DNA from: Chthoniobacteraceae bacterium | GTDB lineage: Bacteria; Verrucomicrobiota; Verrucomicrobiia; Chthoniobacterales; Chthoniobacteraceae | NCBI GenBank assembly: GCA_947476045.1 | Contig: CANJNZ010000008.1 | Coordinates: forward strand, 1 to 64,000 | DNA: 64,000 bases | Direction: 5' to 3' | Shown: piece by piece, positions 1 to 64,000 of the stretch | Layout: each line of letters begins with the position of its first letter | Position numbering within the stretch: position 1 is the stretch's first letter | Translations under genes and position numbers: made by a program | Notes under the pieces: generated by a model | The model's database searches: none | The model's input: the letters and a program-made list of their open reading frames with translations, nothing else | What the model was told of the DNA's origin: nothing

Positions 1-96
1 CCACCAACGCGCCGCGTTCCGCAATGGGGTCTTCTTCACTACAACGCCCAAACCCGCAGACCAACAGAGACGCCGCCCACGCACGGACGAAGCCCG

Positions 97-592
97 TCAG
101 AGAAAAGTTTTTTCCCGCGGACTGCGAACTGCGGAACTTGGGTTAAGATCCGACCAGTCGATCTCGCCATTCTGGATATTCCCCATTCGAAGGCATACGA
201 CCTCTCCGTTGTCTGAAGACTTGAGGGAGCTTCCATACTGAAAGTTGTCGCAGACCTCGGACAACTCCACCATCGGCCAGTCGGGGTGGATGGGGATGTG
301 GGGGCGGTAGTGGTCGAGGACGGCGCGGGCGCCGTTGATGACTTTCTGGTAGCCCTCGATCTCCGCCACGATCTCCTTCTGCACCTCCAGCGGCACAAAC
401 GGGATTTCAAGACGGGCAAAGACTTCTCGTGGCAGGTGCTTGATTCCGGCTCCGGCTGATTGGCTTTCTAGCTGCCCTCTTTCGGCGAACCATTGGAGGA
501 TGTGAACGAAGAAAACCGGCTCGAACGGCACTTTGAAGCGGACGCGATGCAGGGCCTTTTGAAATTTCAAGGCGGGCAGCCGCCCGTCCTCA
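97..592 (-). pseudogene. hsdS: Type I restriction-modification specificity subunit HsdS, 3' fragment in a shifted frame, truncated early in the second target-recognition half
   Basis: Reads ...FQKALHRVRF...GIKHLPREVFARLEIPFVPLEVQKEIVAEIEGYQ..., typical HsdS TRD1 end and central helix; continues the HsdM-S ORF that stops at 590 but in a different frame; similarity ends about 40 aa into the second half. Confidence 0.7.
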
Positions 593-2236
593 TACGGCAG
601 CCCTACCGGGCTCTCCGCCTTCACACACGAGGACATCGCCAGGCCGCAGACTGAATTTCTCTAGCTCATCATCCTCGAAATACATTTCTGCCAAATCGTG
701 TGTGTCGATCCGGCCCCACTGGACATTCACGTTCCGCAGATAGGGCATCAGCCTGCCGGTGGTGTGCTTGGTTTTGTCGAGCATCTTGCCCAGTTGGATT
801 TCGGCGAGTTCACCCAAAGGCCTCATGGGAAATGAGTGGAGCTCGGCCACGCCCTCCCGATACCGCTCGCCGCTGAGGTTGTAGTCCCCATTGGCGGCGA
901 GCTTTTCTTTCGGCACGACGAGCCCCGTGTCGAATGGGATGTCTGTGATCGGTGGCAGACAATCCATGTCGTGACCCGTCCGCAGGTGGTTCAAATATTC
1001 GGCGAGTTCGGCCTGCACTTGCGGGAGGTCGTTTTTCTCGATGGCGCGGCGTTGGGCACCGAGGCCGAAGCCGTCGGCCTCCGCTTTGAAGAATGCGATG
1101 GTGTCGCTTTGCTTCGCGAGGGACTTGTCGAGAATGAGGATGCTGGTCTTCACCCCGGAGTAGGGATTGAAACAGCCCGCGGGGAGGGAGACGACGGCGA
1201 CGAGGGAGTTTTCGACGAGGAGCTTGCGCAGCTCTTTGTAGGCGGTCTGGCTCTGGAAGATGATGCCCTCGGGGACGATGATGGCGGCGCGTCCGGTGGG
1301 CGTAAGGTGCTCGGCCATGTAGTCCACGAAGAGGACTTCGCTGCGCTTGGCCTGGATGGAGAATCGCTTGTGGGGCTTGATGCCGCCTTTCGGTGACATG
1401 AAGGGCGGGTTGGCGAGGATGACGTCGGCGAATTCGTTCCAGCGCTCCTCGGAAGTGAGGCTGTCGTATTCGTAGATGTGGGGATCGGTGAAGCCGTGGA
1501 GGTAGAGGTTTACCAAGGAGAGGCGCACCATGTCCGGCGAGATGTCGTAGCCTTTGAAGTTTTTGGCGAGGCGGCCTTTTTCGTCGGGGGTGAGGGGTTT
1601 CACCGAGCGGTCCGACCGATTGGACGGATCTGACGGATCGTGCCTGCGCATGATGTGCTTGTAGGCGGAGATGAGGAAGCCGGCGGTGCCGCAGGCGGGG
1701 TCGAGGATCGTCTCGCCTTTCTGCGGGGCGAGGACCTCGACCATGAAATCAATGATGTGGCGCGGGGTGCGGAACTGGCCGGCATCGCCCTGCGAGCCAA
1801 GGACGCTGAGGAGATACTCGAAGGCATCGCCGAGGCGCTCACTGTGGTCGTAGCTGAACTCGTCGATGATCTTGAGGAAGGCCTTGAGCGTCTCGGGGTC
1901 GCGGTAAGGGAGGTAGGCGTTTTTGAAGATGTCGCGGAAGAGCGCGGGGATGCCGGGGTTTTCGGGCATCTTGGAAATGCCCTCGCCATAGAGGCCGAGC
2001 ATCTCGTGTCCGCCGAGGGAAGGGGCCATGAGCTTGGCCCAGCCGTAGCGGGCGTAGTCGCCGGTGAAGAACTTGCGCTTGCCGCCGAGTTCCTCGGCCT
2101 CGGCGTCCATGTCGTCCATGAACTTGTAGATGAGCGCGATGGTGATCTGCTCGACCTGGGATTTGGGGTCGGGGACCTTGCCGACGAGGATGTCGCGGGC
2201 GGTGTCGATGCGGCGTTTGGTGTCGGTGTCTAGCAT
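590..2236 (-). CDS. hsdM: Type I restriction-modification DNA methyltransferase HsdM, fused in frame to the start of HsdS
   Basis: DPACGTAGFL and NPPF motifs of N6-adenine methyltransferase; DYNLSGERYRE near the HsdM C-terminus, followed without stop by HsdS-like MRPLGELAEIQLGKMLDK...GDVLVCEGGEPGRAAV; likely start MLDTDTKRR at 2236. Confidence 0.88.
   Translation of the reverse strand: MLDTDTKRRIDTARDILVGKVPDPKSQVEQITIALIYKFMDDMDAEAEELGGKRKFFTGDYARYGWAKLMAPSLGGHEMLGLYGEGISKMPENPGIPALFRDIFKNAYLPYRDPETLKAFLKIIDEFSYDHSERLGDAFEYLLSVLGSQGDAGQFRTPRHIIDFMVEVLAPQKGETILDPACGTAGFLISAYKHIMRRHDPSDPSNRSDRSVKPLTPDEKGRLAKNFKGYDISPDMVRLSLVNLYLHGFTDPHIYEYDSLTSEERWNEFADVILANPPFMSPKGGIKPHKRFSIQAKRSEVLFVDYMAEHLTPTGRAAIIVPEGIIFQSQTAYKELRKLLVENSLVAVVSLPAGCFNPYSGVKTSILILDKSLAKQSDTIAFFKAEADGFGLGAQRRAIEKNDLPQVQAELAEYLNHLRTGHDMDCLPPITDIPFDTGLVVPKEKLAANGDYNLSGERYREGVAELHSFPMRPLGELAEIQLGKMLDKTKHTTGRLMPYLRNVNVQWGRIDTHDLAEMYFEDDELEKFSLRPGDVLVCEGGEPGRAAV
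1605..1640. repeat. GACGGATC-type degenerate short tandem repeat inside hsdM
   Basis: gagcggtccgaccgattggacggatctgacggatcg; encodes DPSDPSNRSDRS. Confidence 0.6.
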
Positions 2237-2240
2237 GAGT

Positions 2241-2290
2241 GATGAGGATTGGGCGGATCTGGTGGATCGGGCGGATCGGTCAGATCTGGA
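2241..2290. repeat. GGCGGATC/GTGGATC short tandem repeat between hsdM and the 4HB gene
   Basis: gatgaggattgggcggatctggtggatcgggcggatcggtcagatctgga. Confidence 0.55.
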
Positions 2291-3041
2291 GCGTGCCTTT
2301 GCAGTCGGGGTATTTGGTGCAGCCCCAGAATTGGATACCGGCGTTTTTGCCGGACTTGGCGGTGCGCAGCGCCATGAGGGCACCGCATTGGGGGCAGGTG
2401 GGTGGTTTCTGATCGGGCTGAGCAGACGGATCGGGCTGATCGGGCTGATCTTTTTTCCGCCGGTGGGCTAGGCGGGCGGTGGCGAGCTGCTCGCTGTAGC
2501 CGCCGCCTTCGACGAAGTCCTTCTCCAGTGCGGCAATTTGGCGGTCGAGGAGGAAGTTCGCTTGGTGGATCAGGCAAATGAGGGCGTTGGCGCGGATGGC
2601 GGGGTCGGCGTGGTCGAGCCAGCGGGCGTAGCGAGCGGCGCGCTGCTCATCGGTGAGATCGGACGGATCTGACGGATCGGACTGATCTTTCTGGAACGTG
2701 CGGGGCACGGCACGCACGGCTCTGGCCTCCGGGCAGTCGGGTGTCCACGCTTGGAGGCGGCGGTGGCGGAGGAAGTCTTCGTAGTCGAGGAGCAGTTCTT
2801 CGAGGCTTGCGCGGGCTACATTGAGAAGGCGCAACTCGGTTTGCGAAGAGGTCGCAGAGGCGCGACTGCCCTCAGCGATGTTTTGCCGACCGGAGCGCGC
2901 GGCCTGCACCATCTGGTCCACGGTGCGCGAACGGGGATCGAGGAACTTTTCGCAGAACCAAACCGTGGCGTCGTAGACGAGCGTTGCTGTCTGGAAACTG
3001 GCGGTGTCGCGATAGCCGCCGCTGGGCCGGAGTTTCTTCAT
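2280..3041 (-). CDS. Four-helix-bundle protein (S23/IVP-like) with C-terminal topoisomerase-type C4 zinc finger
   Basis: N-terminal VYDATVWFCEKFLD...QMVQAARSGRQNIAEGSRAS...LRLLNVARASLEELLLDYEDFLR is a four-helix-bundle signature; C-terminus CPQCGALMALRTAKSGKNAGIQFWGCTKYPDCKGT is a C4 topoisomerase zinc finger; start overlaps the hsdR stop (3038-3041). Confidence 0.75.
   Translation of the reverse strand: MKKLRPSGGYRDTASFQTATLVYDATVWFCEKFLDPRSRTVDQMVQAARSGRQNIAEGSRASATSSQTELRLLNVARASLEELLLDYEDFLRHRRLQAWTPDCPEARAVRAVPRTFQKDQSDPSDPSDLTDEQRAARYARWLDHADPAIRANALICLIHQANFLLDRQIAALEKDFVEGGGYSEQLATARLAHRRKKDQPDQPDPSAQPDQKPPTCPQCGALMALRTAKSGKNAGIQFWGCTKYPDCKGTLQI
2411..2450. repeat. GATCGGGCT short tandem repeat inside the 4HB gene
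   Basis: gatcgggctgagcagacggatcgggctgatcgggctgatc; encodes DQPDQPDPSAQPDQ. Confidence 0.6.
2655..2692. repeat. GACGGATC short tandem repeat inside the 4HB gene
   Basis: gagatcggacggatctgacggatcggactgatc; shares ggacggatctgacggatcg exactly with the 1605-1640 tract. Confidence 0.6.
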
Positions 3042-5578
3042 GCGGCGAATTGGTTCAGGGAGACGTAGTCCTTGATGTATTCAGGGATGAGCGTGCGGTA
3101 TTTCGCGGGGACGGCTTTGAAGTCCTTCGTCGAGAAAACGGGGTTTGTGGCGAGGTCGGTGAGGTGACCCGACTCGATGATGTGCCGGATGGCGTCGCTG
3201 GTGGCGTAGGCCTTGAAGTAGGTCTTGATTGCGGAGATGGCCCCGGCCTCGTCGGGCTTGTAGTCGGCGACGAACTTGGAGAACTCCTCTTCGAGCAGGT
3301 CGTCCTTGGATTTGAAGCGCGGGATGAGGCCGAAAATCTTTTCGAGAATCTCGCGGAGAGTGAGGCGGCGATCTACGCCAGCGGCTTTCCGCAGCTTGTC
3401 GAGGGAGTAGAATTCGGACGGCTTGTCGAAAACTTCCTTGTTCACGTAGTCGATGACGCGGTCCCACTGGCCCGCCTCGACGCTGGCTGCGATGAAGTCG
3501 TTCTCGCGCACCCGCTCCTCAAACTTGTCGTAGAACATGCGGTCGATCTTCATGCCCTGCTCGCCGATGACCTCCACTTTCATCGTATCAATAATGTCGT
3601 CGCCCGTGTGGTCGTAGGTGCCGCCCGTGACAACTGGACCCTCGCCGCCGCCTTCACCGCCTTCCCCGCCTTCGGCTTTTAGTTTCGGGAGCTTGCGGAC
3701 TTCGTCGTATTTGAACTCCTTCTCGAAGTATTCGCAGTTGGCGAAAAAGTCGAAGAGCTTGAAGGAGGTCTTCTTCGGTTCTTTGACGCTCTCGCGGATC
3801 GTTTCGTCGAAGAGTTGCTCGCGGAAGTCGTGCTTCCGGGTGCCGCGGCCTTTGATCTGGATGAAGTCTGTGGGTGAAAAGATGGGGCGGAAGAGGCCGA
3901 GGTTCAGGAGGTCCGGGCAATCGTAGCCGGTGGTCATCATGCCGACGGTGACGCAGACGCGGGCTTTGCTGGTCTTGTAGGTGGGGATGAAATTGGCAGA
4001 GCCGAGCAGGTTGTTGTTGGTGAAATTGATGGTGTGCTGCTGGGCACCGTCCACCTGCGAGGTCACCTGCACGGCAAAGTCGGATTGGTATTTGCCGGGG
4101 AACATCCGGTCAGCCATCTCGTTGAAAATCTGCGCGAGCTTGCCTGCGTGATGCTGGCTTACAGCGAAGACGATGGACTTCCCAATCTCGCCGCTGACGG
4201 GGTCGCGCTGGGCATTTTCGAGAAAGGTTTTGCAGAAGAGCTGATTGGTGGCCTTGGAGAAGAAGCGCTTTTCAAACTGGCGCTGCTTGAAGGCCTCGTC
4301 GTGGTCGTCGCCTTCGTCGTCCTTGAACGAGACCACGAAACCCGAATCAGAAAGGAGCTGCGTGGTGACCGTGCTGCGGGCATCCACGACGGTGGGATTG
4401 ATGAGGAAGCCATCCTTCACGCCATCGAGCAGGGAGTAGCGGAAGGTGGGCTGGCCGTCGTCGCAGCCGAAGGTGCGGTAGGTGTCGAGCATGAGGCGGC
4501 GCTCGAACTCGCGCGGGTCTTTGGTGGTCGGCTTGTCTTTGTCGAACTTCTTGAGGTAGTCGAACGGCGTGGCGGTGAGGCCGAGTTTGTAGCCGATGAA
4601 GTAGTCGAACACGGCGCGGGCATTGCCGCCGATGGAGCGGTGCGCTTCGTCGGAGATGACGAGGTCGAAATCGGTGGGCGAAAAGAGCTGCTGGTATTTG
4701 TTGTTGAAGAGGAGCGACTGGACGGTGGTGACGACGACCTCAGCGTGACGCCAGTCGTCGCGATTCTCTTTGTAGATGACGCTCTTGTAGTCGTTCGCGA
4801 GGACCTTCTTGAAAGCCTTGAGCGCCTGGTCTTCGAGTTCCAGCCGGTCCACGAGGAAGAGGACGCGCCGGGCGTTGCCGGTGCGGAGGAAGAGCTTGAT
4901 GATGGCAGCGGCGGTAAGCGTCTTGCCCGTGCCGGTGGCCATTTCGAGGAGGAAGCGGTCGCCCCCTTTCTTCACGGTCTGCTGGATGGCGAAGATGGCT
5001 TTCTTTTGATACGCGCGGAGGAATCGCAGGCCGTTCACCTCGATGAAGCGGGCGCGTTCGCCTTCGTTCTTCCATGCGGCTTCCGTGGCGTAGCTCGGGC
5101 GCTGGGTGAGCACCACGTAGTCATCACCGACGACTTCCTCGATGAGGCGCTTGGGGTCTGGCGTGGTCTTCTGGTAGCCGGTGACGGAGGTCGGCGAGGG
5201 GAATGCCGTGATGACATACGGGTTGCCGCGTTCGAGGTCCCAGAAGTAATGCAGGTTACCGTTCGAGAGGATGACGAAGCGGCAATTCTGCGATTTGGCG
5301 TATTTGCGCGCCTGCTCCTTGCCGACGAGCGGGTTTTTGTCCTCGGCCTTGGCTTCAAGGACAATGAACGGGAAACTTTTTTCGTTGAGCAGCAGGAAGT
5401 CGATGAAGCCCTTGCTAGGCTTCTCGAAATTCTCACCGAGCGCGTCGAGGTCTTGCGTTTTCACCGTGACGCTGGGCTCAAGCTGGATGTTCGCCGGGCC
5501 TTTCGCGTCCGCGAAGAAGCGCCAACCAGCGTCTTCCAGCAGCTTGTTGATTTTGATGCGGGCGGCGGCTTCTTTCAT
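3038..5578 (-). CDS. hsdR: Type I restriction endonuclease subunit R (DEAD-like helicase)
   Basis: LEMATGTGKTLTAAAIIKLFLR Walker A, SDEAHRS DEAH box, LGLTATP, and an N-terminal nuclease-like region (FIVLEAKAE); likely start MKEAAARIKIN at 5578. Confidence 0.9.
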   Translation of the reverse strand: MKEAAARIKINKLLEDAGWRFFADAKGPANIQLEPSVTVKTQDLDALGENFEKPSKGFIDFLLLNEKSFPFIVLEAKAEDKNPLVGKEQARKYAKSQNCRFVILSNGNLHYFWDLERGNPYVITAFPSPTSVTGYQKTTPDPKRLIEEVVGDDYVVLTQRPSYATEAAWKNEGERARFIEVNGLRFLRAYQKKAIFAIQQTVKKGGDRFLLEMATGTGKTLTAAAIIKLFLRTGNARRVLFLVDRLELEDQALKAFKKVLANDYKSVIYKENRDDWRHAEVVVTTVQSLLFNNKYQQLFSPTDFDLVISDEAHRSIGGNARAVFDYFIGYKLGLTATPFDYLKKFDKDKPTTKDPREFERRLMLDTYRTFGCDDGQPTFRYSLLDGVKDGFLINPTVVDARSTVTTQLLSDSGFVVSFKDDEGDDHDEAFKQRQFEKRFFSKATNQLFCKTFLENAQRDPVSGEIGKSIVFAVSQHHAGKLAQIFNEMADRMFPGKYQSDFAVQVTSQVDGAQQHTINFTNNNLLGSANFIPTYKTSKARVCVTVGMMTTGYDCPDLLNLGLFRPIFSPTDFIQIKGRGTRKHDFREQLFDETIRESVKEPKKTSFKLFDFFANCEYFEKEFKYDEVRKLPKLKAEGGEGGEGGGEGPVVTGGTYDHTGDDIIDTMKVEVIGEQGMKIDRMFYDKFEERVRENDFIAASVEAGQWDRVIDYVNKEVFDKPSEFYSLDKLRKAAGVDRRLTLREILEKIFGLIPRFKSKDDLLEEEFSKFVADYKPDEAGAISAIKTYFKAYATSDAIRHIIESGHLTDLATNPVFSTKDFKAVPAKYRTLIPEYIKDYVSLNQFAA

Positions 5579-5767
5579 GCGGCGAGGGCGAGGACGCCGC
5601 GTTTGGCGTCGGTGGCTTTGCTTTTCGCGAGGAACCAGAGGCGAGGGAAAGTCGAATTGGAGAAGCAGGAAAGTTTCATCGAGCGAGCAGGAACGAGCAG
5701 AGCGGACGTTGAACGCGAGCGAGAAACCACGAAAGCGCGGGGAGGGCAAGAAGCGAAGCGTGCTTCG

Positions 5768-5822
5768 CTATTTCGGATTGCGGATTGGGGACAGGGAATT
5801 TCGGATTGCGGATTGCAGATTG
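5768..5822. repeat. GCGGATTGCGGATTG tandem repeat upstream of hsdR
   Basis: tttcggattgcggattggggacagggaatttcggattgcggattgcagattgac; a further copy (ctgcggattggggacaggcag) lies near 5931-5951. Confidence 0.7.
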
Positions 5823-5987
5823 ACTCAGTCTTGCGCCTTCGCCCTTCGGGCAGCCTTCGGCTGTCTGTTTGTGCCGCCCACCTCCGCCCACGGCACCATC
5901 TCCGCTGACGCTCCGATTCGCTCCGCTCGGCTGCGGATTGGGGACAGGCAGGCGGCGGGCGGCGGTAACGGGCATTGCGGATGGGGG

Positions 5988-6086
5988 CGGGTGACTGGCT
6001 GCGGTGTTTATCTGCCCAAGAGCAACCGTGTGTGGGGCTGGTTCCCAGGGACGACGGTGGGAGGCTACTTCGAACTCAAGCCCTAA
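5988..6086 (+). pseudogene. 3' remnant of a lost gene (about 30 codons)
   Basis: Frame reads ...GRVTGCGVYLPKSNRVWGWFPGTTVGGYFELKP-stop, followed directly by a strong terminator; no plausible start or protein upstream. Confidence 0.4.
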
Positions 6087-6114
6087 ACAGGCAAGGCAGC
6101 GCCCGATTTACCAG

Positions 6115-6150
6115 AGCCCGCTCCCGCAAAGGAGCGGGCTTTGTGTTTCT
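6115..6150 (+). terminator. Rho-independent-type terminator
   Basis: agcccgctcc-cgcaaa-ggagcgggct perfect 10 bp stem followed by ttgtgtttct. Confidence 0.75.
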
Positions 6151-6338
6151 CACCGAAAGTTCTTTTTTCAATTCCAAATGGTCATGGCAAAAGCGCGTTT
6201 GTTTCATGCCTTGTGAAATTTTTCACAAAGTCCTTGCATGGTTGGAAAGTTTTTTGGTAAATCGCAATTCTCCTTGCAAAAATTGCGTGTCCAAACCGCT
6301 TTGAAGATCGCCTTTCTCCACTTTCTGACCTGACGAAT

Positions 6339-7013
6339 ATGCCGCAGATATTTCCGCGCGGGGCGAATTTCGTCCCACTGAAAATCATACTCGTGCTTGC
6401 CACGCTCGGCATCGCTGCGCCTGCGGCGATGTGGTATTACTGGACGCCGAAATACACGAAGGTCGGCTATCAGCCCGCTCAGCCGATTCCATTTTCCCAC
6501 AAGGTGCACGCCGGGCAGCTCGGTCTGGACTGCCGCTATTGCCACAGCTTCGTGGAGACTGCGGCGCACTCGAATATCCCGGCGGCGCAAGTCTGCATGA
6601 ACTGCCACTCGCAGGTGCAGAAGGATAATCCGAAACTCGCGCCGCTGCGTGAGGCTTGGGCGACTGGCAAGCCGGTGGAGTGGGTGCAGATTCACAAGAC
6701 GCCGGATCACGCTTATTTCAATCACTCGGTGCACATCAACCGCGGCGTTTCGTGCGTGAGTTGCCACGGTCGCGTGGATCAAATGGATGTGGTGGTCCAG
6801 GATCAGTCGCTCTCCATGGACTGGTGCCTCACCTGCCACCGTGCGCCGGAGAATGCGCTACGTCCTTTGGATAAAGTGACGGACCTCGGCTGGCACGCGA
6901 CGCCGAAGGGCAAGGAATCAATCGAGCAGGCTCAGGAAAATCTGGGCAAAGAACTCCAAAAACAGCGGGGAGTAAATCCGCCTGTAAGCAATTGCGCTGG
7001 TTGTCACCGATGA
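6339..7013 (+). CDS. actA: Alternative complex III subunit ActA, pentaheme cytochrome c
   Basis: Five CXXCH motifs (CRYCH, CMNCH, CVSCH, CLTCH, CAGCH), one N-terminal TM; first gene of a complete act operon. Confidence 0.92.
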   Translation: MPQIFPRGANFVPLKIILVLATLGIAAPAAMWYYWTPKYTKVGYQPAQPIPFSHKVHAGQLGLDCRYCHSFVETAAHSNIPAAQVCMNCHSQVQKDNPKLAPLREAWATGKPVEWVQIHKTPDHAYFNHSVHINRGVSCVSCHGRVDQMDVVVQDQSLSMDWCLTCHRAPENALRPLDKVTDLGWHATPKGKESIEQAQENLGKELQKQRGVNPPVSNCAGCHR

Positions 7014-10000
7014 GCAAACACGTTTTCCAACATCCGCAGGAGAAGGGCGATGGCCCGAAGTATTGGCGTAGCCTTGGTCAGTTGGCGGAGACGCCGGACT
7101 TCCAGAACTGGAAGGACAAGGAGTTTCAGACCGGTGCGTCTGAGCTGAACCCCGAAGTGGGTCGCCGGAGCTTTTTGAAATACATGGCTGCGAGTTCGGC
7201 GCTGGCGGGTCTTTCGCTGAGTGCCTGCCGCCGCGAGGAGAAGACGCTGGTGCCTTTCACGAAGGGCGTGGAGTGGAGTGTTCCCGGTAAGCCGGTTTTC
7301 TATGCAACGTCGCGTCCGCATCGCCGTGGGGCGCATCCGCTGGTGGCGGTGACGCATGATGGTCGTCCGACGAAGGTAGAGGGCAATCCGAATCACGCAG
7401 CGAGCAAGGGTGCGACCGATATTCAGAGCCAGGCATCGCTGCTCGATTTGTATGACCCGGATCGCTCGCGTCGCTTCCAGCACGATGGCGTCGAGGCGAA
7501 GGAAGAAGATTTTACGAAGTGGCTTGGCGAAGTAATCGCGAAGGCTGGTGATGGTGCAGGAATCGCGTTTCTCTCGGAGCATTTCATGTCGCCGTCATTC
7601 GGGCGATTGAAGGGTGTTGTTTCGGAAAAGCTGCCTAATGCAATCTGGGCGACCTACGAACCACTCGGCGGAAGTGAAGCGCGCAAGGCGTGTGAGGCGA
7701 GCTTTGGCGAAGGAATGCGCGCAGTGCCGCAACTCGACAAGGCGGACGTGATTCTCGCGCTCGACAGCGATTTCCTCGGTTTCGATGAGGGACGACTCGA
7801 AGGCATCCGTGCATTTTCAAAGCGCCGCTCGCCGGAGCAGAAGATGAACCGCCTTTACGTCGTGGAGAATCGCTACACGACCACCGGTGGCATGGCTGAC
7901 CATCGCTTGCGTGTGCAGGCGAAGATGGTGGCCAATGTAACGCGCCAACTCGCTGAAATCATCGCGGGCAAGACCAATGACGAAGGGCTGAAGTCGCTCG
8001 TTGCGAAGTTCCCGAAGACGTCTGCATTCACCGGCACTCAGGAGAAGTGGATCGCGGAGACCGCTGAAGATTTGATGGCGAACAAGGCCAAGTCCGTCGT
8101 TCTCGTCGGCTATCGTCAGCCCGCGCAAGTGCAGGCGCTCGGCCACGCAATCAACGCAGCGCTCGGCAATCTCGGCGAGACCGTTGTCGGACGGAAGAGT
8201 ATGCATGGCAAGTTAGCCAGCATCGGTGAGTTGGCGAAAGCCATCGGCGAGAAAACGGTGAAGACGCTGTTCATCCTCGGCGGCAATCCAGTTTACAACG
8301 CGCCTGCGGATTTGAATTTTGGCGACTTGGTCAAAGGGATCGAAGTCGTGCGTCACGGTTTCTATGAAGACGAAACGACCTATTCGTTCGACGAAAAAGG
8401 CGCGCGTCATTTCGTGAAATGGCACGTTCCTGCTGCGCACTATCTCGAAGCATGGGGCGATGGTCGCGCGAGCGATGGCAGCTACGTTTCGCAGCAGCCG
8501 ATGATTCTTCCGCTCTTCGGTGGTTGGTCGGAAATCCAGCTCCTCAATTTCATCGCCACGGGCAAGAAGAGCGACGGCCTCGATCTCGTGCAGGATACTT
8601 TCAAAGAAGTCGCCAAGGGAATTGACACGGAGTCGTGGGCGAAATTCCTCCACGACGGATTCCTCGCGGCCAGCGCAGCGCAGGCTGAGACTCTCAGCTT
8701 CAATGCGACGAATGCGGCGGATTTGGTGGCCAGCTACAAAGCTCCTGCAGACGGCTACGAAGTGGTTTTTGCGCCATGCGCAAAAGTGGACGACGGCCGC
8801 TATTCGAACAACGCATGGCTGCAAGAGTTGCCTGATCCGATCACGAAAGTCACGTGGGACAACGCCGCACTCATCAGCCCGGCGACCGCCAAGAAGCTCG
8901 GAATGGAAGCCAAGCTGGGCAATGGTCACTTTGATTTCGACAATGGCACTTGGATCACCATCGAGGTGAACAAGGCAAAGCTGGAAATTCCCGTCTATAT
9001 CGCGCCGGGACATGCCGACGATAGCATTACCATCGCACTCGGTTACGGTCACACGCACGAAGGTCGCGTGGGCGGACGCGAGGGGAACTACATGTCGCAC
9101 GGTGGACTGTTCGCGAAGAAGAGTCAGGTCGGCTTCAATGCCTATCCGCTGCGCACGAGCGAGGCTCACTACATCGCCGGTGGGGCGGAAGTGAAAAAGC
9201 TGTCGAAGAGCGCCTATCAGCTCGCAATCACGCAGGAGCACGGCGCACTCGAAGGACGCGGCGCGGATGTCATTCGCGAGGCGACTGCCGAGACATACGC
9301 CGACGAAAAAGACTTTGCGCGCGACGAGCACTGGCTACACAAGCATCACGCGATGGACGCGGAAGCCGAGGAGCGCGACCGCAACAAATATCCCGTTTCG
9401 CGCAGCGCGTATTCACATCCCGAACTGAACGACAAGAATCATCAGTGGGCGATGGCGATTGATCTTTCGACATGCCTCGGCTGCTCCGCGTGCATGGTCG
9501 CCTGCCAGAGCGAAAACAACATTCCCGTTGTCGGCAAAGAGCAGGTGATTGATGGCCGCGAACTCCACTGGATTCGCATGGATCGCTATTTCGTCAGCAC
9601 GATGAACTCGCGCGACAAGGATGTGAGCATTGACGAGCCGCGCATGGTGAACCAGCCGATGCCCTGCCAGCATTGTGAAAACGCCCCGTGCGAAACGGTC
9701 TGCCCCGTGAATGCGACCGTCCACAGCGATGACGGCCTCAACGTGATGGCTTACAACCGCTGCATCGGCACGCGTTACTGCGCGAATAACTGCCCGTTCA
9801 AGGTGCGTCGCTTCAACTTCTTCGACTTCAACGAGCGCCAGAAAGACAAGTATTTTGTCCCGAATATCATCAACGAAAAAGGCATGGCCGACACGTTGAA
9901 GATGTCGAAAAACCCGAACGTCACCGTTCGTATGCGCGGCGTCATGGAAAAATGCACTTTCTGCGTGCAGCGCGTGCAGGAGGCGAAAATCGCATCCAAG

Positions 10001-10300
10001 GTGCGTGCGAAGGACACCGACAAAGTCCAGGTGCCGACCGACAGCTTCCAGGTCGCCTGTCAGCAGGTCTGCCCGACAGACGCCATCGTCTTCGGCAACC
10101 TCAACGACAAGAACAGCCGCATGTCAAAAATCCGCGGCACCGAAGGAAACGTTGCACATCCACGCGACTACCGCCTCTTTGACTACATCGGCATCAAGCC
10201 GCGCGTGAGCTACCTCGCTCGCGTGATGAACCCAAATCACAAAATGCCTGACGTTCCCAAAGACTGGGCAGGTGCCCATAAAGAAGGAGGGCACGCCTAA
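7010..10300 (+). CDS. actB: Alternative complex III subunit ActB, Tat-exported molybdopterin-like/Fe-S protein
   Basis: [22 protein letters not shown] Tat-like signal; molybdopterin-oxidoreductase-like N-part; C-terminal ferredoxin-like [41 protein letters not shown]...CQQVCP clusters. Confidence 0.94.
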
Positions 10301-11769
10301 TGGCTGACATCGCACACACATCAAAGGGCGACGAATGCGAAGTAGTCCTGCACTGCCCGCCGGAACTGAAAAAGATTCCGTTGGTCAATCATGACCGCTC
10401 CTTCGCTTGGATTACCGAAAACGTCGCGAGCATCTGCGAGGAAAAGACACGCCGATATTGGTGGATCGCATTCTTTCCTCTCGCACTGATCGCACTGCTA
10501 GTTCCGACTTTGCTTTCCTATCAGGTCGCAAACGGCGTTGGCGTCTGGGGTGAAAACCAGCCGTTTGGCTGGGCTTGGGACATCACGAATTTCGTTTTCT
10601 GGATCGGCATCGGCCATGCCGGAACTCTGATTTCGGCGATCCTTTTTCTCACCCGGCAAAAGTGGCGCACTTCGATCAATCGCGCGGCTGAAGCCATGAC
10701 GCTTTTTGCCGTGATGTGCGCCGCGCTCTATCCGGGCTTCCATGTCGGTCGTTTTTGGAAGGCGTGGTATCTGTTCCCGATTCCGAACCACATGGCGCTT
10801 TGGCAAAACTATCGCTCGCCACTGCTGTGGGACGTGTTCGCTGTTTCGACCTATTTCACGGTGTCGGTGCTGTTCTGGTATGTAGGCCTCATTCCCGACC
10901 TCGCCACGCTCCGTGACCGCGCAAAATCGAAAATCAAGCAATGGGGCTACGGCCTTGCGGCACTCGGCTGGCGCGGTGGCAACCGCCACTGGCAGCACTA
11001 TGAGATGGCGTATTTGATTCTCGCCGGTCTCAGCACGCCGCTCGTGTTGTCCGTTCACTCCATCGTCTCCTTCGACTTCGCAACTTCGGTCATCCCCGGA
11101 TGGCACACCACGATTTTCCCCCCGTATTTCGTCGCGGGTGCAATCTTCGGCGGCTTCGCCATGGTGCTCACGCTCATGCTACCGGCGCGGCTTTTCTATC
11201 CGCAACTTGATGACATGATCACGCGGAACCATGTGGACAAGATGGCCAAGATCATCCTGCTCACTGGCAGCATCGTCGGCTACGCCTACCTCATGGAGTT
11301 GTTCGTGGCGCTCGTTTACTCGGGCAATTTCTACGAATACAACGCGTTCTACAATCGTGCGACGGGATGGTATTCATGGCACTACGCAATGATGATGTTC
11401 TGCAACGTCATTGCTCCGCAGGTTTTCTGGTCCAAGAGAATCCGCCACAATTACATTTGCGTATTTTTCATCTGCCAACTCGTGAACGCGGGTATGTGGT
11501 ATGAGCGTTTTGTGATTATCGGCACCACGCTGGCGCAGGACTTCCTGCCTTCCTCGTGGGGACACTACACGCCGTCGTGGGTGGAGGTATTCACCTTCAT
11601 CGGCACGTTCGGGATGTTCATATCGCTCTTCCTCTTGTTCATGCGTTTCCTTCCGATGATTACCATCTTCGAAGTCAAAGCGGTGAAGCCCGAGGCCGAC
11701 CCGCATCACGAACCTGATCATTCGCACGGCGAAAAATCCGCGCACCCGAAGGAGGCGGCTGTTCACTAG
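10300..11769 (+). CDS. actC: Alternative complex III subunit ActC, NrfD/PsrC-like quinol-binding membrane protein
   Basis: About 10 TM NrfD-like protein in act operon order; ATG overlaps the actB stop. Confidence 0.92.
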
Positions 11770-11771
11770 TC

Positions 11772-12338
11772 ATGGCTGAATCTTTCAAACGTCTTCATGC
11801 AATCGGTGCGGAGTTCGACACGACTTCCGCCATCTACCACGCTGCGGAGAAAGTCCGTGACGCCGGTTACACCAATTGGGATTGCCACACGCCATTCCCC
11901 GTTCACGGGATGGACAAGGCGATGGGCATGAAAAAATCATGGCTCAGCGCGTTCGTCTTTGCCTGCGGCCTCACGGGTTTCATCACCGGGCTTTTGCTCG
12001 TCACCGTCACTTCGTTCGGGCTTTACCCGACCATCGTGAACGGCAAACCGAACGACTGGACTCATGGTGCCGGAGCGATGCAGTTCTTCTTCCCGGTCAT
12101 GTATGAGTTGACGATTTTGTTCAGCGCTTTCGGAGCGGTCTTCGGCATGATCATTCGCAACGGCCTTCCGAAATTCCATCATCCGCTCTTTAACTGGAGC
12201 CGCTTCGCCAAAGCCACGGACGACAAATTCTTCATTATCATCGAGAGCAGCGACCCCATGTTCTCGGAGACGAAAACCAAGGCTTTCCTCGACAGCCTTG
12301 GCGGCAAACACATCACACCTGTCTTCGACCACGAGTAA
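11772..12338 (+). CDS. actD: Alternative complex III subunit ActD (DUF3341)
   Basis: DUF3341-like sequence with two TMs, operon position. Confidence 0.9.
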   Translation: MAESFKRLHAIGAEFDTTSAIYHAAEKVRDAGYTNWDCHTPFPVHGMDKAMGMKKSWLSAFVFACGLTGFITGLLLVTVTSFGLYPTIVNGKPNDWTHGAGAMQFFFPVMYELTILFSAFGAVFGMIIRNGLPKFHHPLFNWSRFAKATDDKFFIIIESSDPMFSETKTKAFLDSLGGKHITPVFDHE

Positions 12339-12341
12339 GCC

Positions 12342-13028
12342 ATGATGAAAATTTCATTCGGAGCTTTGACTATCGTAGGCGTTCTCGCCCTTGGTTTCGC
12401 GGGCTTTCGCGGCGCTAAGACGGAATTGACCCACGTTGAGTGGTTCAACGACATGGCGCATCAGCCAAAGGAACAACCGCAGCACCACAGCACGTTCTTT
12501 AGCGACGGGCGTTCTGCCCGCCAGCCTGTGGCTGGAACGGTGCCGATTGGTTTCAATTTGGAAGGCCGCTATTTTCAGAGCGAGGGAAACAATCTGGTGG
12601 ATGGCCACGGTGGCTTTGCAAACCAACCCGACTATTTCAACACGGGGCGCATGGGCGATGTGTATGGCGACGGGATTCCCGAAGTTCTCGCAAAACGCGG
12701 AGCCGAGTTGCTCAGCCGTGGCCAGGAGCGCTACGATATCAGTTGCGCAATATGCCATGGAAAAGCAGGGCAGGGGAACGGTCCGGTCAAGGCGTTTGGC
12801 TTGATGACTATTCGCGCACTCACCGACGAGCCTCTCCGTGCGCAGTCGGATGGACAAATTTTCAACACCATCACCCACGGCAAAAGCACGATGGGTGCAT
12901 ACGGGCCTGTGATTGCCGTCGAGGATCGTTGGGCGATTGTTGCCTACGTCCGTGCACTGCAAAAAGTGGCCGAGGGAAAACTCGCAGCCGTTGCTGCCGA
13001 AACCAAACCTGCTGAAGCGAAGAAATGA
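12342..13028 (+). CDS. actE: Alternative complex III subunit ActE, monoheme cytochrome c
   Basis: CAICHGKAGQGNGPV heme site; MAHQPKEQPQHHSTFFSDGRSARQPVAGTV typical of ActE. Confidence 0.9.
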   Translation: MMKISFGALTIVGVLALGFAGFRGAKTELTHVEWFNDMAHQPKEQPQHHSTFFSDGRSARQPVAGTVPIGFNLEGRYFQSEGNNLVDGHGGFANQPDYFNTGRMGDVYGDGIPEVLAKRGAELLSRGQERYDISCAICHGKAGQGNGPVKAFGLMTIRALTDEPLRAQSDGQIFNTITHGKSTMGAYGPVIAVEDRWAIVAYVRALQKVAEGKLAAVAAETKPAEAKK

Positions 13029-14221
13029 GCGACCACCATCACATTCCACAGGCGGAAAAATTTGACGCCAAGAAGGGCGCAAAGCTCAAGGGCTTGTTCC
13101 TTGGTGCAGCAGGCGTTGGACTTGTCGGGGCGGGTGCAACTTTTGTCATGAGCCCAACGCTTGGTGCTCACGCCTGGCTGTTTGCATTCTTCTATTTCTT
13201 CACCGTGCTGGTCGGTTGCTTCTTCTGGAACTGCCTGCATCACGCCACGGATTCCGAGTGGTCGGTCGTCGTGCGCCGTCAGATCGAAAATCTCGCCTCG
13301 CTTCTCAAATACATCGGTGTGTTTTTCATCCCGATCGCGCTTTGCACAACGATTCTTTACGCGTGGTTCACAGCTGACCCGAAGACAGACATCCTTCTCG
13401 CGGGGACCAAGAGCGCCTATCTGAACAAACCGTTTTTCTGGGCGCGTGCGCTCGCGTTTTTCGGCCTGCTTTTCCTCCTGCCAAATATCCTGCGTAAACG
13501 CAGCATGGCGCAGGACAAGGACGGTGCCGCATCACATACCTTTACGATGCGTAAAGCGGCGATTGCCGGAATTCCCACGCTCGCAATCTGCCTCACCTTT
13601 GCTGGTATTGACTGGCTGAAGGCGCTCAATCACCACTGGTATTCCACCATGTGGGGCGTGTATCTTTTCGCCGGCGCGGCGGGTGCCTCGATGGCGCTGA
13701 TCGTTCTGACCTGTAAATGGCTCCAGAGTCAGGGCTATCTGAAGCCAGTCACCGAGGAGCACTATCATTTGATGGGCAAATTTCTCTTCGCCTTCACGGT
13801 GTTCTGGGCCTACATCGGCTTCTCGCAATACATGCTCATCACCTACGCGAACATTGATGAGGAAACGATTTACTTCCGCGTTCGCAACACCGGCAGTTGG
13901 AACTATCTCAGCATGTTCCTCGTTTTTGGACGCTTCTTCTTCATGTTCGTCCCGCTCCTTTTCCAAGGGCTGAAAAAATCACGTGGCATCATCTTCTGTG
14001 CGTCGTGGATTCTGTTCATGCAGTTCGTCGATTTGTTCATCATCATCATGCCCGAGGTTAGTCCCAATGGATTCTCCTTCGCTGGTTTGATTGCCACGAT
14101 ATTCCCATGGCTCGGTATCGCCGGTTGCCTCGGCCTGCTTTTCCTCAAACACCTCGGTCAAGCCTGCGTCTTCCCGACTAAGGATCCGCGTCTCGCCGAA
14201 TCGCTCAAATTTACGAACTGA
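13025..14221 (+). CDS. actF: Alternative complex III subunit ActF, NrfD-like membrane protein
   Basis: Multi-TM ActF-like protein, operon position, 4 bp overlap with actE. Confidence 0.9.
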   Translation: MSDHHHIPQAEKFDAKKGAKLKGLFLGAAGVGLVGAGATFVMSPTLGAHAWLFAFFYFFTVLVGCFFWNCLHHATDSEWSVVVRRQIENLASLLKYIGVFFIPIALCTTILYAWFTADPKTDILLAGTKSAYLNKPFFWARALAFFGLLFLLPNILRKRSMAQDKDGAASHTFTMRKAAIAGIPTLAICLTFAGIDWLKALNHHWYSTMWGVYLFAGAAGASMALIVLTCKWLQSQGYLKPVTEEHYHLMGKFLFAFTVFWAYIGFSQYMLITYANIDEETIYFRVRNTGSWNYLSMFLVFGRFFFMFVPLLFQGLKKSRGIIFCASWILFMQFVDLFIIIMPEVSPNGFSFAGLIATIFPWLGIAGCLGLLFLKHLGQACVFPTKDPRLAESLKFTN

Positions 14222-14222
14222 T

Positions 14223-14912
14223 ATGAGTCACAGCGTTACAACACCCGGAGGATTTTTCATCGGACTCGGCGGCATCGCCCTGTCTCTCGTCGTGGTCGGA
14301 GCTGTTTACTCTTTGGTGAAATCGCCCGAACTTGGCGATGAGTTGAAACCGCAGCAAATCTCGCTCGGCCTCGCGCCAGCGGCAGACTCAACCGGCGATG
14401 CACGCAACGCGAAGAATGAAGAAGTGAGCAAGCTTCTCACGACTGCAGGAGCGAAATATAACGGCGGAGCAAAGCCGAACATCAACAAACTCGACGACCT
14501 TCGTGGAGTAGTGCGTTACCGCGAAGCGCAGAAATCCATCGCTGACGCCGAAAAGGTTCTTGGCGCTCCATCAAGCTTGAAAGCAGCCGACGGCAAGACT
14601 CTTTCTGTGCTGGCTGCAGCTATGCAGGATGTCGAAAAGAACATCGCAGCAAAGAAACCTGCACCTAGTGCGGTCAAAGTGGACATCGCACCACCCGCAG
14701 AGCCTACCATGCCGCCACCCATGCCGAACGTGCAAAGCGGTGGAGCGAATACCGTGATTTTTTCCGCACCAGCCGAAAAGAAAGCTGAAGCTCCAAAGAG
14801 CGCAGAGCCTGAAAAGCCCGCTGCTGCACCTGAGCCAAAGAAATCAGCCGCGTTGGGCGCAACGATTTCCGGATTTGCATCGAACAGTTCTACAATTGGT
14901 CTGAACCGCTGA
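14223..14912 (+). CDS. Hypothetical single-TM protein with Ala/Pro/Lys-rich exported domain
   Basis: TM near N-terminus (GGIALSLVVVGAVYSLV), low-complexity C-terminal half; tightly packed between actF and the ccoN-like gene. Confidence 0.7.
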   Translation: MSHSVTTPGGFFIGLGGIALSLVVVGAVYSLVKSPELGDELKPQQISLGLAPAADSTGDARNAKNEEVSKLLTTAGAKYNGGAKPNINKLDDLRGVVRYREAQKSIADAEKVLGAPSSLKAADGKTLSVLAAAMQDVEKNIAAKKPAPSAVKVDIAPPAEPTMPPPMPNVQSGGANTVIFSAPAEKKAEAPKSAEPEKPAAAPEPKKSAALGATISGFASNSSTIGLNR

Positions 14913-14913
14913 A

Positions 14914-16491
14914 ATGACCACGACACAACATACATTACTTTCCACCTCGCTCGGCACGGCAGCGCCATCGAAGCAGCCCACGAAGCCTGCTGCATCTGCA
15001 CCGTCGCCAGCGAAATCAGCAGCGCCACAGCAGGTCACACAGCGCGACATCGAAAACGTCGAGCGCGCGCTCATTGATCAATCCGCGCGCGGCCCAGTGC
15101 TCACATTTTTCACGACCGGTATTTTCTGGCTGCTCGTTTCCGTGGTGCTCGGCTTCATCGCTTCGAAAAAACTACACGTTCCCGAGTATCACAGCTCACA
15201 CAGTTGGATGACCTACGGGCGTGTCTGGCCCGCCTACACGACAGCGCTCATCTACGGCTGGTGCTCGCTTGCTGGCATGGGCGTTGCAACCTGGCTCATC
15301 GGGCGTCTGACTCGCGTGGCCATCCAAGCACCGGGAATCTTGCAATGGGGCGCATGGTTCTGGAATGCCGGTGTAGCAGCAGGGGTGATTACGATTCTAG
15401 GCGGCTACAACTCCGGGCTGGAATATTTTGAAATGCATCCCGCCGCGAAGCTGTGCATGTTCATCGGCTTCCTGCTCATCGGAGTCTGGGGCTTGATTTT
15501 ATTCCGCTACAAACGCACGGCGGCTCCTTACATCTCAGTTTCCTATCTTGTTGCGGCATTCCTTTTGTTCCCGCTCTTCTTCGGAAGTGCGGCGGCGCTC
15601 GGCTCAAACACATCAATGACCGGCGTGATGAAAAATGTCGTCAATGCTTGGTATCAGGGCGGACTTTTCAATCTGTGGTTCGGCTGCATCGGCATCGCGG
15701 CGGCGTATTACTTCATCCCGAAAGTCATCAACCGCCCCGTGTATAGCTACAATCTGGCGAACATCGGTTTCTGGTCGTGGGTGTTTCTCGGCGGACTAAC
15801 CGCGATGACCAAACTCAGCGGCGGTCCAGTTCCTGCCTACTTGGTGACCATCAGCGTCGCCGCAAGCATCCTTCTCATCATCCCGATCGTAACGCTTACG
15901 ACCAACTTTGTTCGCACTATGAAGGGACACACCGCAAACATGGCGTATTCGCCGACGCTTCGTTTTGTTTTTGTCGGCACGATTTTCTTCAGCATCGCTG
16001 CTTCGCTCAACGTTCTCTCCGCGCTGCGCTCGGTGGATAGCTACACGCATTTCACACCGTGGGCGCACGGGCAGGTTCACGCGATGGTGCTCGGCTTCTT
16101 CAGCATGGTGATGTTTGGAGCCATCTATTACATCACGCCGCGTCTTGTGGGTTGCGAGTGGTTGTCACGCACGTTCATCAAACTGCACTTCCTCGGCACG
16201 GCTTACGGTGGCGCAACGATTATCGCGCTCTTCCTCATCAGTGGCGTCTTCATGGGCTTCACGCTGAACGAGCCTGCTGCGGTAGAGCAGCCATCAGGCA
16301 CTGCTATATGGAATTTCTTCAACGTTCCGCAGAACGCAGGCTTTTGTAACGCGGTGAAAACCTACATCGGCTATTTCTTCTTCGGCATTGCTCAGTTCAT
16401 CTTCGCAATTCACTTCCTTTTCATGCGTCTGCGCATCGGCCAGCCTGCTGGTGAGCCGACGCTCTTTGCAAACCCAGGGGAGGCTCACTAA
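14914..16491 (+). CDS. cbb3-type oxidase subunit I (CcoN)-like protein lacking most metal ligands
   Basis: Colinear with CcoN (WMTYGRVWPAYTTALIYGW, YYFIPKVINRPVYSYNL, SYTHFTPWAHGQVHAMVLGF) but RPLHT, YGHN, GPHHLHY and GHVH histidines are substituted. Confidence 0.88.
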   Translation: MTTTQHTLLSTSLGTAAPSKQPTKPAASAPSPAKSAAPQQVTQRDIENVERALIDQSARGPVLTFFTTGIFWLLVSVVLGFIASKKLHVPEYHSSHSWMTYGRVWPAYTTALIYGWCSLAGMGVATWLIGRLTRVAIQAPGILQWGAWFWNAGVAAGVITILGGYNSGLEYFEMHPAAKLCMFIGFLLIGVWGLILFRYKRTAAPYISVSYLVAAFLLFPLFFGSAAALGSNTSMTGVMKNVVNAWYQGGLFNLWFGCIGIAAAYYFIPKVINRPVYSYNLANIGFWSWVFLGGLTAMTKLSGGPVPAYLVTISVAASILLIIPIVTLTTNFVRTMKGHTANMAYSPTLRFVFVGTIFFSIAASLNVLSALRSVDSYTHFTPWAHGQVHAMVLGFFSMVMFGAIYYITPRLVGCEWLSRTFIKLHFLGTAYGGATIIALFLISGVFMGFTLNEPAAVEQPSGTAIWNFFNVPQNAGFCNAVKTYIGYFFFGIAQFIFAIHFLFMRLRIGQPAGEPTLFANPGEAH

Positions 16492-17178
16492 ATGGAAAAA
16501 CAGAGCACACTTTTCACCGGAATCTTCGGAGCATTCATCTTCTCTTGCGGAGCGATGGTGCTGCTGCCCAGTAGCCAAATCGGCGCGCTGCAACCTCAGG
16601 TCACATGGGACGAGGGACAAAACTCTCCGAGCGATGTGTATCCCGTTAAACTAGAAAACGCACTCGGTCATCGCCCCGGTCAGGCCGTGTATGTGGAGAA
16701 CGGATGCTTTTACTGCCACACGCAGCAAGTGCGCGACCCGCAGTATGGCCCCGATATGGAGCGGGGATGGGGCGTTCGCCGCACCGTTGCGCGTGATCAC
16801 ATTTTCCAAAGCGTGCCGCTTCTTGGTAGCACGCGTCTCGGTCCCGACTTGACGAATTTCGGCTCCGGCACTTGGCGAAATGAAGCAGCAGATGACAAAA
16901 AAGCTCCTGCCAAACGTGATGCGGCTTGGATTTACAAGCATCTCTACGCGCCCAAGAGCAACTTTTCTGATTCTAACTGCCCGCCCTATCCCTACCTCTT
17001 CGAGCGTAAGGACGTCGGTGGGCAACCCTCGCCCGATGCTGTTGCAGTCGAAGGTAATCACCAGATTGTGCCGACGGCAGACGCGCGAAATCTCGCCAAA
17101 TATCTCCTCTCGCTGAACAGCAGCCACGAATTGAAGGAATCGCCAACGGTTATCAAACCCAAGGAGGCAAAGAAATGA
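16492..17178 (+). CDS. cbb3-type oxidase subunit II (CcoO)-like monoheme cytochrome c
   Basis: YVENGCFYCHTQQVRD heme site, GSTRLGPDLTNFG, NCPPYPYLF; N-terminal TM. Confidence 0.88.
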   Translation: MEKQSTLFTGIFGAFIFSCGAMVLLPSSQIGALQPQVTWDEGQNSPSDVYPVKLENALGHRPGQAVYVENGCFYCHTQQVRDPQYGPDMERGWGVRRTVARDHIFQSVPLLGSTRLGPDLTNFGSGTWRNEAADDKKAPAKRDAAWIYKHLYAPKSNFSDSNCPPYPYLFERKDVGGQPSPDAVAVEGNHQIVPTADARNLAKYLLSLNSSHELKESPTVIKPKEAKK

Positions 17179-18395
17179 GCCAGCCGAACGAAGGACAAAA
17201 TCGTCTCGATTATCAGGAGACAGCGGACATCACCGAAGTCCACGCCAGCATACTGCGCGAACATGCAGAGCCCATTGCGGATTCCATGCCGATCCCTACA
17301 TGGCTCGGCGTGCTTTGTGCAGGTGTGCTTTGCTGGGCGGGAGTATATATCGGGGTGTTCCATGGTGGGTTTAGTTCCAAGATTTACAACGAATACGAGA
17401 GCGGCCCGGCGGCGTTTTTCCCGATACCTGGAGGTCAGCAGAAGGGTGGGGGAGAGACACCCGAGTTGCCTCTACTCGCTTACGGCGAGAAAGTTTACGG
17501 CAACCGCTGCGTCGCCTGCCATCAGGCGAGCGGTTTGGGCGGCAATGGCGTCCCTCCGCTCGACGGTTCGGAATGGGTGGATGGAGCAGAGTATGGCGAG
17601 AAGCGTATCGTCGCTTTGATTCTCAAGGGATTGCAGGGACCCGTGTCCGTGAAAGGCGCGACTTACAATGGACTCATGCCGAACTGGGATGGGCTGAAAG
17701 ATCGCGAAATCGCGGGCGTGATTACCTACATCCGTCAGGCTTGGGGCAACAAAGGCACTGGCGAGTTTACTGAAGCGCAAGTCAAGGCTGCGAAGAAAGA
17801 ATTCATGTCGCAGGCTGCCGCTTGGAAGGTCGAGCAAATCAAAAACATCCCGATCGATGCCAAGCTCGACGGTGGTTCTCCTGCCAAGGCAGATGCACCG
17901 AAAGATGCAGCGCCGGCAGCAGGTGCTCCAAAAGCAGACACCGCGAAGGACGCAGAGACCGCCCCCAGCGCTGGTTCGTATAATCTCAGTGCTTCAATCG
18001 CCGCTGGGAAAACCGTCTATCTGCAAAGCTGCATGGCTTGTCATCAAGCGACCGGCATGGGAGTGCCCGGAGCATTTCCTCCGCTGGGCGGCACTGAATA
18101 CGTGAACGGCGATCAGCGCCGCCTCGTGGCAATCGTGCTCAAGGGTATTCAGGGGGCAATCAAAGTGAACGGCACCGTTTACGCCACCGGGATGCCTAAT
18201 CCGGAACTCACTTTCCCGATTCTTAAAGACGACAAGAACGTTGCAGACGTGCTTAACTACGTGCGCAACAACTTCACCAACAAAAACGACGCCCCGATCA
18301 CACCGGAGTTTGTCGGCAAAGTCCGCAAGGAATTCGCTGATCACGCCGCGCAGTGGACGGAGCAGGAACTTCTCAATTTTCCGCCAGCCAAGTAA
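17175..18395 (+). CDS. Membrane-anchored diheme cytochrome c (CcoP-like)
   Basis: One TM, two CXXCH (CVACH, CMACH) cytochrome c domains; overlaps the ccoO-like stop by 4 bp. Confidence 0.85.
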   Translation: MSQPNEGQNRLDYQETADITEVHASILREHAEPIADSMPIPTWLGVLCAGVLCWAGVYIGVFHGGFSSKIYNEYESGPAAFFPIPGGQQKGGGETPELPLLAYGEKVYGNRCVACHQASGLGGNGVPPLDGSEWVDGAEYGEKRIVALILKGLQGPVSVKGATYNGLMPNWDGLKDREIAGVITYIRQAWGNKGTGEFTEAQVKAAKKEFMSQAAAWKVEQIKNIPIDAKLDGGSPAKADAPKDAAPAAGAPKADTAKDAETAPSAGSYNLSASIAAGKTVYLQSCMACHQATGMGVPGAFPPLGGTEYVNGDQRRLVAIVLKGIQGAIKVNGTVYATGMPNPELTFPILKDDKNVADVLNYVRNNFTNKNDAPITPEFVGKVRKEFADHAAQWTEQELLNFPPAK

Positions 18396-18413
18396 CGATA
18401 GACATTGCATGCC

Positions 18414-18899
18414 ATGAAATACATCGCACTCATCCTCGCATCACTCACCGCCGCCTCATTTGCAGAAGACATTAAAGCGTCAGCAGACCGTGGCAAAATG
18501 GTCTATATGCAAAGCTGCATGGCCTGTCATCAACTCACCGGGGCAGGTATTCCCGGAGCATTTCCACCGCTCGTCAAAACTGAATACGCGATTGGCGATG
18601 CACGCCGTGTTGTGGCTATCACGCTGAAGGGAATTTCAGGCGCTATCACTGTGGAAGGCAAAGTCTATGCGACTGGTATGCCGCAGCCGGATCTCACCTT
18701 CCCGATTCTCAAGGAAGACAAAAACGTTGCAGATGTGTTAAACTACGTGCGCACCAGTTTCGGCAATGATGTCAAAGAAGCCATCACGCCTGAGTTTGTT
18801 GCTGAAGTGCGCAAAGAATTTGCAGAACGCAAAACCCAGTGGACGGAGGCCGAGTTGAAGGCATTTCCCGCCAAAGCAGCCGCCACTGAAGCAAAGTAA
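18414..18899 (+). CDS. Monoheme cytochrome c, exported
   Basis: Signal peptide and CMACHQLTGAGIPGAFPPL; paralog of the second heme domain of the preceding gene. Confidence 0.85.
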   Translation: MKYIALILASLTAASFAEDIKASADRGKMVYMQSCMACHQLTGAGIPGAFPPLVKTEYAIGDARRVVAITLKGISGAITVEGKVYATGMPQPDLTFPILKEDKNVADVLNYVRTSFGNDVKEAITPEFVAEVRKEFAERKTQWTEAELKAFPAKAAATEAK

Positions 18900-18953
18900 A
18901 CTTTTAGTGCGCCAAAAGACCGGCGCGAATTGATTAAGAATATACAAAACTTT

Positions 18954-20900
18954 ATGGCCCACGCCGCAGACCACGAAAAAGACGCCCACGGCCACGACGA
19001 CCACGCGCACCACGACCCCGGCTTCTGGAAAAAGTGGGTGTTCACGACTGATCACAAAATGATCGGTATTCAGTATGCCGTCACCGGACTCGCATTCCTA
19101 CTTTTTGGTTTCGGTTTGATGATGGTCATGCGCTGGAGCATCGCCCACGGCGCGGCTCCACTGCCAAACGCGCTCGGCGGTATGTTGCACGCGTTCTTTG
19201 GGGATGATGTCTTCAAGTGGACCGAGGTCGTGAAAGACGGCGTCGTGACCGCCAAGGGTTGGGCGCTCACTCAGACCGGCTACAATGTTTTCGGTGCAAT
19301 GCACGGCACTATCATGGTGTTCTTTGGTATCGTGCCCATCGCCTTCGCTGGCTTCGGAAACTTCGTCATGCCGCTGCAAATCGGCGCGATTGATATGGCA
19401 TTTCCCCGGATCAACATGGCCAGCTTTTGGAGCTTCTTCATCAGCTGTATTTTCATGATTTGGAGCTTCTTCGTTCCGGGAAGTGCTGCGCAGTCCGGCT
19501 GGACCAACTATCCACCGCTCGCGGGTGCTGCAAATATGCCGGGCAGTCTTTCTGCCAGCGGTGAATTGCTCGGACACTGGACGAATGGTGGAACGCTCTG
19601 GCTGTTGGGCATGGTGTTCAATATCACCTCCTCGCTGCTCGGCTCGGTGAACTTCATCACCACGATTGTCCAGCTTCGTGCTCCGGGCATGACTTGGGGG
19701 CGTCTGCCGTTTTTCTGCTGGGCACAGTTCATCACCGCCTACTTGCTGCTCCTCGCTTTCCCTCCGCTGGAATCTGCCGCAGTCATGAACCTCTTTGACC
19801 GTGTATTCGGTTCGAGCTTCTTCATGCCGTCTGGTCTGAATATCACGCTCATTCACGATGCGGCGGGAAATGTTCCGACGTATTCCGGCGGTGGTTCACC
19901 GATTTTGTGGCAGCATCTCTTCTGGTTCCTCGCGCATCCGGAGGTGTATGTGCTCATCCTGCCTGGCATTGGCATGATTACCGAGATCATCGCATGCAAC
20001 ACCCGTAAGCCGATATGGGGCTACAAAGCCATGGTGGGTGCCATCTTCGTCCTCGCGTTCCTGTCCTTCATCGTGTGGGCGCACCACATGTATATGACGG
20101 GCATGGGCCCGAAAGTGTCCGCGTTTTTCCAGACCACCACGATCCTGATTTCGGTGCCTTCGGTCATCCTGCTCACTGCGTTGCTACTTTCGCTGTGGGG
20201 AGGTTCGATTCGATTCAACACGCCGATGCTTTTCGCCACCGCCTTCCTGCCGATGTTTGGTATCGGCGGTCTCACCGGCATCCCGCTCGCGTTTAACGCC
20301 GTGGATCTATACATGCATGACACCTACTATGTGATCGCGCATTTCCACTACGTGATCGCGCCGGGCACCATCTTCGCCATCTTCGCCGGGGTCTATCACT
20401 GGTATCCCAAGGCGACCGGAAGGATGATGAGTGAGTTTCTTGGAAAACTGCATTTCTGGGGATCCCTCATTGCTATCAACTGCTTGTTCGCGCCGATGTT
20501 TATTCAGGGCATGGCTGGTATGCATCGCCGCTGGTATGATGGCGGAGCGGCGGCGTATGTCTCCACGGTTGGACAAAACATGGTGGACTGGAACATCACT
20601 ATCTCCAAAGCCGCATGGTGGCTTGGAGCCATCCAACTCATCTTCGTATTCAACTTCTGCTGGAGCATGATTCGCGGCAGGAAAGTGCCGAGCGATAACC
20701 CATGGCACGCCACGACTCTTGAATGGGATACGCCGACACCACCGCCGCACGGCAACTTCATCAAGGACATCGTCGTCTATCGCGGCCCTTACGAATACAG
20801 CGTCCCCGGTGCGGACAAGGACTACTCGCCGCAATCCGAGCCACCAACCAACACGCCACCGCCAGCTCACGCGCCCGTTGCGGCACCTGCGCACGCCTGA
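18954..20900 (+). CDS. ctaD: Cytochrome c oxidase subunit I (aa3-type)
   Basis: AMHGTIMVFFG, LAHPEVYVLILPG, WAHHMYMTGM, HDTYYVIAHFHYV: all heme/CuB ligands present. Confidence 0.97.
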   Translation: MAHAADHEKDAHGHDDHAHHDPGFWKKWVFTTDHKMIGIQYAVTGLAFLLFGFGLMMVMRWSIAHGAAPLPNALGGMLHAFFGDDVFKWTEVVKDGVVTAKGWALTQTGYNVFGAMHGTIMVFFGIVPIAFAGFGNFVMPLQIGAIDMAFPRINMASFWSFFISCIFMIWSFFVPGSAAQSGWTNYPPLAGAANMPGSLSASGELLGHWTNGGTLWLLGMVFNITSSLLGSVNFITTIVQLRAPGMTWGRLPFFCWAQFITAYLLLLAFPPLESAAVMNLFDRVFGSSFFMPSGLNITLIHDAAGNVPTYSGGGSPILWQHLFWFLAHPEVYVLILPGIGMITEIIACNTRKPIWGYKAMVGAIFVLAFLSFIVWAHHMYMTGMGPKVSAFFQTTTILISVPSVILLTALLLSLWGGSIRFNTPMLFATAFLPMFGIGGLTGIPLAFNAVDLYMHDTYYVIAHFHYVIAPGTIFAIFAGVYHWYPKATGRMMSEFLGKLHFWGSLIAINCLFAPMFIQGMAGMHRRWYDGGAAAYVSTVGQNMVDWNITISKAAWWLGAIQLIFVFNFCWSMIRGRKVPSDNPWHATTLEWDTPTPPPHGNFIKDIVVYRGPYEYSVPGADKDYSPQSEPPTNTPPPAHAPVAAPAHA

Positions 20901-20918
20901 AGAGACATCATTTAGAAC

Positions 20919-22100
20919 ATGGAAATTCCATATACAGTCCGGCCCCGTCCCGATACGGGCCTCAGTAATCCGAAACTCGGCATCTGGCTCTTCCTCGCAT
21001 CGGAAGTGATGCTCTTCGGCGGCCTATTTGCAGGCTACATTTTTATGCGCCTCGGCGCAGAACCTTGGATGTGGCCTCACGGCTGGCTGAACGTTCCAGT
21101 CGGCACATTCAACACATTTGTCCTGATCGCCTCCTCGGTCACCGTCATCCTTTCATGGGAGTCGCTCAAGATGCGGAAATACAAGGCATTCCGCTCCTGG
21201 CTTGCCGCGACATGGATTTGTGGTTTTGCCTTCCTCACCATTAAACTGTCATACGAGTGGCCTGCCAAATTTCACCACTTCGGTGCTTATGTTCAAAAAG
21301 GCGCAGCCCATAAATACGAAGCCATTCTCGGCAACGAAAATCAGGGGGACGTAAAGGGTCACGAGGCGCGAAAAGGTTATCCACGCCTTTTCATTGGCGG
21401 CCACCTCGACACAGAGACCGACAAATTCGCCATGGCTTCGGCAGGTGTTCCGTATGTTCAGGAAGCGGCGCTTGATGGCGTTCTCGCAATCGGGAAAGAC
21501 GAAAACAATCCAGCCAAACTGGCTAATCTGCTCAAAATCAAGGACGCGATGCTCAAGAAGCTTGTGGTGCGTGACGAAGACATCGCGGCGCTGAAGGCAC
21601 CAAATTTGGACCCGCAGAAAAAGGCGACAATCCTCCACAGGATGAACACCATCAGCATCCATGCCGTGGATGCCGAGAACGCCAAGCCCTATGATCCCGA
21701 TAATGACAAGGCACACTTCATGCCCCGTGGTCAGATCGTCATTTCGGAACTCGGCCTGAAGGACAACCCTAACGTCCATGCTGTGAAAAATGCGGAGACT
21801 GGAAAAGAAGATCAGCATTTCATCGTTGATAAACGCGATTTGGTTGCCGGTCACGGGCCACTCATTCCGAAGCTGAATACCTACCTCGCCACCTATTTCA
21901 TGATTACAGGACTGCACGGACTGCACGTTCTCGGCGGCTGCTTGGTTTTCATCTACTTCTGGCTGCCCATCAAAGGCGGCGCGAAGCTTTTCCATACGAA
22001 CCACCAGCAGCTCTGCAACCGCATCGAGGTTTCCGGCCTCTTCTGGCATCTCGTTGACCTTATCTGGATCTTCGTATTCCCGATCTTCTACTTGCTGTAA
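20919..22100 (+). CDS. ctaE: Cytochrome c oxidase subunit III with a large hydrophilic insertion
   Basis: COX3 helices (PKLGIWLFLASEVMLFGGLFAGY; FMITGLHGLHVLGG; FWHLVDLIWIFVFPIFYLL) flank an insertion of roughly 190 aa. Confidence 0.9.
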   Translation: MEIPYTVRPRPDTGLSNPKLGIWLFLASEVMLFGGLFAGYIFMRLGAEPWMWPHGWLNVPVGTFNTFVLIASSVTVILSWESLKMRKYKAFRSWLAATWICGFAFLTIKLSYEWPAKFHHFGAYVQKGAAHKYEAILGNENQGDVKGHEARKGYPRLFIGGHLDTETDKFAMASAGVPYVQEAALDGVLAIGKDENNPAKLANLLKIKDAMLKKLVVRDEDIAALKAPNLDPQKKATILHRMNTISIHAVDAENAKPYDPDNDKAHFMPRGQIVISELGLKDNPNVHAVKNAETGKEDQHFIVDKRDLVAGHGPLIPKLNTYLATYFMITGLHGLHVLGGCLVFIYFWLPIKGGAKLFHTNHQQLCNRIEVSGLFWHLVDLIWIFVFPIFYLL

Positions 22101-22102
22101 CC

Positions 22103-22531
22103 ATGTCCGAACACACCGCCACAAAACCCACTGAGACTCACGGCCATGCACACGATGAGCATTCTCACGAAGAGCACCACGGCTCCATGCTCAGCCATGT
22201 GAAGCCCTACCTCATCATTGGGGCAGCCTTGTTCGTGTTCACGCTCATCACCGTTGGTCTTTCCTATTTCGACTTTGCGGAATACTCACTCTTCCGCAAA
22301 CTTTTCGGCATCATTGGCGTCCACGGAATGGGTATCAACATCACCGTTGGCCTTATCGTCGCAACTTTCAAAGTCTGCCTCGTCGGCGCGTGGTTCATGC
22401 ACTTGAAGCAGGAGGGCAGCACCATTTGGAAGCCACTCGGGCTAACACTCTTCTTCTGCTTTTGCCTGCTCATGCTATTTCTGCTGGCTCACTCGGATCC
22501 AATCCCAAGCACTTCATTCACACAGCACTAA
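22103..22531 (+). CDS. Cytochrome c oxidase subunit IV family protein, His-rich N-terminus
   Basis: Three TMs, small COX4-like protein, HGHAHDEHSHEEHHG leader, operon position. Confidence 0.8.
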   Translation: MSEHTATKPTETHGHAHDEHSHEEHHGSMLSHVKPYLIIGAALFVFTLITVGLSYFDFAEYSLFRKLFGIIGVHGMGINITVGLIVATFKVCLVGAWFMHLKQEGSTIWKPLGLTLFFCFCLLMLFLLAHSDPIPSTSFTQH

Positions 22532-22537
22532 ACCACC

Positions 22538-22723
22538 GTGTCGCTGAAAATCTTCCACATCTGCTTCATCATCCTCAGCACGCTGCTTTGCGCAGGCGTC
22601 TCATGGTGGTGCTTTGACAATGATGTGACGCCGCAGTTCAGCTACGCCTTCGCTGTCGCCGCAGGGATGCTTCCAATCTACGGCATTTGGTTCCTGAAAA
22701 AAACACGCAGCCTCACTCTATGA
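22538..22723 (+). CDS. Small hypothetical membrane protein
   Basis: 61 aa, two TMs, in operon. Confidence 0.55.
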   Translation: MSLKIFHICFIILSTLLCAGVSWWCFDNDVTPQFSYAFAVAAGMLPIYGIWFLKKTRSLTL

Positions 22724-22929
22724 GCGCCCGTCTTGTCATCACAGCAGCGCTCGCTGCGGCATTTTCCACCAACGCAAATGCGTGTGCAGTCTGCATGGGA
22801 AGCGACGACGCCAAGACCGCCTACGCTTCCAACTCCGTTCTTTGGTGCCTGCTTGCGCTGGTTGGGTTTATTTTCATCGCAACCGGAGCCACCGCCTATT
22901 TTCTCTGGCACCACAATCGCCTCAAATGA
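22720..22929 (+). CDS. Small exported membrane protein with CAVCMG motif
   Basis: MSARLVITAALAAAFSTNANACAVCMGSDD...TM; overlaps both neighbours by 4 bp. Confidence 0.65.
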   Translation: MSARLVITAALAAAFSTNANACAVCMGSDDAKTAYASNSVLWCLLALVGFIFIATGATAYFLWHHNRLK

Positions 22930-23816
22930 CGAACACCATTATGCTCGCAGCACTGTCTGACTACTTCGATCTGAACAAACTCATGGGGATGCTCCCCAAT
23001 GCCTCGGAGCACGGCAAGGAGATCGACCACATGCTGAACTTCTGCCACTGGTTCATGCTGATCCTATTCGTGGGCTGGTCGTGCTACTTCCTCTACACGA
23101 TCTTCCGCTTCCACCAGTCCCGCAATCCAAAGGCCGACTATCACGGTGTTCGCAATCACGTTTCCACACACATCGAAGTCAGTGTTGTCATTATCGAAGC
23201 CATCATCCTGCTCGGTTTCGGGCTTCCGCTCTGGGGCAAGCGCGTGAATGAAATTCCGCAGGGTGAAAAAACCGACGCGCTGAAGATTCGCGCCATTGGT
23301 TATCAGTTCGGATGGCGCGTGCATTACGCCGGACCGGATGGGAAATTCGGACGTCAAAATACTCGCTTCATCAAGGCGGGCATGAACGATCTCGGTCTCG
23401 ATCCCGAAGACGAAGCAGGCAAGGACGACGCAGTCGTTACTAGCGACATGCACCTCGTCCTCAACAAGGCCACCGTTGTCCGCGTCAGTTCGCTGGATGT
23501 CATCCACGGCTTCGCGCTTCACCAGATGCGCATCCAGCAGGATGCCACACCGGGCACCGAGGCGCCGCAGTGGTTCCGCCCAATTGAAAAGGGAAACTGG
23601 CAAATCATCTGCGCTCAGCTTTGCGGCACCGGTCATCCCGGAATGGTCGCGACCTACAGCGTCGAGGATCAGAAGGATTTCGACGAGTGGTATGCCAGCC
23701 AGCGCGAACTCACACAAAGCAAACTCAAGTCGTATTCGGAAGAGTTGAAGGCCCAGAAGGAAAAGGCCGCTGCTGAGCAAAAAGAGCACGCTGCCGAGCA
23801 CGTAGAAAAACCGTAG
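22926..23816 (+). CDS. ctaC: Cytochrome c oxidase subunit II (CuA)
   Basis: Two TMs; CuA site DVIHGFALHQMRIQQDATPG and CAQLCGTGHPGM. Confidence 0.95.
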   Translation: MTNTIMLAALSDYFDLNKLMGMLPNASEHGKEIDHMLNFCHWFMLILFVGWSCYFLYTIFRFHQSRNPKADYHGVRNHVSTHIEVSVVIIEAIILLGFGLPLWGKRVNEIPQGEKTDALKIRAIGYQFGWRVHYAGPDGKFGRQNTRFIKAGMNDLGLDPEDEAGKDDAVVTSDMHLVLNKATVVRVSSLDVIHGFALHQMRIQQDATPGTEAPQWFRPIEKGNWQIICAQLCGTGHPGMVATYSVEDQKDFDEWYASQRELTQSKLKSYSEELKAQKEKAAAEQKEHAAEHVEKP

Positions 23817-23959
23817 CACCACCAAGCTCTGCGTCTTTTTTCAGTGAAACAGAGCTGCGCTCCGTTTGAGCGCTTAGCTTTATCATAAAGCGTCATTTTA
23901 TGAATGACCAAACAACTGCCTTCCCGTGAGGATTTCGGCAGCTAAAGTCCGCAACTTCT

Positions 23960-25099
23960 ATGGAAACGCCAACAAACAATCTCTGGCTCCCGCGCCTCGC
24001 GAAACTCTGCGTCCTCGCAACGCTCCTGCTCATTCTCGTTGGCGCGATAGTCACCACCAGCGGCTCCGGCATGGCCATCGCCACGGCACCGCACGCACCG
24101 GATGGCGCGCTCAATCCAGCGGGATGGACTACGGAGTTTGCAAAGACCGTTGAACACGGACACCGCTTGCTCGCCATCACCGTCGCCACGCTCACCGCGA
24201 TTCTCTGCGCGTGGTTTTGGTGGGAATGGCTCGGCCTTGCCATCGCATTCGTAGTCATCGGAATCGCTGGGCCGCTGGGGCACTCGCTTGGTCTGGATGG
24301 AAATGCACTGGCGCATTTCCGTTACTGGCCCGCAGCCGCAGTCTTCGTCATTATCGCCATCGTGCGGGCAAAAAAAAGCGGGCACCCGATCACTGCCAAT
24401 CACTGGCTGGTGCTCGTCGCCTTTGTCGCAGTCTGTGCACAGGCTGTATTTGGTTCGCTGAGAGTTTCCCTGGAAACGGCAGGCAGTATTGCGGCAGCCA
24501 CAAACCTTCGCACCTTCCACGGCGTTTTTGCTCAGGCTTTCCTCGCGTTGATGGTCGTCATCGCTGTGCGTCTCTGCCCGACTTGGGGTGAAATCTGCGC
24601 GCGTCATCCACACGCTAAGCTCTCGAAGTTTCACCGCATGGCGATTGCAGCGCAGTTGCTCTATTTTGCACAGCTCGCTTGCGCGGCATATCTCCGCCAT
24701 CGCAATCTCGGCCTACTGATTCCTTCGTGGCCATCCGCGCAAGCGACTGGAGGTCTTTGGCCAGACTCATGGGCCACTGGTGATGGCGCGCTTCGCCACC
24801 AGTTGATGATTCATTTTCTCCACACGCGCATCCTCCCGATTTTGCTCACGGGTCACATCATCGGGATGAGCATCGGGATCATAAAGCAGGCCAAGGGCGA
24901 GACGTTCCTCACGACTCCGGCAAAGGCGTTGCTCACGATGATCGTGCTGCAATTCATCCTCGGTGTCCTCGTCATCTGGCGCGGTCGCCAGTCGCACATC
25001 ACGAACACCCACGTCATCGTCGGCGCGCTCATCTGCGCCACCATCGCCATGCTCGCCGCACGCACAAGCCGGCCCGGCACGCAGACGGTCGCTGCATAA
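23960..25099 (+). CDS. ctaA: Heme A synthase (COX15/CtaA)
   Basis: EHGHRLLA, FHGVFAQ, IHFLHTR conserved histidines in an 8-TM protein beside ctaB. Confidence 0.9.
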   Translation: METPTNNLWLPRLAKLCVLATLLLILVGAIVTTSGSGMAIATAPHAPDGALNPAGWTTEFAKTVEHGHRLLAITVATLTAILCAWFWWEWLGLAIAFVVIGIAGPLGHSLGLDGNALAHFRYWPAAAVFVIIAIVRAKKSGHPITANHWLVLVAFVAVCAQAVFGSLRVSLETAGSIAAATNLRTFHGVFAQAFLALMVVIAVRLCPTWGEICARHPHAKLSKFHRMAIAAQLLYFAQLACAAYLRHRNLGLLIPSWPSAQATGGLWPDSWATGDGALRHQLMIHFLHTRILPILLTGHIIGMSIGIIKQAKGETFLTTPAKALLTMIVLQFILGVLVIWRGRQSHITNTHVIVGALICATIAMLAARTSRPGTQTVAA

Positions 25100-25105
25100 A
25101 TCACC

Positions 25106-26005
25106 ATGAGCGAGCCAGCCGCCGCCACAGTCCCGCACGCGAGCGCCGAACCCGGCATCCTCGCCGACCTGCTCGATCTCACGAAGGCGCGGCTTAATCT
25201 CCTCGTCCTCATCACGACGTTTGTCGGTTACTGGATGGGTGCACCAGGCGAAATCAAATTGCTCCGTCTTTTGCAAGCGATGCTAGGCACCGCGCTCTGC
25301 GCCGCCAGTGCCGCTGCGTTTAATCAACTTTGGGAAGTGAAAGTGGACGCCCTCATGGCGCGCACTGCATCGCGCCCCATCGTCGCGGGCCGCATGAAAA
25401 AAGGCGCGGCATTCTTCATCGCCATCGCGCTTGGTGTGATTGGCAGTGCGTGGCTCTGGCTCGCCGTGAACGCCATCAGCGCAGTTCTCGCCGCGTGCAC
25501 CATCGTCATCTACGTCCTCATCTACACGCCGCTGAAACGCGTCAGCGCATGGTGCACCATCGTCGGAGCGGTGAGCGGTGCGATTCCTCCACTCGTCGGA
25601 TGGGTCGCCGCCGAACCGCATGCGTGGCTTGGGGGATGGGTGCTCTTTGGCGTGCTGTTTACGTGGCAAATGCCGCACTTCCTCGCCATCGCGTGGATGT
25701 ATCGCGACCAATACCGCGCCGCCGGACTCGTCATGCTCAAGCGCGACGACAACACCGGTGTTCCTACCGCAGTCACCGCATTTATTTTCACGCTGCTGCT
25801 CACAGCAGTCACGCTCGTGCCATTCAACGCCGGACAGGCGGGAGGCAACTACCTCGGCGGCGCACTCGTGCTGAATAGCATTTTCTTCCTCGCCGCAGTG
25901 CATTTCTGGGCCGACCGCTCGCGTCCCGTCGCGCGGCGCCTCTTCTTCGCCAGCATCATTTATCTCCCGCTCATCCTCGGCCTCATGGTCTTCACGAAAG
26001 CATGA
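25106..26005 (+). CDS. ctaB: Protoheme IX farnesyltransferase (heme O synthase)
   Basis: UbiA-type protein; NQLWEVKVDALMARTASRPIVAGRM motif. Confidence 0.95.
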   Translation: MSEPAAATVPHASAEPGILADLLDLTKARLNLLVLITTFVGYWMGAPGEIKLLRLLQAMLGTALCAASAAAFNQLWEVKVDALMARTASRPIVAGRMKKGAAFFIAIALGVIGSAWLWLAVNAISAVLAACTIVIYVLIYTPLKRVSAWCTIVGAVSGAIPPLVGWVAAEPHAWLGGWVLFGVLFTWQMPHFLAIAWMYRDQYRAAGLVMLKRDDNTGVPTAVTAFIFTLLLTAVTLVPFNAGQAGGNYLGGALVLNSIFFLAAVHFWADRSRPVARRLFFASIIYLPLILGLMVFTKA

Positions 26006-26610
26006 CGCCGGAATCCAAACACGCCGCCCGTGGCATCGGGCTCTGCACACTCCTTTTCTTTCTGCTCGCTGGCTGTGGCGAAGCACCCAAGCCGCTTCCC
26101 AAGCTCTATCCCGTCCCGCAATTCACGCTTACCGAGCGCAGCGGACAGCCCTTCGACTCAGCCAGCCTCCGCGGCAAAGTCTGGGTCGCCGATTTCTTTT
26201 TCACCAACTGCATCGGCACCTGCCTCACCCTCAGCAACAGCATGGGCAAAGTGCATCAGGCATTCCGTGATGAACCCGGCGTTCGCTTCGTTTCCATCAG
26301 CACCGATTCCAAAAACGACACACCGGAAGCACTGCGCGACTACGCCGCGCGAATGAAGGCCGACGACCGCTGGGCTTTTCTCACCGGGGAGCACGGCTCC
26401 ATTTTCGACCTCAGCATCCAGGGCTTCAAACTTGCACTCGTCGAGCAGCCCGACGCCATCAGCGTTGCCGACAAATTTATCCACAGCACCCGCCTCGTCC
26501 TCGTGGATAAAACCGGCACCATCCGCGCTTACTACGACGGCATCGCCGAAACGGCGGAGAAAGACCGCCAGCGCCTCATCGCCGACATCAAGCGCCTGCT
26601 CGCCGAGTAG
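26002..26610 (+). CDS. SCO1/SenC family copper chaperone, lipoprotein
   Basis: Lipobox LAGC; FFTNCIGTCLTLSNSM CxxxC and thioredoxin-like fold. Confidence 0.9.
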   Translation: MTPESKHAARGIGLCTLLFFLLAGCGEAPKPLPKLYPVPQFTLTERSGQPFDSASLRGKVWVADFFFTNCIGTCLTLSNSMGKVHQAFRDEPGVRFVSISTDSKNDTPEALRDYAARMKADDRWAFLTGEHGSIFDLSIQGFKLALVEQPDAISVADKFIHSTRLVLVDKTGTIRAYYDGIAETAEKDRQRLIADIKRLLAE

Positions 26611-26628
26611 CACGCATTCCATTTCGTC

Positions 26629-27051
26629 ATGACCGTATCCGATCTACCAGCCATCAACGCCAGCCTCAACGCCACCGCCGGAGTCCTCCTCATCGCTGGC
26701 ATCGCCGCCATCAAAGCCGAGCGCAAAAAAGCCCACGGAATGCTCATGGGCGCAGCGTTTGTCGTCTCGTGCATATTCCTCATCTGCTACGTCGCGCACA
26801 AAATTCTCGTCCATGGCGTGCACACGCCATTCCCCGGCACCGGTGCATGGCGCGGCATCTACTACACGATGCTCATCACGCACATCATTCTCGCGATAGC
26901 CGTGCCGCCGCTTGCCATCATCACCATGCGCCACGCACTCGCCGCGCGCTTCGAGCAGCATCGCCGCTGGGCAAAAGTCACCTTCCCGATCTGGCTCTAC
27001 GTCAGCGTCACCGGAGTGCTCGTCTATTTCTTCCTCTATCGTTGGTTTTAA
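26629..27051 (+). CDS. DUF420 family membrane protein
   Basis: Four TMs with HKILVHG and HIILA; typical DUF420 neighbour of Sco/ctaB. Confidence 0.85.
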   Translation: MTVSDLPAINASLNATAGVLLIAGIAAIKAERKKAHGMLMGAAFVVSCIFLICYVAHKILVHGVHTPFPGTGAWRGIYYTMLITHIILAIAVPPLAIITMRHALAARFEQHRRWAKVTFPIWLYVSVTGVLVYFFLYRWF

Positions 27052-27066
27052 AGTAGGAGCGCAGCC

Positions 27067-27594
27067 ATGCCAGAAGCACCCGAAATTCCAGAGGCCAAGG
27101 ACCCCTTCGAGAAACAAGTCGCCATCAGCATCGCCGCCCTCGCCGTCGCGCTCAGCGTCATCGGCAACAAGGGCGACAACGCCAAGACCGACGCCATCAT
27201 CCAGACCAACGAGGCCGCCAACCAATGGGCCTACTATCAGGCCAAGGGCATCAAGGGCACCGTCGCCTCTTCGGAAAGCGAGATGCTCTCCCTGCTCACC
27301 CCGGCGCAGAACGCGAACGCCGACATCGCAAAAACCGTCGAGCGTCTGAAGGCGGACGTGGAGCGCTACAAGACCGAGCAGGGCGAAATCAAAGCCCACG
27401 CCGAAGAGGCGCAGAAGAACGCCGAGCGCGGCTCGAAAATCAACGACTACTGCGACATGGCTTCGCTCGCGCTGCAAATCGCCATCGTCATCGCCAGCGT
27501 TTCCATTCTTTCGCGCTGGCGCCTGCTGTGGTTCATCGCCCTCGCCCTCGGCGTCGTCGGAACCTTGATCGGTGTCTCCGCATATCGGTTGTGA
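27067..27594 (+). CDS. DUF4337-like membrane protein
   Basis: DPFEKQVAISIAALAVALSVIG, NQWAYYQAKGIKGT typical of DUF4337. Confidence 0.75.
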   Translation: MPEAPEIPEAKDPFEKQVAISIAALAVALSVIGNKGDNAKTDAIIQTNEAANQWAYYQAKGIKGTVASSESEMLSLLTPAQNANADIAKTVERLKADVERYKTEQGEIKAHAEEAQKNAERGSKINDYCDMASLALQIAIVIASVSILSRWRLLWFIALALGVVGTLIGVSAYRL

Positions 27595-27671
27595 AGTCAG
27601 GCAATGCGCATCCTTCGCGCAGTTTCTAAGCACGGCTTGCGCGAAAGGTTATTTCGACGCACCTTTCAACT

Positions 27672-29114
27672 ATGCACGACGAAATTGCTCGCCTCTTAAA
27701 CCGCCGCGCCTTTCTGCAACAAAGCACCACGGGCCTCGGCGCCCTTGCGCTCGCTTCACTCATGACGCCCGATGCCTTCGGGGCCGGGACGGTCGGGGGA
27801 ATACGCGTGCCCGGGTCGCTGGGGAATTTGCACTGGGCGCCGAAGGCCAAGCGCGTGATTTATCTTTTCCAAAGTGGCGCGCCTTCGCATCTCGATCTTT
27901 TTGATCCGAAGCCGAAGCTGACGGAGATGACGGGGAAGGATTTGCCGGATTCGGTGCGAAAGGGCCAGCGCATCACGGGCATGACGAGCGGGCAGAAAAA
28001 TCTCTTTTGCGTGGGCAGCCCGTTCAAGTTTTCGAAGTATGGCAATTGCGGCATGGATATGAGCGAGTTACTGCCATACACGAGCAAGATTGCCGATGAA
28101 TGCACCTGGATTCGGGCTTTGAACACCGACCCGATCAATCACGATCCGGCGGTTACATTTTTCGGAACCGGCAACCAGCAGCCGGGTCGCCCCACGATGG
28201 GCGCATGGCTGAGCTACGGCCTCGGCAGCGATAATAAGGACCTGCCCGCGTATGTGGTGATGAATTCCGGCGGCGGCGGGCAGCCGTTGCAGTCGCGCTA
28301 TTGGGGAAGTGGATTCCTGCCTGCGCAGCACGGCGGCTGTCAGTTCCGCAGCGGTAACGATGCAGTGCTTTATCTCTCGAATCCACCCGGAGTGGATGCC
28401 GGTGCGCGCCGCGAATTGCTCGACGCCACCAATGACCTCAACCGTCTTTCGCTGGGCGCGCTCGGTGACCCGGCCATCAACGCGCAGATTGAAAACTACG
28501 AACTCGCATTCCGTATGCAATCGAGCGTGCCGGAGCTGATGGATTTGAAGACGGAATCGAAGGAAACGCTCGACCTTTACGGTGCGGTGCCCGGACAATC
28601 CTCCTACGCAAACAACTGTCTGCTCGCACGCCGTCTCGCAGAGCGCGGCTGCCGCTTCATTCAACTCAATCACCGCGATTGGGATCACCACGGTGGTCTT
28701 CCGAAAGGAATCCGCACCAAGTGCAAAGAGACCGATCAAGCGAGCGCGGCGTTGGTGATGGATTTGAAACAACGCGGGTTGCTCGAAGACACGCTGGTGA
28801 TTTGGGGGGGCGAGTTTGGCCGCACCGCCTACTCGCAGGGTGCCATCAAAGCGAACGACTTTGGCCGCGACCATCATCCGCGTTGCTTCACGATTTGGAT
28901 GGCTGGCGGTGGGAGCAAGGCGGGGTTCGTTTTCGGAGAGACCGATGATTTCGGCTACAACATCGTGCGCGACGGCGTGCATGTGCACGACTTCCACGCC
29001 ACGATGCTCCACCTCCTCGGCGTGGATCATAAAAAGCTCACCTTCCGCCGCGAGGGCCGCGATTACCGACTCACCGATGTGAGCGGCAACGTGGTGAAGG
29101 CGCTGCTCGCATAA
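27672..29114 (+). CDS. DUF1501 domain protein (Tat-exported sulfatase-like)
   Basis: LLNRRAFLQQSTTGLGALALASL Tat-like signal; SGAPSHLDLFDPKP...GGEFGRT...HHPRCFTIWMAGGG. Confidence 0.93.
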   Translation: MHDEIARLLNRRAFLQQSTTGLGALALASLMTPDAFGAGTVGGIRVPGSLGNLHWAPKAKRVIYLFQSGAPSHLDLFDPKPKLTEMTGKDLPDSVRKGQRITGMTSGQKNLFCVGSPFKFSKYGNCGMDMSELLPYTSKIADECTWIRALNTDPINHDPAVTFFGTGNQQPGRPTMGAWLSYGLGSDNKDLPAYVVMNSGGGGQPLQSRYWGSGFLPAQHGGCQFRSGNDAVLYLSNPPGVDAGARRELLDATNDLNRLSLGALGDPAINAQIENYELAFRMQSSVPELMDLKTESKETLDLYGAVPGQSSYANNCLLARRLAERGCRFIQLNHRDWDHHGGLPKGIRTKCKETDQASAALVMDLKQRGLLEDTLVIWGGEFGRTAYSQGAIKANDFGRDHHPRCFTIWMAGGGSKAGFVFGETDDFGYNIVRDGVHVHDFHATMLHLLGVDHKKLTFRREGRDYRLTDVSGNVVKALLA

Positions 29115-29275
29115 CGTCACAACGAAAAAGTTGTGAATGAAAACGCGCCTTCTATTGTCTGAGATTCCGAACAACGCGCGAATTTCCCGCTACTAAGCGG
29201 GACTTGACGGGTTGATTCAAAGTCCGGCAGCAATGCCGGGGAAAAGCAAAAAACCAACACACAAACACACACAGC

Positions 29276-29662
29276 ATGAAATCCATCATCACACTCATCG
29301 CGGCGCTCTTCTGCTCCGCCACCGTATTCGCCGGCGAATTCCCCGACATCAGTGTCGCGGAAGTCAAAGCCGCCATCGAAGCAAAGAAAGCCACCATCAT
29401 TGATGTGAACGGCGCCGGTTCCTACAAGGCCGGTCACGTTCCGACCGCAGTGAGCTTCGCCGCCGTCAAGGTCGACCTCGCCAAAGCACTGCCTGCCGAC
29501 AAAGGCGCGCTCGTCATCGCCTACTGCGGTGGCCCGAGCTGCGGAGCCTACGCCGCCGCTGCCAAGGCCGCGAAGGAACTCGGCTACACCAATGTGAAGC
29601 ACATGTCCGCCGGTATCTCCGGTTGGAAGTCTGCTGGTGAAAAGACCGAAGCCGCTCAGTAA
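29276..29662 (+). CDS. Exported rhodanese-like domain protein
   Basis: Signal peptide; YCGGPSCGAYAAAAKAAKELGYTNVKHMSAGISGW. Confidence 0.88.
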   Translation: MKSIITLIAALFCSATVFAGEFPDISVAEVKAAIEAKKATIIDVNGAGSYKAGHVPTAVSFAAVKVDLAKALPADKGALVIAYCGGPSCGAYAAAAKAAKELGYTNVKHMSAGISGWKSAGEKTEAAQ

Positions 29663-29687
29663 TCCCAAGCGCAACTCGAATTCAAAG

Positions 29688-29721
29688 GGCACCTTTCGCG
29701 AAAGCGGGAGGTGCCTTTTTT
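29688..29721. terminator. Rho-independent terminator, probably bidirectional between convergent genes
   Basis: ggcacct...aggtgcc stem with trailing ttttttt. Confidence 0.8.
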
Positions 29722-29728
29722 CTGCAAC

Positions 29729-31405
29729 CTACTGGTCGTCCTTGTCGTCGGGATTGTTGGGGTCGGCTTCCTTCACCGCTGGCTTGCTTTCGGGTTCGGC
29801 TTCCGTCTTCGTCGGCGCGGCGGCTCCTTTTGCTTTCAACTCGATCCACTTCACCACCACCGCGCGCTGCGAAGGAAATACGAAACGGAGCGTGTCTGTT
29901 TTGGGTAGCGCGAAATCCACTTCATTCGTCTGCCCCCACAGACCCTTCGTATTCTTCAAATGCATCCAGCCAATCTTTTGGTCGCCGACGTAAATGCGCA
30001 CCCGGCAACTTCCGTTCGCCGTCGCATGGCCGAGCGTGATGCCATAGGTCTCGTCCTTCGGAATGTTCACTTTGTATTCCACCGAGCCCTCGGAGTTCTT
30101 TTGAAAATACGCCTGCTTGCCGAAGTCGAATGACTCCCTGCGCTGGGCGTTGGTGCCCTTGGTGAAATCCACCGCCACGAGATGCTGAACGCCTTGCACC
30201 GGCGTCCATGGCTTTTCCGCCTGTGGTGTAGGATATTTCGGAGCCGTTAGCTTGAGCGAAGTTTTCGGCCCCTTCGGATTTTTCGTCACGATTTCCGCCG
30301 CGCCCTTGAGAGCCGCTGCCTGCTCTTTCGCCGTCATCGCATCGGCCAGCCAGCGCAAGTGCTCCGCCTGCGAGAAATCCTGCATGTGATCGCGCGCCTT
30401 CACGATTTCCAGAAACTGCGTCCCCCTCATCCCGTCCCACGTCGAGTGATCCCATCCACGACCGAGCTTCACCTTCCAGCCTTCATTGCCGAGAAAGCCC
30501 ACCGCTGCATGGCCCGGCTGCTTCACGCCCCACACGGGAACGCCGAACGCCTGATTGATGAAGCGTCCGAACCACGCGCGCGGCCCGCATTTTCCACCGC
30601 CATTGAGCACGGTCGCAAACGTGTGAGGCATCGGCCCCCAATTGGAAGTCGTGTATTGCACCTCTGACACCATCGCGATGTAGCGCGCCTCGCGCACCAG
30701 CTCGGGTCGCATCGTTTTCAACATCGCACGCGCCCATTCGATATCCGCATCCGAGCCATCGCAATTCAGCACCTTCGCGTATTCCCATACACGCAGTTGG
30801 TCGAACACCGGAGTCAGTTCGCCATTCTTCTGCGCCGTCTTGAAATGTAGATAGCGCTTTACCGGGTCTATGGTTTCGTTGCCTTGAAAAGCCTTCGTCG
30901 GCTTCGCGTGCGCGAGCGCCGTGCCCAGCGCCATACGCAGATGCATTGCCTTGCGCGCATCAGGATCGGCATCCGTGATATTTTTCAGCACGCCGAGCGC
31001 ACCGATGTAGTCCTTGTCGCGGGGCTCGCCGCCTTCGAGCAAAAGATCCATCACCTCCGCGCTCTTCATCATCCACGCGAGGAACGCCTGATTCCCCGCA
31101 TCCGCCTTCGCAAACGCCCCAAGCTTGTCCGCACCGCACTTTGCAATCAACTGCCGCTGATCCAGCGCAGTCGCCAGCGCCGCATCCTTGAACAATCCGC
31201 CCTGCGCCGCCTCCGCAATCTTTTCCGCATCCCCCGTCGGTGCCTTCGTATTCAGCCACTTCGTTGCCTCGGAAAAATACCCGCTGAAATCGCCAGACTT
31301 GATCGTTTTCTCCATCTCCCCAGTGCCCGGCTCCCACGCAAAAAGCGAGGGGCACGCAAACCATAGAATGGAGGCTAGGAGAGGATGCAGGAGCTTCGGT
31401 TTCAT
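29729..31405 (-). CDS. Exported protein with transglutaminase-like central region
   Basis: Signal peptide MKPKLLHPLLASILWFACPSLFA; GGGKCGPRAWFGRFINQAFGVPVWGV...PGHAAVGF resembles a Cys-His transglutaminase core. Confidence 0.6.
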   Translation of the reverse strand: MKPKLLHPLLASILWFACPSLFAWEPGTGEMEKTIKSGDFSGYFSEATKWLNTKAPTGDAEKIAEAAQGGLFKDAALATALDQRQLIAKCGADKLGAFAKADAGNQAFLAWMMKSAEVMDLLLEGGEPRDKDYIGALGVLKNITDADPDARKAMHLRMALGTALAHAKPTKAFQGNETIDPVKRYLHFKTAQKNGELTPVFDQLRVWEYAKVLNCDGSDADIEWARAMLKTMRPELVREARYIAMVSEVQYTTSNWGPMPHTFATVLNGGGKCGPRAWFGRFINQAFGVPVWGVKQPGHAAVGFLGNEGWKVKLGRGWDHSTWDGMRGTQFLEIVKARDHMQDFSQAEHLRWLADAMTAKEQAAALKGAAEIVTKNPKGPKTSLKLTAPKYPTPQAEKPWTPVQGVQHLVAVDFTKGTNAQRRESFDFGKQAYFQKNSEGSVEYKVNIPKDETYGITLGHATANGSCRVRIYVGDQKIGWMHLKNTKGLWGQTNEVDFALPKTDTLRFVFPSQRAVVVKWIELKAKGAAAPTKTEAEPESKPAVKEADPNNPDDKDDQ

Positions 31406-31650
31406 GTTTTGGAGTGGAAGAAGATGCAATTTGCAAAAGCAGTGTCACGACTCTTTCCCAGACGGATGGTAAAGGAAATTTCTCCCGATAAGTAGCGAGC
31501 TTGAATCGGAGGTGCTTCGCGGCTACTTGCTTCGCCAATAACCATGTCCGACTCACAAGAACCGAAGGTATCGCCTGATAAGCCTCCAGAGCACACGACT
31601 ACAAAGGTCCGGGTTTTTGCGAAAACGGGCGCGTCATCGCGTCACCCTTC

Positions 31651-32376
31651 GTGGCCGTGGGGAGACTGGTGCGCGGGCGCACGAAGATTGACGAGATCGT
31701 CGTCTATTCCGCACCGCCCGCCTTCTATTTGTGGCTCGTAATCGCGACGGGATTTCTGCTGAACGTGCTTGCACCCAACATTCTCAACGAACGTTTCGCC
31801 GCGTGGGTGTTCATCTTCGTGCTCGTCTATACCTTCATCGCGATCATCCACGACTTGAGCCTGAAAAAACTCCTGCTCTGCACGCTCGTCTTCGCCGTGC
31901 TCTGGCTCTTCGCGAGATACATGGAGAGCCTGCACAACGTCGTAATCCTCGGGACGATTTTGAAATACTTCGCGGAGCTCGATCCGAAATACGATCACGG
32001 CACCGTGTCCGCACTTTGCTGGCTGCTGATGATTCCGTGGGTCTCGTCGCTCTTCGAGATGTGCTTCAATCGGAAAAAGAAATTCAGCCCGAACGAAATC
32101 GCCGAGTTTCATTTCGGCGAAGGCTCCGAGCTGACCGACCGCTCCGGCCTGCGCTTCGTCACGAAATATCGCGATGTGCTCGAAACGCTGCTCGGCTTTG
32201 GCGGCGGCGACCTTCTCGCGGTGGACAATCACCAGACGGTCATAAAGCGCTACGAAAACATCATCGGCCTGTGGTTCCACTGGGGACAATTGGATCGCAT
32301 CCTGCACCAACGTGCGACGTTGCTGGATGAGGAGGTTGGAACGCCCAAGCCCGATGCAGAGAAGCTGGATATATAG
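31651..32376 (+). CDS. Hypothetical membrane protein
   Basis: Several TMs; exact start uncertain. Confidence 0.6.
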   Translation: MAVGRLVRGRTKIDEIVVYSAPPAFYLWLVIATGFLLNVLAPNILNERFAAWVFIFVLVYTFIAIIHDLSLKKLLLCTLVFAVLWLFARYMESLHNVVILGTILKYFAELDPKYDHGTVSALCWLLMIPWVSSLFEMCFNRKKKFSPNEIAEFHFGEGSELTDRSGLRFVTKYRDVLETLLGFGGGDLLAVDNHQTVIKRYENIIGLWFHWGQLDRILHQRATLLDEEVGTPKPDAEKLDI

Positions 32377-32412
32377 CGGAGTGATGGAGTTGAAAACTGG
32401 CGTCATCATGCG

Positions 32413-33033
32413 ATGAGCATCCCCGCATTATTCTCGAAGCCGCAGACGCGAAGAACGCTGGGCCTTCCGCCTGGTAGCATTCGCGCGCTGCTGACTTTGA
32501 TGACCGTCGGCTTCATCGTCACGCAGACTGCGCGGGGAGTGCGCGTGGGTCTGCTGTGGTTTGAATCGCTCATGATCGTGCTCGCGCATTACTTCGCGCA
32601 CCGTCGCTTCGTCCCGATGTCGCCGGAGCTGCGCGAGCGGCTGAAAGACGAAATCAATCTGGAGGACGACACCAACCCGCTCAACCTGCCGAGACACTCG
32701 CTGCGGACAATCATCGTGCTCTCCTTCATCGGTCTCGGGATTTACCTCCAGCGCAAAGGCCGTCTGTTCGACGCCGTTTCGCTGCCGGTTTTCATCAGCG
32801 TCGGCTCGTATTTCCTCGGCATCTGGTTTGGCGCCATCGCGAGCTGGTGGGGAAAAAGGCACCCATCCTCCGGCATCTCGTGGTTTGAGGATTTGAGGGC
32901 GTTCGTCACACTGTTTGCCGTCGCGCTCGCCATCGTCGTCCAGATTTTCGGCTGGCAACAAACATTCCCCTTTGCAGACAAACTCGACGTCCTCCCGCTT
33001 GCGCTGATGCTCTTTTACTTCGGCTCGCGCTGA
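32413..33033 (+). CDS. Hypothetical membrane protein
   Basis: LGLPPGSIRALLTLMTVG N-terminal motif, several TMs. Confidence 0.65.
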   Translation: MSIPALFSKPQTRRTLGLPPGSIRALLTLMTVGFIVTQTARGVRVGLLWFESLMIVLAHYFAHRRFVPMSPELRERLKDEINLEDDTNPLNLPRHSLRTIIVLSFIGLGIYLQRKGRLFDAVSLPVFISVGSYFLGIWFGAIASWWGKRHPSSGISWFEDLRAFVTLFAVALAIVVQIFGWQQTFPFADKLDVLPLALMLFYFGSR

Positions 33034-33085
33034 GCCTGCGGAAGCGTTGACCCGCCGTGCTGCGCATCTCTACGCTCCACGGCCT

Positions 33086-33607
33086 ATGAACGAAGACTGG
33101 AAAAAGGAATTTCTCGCAGTGTGGAATCGCGGCGTCGCGGCGTGGAGAGCGGGGCGCAAGTCGGCGGACACGATGTTCTCGCCGGGGGATGTCGCATTTC
33201 TCGCCACCATCGGCTGCACTGCGCAGGAGTTGTTCGATTTCGTCGACGACTCGCTCGGCTACGATGACTTGGATTTCGAGACCGCGCTCGCCGTCGTCGC
33301 GATTCGCCGCGAATACTTCCTCAACGTCATGCACGGCAAAACCTCCGGTCGCATCGTCCCCATGTCCGAGCTTCCCGCAAAATCCGCCGAGGTGGACGGC
33401 ATCGCATGGCTCCCACGGCTCATCGCGAAAGCGCGCATCAAACTCCGCGGCGAGATGAACCCCGACCTCATGTATGGCTGCGCCGGCGACCGCCCCTTCC
33501 TGCACAAACATCGCATGACCCTGCCGCAATTCCTCCAGCTCGTGCGCGACCACGGCGACGACGACCGCGCCATCATAGACGCCGTAAAAAAAGCCGCCGC
33601 TCGCTAA
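33086..33607 (+). CDS. DUF5069 family protein
   Basis: Cytosolic; GCTAQELFDFVDD, GRIVPMSELPAK, WLPRLIAKAR. Confidence 0.7.
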   Translation: MNEDWKKEFLAVWNRGVAAWRAGRKSADTMFSPGDVAFLATIGCTAQELFDFVDDSLGYDDLDFETALAVVAIRREYFLNVMHGKTSGRIVPMSELPAKSAEVDGIAWLPRLIAKARIKLRGEMNPDLMYGCAGDRPFLHKHRMTLPQFLQLVRDHGDDDRAIIDAVKKAAAR

Positions 33608-33659
33608 GGACACTCCGTGAACTCTGTGCGAGGCAACCCTTCCACTTCTTTGCGACTCA

Positions 33660-33698
33660 GCGTCCTGTCGCGAGAAAAATAGCCTCTCGACAGGACGC
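33660..33698. repeat. Inverted repeat / stem-loop
   Basis: gcgtcctgtcg...cgacaggacgc 11 bp perfect arms plus inner gag/ctc. Confidence 0.65.
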
Positions 33699-33832
33699 CT
33701 AGCCCAATCACTTTCCCGGTTAACGCCTGATGCGCCCGTCCACCACGTTTCGTCCTATGCAGCCCCTCACACGAGTTATCCCGACTCAAATCACACCTGC
33801 CGCCAGCTTAATCAGATGTTGGCCTAAGAACG

Positions 33833-34333
33833 ATGAAGCGTAAATTTATCTACCTCTTTCTCGTCCTTCTGGTTTTGATCGTCGCGGTGATTGCAGTGCT
33901 GGGCTGCATCTTGCCACTCAAACGCGGATGGTCACTGCGCAGTGCTCTTCTTTCTGCGGCAGCAGACTCAACAAGCATTAAAGTGGTCGAGCATTCAGAC
34001 CCATTTGACCCTCAATTCGAGACCGAGAAGGAATATAAAGAGAAGATTTATCGCACAGTCACACTTTCCGCTGGTGAAGTCTCACGGCTGTGCAAAGCAT
34101 TTTCGCTCTCTCGTGACTATAGTGGCAAGGTTCACAAGATGTGCATTTTTTCGCCTCACCATCGTGTAGAATTTCTTCGCAAAGATGGCAAAATCACGAT
34201 TTTGGAGATTTGCTTTAATTGCGGAGAGATCGAGTTCGATGGCGGAAGGCAGCGCATCATGCCGGTTGGATGGCCCAACTCATTGCAGAGCTTCATCGTT
34301 TTGCTCGGGATGAGTCCCATCCCGAAAGAGTAG
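33833..34333 (+). CDS. Hypothetical membrane-anchored protein
   Basis: N-terminal TM; no family recognised. Confidence 0.5.
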   Translation: MKRKFIYLFLVLLVLIVAVIAVLGCILPLKRGWSLRSALLSAAADSTSIKVVEHSDPFDPQFETEKEYKEKIYRTVTLSAGEVSRLCKAFSLSRDYSGKVHKMCIFSPHHRVEFLRKDGKITILEICFNCGEIEFDGGRQRIMPVGWPNSLQSFIVLLGMSPIPKE

Positions 34334-34418
34334 CAATGAGCCACCAATAGCGATGAACTCGCGGTCGTCGCACGGTCACTGCCTTGCTTCTTTGGCGTTG
34401 GGCTGATAATTCGCCGGT

Positions 34419-34898
34419 ATGTTCTGCAAATTCCCGCGCTTCGCATCACTCGTCGTTTTCACCGCCACGCCTGCGCTGCACGCTGCGGCCAACATGGAGC
34501 AGGAGTATCAGCAGGTGAGGAAGATTGCGCTGCGGGATGCACGGGTGCGGGCTGCTTACGCCGAGGCGGACGAAAAGCTGGCGGACAAAATCGTGCAGAT
34601 TGATCCCGCGCTGAAAGACTACGTGAAGAATCGCGAGGTGGGACACGCGGCACCCGTCGCAAAGGCGGCGCCTCACAAGACGAAACAAACGCCCGCAACG
34701 GGCAGCACGCACGTCGTCGCCAAAGGCGAGACGCTCGGCGCGATTGCGAAGCGATACGGAGTGACCGTGGACGCGCTGAAGAGCGCCAATCACATCACCG
34801 ACGAGCGAAAGCTGCGCGCCGGCCAGAGCATCACGATTCCCGGTGCTGCGGAAAAGAAGAGCCCCGGAATCTGGGACAGCTTTAAGTCCAAGTTTTAA
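34419..34898 (+). CDS. LysM domain protein
   Basis: HVVAKGETLGAIAKRYGVTVDALKSANHITDERKLRAGQSITIP. Confidence 0.88.
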   Translation: MFCKFPRFASLVVFTATPALHAAANMEQEYQQVRKIALRDARVRAAYAEADEKLADKIVQIDPALKDYVKNREVGHAAPVAKAAPHKTKQTPATGSTHVVAKGETLGAIAKRYGVTVDALKSANHITDERKLRAGQSITIPGAAEKKSPGIWDSFKSKF

Positions 34899-34925
34899 GT
34901 TCGGAAAGAACGCGCTTGCTCACAA

Positions 34926-35480
34926 ATGTCAGGAATGATTCCAGGATGGAAAATGATGTTGGGGGCGTCCTGCCTCTTACTTCTCCTCAGCTTTGCCTGG
35001 GCTCTTGAGCCGCCCAACGAAGAGACCCGATTCAAAAAATATTCCTCCTTGCTTGCAGAGTGGCAGAAACGAGGTCTCGTCGAACATTTTCCGAAGGTTA
35101 TTTCAACGGAGGCCTCTGCAAAAAAGCTCTCCGCTTTTCCCGGTTTCCTTCAGGGCGGCGGCTGGTTTCAAGTTCGACTGACCCTGCCTCCTGCGATGGT
35201 GGCTGGAATCTTTAAGGATGCCACCAAGCAAGCAAAAGCATTTTACGATGGAGGAGATGCTTTCAAACTCGTCGAAGAACAAAAGGATGGGCTTCCGGGC
35301 ACCAGCTTTCACACGACTAACAACAAAGGCCAAGACTTCCCGCCAGACTACCGGATATTCATTTTCCATGCTCGCGCATCTCGCCCCGGCGAAGATTTTC
35401 AATGGAACCACGGTGATAGTCGGGGTGTTGTAATCAGCCGAACGCGTAATGAAGTCATTTACTTTGCAGAGGATTGGTGA
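34926..35480 (+). CDS. Hypothetical exported protein
   Basis: N-terminal signal/TM; no family recognised. Confidence 0.5.
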   Translation: MSGMIPGWKMMLGASCLLLLLSFAWALEPPNEETRFKKYSSLLAEWQKRGLVEHFPKVISTEASAKKLSAFPGFLQGGGWFQVRLTLPPAMVAGIFKDATKQAKAFYDGGDAFKLVEEQKDGLPGTSFHTTNNKGQDFPPDYRIFIFHARASRPGEDFQWNHGDSRGVVISRTRNEVIYFAEDW

Positions 35481-35540
35481 TGCGTCTGGTTCTCAGGCAA
35501 CGTGCTTCGTGACTTATTGTGACGAGGAAGGGCGGTTCGC

Positions 35541-37415
35541 TTACTTCGTCACCCACTGCACATCCGTGAAGACGAGATTTTTGTCGCTCCACGATGTGGC
35601 GGCAAACTCCAGAGCCTGACATTGCGTGAAGTTCGCCGGGCTTGGACCAGTTGAATCGTCCGGCTTTTTCTGATGAAAGTCTTTGGCGAATAGCGTCACG
35701 GTCTGCCAGTCCGGCTGTCCCTCAAGAGTGACTTGGGCTTCGTAGATTCGCTCGCCCGGCCATGCATAGTCTTCGTAGGCGACGACCTTGAATGTTTGTG
35801 GTTTGGCGGTGGCGATTCGGAAAGAGATTCCGGCATCCTTGGGAGCGCGCCATTTTGGATCTCCGGGTTGATAGGTGATTGGCGATAAATAGGGGATGAC
35901 GGTGAAGCCCGCTTTCCCGTCCGGCCCCACTGCCGGACGAACGGCGACGGGGACATCACTCGGCGGCACGGGATCCACGCACGGCGAGTTGGTCGCCCAC
36001 ATTCCGGGCCCGTCCGCTCCGCTGTAAAGGACGTTGGAAGCGGCATCGGTCGCGCGTGCTGCGCCGAGCGACGAAGGGATGATTGCTTCCTCATTGCTGG
36101 AAAGCTGGACGCCCGATTTGTAGAGCACATTCGCGTAGGCAAAAAGATAGTCGCTCGCGTCGAGCACGGGCAGCGCCGCCTGCCAGCCCTGCGCCGAAGG
36201 CACGGCTGTTGCACTGCGCCAGTTGCGGCTCATCGGGCGCGGATTTTTGACTGCGTAATAGATCGCCACTTTCTCCACGTCGTCCGTCTTGTCGGCGTGG
36301 AGTATCGCTACGGGAATTCCGTCCGCACCCAGCGAAACTTTCAACGTGGGAGAGGCGGGCCAGGCCTGGCCGTCTTTCAGCCATCGATCCATCCAAAGAA
36401 AAAGATCGAGGGCGGATTCGGCTCCGATGTGGTGGCAGAAGCGCGGCGTGAATGACTGCCGACGCTCAATATCCTGCGGCAGCCTCGCCAGAGTTTCGTA
36501 GGCGCGGTCCATGTTGCCGTGGGTGTCGTTGCTCCCGCTGAGAAACAACATCGGGCACTTATTGAAAGGCGCACAGCCTTCGGGTGACATCCCAGCCAGC
36601 CACACACGGTCATCGTCGGTCATGGCTGGTGTCTTTGTCGTCGGATCGAAGCGCGGCGTGTAACGGTAGTAACGATTCCACCCGCATCCATAGATGGCGC
36701 AGGCCGCCTTGAGACGCGCGTCCATCGCAAACGACCACATGGTCGTGCCTCCCATGGATACGCCAAAGGCCCCGATGCGTTCGGGATTCACTGCCGGCTG
36801 CGTGCGCAGATAAGACAGCGAGCGGCGCGCGAGTGCCGACCAGATATACCACGAAGACACGCGCACGTTTGGCCGGGTGGCCATTTGCAGCGTGTCGGAG
36901 TGTTTGTGGTTCCCCTGCTTCAGTGCAGGCGGGAAAATCGTAAATCTTTTCCGGTTTTCCCATTCGCCATGGTAGTTGCAGCTCAGCCCCGCATAACCGC
37001 GCGCCGCCCATTCATCCAGCCAAGGCTCGCTCACGGTCTGCCCACCGCCGTGCAAGTGCATCATCGCCGGAAGCCGACTGCCCGGCTGCACGTTCAACGG
37101 CTCCGCATAGATGCCATAAACGCGAACGGTCTCGCCGTTGATATAGGCCGAAAAGTAAATCGCTTTGTAGGCGGCATTCTTCGTTGTCCATCGCTTGAGA
37201 ACCTCTTCCTCCATTGCACCGGCATCGGGATCGTAGCTGCTCCACACCTCCGGCGGGGTGAGCATCTGCGGCTGATCGCTCTTTACAGTGCTGCTCGATG
37301 TGTTCGCGGTGGGCACCGATACCGTCGCAGGTATTGGAGAGGTCGCATCCAACGCAGCCGCCGGAAATAAAAACGGTGCGAGCAAAAGCGCGATGGCGAG
37401 AACAAAGGTCGGCAT
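35541..37415 (-). CDS. Exported alpha/beta hydrolase (acetyl xylan esterase-like) with C-terminal extension
   Basis: LPAMMHLHGGGQ, GAFGVSMGGTTMWSFA nucleophile elbow, HHIG. Confidence 0.8.
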   Translation of the reverse strand: MPTFVLAIALLLAPFLFPAAALDATSPIPATVSVPTANTSSSTVKSDQPQMLTPPEVWSSYDPDAGAMEEEVLKRWTTKNAAYKAIYFSAYINGETVRVYGIYAEPLNVQPGSRLPAMMHLHGGGQTVSEPWLDEWAARGYAGLSCNYHGEWENRKRFTIFPPALKQGNHKHSDTLQMATRPNVRVSSWYIWSALARRSLSYLRTQPAVNPERIGAFGVSMGGTTMWSFAMDARLKAACAIYGCGWNRYYRYTPRFDPTTKTPAMTDDDRVWLAGMSPEGCAPFNKCPMLFLSGSNDTHGNMDRAYETLARLPQDIERRQSFTPRFCHHIGAESALDLFLWMDRWLKDGQAWPASPTLKVSLGADGIPVAILHADKTDDVEKVAIYYAVKNPRPMSRNWRSATAVPSAQGWQAALPVLDASDYLFAYANVLYKSGVQLSSNEEAIIPSSLGAARATDAASNVLYSGADGPGMWATNSPCVDPVPPSDVPVAVRPAVGPDGKAGFTVIPYLSPITYQPGDPKWRAPKDAGISFRIATAKPQTFKVVAYEDYAWPGERIYEAQVTLEGQPDWQTVTLFAKDFHQKKPDDSTGPSPANFTQCQALEFAATSWSDKNLVFTDVQWVTK

Positions 37416-37578
37416 GATGTGCGGACGGAAGCGAGTGCCCGCTGCCTTGGCAAAACGATATTGGGGGACTGCATTCGTCAGATGAGAACATCCATTTTAG
37501 CAACAGCAGCTTTTCTAAAAAAGCTGCTGCACATTTCTCGCCATCCAAGTGATGGTGAACATTGAGGTTCTTTCTAAC

Positions 37579-38406
37579 ATGACCAGCATCGCAAAAATCT
37601 CCACCGTCGTTTTTCTGAGCATCGGCTCGCTGCTCTTTGCCGAGCCTGTCGTGGGGGATGCGGATTTTCCGAAGAAGAATGGCAATCCGCGCCACGAGGA
37701 AAAGGTGAAGGCGGTGAAGGAGGGAAGCTTCGACCTCGTGCTCATCGGCGACTCGATCGTGCATTCGGTGGGCGAAATGAACGATGGCAAATACGCGCCG
37801 AATGCCGCCGTGTGGAAGCGCCACTTCGAGCCACGCCACGCCATTAATCTCGGCATGAACGGCCAGCGCACCGAGGAGATTTTGTGGAATCTGCAAAACG
37901 GCGAACTCGATTTTGCAAAGTCGCCCAAGGTCGTGATGCTGCTTATCGGCACGAACAATTCTGACGACCGGCATTTCCACAAAGTTCACACTGCGGAGCA
38001 GATTTTCGCGGGCACCAAGGCCATCGTCGAACTCATCCGCCAGCGCCATCCGGCCACAAAGATTCTTGTGCTGCGCATCTTCCCGCGAGGCGGCGATGCC
38101 GAGAAAGGTGTGAGCCCGCCCGCATTCAATTCCTCCGCCCAGTGCGTCGAGACCTGCCGCCGCGCCGGAGAACTCACTGCACAACTCGCCGACGGCGAAC
38201 ATGTCTTTTGGCTCGATGTGAACCACGTTTTCCTGCGCCCCGACGGCACCATCAACACCGACCTCATGTGGGACCTTCTCCATCCCAGCCCCGCCGGAGC
38301 CGAGGCATGGGTGCAAGCCGTCGAGCCCACACTTGCGAAGTTGATGGGAGACCAGCCCATCGTTGATGCGCCATCCTCGCCCGCACCTCCTGCTGCGGAG
38401 AAGTAG
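37579..38406 (+). CDS. SGNH/GDSL hydrolase (PAF acetylhydrolase-like)
   Basis: LVLIGDSIVHSVG, NLGMNGQRTEEILW, LLIGTNNSDD, DLLHPSPAGAEAW blocks. Confidence 0.88.
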   Translation: MTSIAKISTVVFLSIGSLLFAEPVVGDADFPKKNGNPRHEEKVKAVKEGSFDLVLIGDSIVHSVGEMNDGKYAPNAAVWKRHFEPRHAINLGMNGQRTEEILWNLQNGELDFAKSPKVVMLLIGTNNSDDRHFHKVHTAEQIFAGTKAIVELIRQRHPATKILVLRIFPRGGDAEKGVSPPAFNSSAQCVETCRRAGELTAQLADGEHVFWLDVNHVFLRPDGTINTDLMWDLLHPSPAGAEAWVQAVEPTLAKLMGDQPIVDAPSSPAPPAAEK

Positions 38407-38510
38407 CCATTAGTCAGATAATCGCTCTGTCATCTTTTCGAGGAGCCGAGGAATGAATAATCTCTTTGCATTCTGCATCTATTAGCACCCAGAGAACCGA
38501 CCCGCTGCTA

Positions 38511-39773
38511 ATGACATCTCCAACCTCATCGGAAACAAACGAGCCCCTACAGCGGCAATGGCGCTGGCGGATTATCATCTTCATCGTTGCGTTTGCCACA
38601 ATCGCACCAATAGCCGGACATATTCTTACCGGCTATCTTGCGCGTCGCAAACTTGAAGAAGCAGGTTTCTGGACGGGAGGAAGCATCTGGGAGGACGCTC
38701 GCGAAGACTGGCATGTGCTTTTCCAGCCAAGCAAATGGCAGGCATCGGGCACGGGAGATTATTTAGGGCAGGGTTTTGGCGAGGGCGCTGGCGAAAAGAT
38801 AGCAAGCCTCCGGAATTTCGACGCCATTGCTCATGCGCTTCACCGATTGCAAACCACAGCAATCCATCTTTCGCGCGAAGGCATGTGTGGAATGGCGATG
38901 CAAGGCATGCCGGAACCCAACTATTGTCCTTCGTTGGAGAATTTGGATGCGCTGAAGGGTCTCACATCGCTGACTTCGATATCCATTGAAGGGTGCGAGT
39001 CTTTGCAAAATCTAAATGGACTAAAAGACCTGCCCGCATTGGAACACATTTTTCTGACGAATTGCGCATCACTTCAGAATATTGATGGCCTTAAAGGCCT
39101 TCCGGCCTTGTCGTCACTCACACTGATTGGATGCAAAAAGTTGCGAAATCTGGGTCCTCTCAAGGGGCTCTCCTCCCTCAGAGACATTGACCTCTCGGAT
39201 TGTCCGGAACTTGAAAGCGTAGATGCCATCGAGGGCATTGCCTCGCTCGAATACCTCTCGTTTGACAAGTGCCCCAGCGTGAAGAGCACGGACATGTTCA
39301 AGGGTTTTACGGCGCTGAAAAGTCTCCGGCTTACTGAGTGCAGCGGGATCGAAGAACTCAACGGGCTGAAAAGTCTCATGGCGCTCGAAGAACTCGACCT
39401 CTCCAAATGTGCGTCATTGCGAGAAGTGACTGGTTTGTCGGGACTCACCAGACTGAATAAACTCAATCTCAGCGGATGCCGCGCACTCAAAAAGCTGGCT
39501 GGGCTCGAAGGGCTCAAAAGTCTGACGGAACTCGATCTCCGAGAATGTGACTTGATCGAAAACCTCGACGCACTCAAGGGGCTTGCGTCGCTGAAATCGG
39601 TTTACATCTACGATTGTCCAAAGGTCACCGAGCAAACCATGGCTTTGCTCAAGTCTGCACTCCCGAACACGGACATACTATACGGCAGCAACGGCAGTTC
39701 TGGGTTTTTTCCTCCAGATGAAGCAGACACTGGAGCAGTGCTGGGAGTGCCTGCCGAGATACCGGGTTTGTGA
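38511..39773 (+). CDS. Membrane-anchored leucine-rich repeat protein
   Basis: N-terminal TM then about ten repeats of the form LxGLxxLxxLxLxxCxxLxxLxx. Confidence 0.88.
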   Translation: MTSPTSSETNEPLQRQWRWRIIIFIVAFATIAPIAGHILTGYLARRKLEEAGFWTGGSIWEDAREDWHVLFQPSKWQASGTGDYLGQGFGEGAGEKIASLRNFDAIAHALHRLQTTAIHLSREGMCGMAMQGMPEPNYCPSLENLDALKGLTSLTSISIEGCESLQNLNGLKDLPALEHIFLTNCASLQNIDGLKGLPALSSLTLIGCKKLRNLGPLKGLSSLRDIDLSDCPELESVDAIEGIASLEYLSFDKCPSVKSTDMFKGFTALKSLRLTECSGIEELNGLKSLMALEELDLSKCASLREVTGLSGLTRLNKLNLSGCRALKKLAGLEGLKSLTELDLRECDLIENLDALKGLASLKSVYIYDCPKVTEQTMALLKSALPNTDILYGSNGSSGFFPPDEADTGAVLGVPAEIPGL

Positions 39774-39810
39774 TGGTGCCAGATGCACCTTTGCTGCGAA
39801 CCGAAGTGAC

Positions 39811-41070
39811 TCATCGCTTGTTTCCAATAACTGCGGGAGAAACAGCATCCTGCGGAAAGTCGGGGAGGGTAGCCTTGAGGATGGTGCGGATGGCGCGTTT
39901 TTCGGGGATGGGGAGGTAGGCGTATTCGGGGGCGGGTTTGGTTTCGCTGAGGGCGGCGGCGAGGTGGCGGTGGATGCGTTGTTTCATCTCGGGCGGGAGG
40001 CCGGTGAAGACGGCGCTATAGATCATGTAGCTGCAACGGTGGCGGAGGAGGCGGGTGTGGAGATCGAGGTCTTTGAGGGAGGTGTCGTCTTTGGCGGGGC
40101 GTCTGTTGCGGGCGAAGTCGGCGCGGAAGGTGGCGTCGCCCTCGATGCCGCCGGCTGGGAAGGGGACTTCGTCGGCGAAGAGGATGTAGCGGGTGATGGC
40201 GCGGGCTTTTTCGTCCAGCTCGGCACTCTGCTGCGGTGTGAGTTTTCCGCCGCTGGCGGCGAGGAGGGTGCGGGTGAGGTAGGTGGCTTCGACGACGCGG
40301 TTGACGAAGCCGACTTGGTGTTCGTGGAGGAGTTGGGGGAGGATGTCGCTGGTGGCGGCGGGGTAGCGGGCGAAGTCGAAGTGTTTGCCGGGTTCGATGG
40401 GGATTTTTTGCAGGACGCCGGAGTTGTAGCGTCCGATGGCGTTGCCCCAGTGCTCGGCGATGTTGTGTTTGCCGGTGACATACCAGCCGCCGAAGCGGTC
40501 GGAGAAGGGGATGCCGTGTCCGCTTTTCCCGATGCGATACGCAGTGAGGCTGCCGCCGCCGGGGCCGGGGAGGACGGATTTGACGACGAGGCCGGGCACG
40601 TCGCCGGTGTCTTCCTTGGCGTGGCAGTTCATGCAGCGGTCGGAGCGTTCGACGCGGACGGGTTGTCCGGCGAGAGGCAGGTCGAAGATGTAGTAGATGC
40701 CGCCGAGTGCGGGATCGAGTGAGACGATTTCGATGCGGGCGCCGGGGATGTAGCCGATGTAGAGGTCCTCGCTGAAAAAGAGGGCGCGCGGATTTTGCGG
40801 GGTGATGAAGCGGAGCTGGAGGCTGGTGGTGGAAAAGACGAGCATCTGCGAGGATGCGGGCACATCGAGGTCTTTGAGCAGGCTGAGGACGCAGGCGCGT
40901 TCGCTGGTGGTGTCGAGCGCGAGGCGTCCGCTTTCGAGGTCGGCTTTGATGCGCGTGAAGCGGTTGGTGAGCGGGCGCGTCCAGTAGTCGTGCGGGGATT
41001 TTTCAAACGCGGTATATTCCGCCGCCGCGCAGGAGAGGCAGAGCGCGAGGAGGAAGATGCATGTTTTCAT
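39811..41070 (-). CDS. Exported protein with one c-type heme motif
   Basis: Signal peptide MKTCIFLLALCLSCAAAE; SDRCMNCHAKEDTGDVPG. Confidence 0.7.
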   Translation of the reverse strand: MKTCIFLLALCLSCAAAEYTAFEKSPHDYWTRPLTNRFTRIKADLESGRLALDTTSERACVLSLLKDLDVPASSQMLVFSTTSLQLRFITPQNPRALFFSEDLYIGYIPGARIEIVSLDPALGGIYYIFDLPLAGQPVRVERSDRCMNCHAKEDTGDVPGLVVKSVLPGPGGGSLTAYRIGKSGHGIPFSDRFGGWYVTGKHNIAEHWGNAIGRYNSGVLQKIPIEPGKHFDFARYPAATSDILPQLLHEHQVGFVNRVVEATYLTRTLLAASGGKLTPQQSAELDEKARAITRYILFADEVPFPAGGIEGDATFRADFARNRRPAKDDTSLKDLDLHTRLLRHRCSYMIYSAVFTGLPPEMKQRIHRHLAAALSETKPAPEYAYLPIPEKRAIRTILKATLPDFPQDAVSPAVIGNKR

Positions 41071-41115
41071 TCGGCGCGAAAACATGGGAAGGAATTTCTG
41101 TTTCCTCCGGTGAGC

Positions 41116-41901
41116 TTATGAGTCCTTGCGCCGCTCGATGAGTGCATACGCGTTGTGGTTGTGGATGCTCTCGAAGTTTTCCGCCTCGACGCGATACCAC
41201 GCGATGTTTGGCTCGCGTTCAGCGCGCGCGGCAACGTTGCGCACGAGGTCTTCGACGAAAACTGGATGATCGTAGGCGCGCTCGGTCACGGCTTTTTCGT
41301 CGGGGCGTTTGAGCAGGCTGTAAAGCTCGCTGCTTGCGCTGGCTTCCACGAGGGCGATGAGGTCTTCCACCCACAGCGGCTTTTTAAAGCGGATGCTGAA
41401 TGTGACGTGGCCTCGCTGATTGTGCGCGCCACGCTCGGAGATGGCTTTGCTGCACGGGCAGAGCGTCGTCACGGGCACGATGACGGTGACGATGAAATCC
41501 ACACGCTCATTTTCCAGCGAAGCCTCGAAGCGCACGTTGTAGTCCATCATTCCCGTCGCAGCGGTGACTGGCGCTTTCTTTTCGAGGAAGAAGGGGAATT
41601 CAAAAGTGACGTGTGCTTTCTCCGAATGCAGACGGCGCGTGAGATCGCGCAGGATGTCGGGCACGTTGTCCACGTGCAGCTCGGGGCCGAATTCATTCAA
41701 CACTTCGACGAAGCGGCTCATGTGTGTGCCTTTGAATTGATGCGGCAAATCCACAGTGAGCGCGGTCGTGGCAATGGTGTGCTGGAGGTTGCGGGCTTTG
41801 TCGCGCACCTGCATCGGGTAGCGAAGTCCGCGGACTCCTACGCGGTCAATGGCGATGCCGCGCCTGTCCGGCTGACTCTGCGTGTCGTGCAATTGCTCCA
41901 T
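41116..41901 (-). CDS. folE2: GTP cyclohydrolase FolE2
   Basis: QHTIATTALTVDLPHQFKGTHMSRF, TTLCPCSKAISERGAHNQRGHVTF, ESIHNHNAYA. Confidence 0.95.
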   Translation of the reverse strand: MEQLHDTQSQPDRRGIAIDRVGVRGLRYPMQVRDKARNLQHTIATTALTVDLPHQFKGTHMSRFVEVLNEFGPELHVDNVPDILRDLTRRLHSEKAHVTFEFPFFLEKKAPVTAATGMMDYNVRFEASLENERVDFIVTVIVPVTTLCPCSKAISERGAHNQRGHVTFSIRFKKPLWVEDLIALVEASASSELYSLLKRPDEKAVTERAYDHPVFVEDLVRNVAARAEREPNIAWYRVEAENFESIHNHNAYALIERRKDS

Positions 41902-41993
41902 GCACGGAGTTAGCCGAACGCCGTGACGTGGGGCAAGCGTGCAGCAAAATTTACGGGTCTTGCTGGCTGCTGTGAGCTGCGTATTTTCGCGCC

Positions 41994-43220
41994 ATGTCGC
42001 TCGCCTGGCTAGTCGTGGATTTCAACAGCTACTTCGCATCCGTGGAGCAGCAGTTGGATCCCAAATTGCGCGGGCGCCCCATCGCCGTGGTGCCGATGGC
42101 TGGTGTGAATACGACATGCGCCATCGCCGCGAGCTACGAGGCAAAAGCTTTTGGCGTGAAGACGGGGACAATGGTCGCGGACGCAAAACAAAAGTGCCCC
42201 GGAATAGTCTTCGTAGAAGCGCGGCACGACGAATATGTGCGCTATCACAACCTGCTCGTCGGTTGCATCGAGAGCTGTCTGCACGTGGATCAAGTGATGT
42301 CCATTGATGAAGTTGCGTGTGAACTCCCGCTCAACTTCCGCACACGGGAGAAAGCCATTGCGCTCGCGGGAAAAATCAAAGCCACCATCGCGCGCAATGC
42401 CGGGGAGTGCCTGCGCTGCTCCATCGGCATCGCGCCCAACGCCTACCTGGCCAAGACCGCGACTGACATGATGAAGCCGGACGGGCTGGTGCTCATCGAA
42501 AAGGAAGAACTCCCGCATGTGCTTCACAGGCTCACGCTCCGTGATCTGTGCGGCATCGGTGCACGCATGGAATCTCGGATGCACGAGCACAATATTTACA
42601 GCGTCGAGCAACTCTGCACCGCCACGCGCGAGGAATTACGCACAGCGTGGGGCGGCATCGAGGGCGAACGAATGTGGGAGATGCTACGGGGAAATGACGT
42701 TCCTTTTCGCGCCGAGAATCACACGACAATCGGTCACTCGCACGTTCTACCGCCCGAGGAGCGCAACGACCGCTCCGCCTGCGCCGTGTTGAATCGCCTT
42801 CTGCAAAAGGCTGCCATGCGCCTGCGCAACATCGGCCATCTTTGTGGAGCGCTAGCGGTTTCCGTGAAATACAGCAACCGCTCGCGATGGGGAGAGGACA
42901 TCACATTTCAAGAAACCTCCGACACGGTCGCGCTTCTGCGCGCATTCAAAAAAGTCTGGAGTCGTCGCCCGATGACTGCTGAACCGCCGCTTGGAGTCGG
43001 AGTGACGCTTTTTCACCTCGTGCACAAAGACAACGCCACGCTTGCGCTTTTCCACGAAGGGCCGGGTCGCGAACAACTCAACGCCGCGCTCGATGCGCTT
43101 AATCAACGCTACGGAAAAAACAGCGTCTATTTCGCAGGCGCACACGATGCGCTGAAATCCGCGCCGATGCGTATCGCCTTCACACACGTCCCGGAACTGC
43201 GCGTTGAAGGGGATGTGTAA
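41994..43220 (+). CDS. dinB: Y-family DNA polymerase (Pol IV-like)
   Basis: VDFNSYFASVEQQLDPKLRGRPIAVVP, QVMSIDEVACEL, SIGIAPNAYLAKTATDMMKPDGL. Confidence 0.9.
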   Translation: MSLAWLVVDFNSYFASVEQQLDPKLRGRPIAVVPMAGVNTTCAIAASYEAKAFGVKTGTMVADAKQKCPGIVFVEARHDEYVRYHNLLVGCIESCLHVDQVMSIDEVACELPLNFRTREKAIALAGKIKATIARNAGECLRCSIGIAPNAYLAKTATDMMKPDGLVLIEKEELPHVLHRLTLRDLCGIGARMESRMHEHNIYSVEQLCTATREELRTAWGGIEGERMWEMLRGNDVPFRAENHTTIGHSHVLPPEERNDRSACAVLNRLLQKAAMRLRNIGHLCGALAVSVKYSNRSRWGEDITFQETSDTVALLRAFKKVWSRRPMTAEPPLGVGVTLFHLVHKDNATLALFHEGPGREQLNAALDALNQRYGKNSVYFAGAHDALKSAPMRIAFTHVPELRVEGDV

Positions 43221-43280
43221 ACTCAGCACGGCAGGCTTGCGGGCGAGGGGCGGCTTCCCCATCTTCCGCGCCCTCAAATC

Positions 43281-44576
43281 ATGATCGCACGCTACACATT
43301 ACCCGAAATGGCCGCCATTTGGACGGACCAGCGCAAATACGAAATCTGGCTCGAAATCGAGACGCTTGCCTGTGAGGCACAGGCCGAGTGCGGGCATATT
43401 CCCGTGGAGGACGCGCGCGTGATTCGTGAAAAAGGAAAATTTGTTCTCTCAGAGATCGAAGAAATCGAAAAGCGGACGAATCACGACGTCATCGCTTTTC
43501 TCGAAAACGTGGCGAGCTACGTCGGGCCGTCATGCCGCTGGATGCACCAAGGCATGACGAGCAGCGATGTGCTCGACACGACGCTCGCGGTGCAGACTGC
43601 GCAGGCGAGCGACATTATTTTGAAAGACCTGCGTTCACTGCGCGAGGTCATCGCCCGGCGCGCGAAAGAATTTAAGATGACGCCGATGATTGGGCGCAGC
43701 CACGGAATCCACGCGGAGCCGATCACTTTCGGACTTAAGCTCGCGCTGATGTATGACGAGTTTGGCCGTGCGCTGGAGCGTTTCGAACAAGTTCAGCCGC
43801 GCATTCGCGTTGGTAAGTTGAGCGGTGCAGTCGGAACCCACGCGCATCTCGATCCCGTCGTGGAGGAAAAAGTCTGCGCGCATTTGGGTCTTCGGGCGGC
43901 GACGCTCGCAACGCAAGTCGTGCAGCGCGACCGGCACGCGGAATTCCACACGGTTCTCGCGCTCATCGCGTCGAGTGTGGATCGCTGGGCGACCGAGTTC
44001 CGTCATCTGCAAAGAACCGAGGTTCTCGAAGTGGAGGAGTATTTTCAGCCCGGACAGAAGGGCAGCAGCGCGATGCCGCATAAGCGTAATCCTATCACGG
44101 GCGAAAAACTCAGTGGTCTCGCTCGGCTCGTCCGCAGCAATGCTGTCGCCGCACTGGAAAATGTGGTGCTGTGGCACGAGCGCGACATCTCACACAGCTC
44201 CGTGGAGCGCGTGATTTTCCCAGACTCGTGCATCCTCGTGAATTCAATGCTCCGCTCGCTGACAAAGCTCGTGGACCGACTGATCGTCTATCCCGAAAAC
44301 ATGAAGCGGAACCTCGAAATCACGAAGGGTCTCTACCATTCGCAGACGATTCTTTTGAAGCTCACCGAGCGTGGCCTCGAAAGGAAAACCGCCTACGAAG
44401 CTGTCCAGCGCGCCGCGATGAAGACGTGGCAGGGCACGCAATCGCTACAGGAAAACCTGCTCGCTGAGGACGAGATCACCTCAAAGATACCTGCTGAGGA
44501 AATCGCACGCCTGTGCTCGCTCGAACACCATTTCCGCTGGGTGGACGAGACTTTCCGTAAGCTAGGCATCGCGTGA
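43281..44576 (+). CDS. purB: Adenylosuccinate lyase
   Basis: HQGMTSSDVLDT, GRSHGIHAEPITFG, GSSAMPHKRNPITGEKLSGLAR. Confidence 0.96.
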   Translation: MIARYTLPEMAAIWTDQRKYEIWLEIETLACEAQAECGHIPVEDARVIREKGKFVLSEIEEIEKRTNHDVIAFLENVASYVGPSCRWMHQGMTSSDVLDTTLAVQTAQASDIILKDLRSLREVIARRAKEFKMTPMIGRSHGIHAEPITFGLKLALMYDEFGRALERFEQVQPRIRVGKLSGAVGTHAHLDPVVEEKVCAHLGLRAATLATQVVQRDRHAEFHTVLALIASSVDRWATEFRHLQRTEVLEVEEYFQPGQKGSSAMPHKRNPITGEKLSGLARLVRSNAVAALENVVLWHERDISHSSVERVIFPDSCILVNSMLRSLTKLVDRLIVYPENMKRNLEITKGLYHSQTILLKLTERGLERKTAYEAVQRAAMKTWQGTQSLQENLLAEDEITSKIPAEEIARLCSLEHHFRWVDETFRKLGIA

Positions 44577-44600
44577 TTTAACGATGCTTGGAAAGAAAGA

Positions 44601-44626
44601 GAGCGGCGACATTTCTGTCGCCGCTC
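44601..44626. terminator. Bidirectional terminator between convergent purB and ssb
   Basis: gagcggcgaca-tttc-tgtcgccgctc perfect 11 bp stem. Confidence 0.75.
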
Positions 44627-44646
44627 CTTGATAGAACCTTCTCCGC

Positions 44647-45135
44647 TTAAAACGGAATGTCGTCGGGCGCGGCGTCGAGATCGGGATCAACCGGTGGCCT
44701 TGGGGCTTGGGCCGGGGCGCGACGTTGTGCGGGAGCGCTAGGCGCTGCTTGTGCGTCGGCGTATTCCACCGTGCTGTCATGCCCGCCACCGCCACCGCCG
44801 TCGCGGCTGCCGAGGAGCTGCATTGTTTCGACGACTACTTTCATTTTGCTGCGCTTCTGCCCGCTTGCCTTGTCGTCCCATGAATCGAGTTTGAGACGGC
44901 CTTCGACGAAGAGCGGGCGCCCTTTTTTGCAATACTCGCCGATGATCTCGGCGAGGCGTGCGTAGGCTTCGCAATCCACAAAGGTTACTTCCTCGCGCTT
45001 CTCTCCGTTTTCCAGAGTGTAGTTGCGATTCACTGCGAGACCGAAGGCGGCGATGGCAGTTCCTTTCGGTGTATATTTGATTTCGGGATCCCGGGTGAGG
45101 TTCCCCATCAACATTACTTTGTTTAGATTCGGCAT
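44647..45135 (-). CDS. ssb: Single-stranded DNA-binding protein
   Basis: MPNLNKVMLMGNLTRDPEIKYTPKGTAIAAFGLAVNR...acidic tail DDIPF. Confidence 0.97.
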   Translation of the reverse strand: MPNLNKVMLMGNLTRDPEIKYTPKGTAIAAFGLAVNRNYTLENGEKREEVTFVDCEAYARLAEIIGEYCKKGRPLFVEGRLKLDSWDDKASGQKRSKMKVVVETMQLLGSRDGGGGGGHDSTVEYADAQAAPSAPAQRRAPAQAPRPPVDPDLDAAPDDIPF

Positions 45136-45182
45136 GGCTGTGGTTCCGGGTTGCAGTGCTGAAAGTTTCGCGCGCTCCGCCC

Positions 45183-45488
45183 TTAGGCGGCTTTCTTCGC
45201 GGCGAGACGTGCGTAGTGCTGGCGGAAGACGTCGTTGTCGTTCGTGAATTTCTCTTTCAGTGCTGCGAGCGTGGATGGCTCTGCGCTGAAGACGAAGTTC
45301 ACGTAGAAGCCGCGGTCCACCTTGTCGGCGACGTAGCTGAATTGATGACTGTCCATCTTTTGCACGCTCTCGACTTCGGCGCCTGCGGCTTTGAAGTCTT
45401 TTTCGACGCGCTCGATGATTTTTTGTGCGGTGTCTTCTTTACCTTTGAGGTTGAGGATCAGGAGTCCTTCGTAACGGTTTTTGCTCAT
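45183..45488 (-). CDS. rpsF: 30S ribosomal protein S6
   Basis: YEGLLIL..., S6-like length and position between ssb and pth. Confidence 0.92.
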   Translation of the reverse strand: MSKNRYEGLLILNLKGKEDTAQKIIERVEKDFKAAGAEVESVQKMDSHQFSYVADKVDRGFYVNFVFSAEPSTLAALKEKFTNDNDVFRQHYARLAAKKAA

Positions 45489-46069
45489 TGTTGTGTTGGT
45501 GTGGTCTGTTGGTTGTAATTGTTCATTGCTGCGGCGAAGCCATTTTTCTGTGCAAACGCGATGGCTTCCGTGGCGCGGGTGAGAGCTTCGTCGAGCAAGG
45601 GGCGCTCGGCCAAGGCAAATTTCCCGAGCACATGGCCCGTGGCCTCACCAGCCGCTGCGCCGATGCCGACGCGGAGGCGGGGAATGGCCTGTGTGCCGAG
45701 GTGTTCGAGCACGCTTTGCAGGCCATTGTGGCCGCCGGCACTGCCGCTTTCGCGGAGGCGGAGGCGACCGAGCGGGAGCGCCATGTCGTCGAGCACTACG
45801 AGCACTTGCGAGGGCTCGATTTTATAAAAGTGCCCGAGCGAGCTGACGCTTTCGCCGCTGAGGTTCATATACGTTTGTGGTTTGCACAGCCAGACGTCGC
45901 CAGTCACGGCGACCTGGGCCTGCCATTTTTTGTCCGCCCGGAACGAAGCCCCGGCACTGGCGGCGATACGATCGAGGATCATAAAGCCGACGTTGTGCCG
46001 CGTATCCGCATACTCGCGACCTGGATTTCCGAGGCCGACGATGATGCGGAATGGTGATGCTCCGGGCAT
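45485..46069 (-). CDS. pth: Peptidyl-tRNA hydrolase
   Basis: IIVGLGNPGREYADTRHNVGF, KPQTYMNLSGESV, GSAGGHNGLQSV; start MPGASPF preferred. Confidence 0.96.
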   Translation of the reverse strand: MPGASPFRIIVGLGNPGREYADTRHNVGFMILDRIAASAGASFRADKKWQAQVAVTGDVWLCKPQTYMNLSGESVSSLGHFYKIEPSQVLVVLDDMALPLGRLRLRESGSAGGHNGLQSVLEHLGTQAIPRLRVGIGAAAGEATGHVLGKFALAERPLLDEALTRATEAIAFAQKNGFAAAMNNYNQQTTPTQQ

Positions 46070-46186
46070 TGGACGGACGAGCGGGAGGGCTGATGGATTG
46101 CCGGTTTCGCGGGTGATTGCTCTGCGCACGGTTGCGCAGCGAGTTGTCTATCAACCGATGTTCCGATGCTCCATTGGCCCATCGCT

Positions 46187-46888
46187 CTACTTCTTGTCGC
46201 CTTTCGGTTTTGCGTCTTTTGCGCCAGCAGCAGGAGCGGCGGCTTCGCCTTCTGCGGGCTTTTTCTCCTTGATGACTTCGGGCTCTGCGGCTGCGCCTTC
46301 TGCGGCAGGAGCTGGCTCGGCTTCGACAGTCGGAGCGGCGCAGTGGAAAACGAGTGCTTCGCCGTTTACGCGGGTAGTGACACCAGCGGGCAGGGCGAGT
46401 TGATTGACGTGAATGCCGTCGCCGATATTGAGTGCGGAAACGTCCACGATGAACGACTCGGGAAGATCTTTCGGCAAGCACTCGACTTCGAGCGCGCGGA
46501 TGAGCTGTTCGAGCAAACCGCCGCCGCTCTTCACGCCTTCGGGTTCGCCAAAAGCGATGACTGGCACGGTGGTGTGCATCAATTCGTCTTCCTTGAGAGC
46601 GTGGAAGTCGAGATGGAGAATGTGACGCTTCAGCGCGTGGTGCTGCACGTCCTGAATCAGCGCGAGCGTAGTTTTTCCGCCGGCTATTTCGAGGTTCACG
46701 AGAACGTGCTCACCGGTGCTCTTGCCGAGCGCGAGTGCGAGTGTGTGCGCGTCGAGCTGCAAGTTTTGCGGTGCGTGGTGACGACCGTAGATGGTCGCAG
46801 GGACTTTACCGGCCTTACGGACGGCTTTTGCTGCTGTGGTTCCGGCTCCGGAGCGGAGTTCGGCTTTGAGTTGGATGCTTTTGGCCAT
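46187..46888 (-). CDS. rplY: 50S ribosomal protein L25/general stress protein Ctc
   Basis: L25/TL5 fold: GKVPATIYGRHHAPQNLQLD, LIQDVQHHALKRHILHLDFHAL. Confidence 0.94.
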   Translation of the reverse strand: MAKSIQLKAELRSGAGTTAAKAVRKAGKVPATIYGRHHAPQNLQLDAHTLALALGKSTGEHVLVNLEIAGGKTTLALIQDVQHHALKRHILHLDFHALKEDELMHTTVPVIAFGEPEGVKSGGGLLEQLIRALEVECLPKDLPESFIVDVSALNIGDGIHVNQLALPAGVTTRVNGEALVFHCAAPTVEAEPAPAAEGAAAEPEVIKEKKPAEGEAAAPAAGAKDAKPKGDKK

Positions 46889-46927
46889 TGCTGTTGTTAG
46901 CTACTGCTGGTTGTTGTTTTGTTTTAG

Positions 46928-47863
46928 TTATGTCCTGGGGATTTCGAACAGGGATGAAACTGATTCGTCGCCGTGGATGCGCTGGATGCCCTCGCCGAGC
47001 AATTCCGCCACGCACAGCGGTGTGATTTTAAAGCCCTCGCCATCGCGGACGGGGACGCTGTTTGTGCAAACGAGTTCGGTGATGCACGAAGACTTGAGGC
47101 GCTCGATTCCGAGGTCGGTCAGCACCGCGTGGCTCACGCACGCCATGATGTCCGTCGCGCCATGCTCTTTCAAAAGTTTCGCCGCCGCGCACAGCGTTCC
47201 CGCTGTCTCGGTCATGTCATCCACGAGGATGACGGGCCGGCCTTCCACCTCACCGATGATGCTCGTCGCCGCAACCTCCGTCGGGCTCTTCCTGCGCTTC
47301 GCCACGATGGCCAGACTTGCATTCATGGCCTGCGCATATGCGTTCGCCATCTTTAATCCGCCCACATCCGGCGAAACCACCACTGGGTCTTCGAGATTTT
47401 TCGCGCGCAGGTAATTGATCACTGCTGGCGATGCGTAGAGATGGTCCACGGGGATGTCGAAAAAACCCGCCACCTGCTGTGCATGAAGATCCATGGTGAG
47501 CACACGATCCACTCCTGCCGCCGTGAGGAGGTTCGCCACCAGCTTGGCCGTGATCGGCACGCGCGGCTGGTCTTTTCGATCCTGCCTCGCATAGCCAAAA
47601 AACGGGATTACTGCCGTGATGCGAGCGGCACTCGCCCGGCGCGCCGCATCCACCATGATCAGAAGTTCCATCAAATTCTGATTCGTCGGCGGGCATGTCG
47701 GCTGCACGAGGAAAACATCGCGTCCGCGGATGTTCTCATTAAACTTCACCATCGTCTCGCCATCTGGGAACGAATCCACCGTTGCATCGCCGAGCGGTAT
47801 CTTGCAATAGGCCGCAATACGGCCAGCGAGTTCGCGATGAGCGGACCCGCTGAAAATCTTCAT
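46928..47863 (-). CDS. prs: Ribose-phosphate pyrophosphokinase
   Basis: MKIFSGSAHRELAGRIA, RGRDVFLVQPTCPPTNQNLMELLI, PFFGYARQDRKDQPR, VILVDDMTETAGTL. Confidence 0.97.
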   Translation of the reverse strand: MKIFSGSAHRELAGRIAAYCKIPLGDATVDSFPDGETMVKFNENIRGRDVFLVQPTCPPTNQNLMELLIMVDAARRASAARITAVIPFFGYARQDRKDQPRVPITAKLVANLLTAAGVDRVLTMDLHAQQVAGFFDIPVDHLYASPAVINYLRAKNLEDPVVVSPDVGGLKMANAYAQAMNASLAIVAKRRKSPTEVAATSIIGEVEGRPVILVDDMTETAGTLCAAAKLLKEHGATDIMACVSHAVLTDLGIERLKSSCITELVCTNSVPVRDGEGFKITPLCVAELLGEGIQRIHGDESVSSLFEIPRT

Positions 47864-48083
47864 TTCGAGTGTTTGACGATGGAGCATCCGTGGAAAAGGG
47901 GCGCGACATTAGGCGCAGAAACCCGCTTGGCAAACTGATTCTGCCAGCATTTTTCTGAGCGTCTAAGCCAGAGTCAACCCGAGGAAATGACCTCACTAAC
48001 GGTGAAGCAAAGTAGTCGATGCTCCGTTTTTCGTGGAACGCAGCCCTTGCCATGCGCGGGGTAGGACGCTACCCACCGCGCCC

Positions 48084-49268
48084 ATGCTTTTCCTCACGCC
48101 GAAATACATCAAGCAAGGCCGACTCTATATTAAAGAGGCGGAGAAGCGGCTCGCCTACAATCGTGACAAGTGGAGCGAGGTGACGGTTTCGGATTTCGAG
48201 GGGCAGATTGAAAAGCTGAAGAAGGCGGTGAAGGGGTGCGATTCGGCGGGGGTGAAGGACGCGGAGGATGCGCTGGAGCAGCTCTGTGGCGTGCATTGCC
48301 CGGTGAAGGGCGACGCTTGGATGAGTGAAAATGTGGAGGTGTTTGTGGTGGCGATCATCGTGGCGCTGGGGATTCGCACGTATTTCATCCAGCCGTTCAC
48401 GATTCCCACGTCCTCGATGTTTCCGACGCTGAATGGAATCACGGGCGAGGTGACGAAGGAGGAGCCGCCGAATATTTTGACGAAGGTGTGGCACACGGCG
48501 GCCTATGGGCGGACTTGGCACAACGTGGTGGCGAAGACGGACGAGCAAATCATCAACGTGGAGGAGGTGCCGTGGATGCGCGTTTTCACTTACACGAAGA
48601 TCACGACGAGCGCGGGGAATACGTATTGGGTGCACGAGGGGAAGGACCCGACGGAGGCGGTCTTTGGGCGTCATATGCCGGGGGATTCACGCGGCTCGCT
48701 GCTGGGAATGAATTTCAAAGCAGGGGAACCCATTGCGCGGGGTTTCACGGATACGGGCGACCATGTGTTTGTGGACAAAATCAGCTACCACTTCCGCACG
48801 CCGTCGCGCGGGGAGGTGTTTGTTTTCAATACTGAGGACATCCCGAAGATGGGGGATCTGGGACCTCCGCCGAAAAAGCCGTCGCAGTTTTACATCAAGC
48901 GTCTTGTCGGTCTGCCAGGCGATGAACTTCGGGTGGCGGCTCCTGAGTTGTTCGTCAATGGAGAGCGTGCAAAGGGAGCGAGCTTTGATCGGGTGATGAG
49001 TGGGACGAGGGAGAACCCGACGGATGGCGGCTATCGCGGCTACTCGCAAGGGCCGGCATTTTATAGCGACGAATACAACCTCAGCACTCCCGAACAGACC
49101 TACAAGCTGCCCGCGAAGCGCTACTTTGCGATGGGCGACAACAGCTACAACAGCTCGGACAGCCGCTACTGGGGCAGCGTGCCGGAGGCGAATTTGATGG
49201 GTTCTGGGCTATTCGTCTATTGGCCGTTTTTGCGTGAGCACAAGACGCACTTCGGTCTGATCAAATAG
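48084..49268 (+). CDS. lepB: Signal peptidase I
   Basis: FTIPTSSMFPTL catalytic Ser, FYIKRLVGLPGDEL catalytic Lys, FAMGDNSYNSSDSRYWG. Confidence 0.93.
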   Translation: MLFLTPKYIKQGRLYIKEAEKRLAYNRDKWSEVTVSDFEGQIEKLKKAVKGCDSAGVKDAEDALEQLCGVHCPVKGDAWMSENVEVFVVAIIVALGIRTYFIQPFTIPTSSMFPTLNGITGEVTKEEPPNILTKVWHTAAYGRTWHNVVAKTDEQIINVEEVPWMRVFTYTKITTSAGNTYWVHEGKDPTEAVFGRHMPGDSRGSLLGMNFKAGEPIARGFTDTGDHVFVDKISYHFRTPSRGEVFVFNTEDIPKMGDLGPPPKKPSQFYIKRLVGLPGDELRVAAPELFVNGERAKGASFDRVMSGTRENPTDGGYRGYSQGPAFYSDEYNLSTPEQTYKLPAKRYFAMGDNSYNSSDSRYWGSVPEANLMGSGLFVYWPFLREHKTHFGLIK

Positions 49269-49270
49269 CG

Positions 49271-50071
49271 CTACGGAATCTCCGGCTGCATCTTTGTGCG
49301 CTGGCGGCAGATGGGGCAGTTGTCGTTCGGCGAAGTGTGCAACAGCGTGCCGAGGTCGGGCGGAAGCGACGGGTCGCCGGTGACTGCATCGTCCACGGTG
49401 AGGCCGTAGAGCGCCATCGCCTTGCCGCGCGCCCACGGGTTTCGCAGTGCGAGACGCTTGAGATTTTCGTCGGCGAGCAGGGCGGGCTTGCGTTCGGGTG
49501 GGGCGAGTTTGGCGAAGGCGAGCGCGTCCACGGCCTGTGCGATCTCGGCGGGAGTCGGGTGTTGCTTCGGCGGTTTTTCGTGTGCCCAAGTAGGTGCGAG
49601 CCATTTCTGCCAGTCGGCGAATTTCAAATCCTCCAGCAGGATGAAGACGGCAAGTTGCGCGGTTGGGCGGGGGAGGTCCTTTTGTTTTTCAAAGAGCGCG
49701 ACCAATTTCGCCAGACGCGGTTCCGGTTCGGCGGCGGGTTTCAGCGCGCGCTGAGTGTCCGAGTTTTTCGAGGAAAGTGCAGCGGCTGGGAGGATGGCGT
49801 CCGTCTCTTCGTTTGCGGAGAGTTCCATCGTGAGTGCGCGCAACAGCAGTTGACGCTCGCCATTTTCCCCAGCGAGCACGAGCCCGGCTGGCACGGTGAT
49901 GGGCAGCTTTTCCTTGGTGAGATTGGCGAGTTTGAGCGTGACGGTGTCACGTCCGTTGCCAGTGAATTCCGCGCGAAGTTGTTTCTGTGCGACCGCTACA
50001 GTGAAGGGCACATCCGCCGCCAGCGCGGGGAGCGCGAGCAGTGCAAAAAGAAACGTGAGCAGCCGGAACAT
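49271..50071 (-). CDS. Hypothetical exported protein
   Basis: Signal peptide MFRLLTFLFALLALPALA; no family recognised. Confidence 0.6.
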   Translation of the reverse strand: MFRLLTFLFALLALPALAADVPFTVAVAQKQLRAEFTGNGRDTVTLKLANLTKEKLPITVPAGLVLAGENGERQLLLRALTMELSANEETDAILPAAALSSKNSDTQRALKPAAEPEPRLAKLVALFEKQKDLPRPTAQLAVFILLEDLKFADWQKWLAPTWAHEKPPKQHPTPAEIAQAVDALAFAKLAPPERKPALLADENLKRLALRNPWARGKAMALYGLTVDDAVTGDPSLPPDLGTLLHTSPNDNCPICRQRTKMQPEIP

Positions 50072-50111
50072 CGCGGTCACATTGCCGGGAAATCGGCGTG
50101 AAGCAAACACG

Positions 50112-50306
50112 TTACCCGCCCGCGACGATGCGCAGCAGTTCGATACGGTCGTCGGGCGCGAGCGGCTGTGTCCACTCCTCGGGACGAAGCGCGCTGCCAT
50201 TGCGTTCAATGAGAACTGTGCCTTTTGCAAAGCCGAGTTCCTCCACGAGAGAAGCGACATCGTTTGCAGCGATTTCACGCGGCTGGCCGTTCAGAAAAAT
50301 TTTCAC
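50112..50306 (-). CDS. thiS: Sulfur carrier protein ThiS
   Basis: GTG start; KIFLNGQPREIAANDVASLVEELGF...RIELLRIVAGG with C-terminal GG. Confidence 0.85.
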   Translation of the reverse strand: MKIFLNGQPREIAANDVASLVEELGFAKGTVLIERNGSALRPEEWTQPLAPDDRIELLRIVAGG

Positions 50307-51490
50307 GGCGCAAGAATGGCTTGGTCCCAGTCCTTCCACACGGCCTCGAAGCCGCGACCTCGTAGCAGCTCTGCGATTTCCGCCGGCGTGCGGGTGTCGG
50401 CGATTTGAAATTGCTCCGTCGCGTTCTGATCCTGGCTGCAGCCGTCTGTCTCCACGCGACGACCGCGCACGGTGAGATGGAGGTCGTTTTTTCCTTCGCC
50501 CGTGTAGCCGCCAGGCTCGGTGTGACTGCCCGCGCTCATCATCGTGATGCCGAGCGGCAGCAGCGCGTCGCGCAGCGTGGCGGGTTCGCGGGTGCTGAGC
50601 ACGATGCCGGTGTGCGGAAAACAAATCCGCATCGCGCAGACGAGTTGCACAAACTCCCGGTCAGGCAGTGTGTGCTTCGGCTGAAATTCTCCTGCGCACG
50701 GACGTAGTCGTGGGAGCGAGACGGTGAATTGCGCCTTCCAGCAGCGACGCAGCAAATGATCAAGATGTGCTGCGAGCGACATCGCCTCGCGCTGCCATTC
50801 GCAGAGGCCAAAAAGCGCGCCGATGCCGATGCGACGGAAGCCCGCGTCGTATGCACGCTCGGGGCAGGCGAGCCGCCAGTCGAAGTCGCGCTTTGGCCCC
50901 GCGGTGTGAAGCTCCGCGTAGGTCGCGCGGTCGTAGGTTTCCTGATAAACGACGAGTCCTTCCGCACCGGCGGCGACGAGTGGTGCGTAGTCCGCCGTCT
51001 CCATCGGCGCGACTTCGAGCGCGAGCGCTGGCACTTCCGGTGCGAGCGAGCGCACGCAGCGTTCGAGATAGCCGTTCGAGACAAACTTCGGATGCTCACC
51101 GGCGACGAGCAGCACATTGCGAAAACCCTCCGCTGCAAGATGGCGCGCCTCGCGCACAACGCTCTCGATTTCCAGCGTCACGCGCAGAATCGCGTTGTCA
51201 CGGGAGAAGCCGCAATACGCGCAGTTGTTGATGCATTCGTTGCTGAGATAGAGCGGGGCAAAAAGCCGGATCGCCTTCCCGAAATTCTGCCGTGTGATCA
51301 GCGCGGACTCCTGCGCCATGGCTTCGAGCTGCGCGTCGCTTTTCGGCTCCAGCAAAGCGGCGAACCTCCGCATCGTAGCGGATGACTGGCTCGGAAATAA
51401 AATGTCGTCGTCGGAAGGCACGTGCTGTTGATAGTGGCGAAAATGTCGGATGACGAATGCGGAATTACGAATTAACGCGACATTCGTCAT
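50303..51490 (-). CDS. thiH: 2-iminoacetate synthase ThiH (radical SAM)
   Basis: LYLSNECINNCAYCGFS CxxxCxxC; GLCEWQREAMSLAAHL; overlaps thiS by GTGA; exact start uncertain. Confidence 0.9.
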   Translation of the reverse strand: MTNVALIRNSAFVIRHFRHYQQHVPSDDDILFPSQSSATMRRFAALLEPKSDAQLEAMAQESALITRQNFGKAIRLFAPLYLSNECINNCAYCGFSRDNAILRVTLEIESVVREARHLAAEGFRNVLLVAGEHPKFVSNGYLERCVRSLAPEVPALALEVAPMETADYAPLVAAGAEGLVVYQETYDRATYAELHTAGPKRDFDWRLACPERAYDAGFRRIGIGALFGLCEWQREAMSLAAHLDHLLRRCWKAQFTVSLPRLRPCAGEFQPKHTLPDREFVQLVCAMRICFPHTGIVLSTREPATLRDALLPLGITMMSAGSHTEPGGYTGEGKNDLHLTVRGRRVETDGCSQDQNATEQFQIADTRTPAEIAELLRGRGFEAVWKDWDQAILAP

Positions 51491-51500
51491 CCAACATTTT
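51440..51500. repeat. Long imperfect inverted repeat with inner AATTACGAATT
   Basis: aaaatgt-c-ggatgacgaatg ... cattcgtcatcc-a-acatttt: 19 of 20 arm positions pair. Confidence 0.75.
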
Positions 51501-51511
51501 CTTTCTCTCTC

Positions 51512-52684
51512 ATGCTCACGCTTTACCACAGCATCATTCTCGTCGTCCTGCTCCTCATGCTGGGGAATGTGCTGATGAATATCCTTTGCTTCAAAAGCCT
51601 GCTCGCCGTCGCGCCGCCGGAAACCGGGCCGCTCATCTCCGTGCTCGTCCCGGCCCGCAATGAAGCGCGCAACATCGAGGCGTGTGTGCGTTCGCTGTTG
51701 TTGCAGGACTATCCGCACTACGAACTTCTCGTGCTCGACGATCATTCCGAGGACAAAACCGCTGCCATCGTGGAGAAACTCATGGCGGAAGTTCGCAATC
51801 CCCGCGTCACTGCGCGTCTGTTGCGCGGCCAAACTTTGCCCGATGGATGGTGCGGAAAAAATTGGGCCTGCCATCAACTCTCCGACACAGCTAAGGGAGA
51901 GTTTCTGCTTTTCACCGACGCCGACACCATCCACTCGCACGGCACAGTGAGTTCGGCGATGGACTACGCGTGCCGCAACAACGCCAGTCTACTTTCGTCA
52001 TGGCCGCGTCTGCTCACAGGCACACTCGGTGAGAAATTGATCGTGCCTGTGCTCCCGCTCATCGGCTTCGGATTTTGTCCGCTCTGGCTGCTGCGACTCG
52101 TGCAGCGAAAAGGAATCCAAATGAATCCCAAACTCGCGCGCGCAATCAGCGCCTCGAACGGACAGTTCATGTTTTTCAAACGCGAGGCGTATGAGCGCAT
52201 CGGCGGTCATGCGGCGGTGCGGGCGCACTTGGTCGAGGACGTCGCGCTCGGCCGCGAAGTCGCAGCGCGGATGGGCGAGGGGATGCGGTTATTTAATTGC
52301 GATGGTGTGCAATTTTCCACGGTGCGGATGTATCGCTCGCTCGGTGAAACGTGGGAGGGCTTTACAAAAAATATGCGCGCGGTGTTCGAGGGGCATGGCA
52401 TCGCGTTCTGGCTGTTCGGGCTCGCGCAGTGGACGTGTCTCTTCGCTCCCTTCGTATTTATTTTCACCGCGCACCAGCCGCTGTGGAGCATCGTCGCTGC
52501 GCAGGTTGCGGTGATTTATCTCATCCGCGTGCTGCTCGCGCTGCGTTTTCGCACGAGCTGGATCAGCGTGTTGCTGCATCCGATTGGGATGTTTTTGATG
52601 ATGCTCATCGGCCTGAATAGCTGGCGGCGTAGCATCGGGAGCGGCGTGGTTTGGAAAGGGCGCACCTATCGCCCCGAAGTGTAG
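51512..52684 (+). CDS. Family 2 glycosyltransferase, membrane-associated
   Basis: ISVLVPARNEARNIEACVRSLLLQDYPHYELLVLDDHSED...FTDADTIH; C-terminal TMs. Confidence 0.9.
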   Translation: MLTLYHSIILVVLLLMLGNVLMNILCFKSLLAVAPPETGPLISVLVPARNEARNIEACVRSLLLQDYPHYELLVLDDHSEDKTAAIVEKLMAEVRNPRVTARLLRGQTLPDGWCGKNWACHQLSDTAKGEFLLFTDADTIHSHGTVSSAMDYACRNNASLLSSWPRLLTGTLGEKLIVPVLPLIGFGFCPLWLLRLVQRKGIQMNPKLARAISASNGQFMFFKREAYERIGGHAAVRAHLVEDVALGREVAARMGEGMRLFNCDGVQFSTVRMYRSLGETWEGFTKNMRAVFEGHGIAFWLFGLAQWTCLFAPFVFIFTAHQPLWSIVAAQVAVIYLIRVLLALRFRTSWISVLLHPIGMFLMMLIGLNSWRRSIGSGVVWKGRTYRPEV

Positions 52685-52723
52685 CGAAACATCGCCCCGC
52701 TTGCATTCCGCCATCTTTTCCCC

Positions 52724-53128
52724 ATGCTCGCACAGATGCAGATCACGTTGCTGAAATCAAAGCTGCACCGCGCCACCGTCACGGGCGCGTGTGTGGACTA
52801 TGAGGGAAGTCTCACCATCTCCGAGGATATCGCGGAGCGCGTCGGCTTGTTGCCGTATGAGCGCATCCTCGTCGGGAACATGGCGAACGGCGCGCGCTTT
52901 GAGACCTATGTCATCTACGGACCGCGCGGTGCGGGTGTCATCGAACTCAACGGCGCGACTGCCCACCTCGGCGGGCCGGGAGACCGGCTGACGATCATGA
53001 GCTTCGGACAATTCACTCCGGAGGAGGCTGTGCGCCATTGCCCACGCGTGGCTGTGCTCGATGAAAACAACGCCATCGTCCGCTATGAAGCTGGCGTGAA
53101 ATCGCGCTTCGAGGAGATGCTCGCTTAA
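52724..53128 (+). CDS. panD: Aspartate 1-decarboxylase
   Basis: LKSKLHRATVTGACVDYEGSLTI with Gly-Ser processing site; NGARFETYVIYGPRGAGVIELNGATAHL. Confidence 0.93.
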   Translation: MLAQMQITLLKSKLHRATVTGACVDYEGSLTISEDIAERVGLLPYERILVGNMANGARFETYVIYGPRGAGVIELNGATAHLGGPGDRLTIMSFGQFTPEEAVRHCPRVAVLDENNAIVRYEAGVKSRFEEMLA

Positions 53129-53140
53129 CCGATTGCCGCC

Positions 53141-53638
53141 ATGAAAGAAATGCTCACCTCACCATTCGCATTCGGTTTTTACACCGGCTGCGTGCTGCTG
53201 TTCATCGCGCTCTATCATCACCTGAAGCTGAAACTCGACCACGCCCGCTACAAGCGGATGCTCAGCGACAAACTCGAAATCGAGGCCGCCACACTCTCGA
53301 AACTGAAGCAGGAGGCGGATGTGCTGAAAAAGGAAAACGAAAACCTTCGCGTGAAAGTGCAGGGACTCAATTCGCAGCCCGACAACAAACTCGCCCGGGA
53401 ACTCGAAATCTTCGCACGCGCCGAGAAAAAGATGACCGTCGCCGCTCCGGGATTTGCCGCGCCGTGGCAGCAGGCCAAGCAGGTCGCGCACGATGAAGTC
53501 GCTGGCGAAGAGGCCGGAACTTCCTCGCCGAAAAAGTTTTTTCAGCGATTTTTTGGAGGAGCAGTCGCTGCTGGAGTTTCGCCGGTGGAGACGGTGAAAT
53601 CACTCCAGCAGAGCGCGGAGCCGAAGGTGGAAAATTAG
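53141..53638 (+). CDS. Hypothetical membrane-anchored coiled-coil protein
   Basis: N-terminal TM then charged coiled-coil stretch. Confidence 0.6.
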   Translation: MKEMLTSPFAFGFYTGCVLLFIALYHHLKLKLDHARYKRMLSDKLEIEAATLSKLKQEADVLKKENENLRVKVQGLNSQPDNKLARELEIFARAEKKMTVAAPGFAAPWQQAKQVAHDEVAGEEAGTSSPKKFFQRFFGGAVAAGVSPVETVKSLQQSAEPKVEN

Positions 53639-53738
53639 GGGGCACCTTAGTCGTTTTGGAAAGCTCAGTTTTACTTTTCCAGTTGCGCGGAAAGACTTCA
53701 CCGCCTAACTCCACACGCCTTCGCCACAAGGCGGAACT

Positions 53739-56231
53739 ATGAAAACTCTCGTTATTGCGGAGAAACCGAGCGTAGCCCAAGACCTAGCGCGTGCGCTCGG
53801 CCTTAAACCGGGGCGTGGCGCGGACTTTTACGAAAACGACAACTACGTCATATCGAGCGCAGTGGGTCATTTGCTCCAGCTTTGCGTCCCGGAGGAATAC
53901 GAAATCAAGAGGGGTAGGTGGACGCTCGAAAAACTCCCGCACATGCCGCCGGAGTTTGGTCTGGCGGCGATTGACAAAAACACTTCGCGCCTCGCGATGC
54001 TGAAAAAACTCCTCAAGCGCAAGGACGTGACCGCCCTCGTCAATGCGTGCGACGCGGGTCGCGAGGGAGAACTGATTTTCCGCAACATCATCCGCGCATC
54101 CGGCGCGAAACAGCCCATCAAGCGCCTCTGGCTGCAAAGTATGACCACTGAGGCCATCAGCAAGGCATTCGCCTCATTGCGTAGCGACGCCGAAATGCTG
54201 CCGCTCGCCGATGCGGCGACTTCGCGCAGCGAGTCCGACTGGCTTGTTGGCATCAATTCAACGCGCGCCTTCACCGCCTTCAATTCGCGCGACGGCGGCT
54301 TTTCGAAAACCACGGCTGGCCGCGTGCAGACGCCGACGCTCGCCATTCTTGCCGAGCGCGAGGAAAAGATTCGCGCCTTCGTGCCGCGTGCATACTTCGA
54401 GGTGTTTGGGGATTTCGAGATCGCTGCGGGGCAGTATCGCGGGCGCTGGTTCGATGAGAAATTTGACGGCAAGAAAACCGCAGACGAGCAGGCGAAGGCC
54501 GAGCGCATATGGGATAAGGCACGGGCCGACGGCATCGTTGCGAAGTGCGCTGGCAAGCCCGGCATCATCGAGGAGGAGAAGAAGGCAGCGTCGCAAATTT
54601 CGCCGCAGCTCTACGACCTCACTACCTTGCAGCGCGATGCGAACGGGCGCTTTGGATTTCCCGCGCGCATGACTTTGCAACTCGCGCAGGCACTTTACGA
54701 AAAGCACAAGGCGCTGACGTATCCGCGAACCGATTCGCGCTATCTGCCGGAGGATCATCTCGCCACGGCGAAGGAAGTCATGGGCAGTTTCTCGGGCGAA
54801 CTTGCAAGGCACGCGAAGAAGGCGATGCAGGCCGGGTGGGTGAAGCCGAACAAGCGCATTTTCAACAACGCGAAGGTGAGCGATCACTTTGCCATCGTGC
54901 CCACGGGCACCGTGCCGAGCGGGCTGTCTGAGCCTGAGCAGAAAATTTACGATCTTGTGTCGAAGCGCTTCGTCGCGGTGTTTTATCCGGCGGCGCAATT
55001 CGAGGACACCACGCGCATCACGCGCGTCGAGAGCGAGCCGTTCAAGACGACAGGCCGCATCATCACCGATCCCGGTTGGATGGCCGTGTATGGCCGCGAG
55101 GTCGAAGGCACGGATAGTGAAAAAGCCATTGTTCCCGCAAAGGCTGGAGAGAGGGCGCAGACGATCCTCGTGGAAGCGAAGGAAAGTCTCACGAAACCGC
55201 CCGCGCGATACAACGAAGGCACGCTGCTCTCCGCGATGGAGGGCGCTGGCAAACTTCTCGACGACGAAGAACTCCGTGAGGCGATGAGCGAACGCGGACT
55301 CGGCACACCAGCGACACGCGCGCAGATCATCGAAGGATTGTTGTTCGAGGGATACCTCATCCGCGAAGGACGCGACCTAATCGTTACACAAAAAGGCCTC
55401 TCGCTGATCACGCTCCTGCGCAGTCTCGACATTCAGGCACTCATCCAGCCCGCACTCACCGGCGAGTGGGAATTCAAGCTCCGCCAAATGGAGCGCGGAA
55501 AACTTTCCCGCGCTGCTTTCATGGGCGAAATTCGCGCGCTCACCAGCGATATCGTTGAAAAGGTGAAAGGATTTGAAGGCGAGGAAATCAAAGGCGATTG
55601 GAAGCCTCTGGAAGTAACATGCCCGAAGTGTGGTGCTGCCACTTTCTGCGAGACTTTCCGCAATTATAAATGCGACGGCTGCGGCCTCACCGTTTGGAAA
55701 ACCATCGCCAGTCGCGAACTCGAACGCCACGAAACGGTCAAACTCCTCACCGAAGGCCACGTCGGCCCGCTCGAAGGATTCCGCAACAAATTCGGTCGTC
55801 CTTTCAGCGCCGGAATCAAGCTCGACCGCGAAGAGTGGAAGACGAAATTCGACTTCGAGAAAGACGTCGAGGACGCCACTCAGCCCGTGTGGGTGAACCC
55901 CGAACCCGTCGGAAAATGTCGCTGCTGCAAAACCGGCCAGGTCTTCGAGACTGAAAACGCTTTCCAGTGCGACCAAGTCTTTGAAAAGAAATGCACATTG
56001 AAAATAGGGAAGGTGATTTTGAAAAAGGGAATCGTCCGCAGTGAAGTGGCGCGCCTGCTCGAAACTGGAAAGACGAGTCTCATGCCGGGCTTCGTCAGCG
56101 CCCGCACCGGCCGCACATTCAAGGCATTCCTCATTTTGAAAGACGACGGAAAAGTCGGCTTCGAGTTCGCCCCGCGCGCTGAAAAAGAAAAGAAGCCCAA
56201 AGCCTCGGCGAAGGTAAAAGTCGAGGAATAG
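53739..56231 (+). CDS. topB: DNA topoisomerase III (type IA) with C-terminal zinc-binding repeats
   Basis: MKTLVIAEKPSVAQDLARAL TOPRIM, ACDAGREGELIFR, YPRTDSRYLPEDH active Tyr, C-terminal CPKCGAATFCETFRNYKCDGC. Confidence 0.95.
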   Translation: MKTLVIAEKPSVAQDLARALGLKPGRGADFYENDNYVISSAVGHLLQLCVPEEYEIKRGRWTLEKLPHMPPEFGLAAIDKNTSRLAMLKKLLKRKDVTALVNACDAGREGELIFRNIIRASGAKQPIKRLWLQSMTTEAISKAFASLRSDAEMLPLADAATSRSESDWLVGINSTRAFTAFNSRDGGFSKTTAGRVQTPTLAILAEREEKIRAFVPRAYFEVFGDFEIAAGQYRGRWFDEKFDGKKTADEQAKAERIWDKARADGIVAKCAGKPGIIEEEKKAASQISPQLYDLTTLQRDANGRFGFPARMTLQLAQALYEKHKALTYPRTDSRYLPEDHLATAKEVMGSFSGELARHAKKAMQAGWVKPNKRIFNNAKVSDHFAIVPTGTVPSGLSEPEQKIYDLVSKRFVAVFYPAAQFEDTTRITRVESEPFKTTGRIITDPGWMAVYGREVEGTDSEKAIVPAKAGERAQTILVEAKESLTKPPARYNEGTLLSAMEGAGKLLDDEELREAMSERGLGTPATRAQIIEGLLFEGYLIREGRDLIVTQKGLSLITLLRSLDIQALIQPALTGEWEFKLRQMERGKLSRAAFMGEIRALTSDIVEKVKGFEGEEIKGDWKPLEVTCPKCGAATFCETFRNYKCDGCGLTVWKTIASRELERHETVKLLTEGHVGPLEGFRNKFGRPFSAGIKLDREEWKTKFDFEKDVEDATQPVWVNPEPVGKCRCCKTGQVFETENAFQCDQVFEKKCTLKIGKVILKKGIVRSEVARLLETGKTSLMPGFVSARTGRTFKAFLILKDDGKVGFEFAPRAEKEKKPKASAKVKVEE

Positions 56232-56260
56232 CGAGACGTCAGCGGGCACGCACACTTGCC

Positions 56261-58480
56261 GTGGTTGTGCACAAACGTTACTACGCCCGCGTGCAAAAGC
56301 AGACACCATCTCCATTTGTCGAATGGATCGCCCGCAAACTCGGGGCGGGCATCGCCCGACTCATCTATAAAGTGGACGCGCATGGCGTGGATTCATTGCC
56401 CGAAGGTGGCTTCCTCCTTTTGCCGAATCACCTCACGTGGGTGGATGCCATCGTCCTCCAATTAGCCTGCCCGCGGCCGATTCGATTCATTGTGTGGGAG
56501 GAAATTTATAAAAAACGTCACCTCCAACCCCTCTTTCGACTCATCGGCACATTTCCGATTTCGGACAAACATGCGAAGGACTCAATCCGTGCTGCGGCAG
56601 AGTTGATTCAGCAGGGAGAAGTCGTCTGCATTTTTCCCGAGGGTGAGCTTTCGCGCAGCGGAACGCTAAACCGCCTCAAGCGCGGCTACGAAATCATCGC
56701 GCGGCAAGCGAAATGCCCGGTCATCCCGGTCTGGATGGATCAACTTTGGGGGAGCATATTCAGCTATCGTGGAGGGAAGTATTTTTGGAAATGGCCGCGC
56801 AAATTTCGCTATCCGGTGACTGTTGCATTCGGAGATCCGTTGCCCGCTAAGGCCGCTGATGTCGCTACTGTGCGCCAGTGTTTTCTCGAACTCGGTGAAT
56901 ACAGCTACTCGCGTCGTCCATTTCTCAAGGGGCATCTCGCCGAGGCCTGCGTGTCTGGGTTAAAAAAGAATCCCGGTGACGTGGCCATCGTGGATGGCAT
57001 GGATGGCAGCACGCTCACGCGCGGACAGCTTCTCGCTGCAGGGCTCGGCCTTAGTCGTTGGGTGCGCGCGAATGTTGCGGAGAAGCGCGTGGCCATTGTC
57101 ATCCCGCCGGGAAAGGGCGCGGTGATTGCGAATCTTGCGGTGCTCCTCGCCGGCAAAGTGCCGGTGAATTTGAATTTCACCGCTGGTCGCGCTGCTTTGG
57201 AGGCCAGCATTCGCAAGGCTGGAGTTCGCTTTTGTTTCACTGCGGGGATTGTGCGTGGAAAATTAAAAGATTTCCCGTGGCCGGAGCGCGTCGGCCTGCT
57301 CGAAGAGATTATCCCCGCCGTTCGCGGGAAGATCATCGAATGGGGCATCCTTTCAAAAATTCTCCCTTCGCGCTGGCTCGCACGACTCGCCGGGATTCCG
57401 GGCGTGGGAGATCGCAGCGAGGCGTTCCTCCTTTTCACCAGCGGCAGCAGCGGCGAGCCGAAAGGCGTTGCGCTCACACATCGCAATCTCCTCGCGAACA
57501 CCAACCAGTTTGGCGAGATGCTCGACCTCGGACGCGAGGATGTGATCCTCGGCGCACTCCCATTCTTTCACAGTTTTGGTGCGACCGTCTGTTTGCTGTT
57601 CCCGCTCATCGAGAGCGTGAAACTCGTGAGCTACCCCAACCCGCTCGAAACCGCGAAGTGCGCAGCGCTCATTTCAAAATACGGGGCCACGCTCCTGCTC
57701 GCGACGCCCACTTTCCTGCGTGGCTACATGAAGCGCGCCGAGCCGGAGCAATTGCGATCCATTCGTCTAGTCGTGACGGGCGCGGAAAAACTCCCTGACG
57801 AACTCGCAGACGCATTTCGCATGCGGTTCGGTATCGAAATCATGCAGGGCTACGGACTCACTGAAACTTCACCAGCCGCATCGTTCAATCTCCCGACGCT
57901 CAGCGACACTGAGCAGCCGACGAATCGCCGTGGCACCTGCGGAAAACTCGTTCCAGGACTTGCTGCTCAAATTCGCGAACCGGAAACTGGTGCGCCCCTT
58001 TCCCTGCACGAAAAGGGGATGCTCTATTTCAAAGGCGCGAATGTTTTTGATGGATACCTCGGCGACATCGAGCGCACCGCCGAAGTTATCAAAGACGGAT
58101 GGTTCCGCACAGGCGACCTCGCGCGTTTCGATGAAGATGGTTTCCTCATCATCGAGGGGCGGCAGTCCCGTTTTTCAAAAATCGGCGGCGAAATGGTGCC
58201 TCATGAAACCGTCGAAGCTCACATAGTCACGGCTCTCGGACTGACTGCGGAAGGCGAGCGCATCGTCGCAATCACCAGTGTTCCTGATGAAGCGAAGGGG
58301 GAGGCGCTCGTTCTGCTGAGCACGCGCGATTTTGAAATCCAGGAACTGCGCACTAAACTAACCGCCGCGGGACTTACCAATCTCTGGATTCCAAAGCGTC
58401 TGCAGCGCGTCGAAAAAATCCCGATTCTCGCCAGTGGAAAACTCGATATCCAAGGCTGTAAAATTCTTGCCGGGACATAG
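56261..58480 (+). CDS. Aas-like bifunctional acyltransferase / acyl-CoA(ACP) synthetase
   Basis: PlsC-type NHLTWVDA and FPEGELSRSG; AMP-ligase LLFTSGSSGEPKGVALTHRNL, GYGLTETSPAASFN. Confidence 0.9.
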   Translation: MVVHKRYYARVQKQTPSPFVEWIARKLGAGIARLIYKVDAHGVDSLPEGGFLLLPNHLTWVDAIVLQLACPRPIRFIVWEEIYKKRHLQPLFRLIGTFPISDKHAKDSIRAAAELIQQGEVVCIFPEGELSRSGTLNRLKRGYEIIARQAKCPVIPVWMDQLWGSIFSYRGGKYFWKWPRKFRYPVTVAFGDPLPAKAADVATVRQCFLELGEYSYSRRPFLKGHLAEACVSGLKKNPGDVAIVDGMDGSTLTRGQLLAAGLGLSRWVRANVAEKRVAIVIPPGKGAVIANLAVLLAGKVPVNLNFTAGRAALEASIRKAGVRFCFTAGIVRGKLKDFPWPERVGLLEEIIPAVRGKIIEWGILSKILPSRWLARLAGIPGVGDRSEAFLLFTSGSSGEPKGVALTHRNLLANTNQFGEMLDLGREDVILGALPFFHSFGATVCLLFPLIESVKLVSYPNPLETAKCAALISKYGATLLLATPTFLRGYMKRAEPEQLRSIRLVVTGAEKLPDELADAFRMRFGIEIMQGYGLTETSPAASFNLPTLSDTEQPTNRRGTCGKLVPGLAAQIREPETGAPLSLHEKGMLYFKGANVFDGYLGDIERTAEVIKDGWFRTGDLARFDEDGFLIIEGRQSRFSKIGGEMVPHETVEAHIVTALGLTAEGERIVAITSVPDEAKGEALVLLSTRDFEIQELRTKLTAAGLTNLWIPKRLQRVEKIPILASGKLDIQGCKILAGT

Positions 58481-58546
58481 AGGCGCGAAGCCCCTGAAAA
58501 TTTCAGCCTTTGCCTAACGACTTATTAAACAGCATTATCACTGCCC

Positions 58547-59023
58547 ATGAAATTACGCATCCTCACAGCGCTGCTTTCCGTCATCGTTCTCGCCGGTTGC
58601 CCAAGTCTCGAACGCAAGCCAGATAAAACGAAGGCAAAGGGCCCGCATGAAACCGACAAGCCGCCCATTCCTACGAAGGATCAAAGCGGGGATGTAACTT
58701 TTCAAAGCTTCGTGGGCCGGCTCCGCACAGCAGTAGAGCGCCGCGACCTCCCTACGCTTTCGCAAATGATGTCGAAAGATTTTGGCTACCGATGGGATCC
58801 AGCACCGACCGACGAAAATCCCTTTACTTACTGGGACACGCAGAATCTTTGGGCCGAACTCCAGGGACTGCTGCGGGATAAGTGGGTGCCTTACGACGGC
58901 TTCATGGTAGTTCCGCCACAACTCGCGCTTGATGAAAACTACGGCGGATATCGAGCGGGTGTAAAAATGGTGAACGGAAGCTGGCAGTTCGCCTATTTCG
59001 TCCCTGCGCCGCCGGTGCAATAG
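58547..59023 (+). CDS. Hypothetical lipoprotein
   Basis: LSVIVLAGC lipobox; no family recognised. Confidence 0.65.
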   Translation: MKLRILTALLSVIVLAGCPSLERKPDKTKAKGPHETDKPPIPTKDQSGDVTFQSFVGRLRTAVERRDLPTLSQMMSKDFGYRWDPAPTDENPFTYWDTQNLWAELQGLLRDKWVPYDGFMVVPPQLALDENYGGYRAGVKMVNGSWQFAYFVPAPPVQ

Positions 59024-59082
59024 TGACTGGATCGTATTCATTGAATCTGCGCATTCCGCGCTGATGTCCAACATATATCCCG

Positions 59083-59505
59083 ATGCCTGAAACAGCTGAC
59101 ACAAACCCCATCGCGCTCGGGTTGCCGCACCGGGAGCCGTTTATTTTTGTCGATGCAGTCCTCGCACACACTCCGGGTGAAAGCGCGGAGTGCGTGAAAA
59201 TATTTCCTCTCTCAACGCCATTTTTTGCGGGCCATTTCCCCGGAGACCCGCTTGTGCCGGGCGTGATTCTGGCCGAAGCGCTCGCTCAGACCGCGGGCCT
59301 TGCCGCAGGGCAGTCGGGGCGCGCTTTTCGTCTCACTGCTTTGAAATCGATGAAGTTTCCATCGGCGGCTAGACCGGACGAGGAACTGCGTCTGTATGCC
59401 CGCAAAGTCGCAGCCGTTGGAGGGCTTTGGCAATTCGAGTGTCGTGCAAGCGTGGGCGATCGAGTCGTCGCCGAAGGTGTGGTGGTGCTGAGTGAGGTTT
59501 TGTAG
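59083..59505 (+). CDS. 3-hydroxyacyl-ACP dehydratase FabZ-like
   Basis: LPHREPFIFVDAV, FFAGHFPGDPLVPGVILAEALAQTAGL hotdog motif. Confidence 0.9.
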   Translation: MPETADTNPIALGLPHREPFIFVDAVLAHTPGESAECVKIFPLSTPFFAGHFPGDPLVPGVILAEALAQTAGLAAGQSGRAFRLTALKSMKFPSAARPDEELRLYARKVAAVGGLWQFECRASVGDRVVAEGVVVLSEVL

Positions 59506-61767
59506 TTAGAAATCCAGCGGGGCGCGCGGGATATCCAGATCAAATAATTCACCCCACGGGCCGGATGCGATCACTTGCACCGAGTTACGCCACGTTTCGC
59601 GCGAGCGCGGCCATTTTTCAATTTCGAGTGGGCCGTAGTAAAGGTAGTGGACGCCCAGTTCCGCTGCATTGAGGCGCCAGATGTCCACGCCGTTCATCAG
59701 TTCGCTCAAGTTGACGCTTTCATTGTTGTAAATGATGCCGTGGCTTTTCAAATGACCCTCGTAACCGAGGATGACTTTACGTCCATTGAGCAACAATGGG
59801 TGCTGGTAATGCGGGGCAGTCGCGAACGGCTCAGTAATGGGAATGTTACGCACGGCTGCCGCCACGGCGTCGAGTGTTGAGCAGCGTGCGATTTCATATC
59901 CTTGCTGTGTTCCGCCCAAGCCTCCGAGCAGTCCCACAAATCCGGAGAAGAACAGCAGCACGCAGATGCCCCATTTCTGCCAGCATTTCCATCGTGCGAT
60001 GAGATGCTCCCACAAAAACGGCAGAACAATCAGCCACGCCCAGATCATGATCTTCGTGTTGTCCCATGCCCATGGGGCGAATTTCACATTACAGCACAGG
60101 AAAAAGAGAAACAGCCCCGGCAGCACAAAGGCGGCGCGCCAGAGCGAAGCGTCGCGTCGCCGTGCGTATTGCACGAGCAGTGTGAGAAGCACGATGGTTG
60201 CGATGAGCAGCGGCAGTGAGTTCACGCGCAGTTGCGGCGCTTTTTGCTCCCAGTCGTGGAGCATGGTTAGCAAGCCGTCTAAAATACTGATGGCTGCAAA
60301 GCCGAGCAGCACCCAGCGCAGGCCAAAGTCGCGTTTGCGCCGGATATGCAACATCACGCTGCAAATCAGAGCGGCTAGAGCTGCGATATGAGCGACTGTA
60401 TTGCGCGTGATTGCATCTTTGATTGGATAAAAGAAATTCGCCCAAGTGTCGCCTTGATAGCTCGTCCACAAGCCGAGCAGCGGCGTGATGAAAACGAACG
60501 CCAATGCGCAGGTCCAGACGTATTTTGCCGCGAGAGCGCGGCTCCACATGACTCGCAGCAGCGCGAGTGCGAGCGCGGCGGCCACGAAGGGCCATGCGCC
60601 GAAATTTCCCAGCCAGAATAGAAGAAACTGCCCGTGAGGTGCGATGGGCTCTGCCGCTGGCATTGCCTTCACGAAAGACTGCCATGCCTGCTGGGTTTGT
60701 GTGTCATTCACCATCCAGCCTGGCTGCCATCCCAACACTTCGGAGCTCGGGCGGGGCGGGGGATTTTCAAATTGTCCCATGTTGCCCCATACAGGCAGTG
60801 CGTTCGTCTGAAACATTCCCATCGTTATCCAGACGAGCACGCTTGCGGGGATGAGCGCAGCGCTGACCAGACCAAATATCTTCAATCTCGCGGTCGCTTG
60901 CGCGATGAAGAACGCCACGAGCATGAACGAGAGCGCGATGAACGTGTGCATGTGGAAAAACGGCATCGCTGCGTAGAGCAGCAACTCGCCGGCAAAGGGC
61001 ATCCGCCAGCCGGTATTTCCCAAAAAGAATCGTGTCCGCCACGAACTGAGCAAAAGCAAGCCGGCGGGCAGTGCGTAAAGAAAACCGCGCTGAGTGACGA
61101 ACAAGGCGAGTGGGAGGCTCTTCCACGCTGCGTCAAACTTCAGATTCCCTGCGTAGTCTTGAAAAAAGGGCTCTCCGGCCTCGCGAAAGAACGTTGCGAA
61201 ACCGAGCAGACCTGCGCCGCATAGAAAGCCCATGAGTGTGAACGCTCCGCCCCAGCGCCAAAGCGCAAGGCCTGTGAGAATCGCCCCGCCGAGCCCCACG
61301 AAAACGAGTCCGCGTTCGACATCCATGCCTGCGAGAGTGAGCAGGCTGTTGAAGAAATCCGTGCCCGCCGCGTAGGTCAGTTTGCCCAATGAATAAATAG
61401 GGCTGTCCGGCCAGAATGGCGCGCCATTCGCAAAATAGCGGATGAATGCAATATGCAGCGGAAGATCGCCGAGATTGTTGGGTGACAGCACGCGCAACTC
61501 GTCGCCCTGCCGGAAGACGAGCCACAAAAAGGCGCGCAGACTAAACAGTGCGAAAAGAACGACTGGCGCCCAGCCCCAGCCGCGTGGTTTTTCAAGATGC
61601 GCAGACTCTTTCCGTGCAACCCAGAGGCCATATGCGCCGACGATTATTCCGCCAGTGAGTGAGAGCGCCGCAGAGGTCGTGTCGAGATGCCCGTTCTTCC
61701 AGCCAAGCAAAAGCCCGAGCAGCACAGAGCTGCTCACTGCATAAAGAATCGCTGCTACGTATTTCAT
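59506..61767 (-). CDS. Large polytopic membrane protein
   Basis: 753 aa, many TMs; overlaps the upstream Agl23-like gene by 4 bp. Confidence 0.7.
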   Translation of the reverse strand: MKYVAAILYAVSSSVLLGLLLGWKNGHLDTTSAALSLTGGIIVGAYGLWVARKESAHLEKPRGWGWAPVVLFALFSLRAFLWLVFRQGDELRVLSPNNLGDLPLHIAFIRYFANGAPFWPDSPIYSLGKLTYAAGTDFFNSLLTLAGMDVERGLVFVGLGGAILTGLALWRWGGAFTLMGFLCGAGLLGFATFFREAGEPFFQDYAGNLKFDAAWKSLPLALFVTQRGFLYALPAGLLLLSSWRTRFFLGNTGWRMPFAGELLLYAAMPFFHMHTFIALSFMLVAFFIAQATARLKIFGLVSAALIPASVLVWITMGMFQTNALPVWGNMGQFENPPPRPSSEVLGWQPGWMVNDTQTQQAWQSFVKAMPAAEPIAPHGQFLLFWLGNFGAWPFVAAALALALLRVMWSRALAAKYVWTCALAFVFITPLLGLWTSYQGDTWANFFYPIKDAITRNTVAHIAALAALICSVMLHIRRKRDFGLRWVLLGFAAISILDGLLTMLHDWEQKAPQLRVNSLPLLIATIVLLTLLVQYARRRDASLWRAAFVLPGLFLFFLCCNVKFAPWAWDNTKIMIWAWLIVLPFLWEHLIARWKCWQKWGICVLLFFSGFVGLLGGLGGTQQGYEIARCSTLDAVAAAVRNIPITEPFATAPHYQHPLLLNGRKVILGYEGHLKSHGIIYNNESVNLSELMNGVDIWRLNAAELGVHYLYYGPLEIEKWPRSRETWRNSVQVIASGPWGELFDLDIPRAPLDF

Positions 61768-63398
61768 TGCGCGCCCTCCGTTCCCTCGATCCGCACGCGG
61801 GGGTGAAACTCCGGTTCGCGATGCTCAATCACAGGACGAAAACGTTCCGCCGAGAGAAAAAGCCAGGAGGGAGTGCCGTAATCGCGCGGTAAATACGCCT
61901 CTTTAAAATAGATGCCGAGCAACTGGGGCTCCACCTCGGCGATGCGATCCTCCGGCACCAGCAGGAAGTCTGCGTCGTAGTGCTCGGGGCTTTTGTCGTC
62001 ATCTACAAAGTGCACGTTTGGCCAGTCCGCAAGCAGCCAGCTCAGCGGAAAGCGTTCGCCATAAACATAGCCGTGCAGGTAGCGGTTCATCGTGTCCCGG
62101 GCCTCCAGTCCATGCAGCCGGTCGAGCAGTTTATTGATATCCCAGGTGGTCTGCACGTAGGCGTAGCGGCGTCTGTCGTTTGTGGGATTGATGCGCGAGC
62201 GGCCCGGTGCGCCAAAGTTCAGCCGCCATGCATCGAGCGTCGGCTGGGCGAGCATGGCTGTCATCAGCACCGTAACCGCCATATTCCCTGCATGGCTGCA
62301 AAGTCGGTGCGCCATCCATCCTGTGACGATGAAAAGCGGCGGCAGCACCGTCAGCAGGCACCATGGCGTTTTATATGGAATCAGCGAGTAACCCGCAAAC
62401 GACGCGACACCGAACAGCATAAAAAATCTCAGCGAACGCGAACGTGCAGGCAGCACGATGAACGGTGTGGCTATGAGTCCGAGGAGTGCGGGCCATTCAT
62501 AGTCGAGGAGCAGTTTGGCAAAATAATACACATCCTTGTGGTGCTCCTGTTCTGTGCCGGGGCCTGTCGCGTGTCCCTTCTGCATCATCGGCCCCCATGT
62601 TTCCCAAAGCCCCGTAACCCCGCTCCAGTCCATGCCGAAGCCGGAGTAAAAGGCGATGACGATTCCGATGCACATGGCACCAATACGTAGCACATCCCGC
62701 CTGCCAGCCTGTGCTGCTGCGGGTAACTCCGTAGAAGGTTCTTCGTATCTTTGCTGCAAAGGGAGAAAGAGTGAGGCGGCATTTGGGCGGTCGGCGGGAG
62801 TGAGTCGTGCAGATTGTGGCGCTAATTGCTCCAGCAGCCACACGCCACCCAGCGCGAGCGCTGCAGCTATCCAATGCACGGCATAGGTTTCTTTTGTGAG
62901 GACCATGCCTGCGAGTCCGAGCCCGAGTGCCCATACATCGTTGGTGCTGCGCCGCCGGGCGCAGCCAAAACCGCCGAGGCATGCGAGCATCGTAAAGAAT
63001 GGCAGCCATGATTCGTGAATCGCATAGCGCGCGTAAAAAATCATCGCGGGCGAAAGCGCCATCGCCAGCGCCGCAATCGCCAGCGCGCGGAATGGCAGGA
63101 AGCGCCGGAAGGCAAACAGCAGTGCGACGCTCGCGGTGCTGATGAGCACGGTCGGCATCCGCAGCGCCCATACGTTACGCCCGAAAAGCTGTTGTGATGC
63201 AAACAGCACGTAGAAATGAAGCGGCCCGTGAAAGTTGTCAGGCCGGTAGTGGTAGCAGCCATCCGTGCGCATACCGTCAATGAGCGAGCCATTCACTCCC
63301 TCGTCGAAATGCACCGGCTTGTAATCAAGGGCCCACACGCGCACTGCAAAAGCGAGCGCGACAATGAGTATAGACAGCCATTGCTGACGTGTTGTCAT
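61764..63398 (-). CDS. Agl23-like / GT39-type membrane glycosyltransferase
   Basis: AVRVWALDYKPVHFDEGVNG...HGPLHFYVLFASQQLFGRNVWALRMP GT-C motif. Confidence 0.8.
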   Translation of the reverse strand: MTTRQQWLSILIVALAFAVRVWALDYKPVHFDEGVNGSLIDGMRTDGCYHYRPDNFHGPLHFYVLFASQQLFGRNVWALRMPTVLISTASVALLFAFRRFLPFRALAIAALAMALSPAMIFYARYAIHESWLPFFTMLACLGGFGCARRRSTNDVWALGLGLAGMVLTKETYAVHWIAAALALGGVWLLEQLAPQSARLTPADRPNAASLFLPLQQRYEEPSTELPAAAQAGRRDVLRIGAMCIGIVIAFYSGFGMDWSGVTGLWETWGPMMQKGHATGPGTEQEHHKDVYYFAKLLLDYEWPALLGLIATPFIVLPARSRSLRFFMLFGVASFAGYSLIPYKTPWCLLTVLPPLFIVTGWMAHRLCSHAGNMAVTVLMTAMLAQPTLDAWRLNFGAPGRSRINPTNDRRRYAYVQTTWDINKLLDRLHGLEARDTMNRYLHGYVYGERFPLSWLLADWPNVHFVDDDKSPEHYDADFLLVPEDRIAEVEPQLLGIYFKEAYLPRDYGTPSWLFLSAERFRPVIEHREPEFHPRVRIEGTEGAQ

Positions 63399-63507
63399 AC
63401 GATGGGCAGTGCGAGTGAAATTTTCTCAGCGCCTGCGTGGGCGCCTTTGTAGTGGATTGGCATGTGTCTTTGACCGATGGCCCGCCTGACGCTAGGCGTG
63501 ATGCCGA

Positions 63508-64000
63508 ATGTCAGGTGCGCCATTTCTATCGCTCGTCATCCCCGCCTACAACGAGGCGCAACGCTTGGAAGCGAGCTTGCGTGCATTGCGCGAGCATCTC
63601 GCCAGTGCAAACGTATCGCATGAAGTTGTCCTCGTCGTCGAGCGGAGCAGCGACGGCACCTTGGAACTAGCGCGGCGACTCACCGAGGGGCAAGCCGCGT
63701 TTCGCGTCATCGGAAATGAAAAACAACTTGGCAAAGGCCACGCCGTCCGCACCGGAATGCTCGCCGCGCACGGCGAAATCACCTTTTTTATGGATGCAGA
63801 CCTCTCCACGCCGCTGGAGGAAATCGCCACCTTCCTCGCATTTTTCGACGCACACGCCGAGGTGGACGTGCTGATTGGCAACCGCGCCCACGCACAGAGC
63901 GAGATTTTGAAAAGACAAAGCATCGTGCGCCGCAAGATGGGGCAGACATTTAACGCAGTCCTGCGCGCCATCGTCGGAATCCGCATCGCCGACACGCAAT
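63508..64000 (+). CDS. Family 2 glycosyltransferase (dolichyl-phosphate mannosyl/glucosyltransferase-like), truncated by window end
   Basis: MSGAPFLSLVIPAYNEAQRLEASLRALREHL...GKGHAVRTGMLAAHGEITFFMDADLSTPLEEI; open at window end so absent from the ORF track. Confidence 0.88.
   Translation, partial: MSGAPFLSLVIPAYNEAQRLEASLRALREHLASANVSHEVVLVVERSSDGTLELARRLTEGQAAFRVIGNEKQLGKGHAVRTGMLAAHGEITFFMDADLSTPLEEIATFLAFFDAHAEVDVLIGNRAHAQSEILKRQSIVRRKMGQTFNAVLRAIVGIRIADTQ

Follow-up and report, generated by a model that had tools for sequence, protein, structure and literature searches.

In the supercomplexes of Rhodothermus marinus and Flavobacterium johnsoniae, ACIII is linked to its terminal oxidase by an extra c heme, which is carried by CtaC in the ACIII–caa3 supercomplex of the former and by ActA in the ACIII–aa3 supercomplex of the latter (PMC5928083, PMC8552683). 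A cbb3 oxidase beside ACIII has been assigned in Methylacidiphilum kamchatkense Kam1 and tied to high oxygen affinity (PMC6688271), and according to a review, verrucomicrobial methanotrophs and Opitutaceae have cbb3 genes next to those of ACIII (PMC8498564). For Ca. Methylacidithermus pantelleriae PQ17, ACIII and an aa3 oxidase but no cbb3 oxidase were reported (PMC8170126). The locus investigated here lies in a stretch of 64 000 nt from a Chthoniobacteraceae bacterium, which as a whole is called the window. As in the two supercomplexes, an A-family oxidase is encoded behind the ACIII genes and additional cytochrome c would lie between ACIII and CuA; however, the genes predict a CcoN-O-P-like module in this place instead of a heme domain fused to CtaC or ActA. 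The respiratory genes are arranged as follows (evidence in brackets):

6261–7010, + strand: ActA, pentaheme cytochrome c of ACIII (ORF taken from stop to stop, with five CxxCH and without a sixth heme; recurs as the first gene in ACIII clusters)
6992–10300, + strand: ActB (ORF, recurrence in ACIII clusters)
10300–11769, + strand: ActC (ORF, recurrence in ACIII clusters)
11772–12338, + strand: ActD (Pfam PF11821 match in its own genome, C8:11802–12317, E 5.4e-58)
12342–13028, + strand: ActE, monoheme cytochrome c (ORF, heme motif, recurrence)
13025–14221, + strand: ActF (ORF, recurrence in ACIII clusters)
14211–14912: protein without family match, between actF and the CcoN-like gene
14914–16491, + strand: CcoN-like protein, 525 aa (phmmer, 3mk7 alignment, AlphaFold2, Foldseek, Pfam, TIGR00780)
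16492–17178, + strand: CcoO-like monoheme cytochrome c (Pfam FixO 5.9e-14; CxxCH kept as CFYCH; Cys at the axial-Met position)
17175–18395, + strand: CcoP-like cytochrome c with two CxxCH (profile matches, heme motif count)
18405–18899, + strand: small monoheme cytochrome c, CcoP-like (Pfam, heme motif count)
18930–20900, + strand: CtaD, subunit I of the aa3-type oxidase (Pfam COX1 6.8e-127; TIGR02891 1.5e-162)
20919–22100, + strand: CtaE, subunit III (Pfam COX3 2.4e-11)
22103–22531, + strand: CtaF-like, subunit IV (position and recurrence)
22929–23816, + strand: CtaC, subunit II (CuA motif CAQLCGTGHPGM; no CxxCH cytochrome c domain)

As in the known ACIII–oxidase supercomplexes, a complete actABCDEF set precedes an intact A-family oxidase (ctaD-E-F-C; ctaA is also present), and the heme and CuB motifs of CtaD are all retained (MHGTIM, AHPEVY, HHMY and HFHY). 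The extra cytochrome c domain is found neither on CtaC, which has no CxxCH, nor on ActA with its five; separate CcoO/P-like cytochromes are encoded instead. The gene at 14211–14912 recurs within the window genus, and outside it in one other (L174). Elsewhere in its genome (G000:C4) the source organism encodes an ordinary fused CcoNO with all ligands.

The reading frame at 14914–16491 is open and in frame over 525 aa, as the preliminary description of this DNA had claimed. When its product was compared with the PDB sequences by phmmer, the matches were chains of cbb3 subunit I only (best 4.6e-31; Pseudomonas stutzeri CcoN, 3mk7, 1.6e-27), with alignments covering most of the chain length, and Pfam COX1 is matched at 1.8e-40. 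An AlphaFold2 model built with 47 homologues (mean pLDDT 89.5, pTM 0.89) was superposed by Foldseek on 3mk7 over about 466 columns with TM scores of 0.80 (query) and 0.90 (target), in agreement with the colinear fold proposed earlier. In its fold, its colinear sequence and the adjacent CcoO and CcoP homologues (Pfam, gene neighbourhood) the protein therefore resembles CcoN/FixN, subunit I of the cbb3-type (C-family) oxidases, but it is only about 22–23% identical to canonical CcoN/FixN, and its score against the curated NCBIfam ccoN model TIGR00780 (129.9 bits, over most of its length) is below the cut-off of 583.15 bits. It further differs in lacking the ligands of CuB and heme b3 and a complete pair for the low-spin heme. 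At positions 60/207/251/257/258/345/347 of 3mk7 we read Y/G/G/T/K/Q/H, so that six of the seven redox-centre residues are gone: the CuB ligands H207, H257 and H258 are replaced by G, T and K, the heme b3 ligand H345 by Q, the active-site Tyr251 by Gly and the low-spin heme ligand H60 by Y, leaving His347 as the one remaining residue. All substitutions listed in the preliminary description were correct in the 3mk7 alignment; it had also identified the last two residues properly, although the positions that it gave as 347 (Q) and 349 (kept His) are 345 and 347 in 3mk7. Misalignment that would mask histidines was ruled out by phmmer, MAFFT and the fold comparison, which place no histidine at the CuB and heme positions except H347. 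The same losses were found in a 95% identical relative and in the other members of the genus that were read, and since independent genomes carry them, a sequencing error, a frameshift or a recent decay was ruled out as well. The protein has the fold of CcoN without its ligands and, judged from these residues, is almost certainly non-catalytic. In the open-access literature we came across no description of a heme-copper oxidase subunit lacking the catalytic metals and yet conserved in a respiratory gene cluster.

We searched for relatives in named genomes and in 291 genomes of the phylum, and retrieved non-fused proteins of about 470–600 aa. Conservation of the ligand losses in other genomes was evident from 66 distinct ligand-less sequences, which in this sample occur in Verrucomicrobiota only and which lie behind ACIII in all cases with enough upstream sequence; in many clusters of the Opitutaceae type ctaD is not adjacent to the ligand-less gene. 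Another COX1-family gene is present in all 31 ligand-less genomes examined. Full-ligand relatives behind ACIII were observed in Planctomycetota and Verrucomicrobiota, while the relatives in Burkholderiales and Gemmatimonadota are all full-ligand and have no ACIII genes nearby. A search for ligand-less forms in Planctomycetota found none, as all 30 loci read there, fused canonical CcoNO included, are full-ligand. The full-ligand ACIII-linked oxidases (L067, L068, L142, L216 and others) occupy the same slot with the same CcoO/CcoP-like neighbours and are about 33–39% identical to the window protein, but they have all seven redox-centre residues and, unlike the window, usually no adjacent aa3 oxidase. 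According to the preliminary description, homologues with all ligands in the same context would have pointed to sequencing error or recent decay; such homologues do exist, but this reading of them was not borne out, and they look like the ancestral state, the full-ligand oxidase being the presumed ancestral type. In one genome (G001, 99% complete) the full-ligand ACIII-linked gene is the sole COX1-family gene, and the protein is for this reason presumably a working heme-copper oxidase there. At the position of E323 in canonical CcoN, Gln is found in the relatives from Burkholderiales, Gemmatimonadota and most Planctomycetota (L012, L013, L015–L064, L067 and others), and the residue is variable in the full-ligand relatives from Verrucomicrobiota. 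One otherwise full-ligand protein (L114/L131, genome G335) carries H207R (NWWFARN), which may mark the beginning of loss or may be an error in the sequence.

For the number of losses, the trees gave different answers. On the tree of ActB, ActC and ActF the ligand state changes 12 times and all 12 changes are forced by well-supported branches, whereas the tree of the CcoN-like proteins, with the ligand columns removed, needs 4 changes of which at least 3 are forced; both counts include L131 with its single change H207R. These are parsimony counts on unrooted trees, which do not tell loss from gain, and we read the changes as losses from the full-ligand form because a regain of seven specific canonical residues is implausible. 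A single ancient loss was rejected by the AU test with p ~1e-87 for the ACIII data and p = 0.008 for the CcoN-like data (5000 resamplings, below the number recommended for the program), although by the SH test it remained acceptable for the CcoN-like data (p = 0.179). The CcoN-like data also reject the ACIII topology. The CcoO-like tree, consulted as an arbiter, favoured neither, since both topologies were rejected in comparison with the best tree of its own data. The faster evolution of the ligand-less proteins has probably distorted the CcoN-like tree. The clearest case of loss is found inside one genus (g4), in which one genome (G340) has the full-ligand and another (G126) the ligand-less form; their ACIII proteins are 84% identical, but the CcoN-like proteins only 51%. 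We conclude that there were at least two to three losses of the ligands and probably about a dozen. The exact number is uncertain, given the 4 changes that suffice on the CcoN-like tree and its rejection of the ACIII topology.

The CcoO-like partner keeps its CxxCH motif in all of the 54 ligand-less clusters that were aligned. In 16 of these clusters another residue takes the place of its axial Met, in 10 cases Cys, the window included, and a heme in such a protein may have an unusual ligation and possibly an unusual potential. The change to Cys was observed in two separate ligand-less lineages (with the window gene at 16492–17178, L187, L189, L190, L192, L141 and L197 in the replaced set), and Arg, His, Lys or Ala is found in a few other ligand-less clusters. 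The CuA motif is present in every CtaC compared. In clusters that contain both the module and ctaC, the CtaC protein is always without a heme motif (36 of 36 clusters, composed of 35 tabulated ones and L171 with its split CcoN-like gene), whereas a CtaC cytochrome c domain was found in 11 of 12 ACIII clusters without the module, one of them with CxxxCH; the comparison ignores kinship, and the 12 module-free clusters were picked by hand. The domain is also absent in three full-ligand module clusters beside CtaC, so that its absence tracks the module and not the ligand loss. The sole exception among the 12 (G008, by our guess Ca. Methylacidithermus pantelleriae PQ17) has ACIII with adjacent CtaE/F/C and neither the module nor the CtaC cytochrome domain, so that at least one lineage can do without the module. 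Some Verrucomicrobiota have, besides the module-bearing cluster, a second ACIII cluster whose CtaC contains a cytochrome c domain (L209, L210, L211, L212).

Taken together, we consider it probable that a former ACIII-linked cbb3 oxidase has become a non-catalytic scaffold that carries c-type hemes from ACIII to the aa3 oxidase. The original occupant of the slot would have been a functional oxidase of the cbb3-like (C-family) type, CcoN-O-P, that received its electrons from ACIII; the aa3 oxidase would then have taken over oxygen reduction, after which the CcoN-like subunit repeatedly lost its hemes and CuB. It would have been retained as a membrane scaffold holding the c hemes of the CcoO/CcoP type against ACIII and, where an aa3 oxidase is adjacent, against this as well. 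From the gene content we infer a physical complex in which electrons would pass from quinol to ACIII (the FeS clusters of ActB and the hemes of ActA and ActE), to the CcoO/P-like c hemes, to CuA of CtaC and finally to aa3. The CcoO/P-like cytochromes, anchored by the ligand-less protein, would thereby replace the extra c heme of the known supercomplexes. This appears to be the most likely function, building on what could be established at the level of sequence, i.e. ligand loss, fold, gene order, selection, retention of CxxCH and absence of the CtaC cytochrome c domain. A structural or electron-relay subunit between ACIII and aa3 had been suggested from the window alone, and the gene content argues for it: the CxxCH of the CcoO-like partner, the conserved order of ACIII, CcoNOP-like module and aa3, and the adjacent aa3 oxidase having CuA but no cytochrome c domain all fit a relay.

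The CcoN-like protein might instead still hold one low-spin heme b, bound by Tyr60 and His347 in the window genus, and shuttle electrons inside the complex. The combination of Y60 with H347 does recur throughout the window genus, and also in a number of genera related to it (L103, L105, L106, L109, L111), and two genomes (G013 and G168) retain the bis-His pair 60/347 despite the loss of the binuclear centre and the other ligands, a state that looks like a low-spin-only intermediate of ligand loss. However, relatives from the same family have FE, FQ, AA or AS at 60/347, one or both residues are gone in other lineages, and Arg57 and neighbours of His60 are among the positions lost in the ligand-less group. 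We regard a retained heme b as unlikely.

Comparing conserved sites, we found that those conserved in the full-ligand clade only include most of the ligands and many positions nearby in sequence, while 39 other positions are at least 90% conserved in both groups, for example R55, W102, N103, Y223, Y224, P227 and K228 (3mk7 numbering). Scaffold positions thus stay conserved while redox residues decay in a protein under selection, which would also suit an assembly, proton-handling or regulatory subunit with incidental c-type partners; but the heme-c motif of the CcoO-like protein is always retained and clusters with the module lack the cytochrome domain on CtaC, and we think such a role improbable. 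A functionless, decaying remnant that is kept merely by its operon position is far less credible still. The CcoN-like proteins do evolve faster after ligand loss (among pairs whose ACIII is about 0.7 identical, full-ligand CcoN-like proteins have a median identity of 0.78 and ligand-less ones of 0.50), and in one relative (L171, genome G314) the gene is split into two adjacent frames, by assembly error or real decay; yet pairwise dN/dS among the ligand-less proteins is 0.06–0.23, far below 1 in all measurable pairs and in the range of the neighbouring genes, more than 60 sequences have open frames, and the fold predicted for the window protein is of high confidence. By these sequence measures constraint is relaxed but not gone, and the ligand-less proteins evolve under purifying selection. 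The intact fold, this selection and the wide recurrence support the earlier proposal of a selected non-catalytic homolog. It is also very unlikely that the protein has turned into another enzyme, with a new metal centre where the old one was. Several lineages do have polar or basic replacements (Q, K, R, S, N), but the replacing residues are lineage-specific and form no conserved alternative set.

Beyond the single gene described at first, ligand loss is recurrent and touches a published oxidase assignment in verrucomicrobial methanotrophs. The gene of the 'cbb3-type Complex IV' beside ACIII in Methylacidiphilum is homologous to the window gene and located in the same place (L164, L165); it was published as a functional oxidase, but its sequence is ligand-less. 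In the Kam1 gene (L164) we read S, V, E, S, S, H and F at positions 60, 347, 207, 251, 257, 258 and 345, a reading more dependent on the alignment than those in the window genus, as the protein is very divergent and only 24% identical to that of the window. Neither the search for relatives nor the COX1-family search found another C-family gene in the Kam1 genome.

For the phylum, and even for one genus, these genes provide a natural series from a working oxidase through an apparent low-spin-only intermediate to complete loss. The balance of evidence tips slightly towards a third wiring of ACIII to aa3, in which a whole former oxidase, stripped about a dozen times in one bacterial lineage, would be reused as a scaffold for a heme-c relay, and hence the 'high-affinity cbb3 oxidase' beside ACIII in Methylacidiphilum would not be an oxidase. 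For annotation in this group it follows that microaerobic respiration should not be deduced from a 'cbb3' gene next to ACIII, and the published oxidase inference for Methylacidiphilum becomes testable in a culturable organism.
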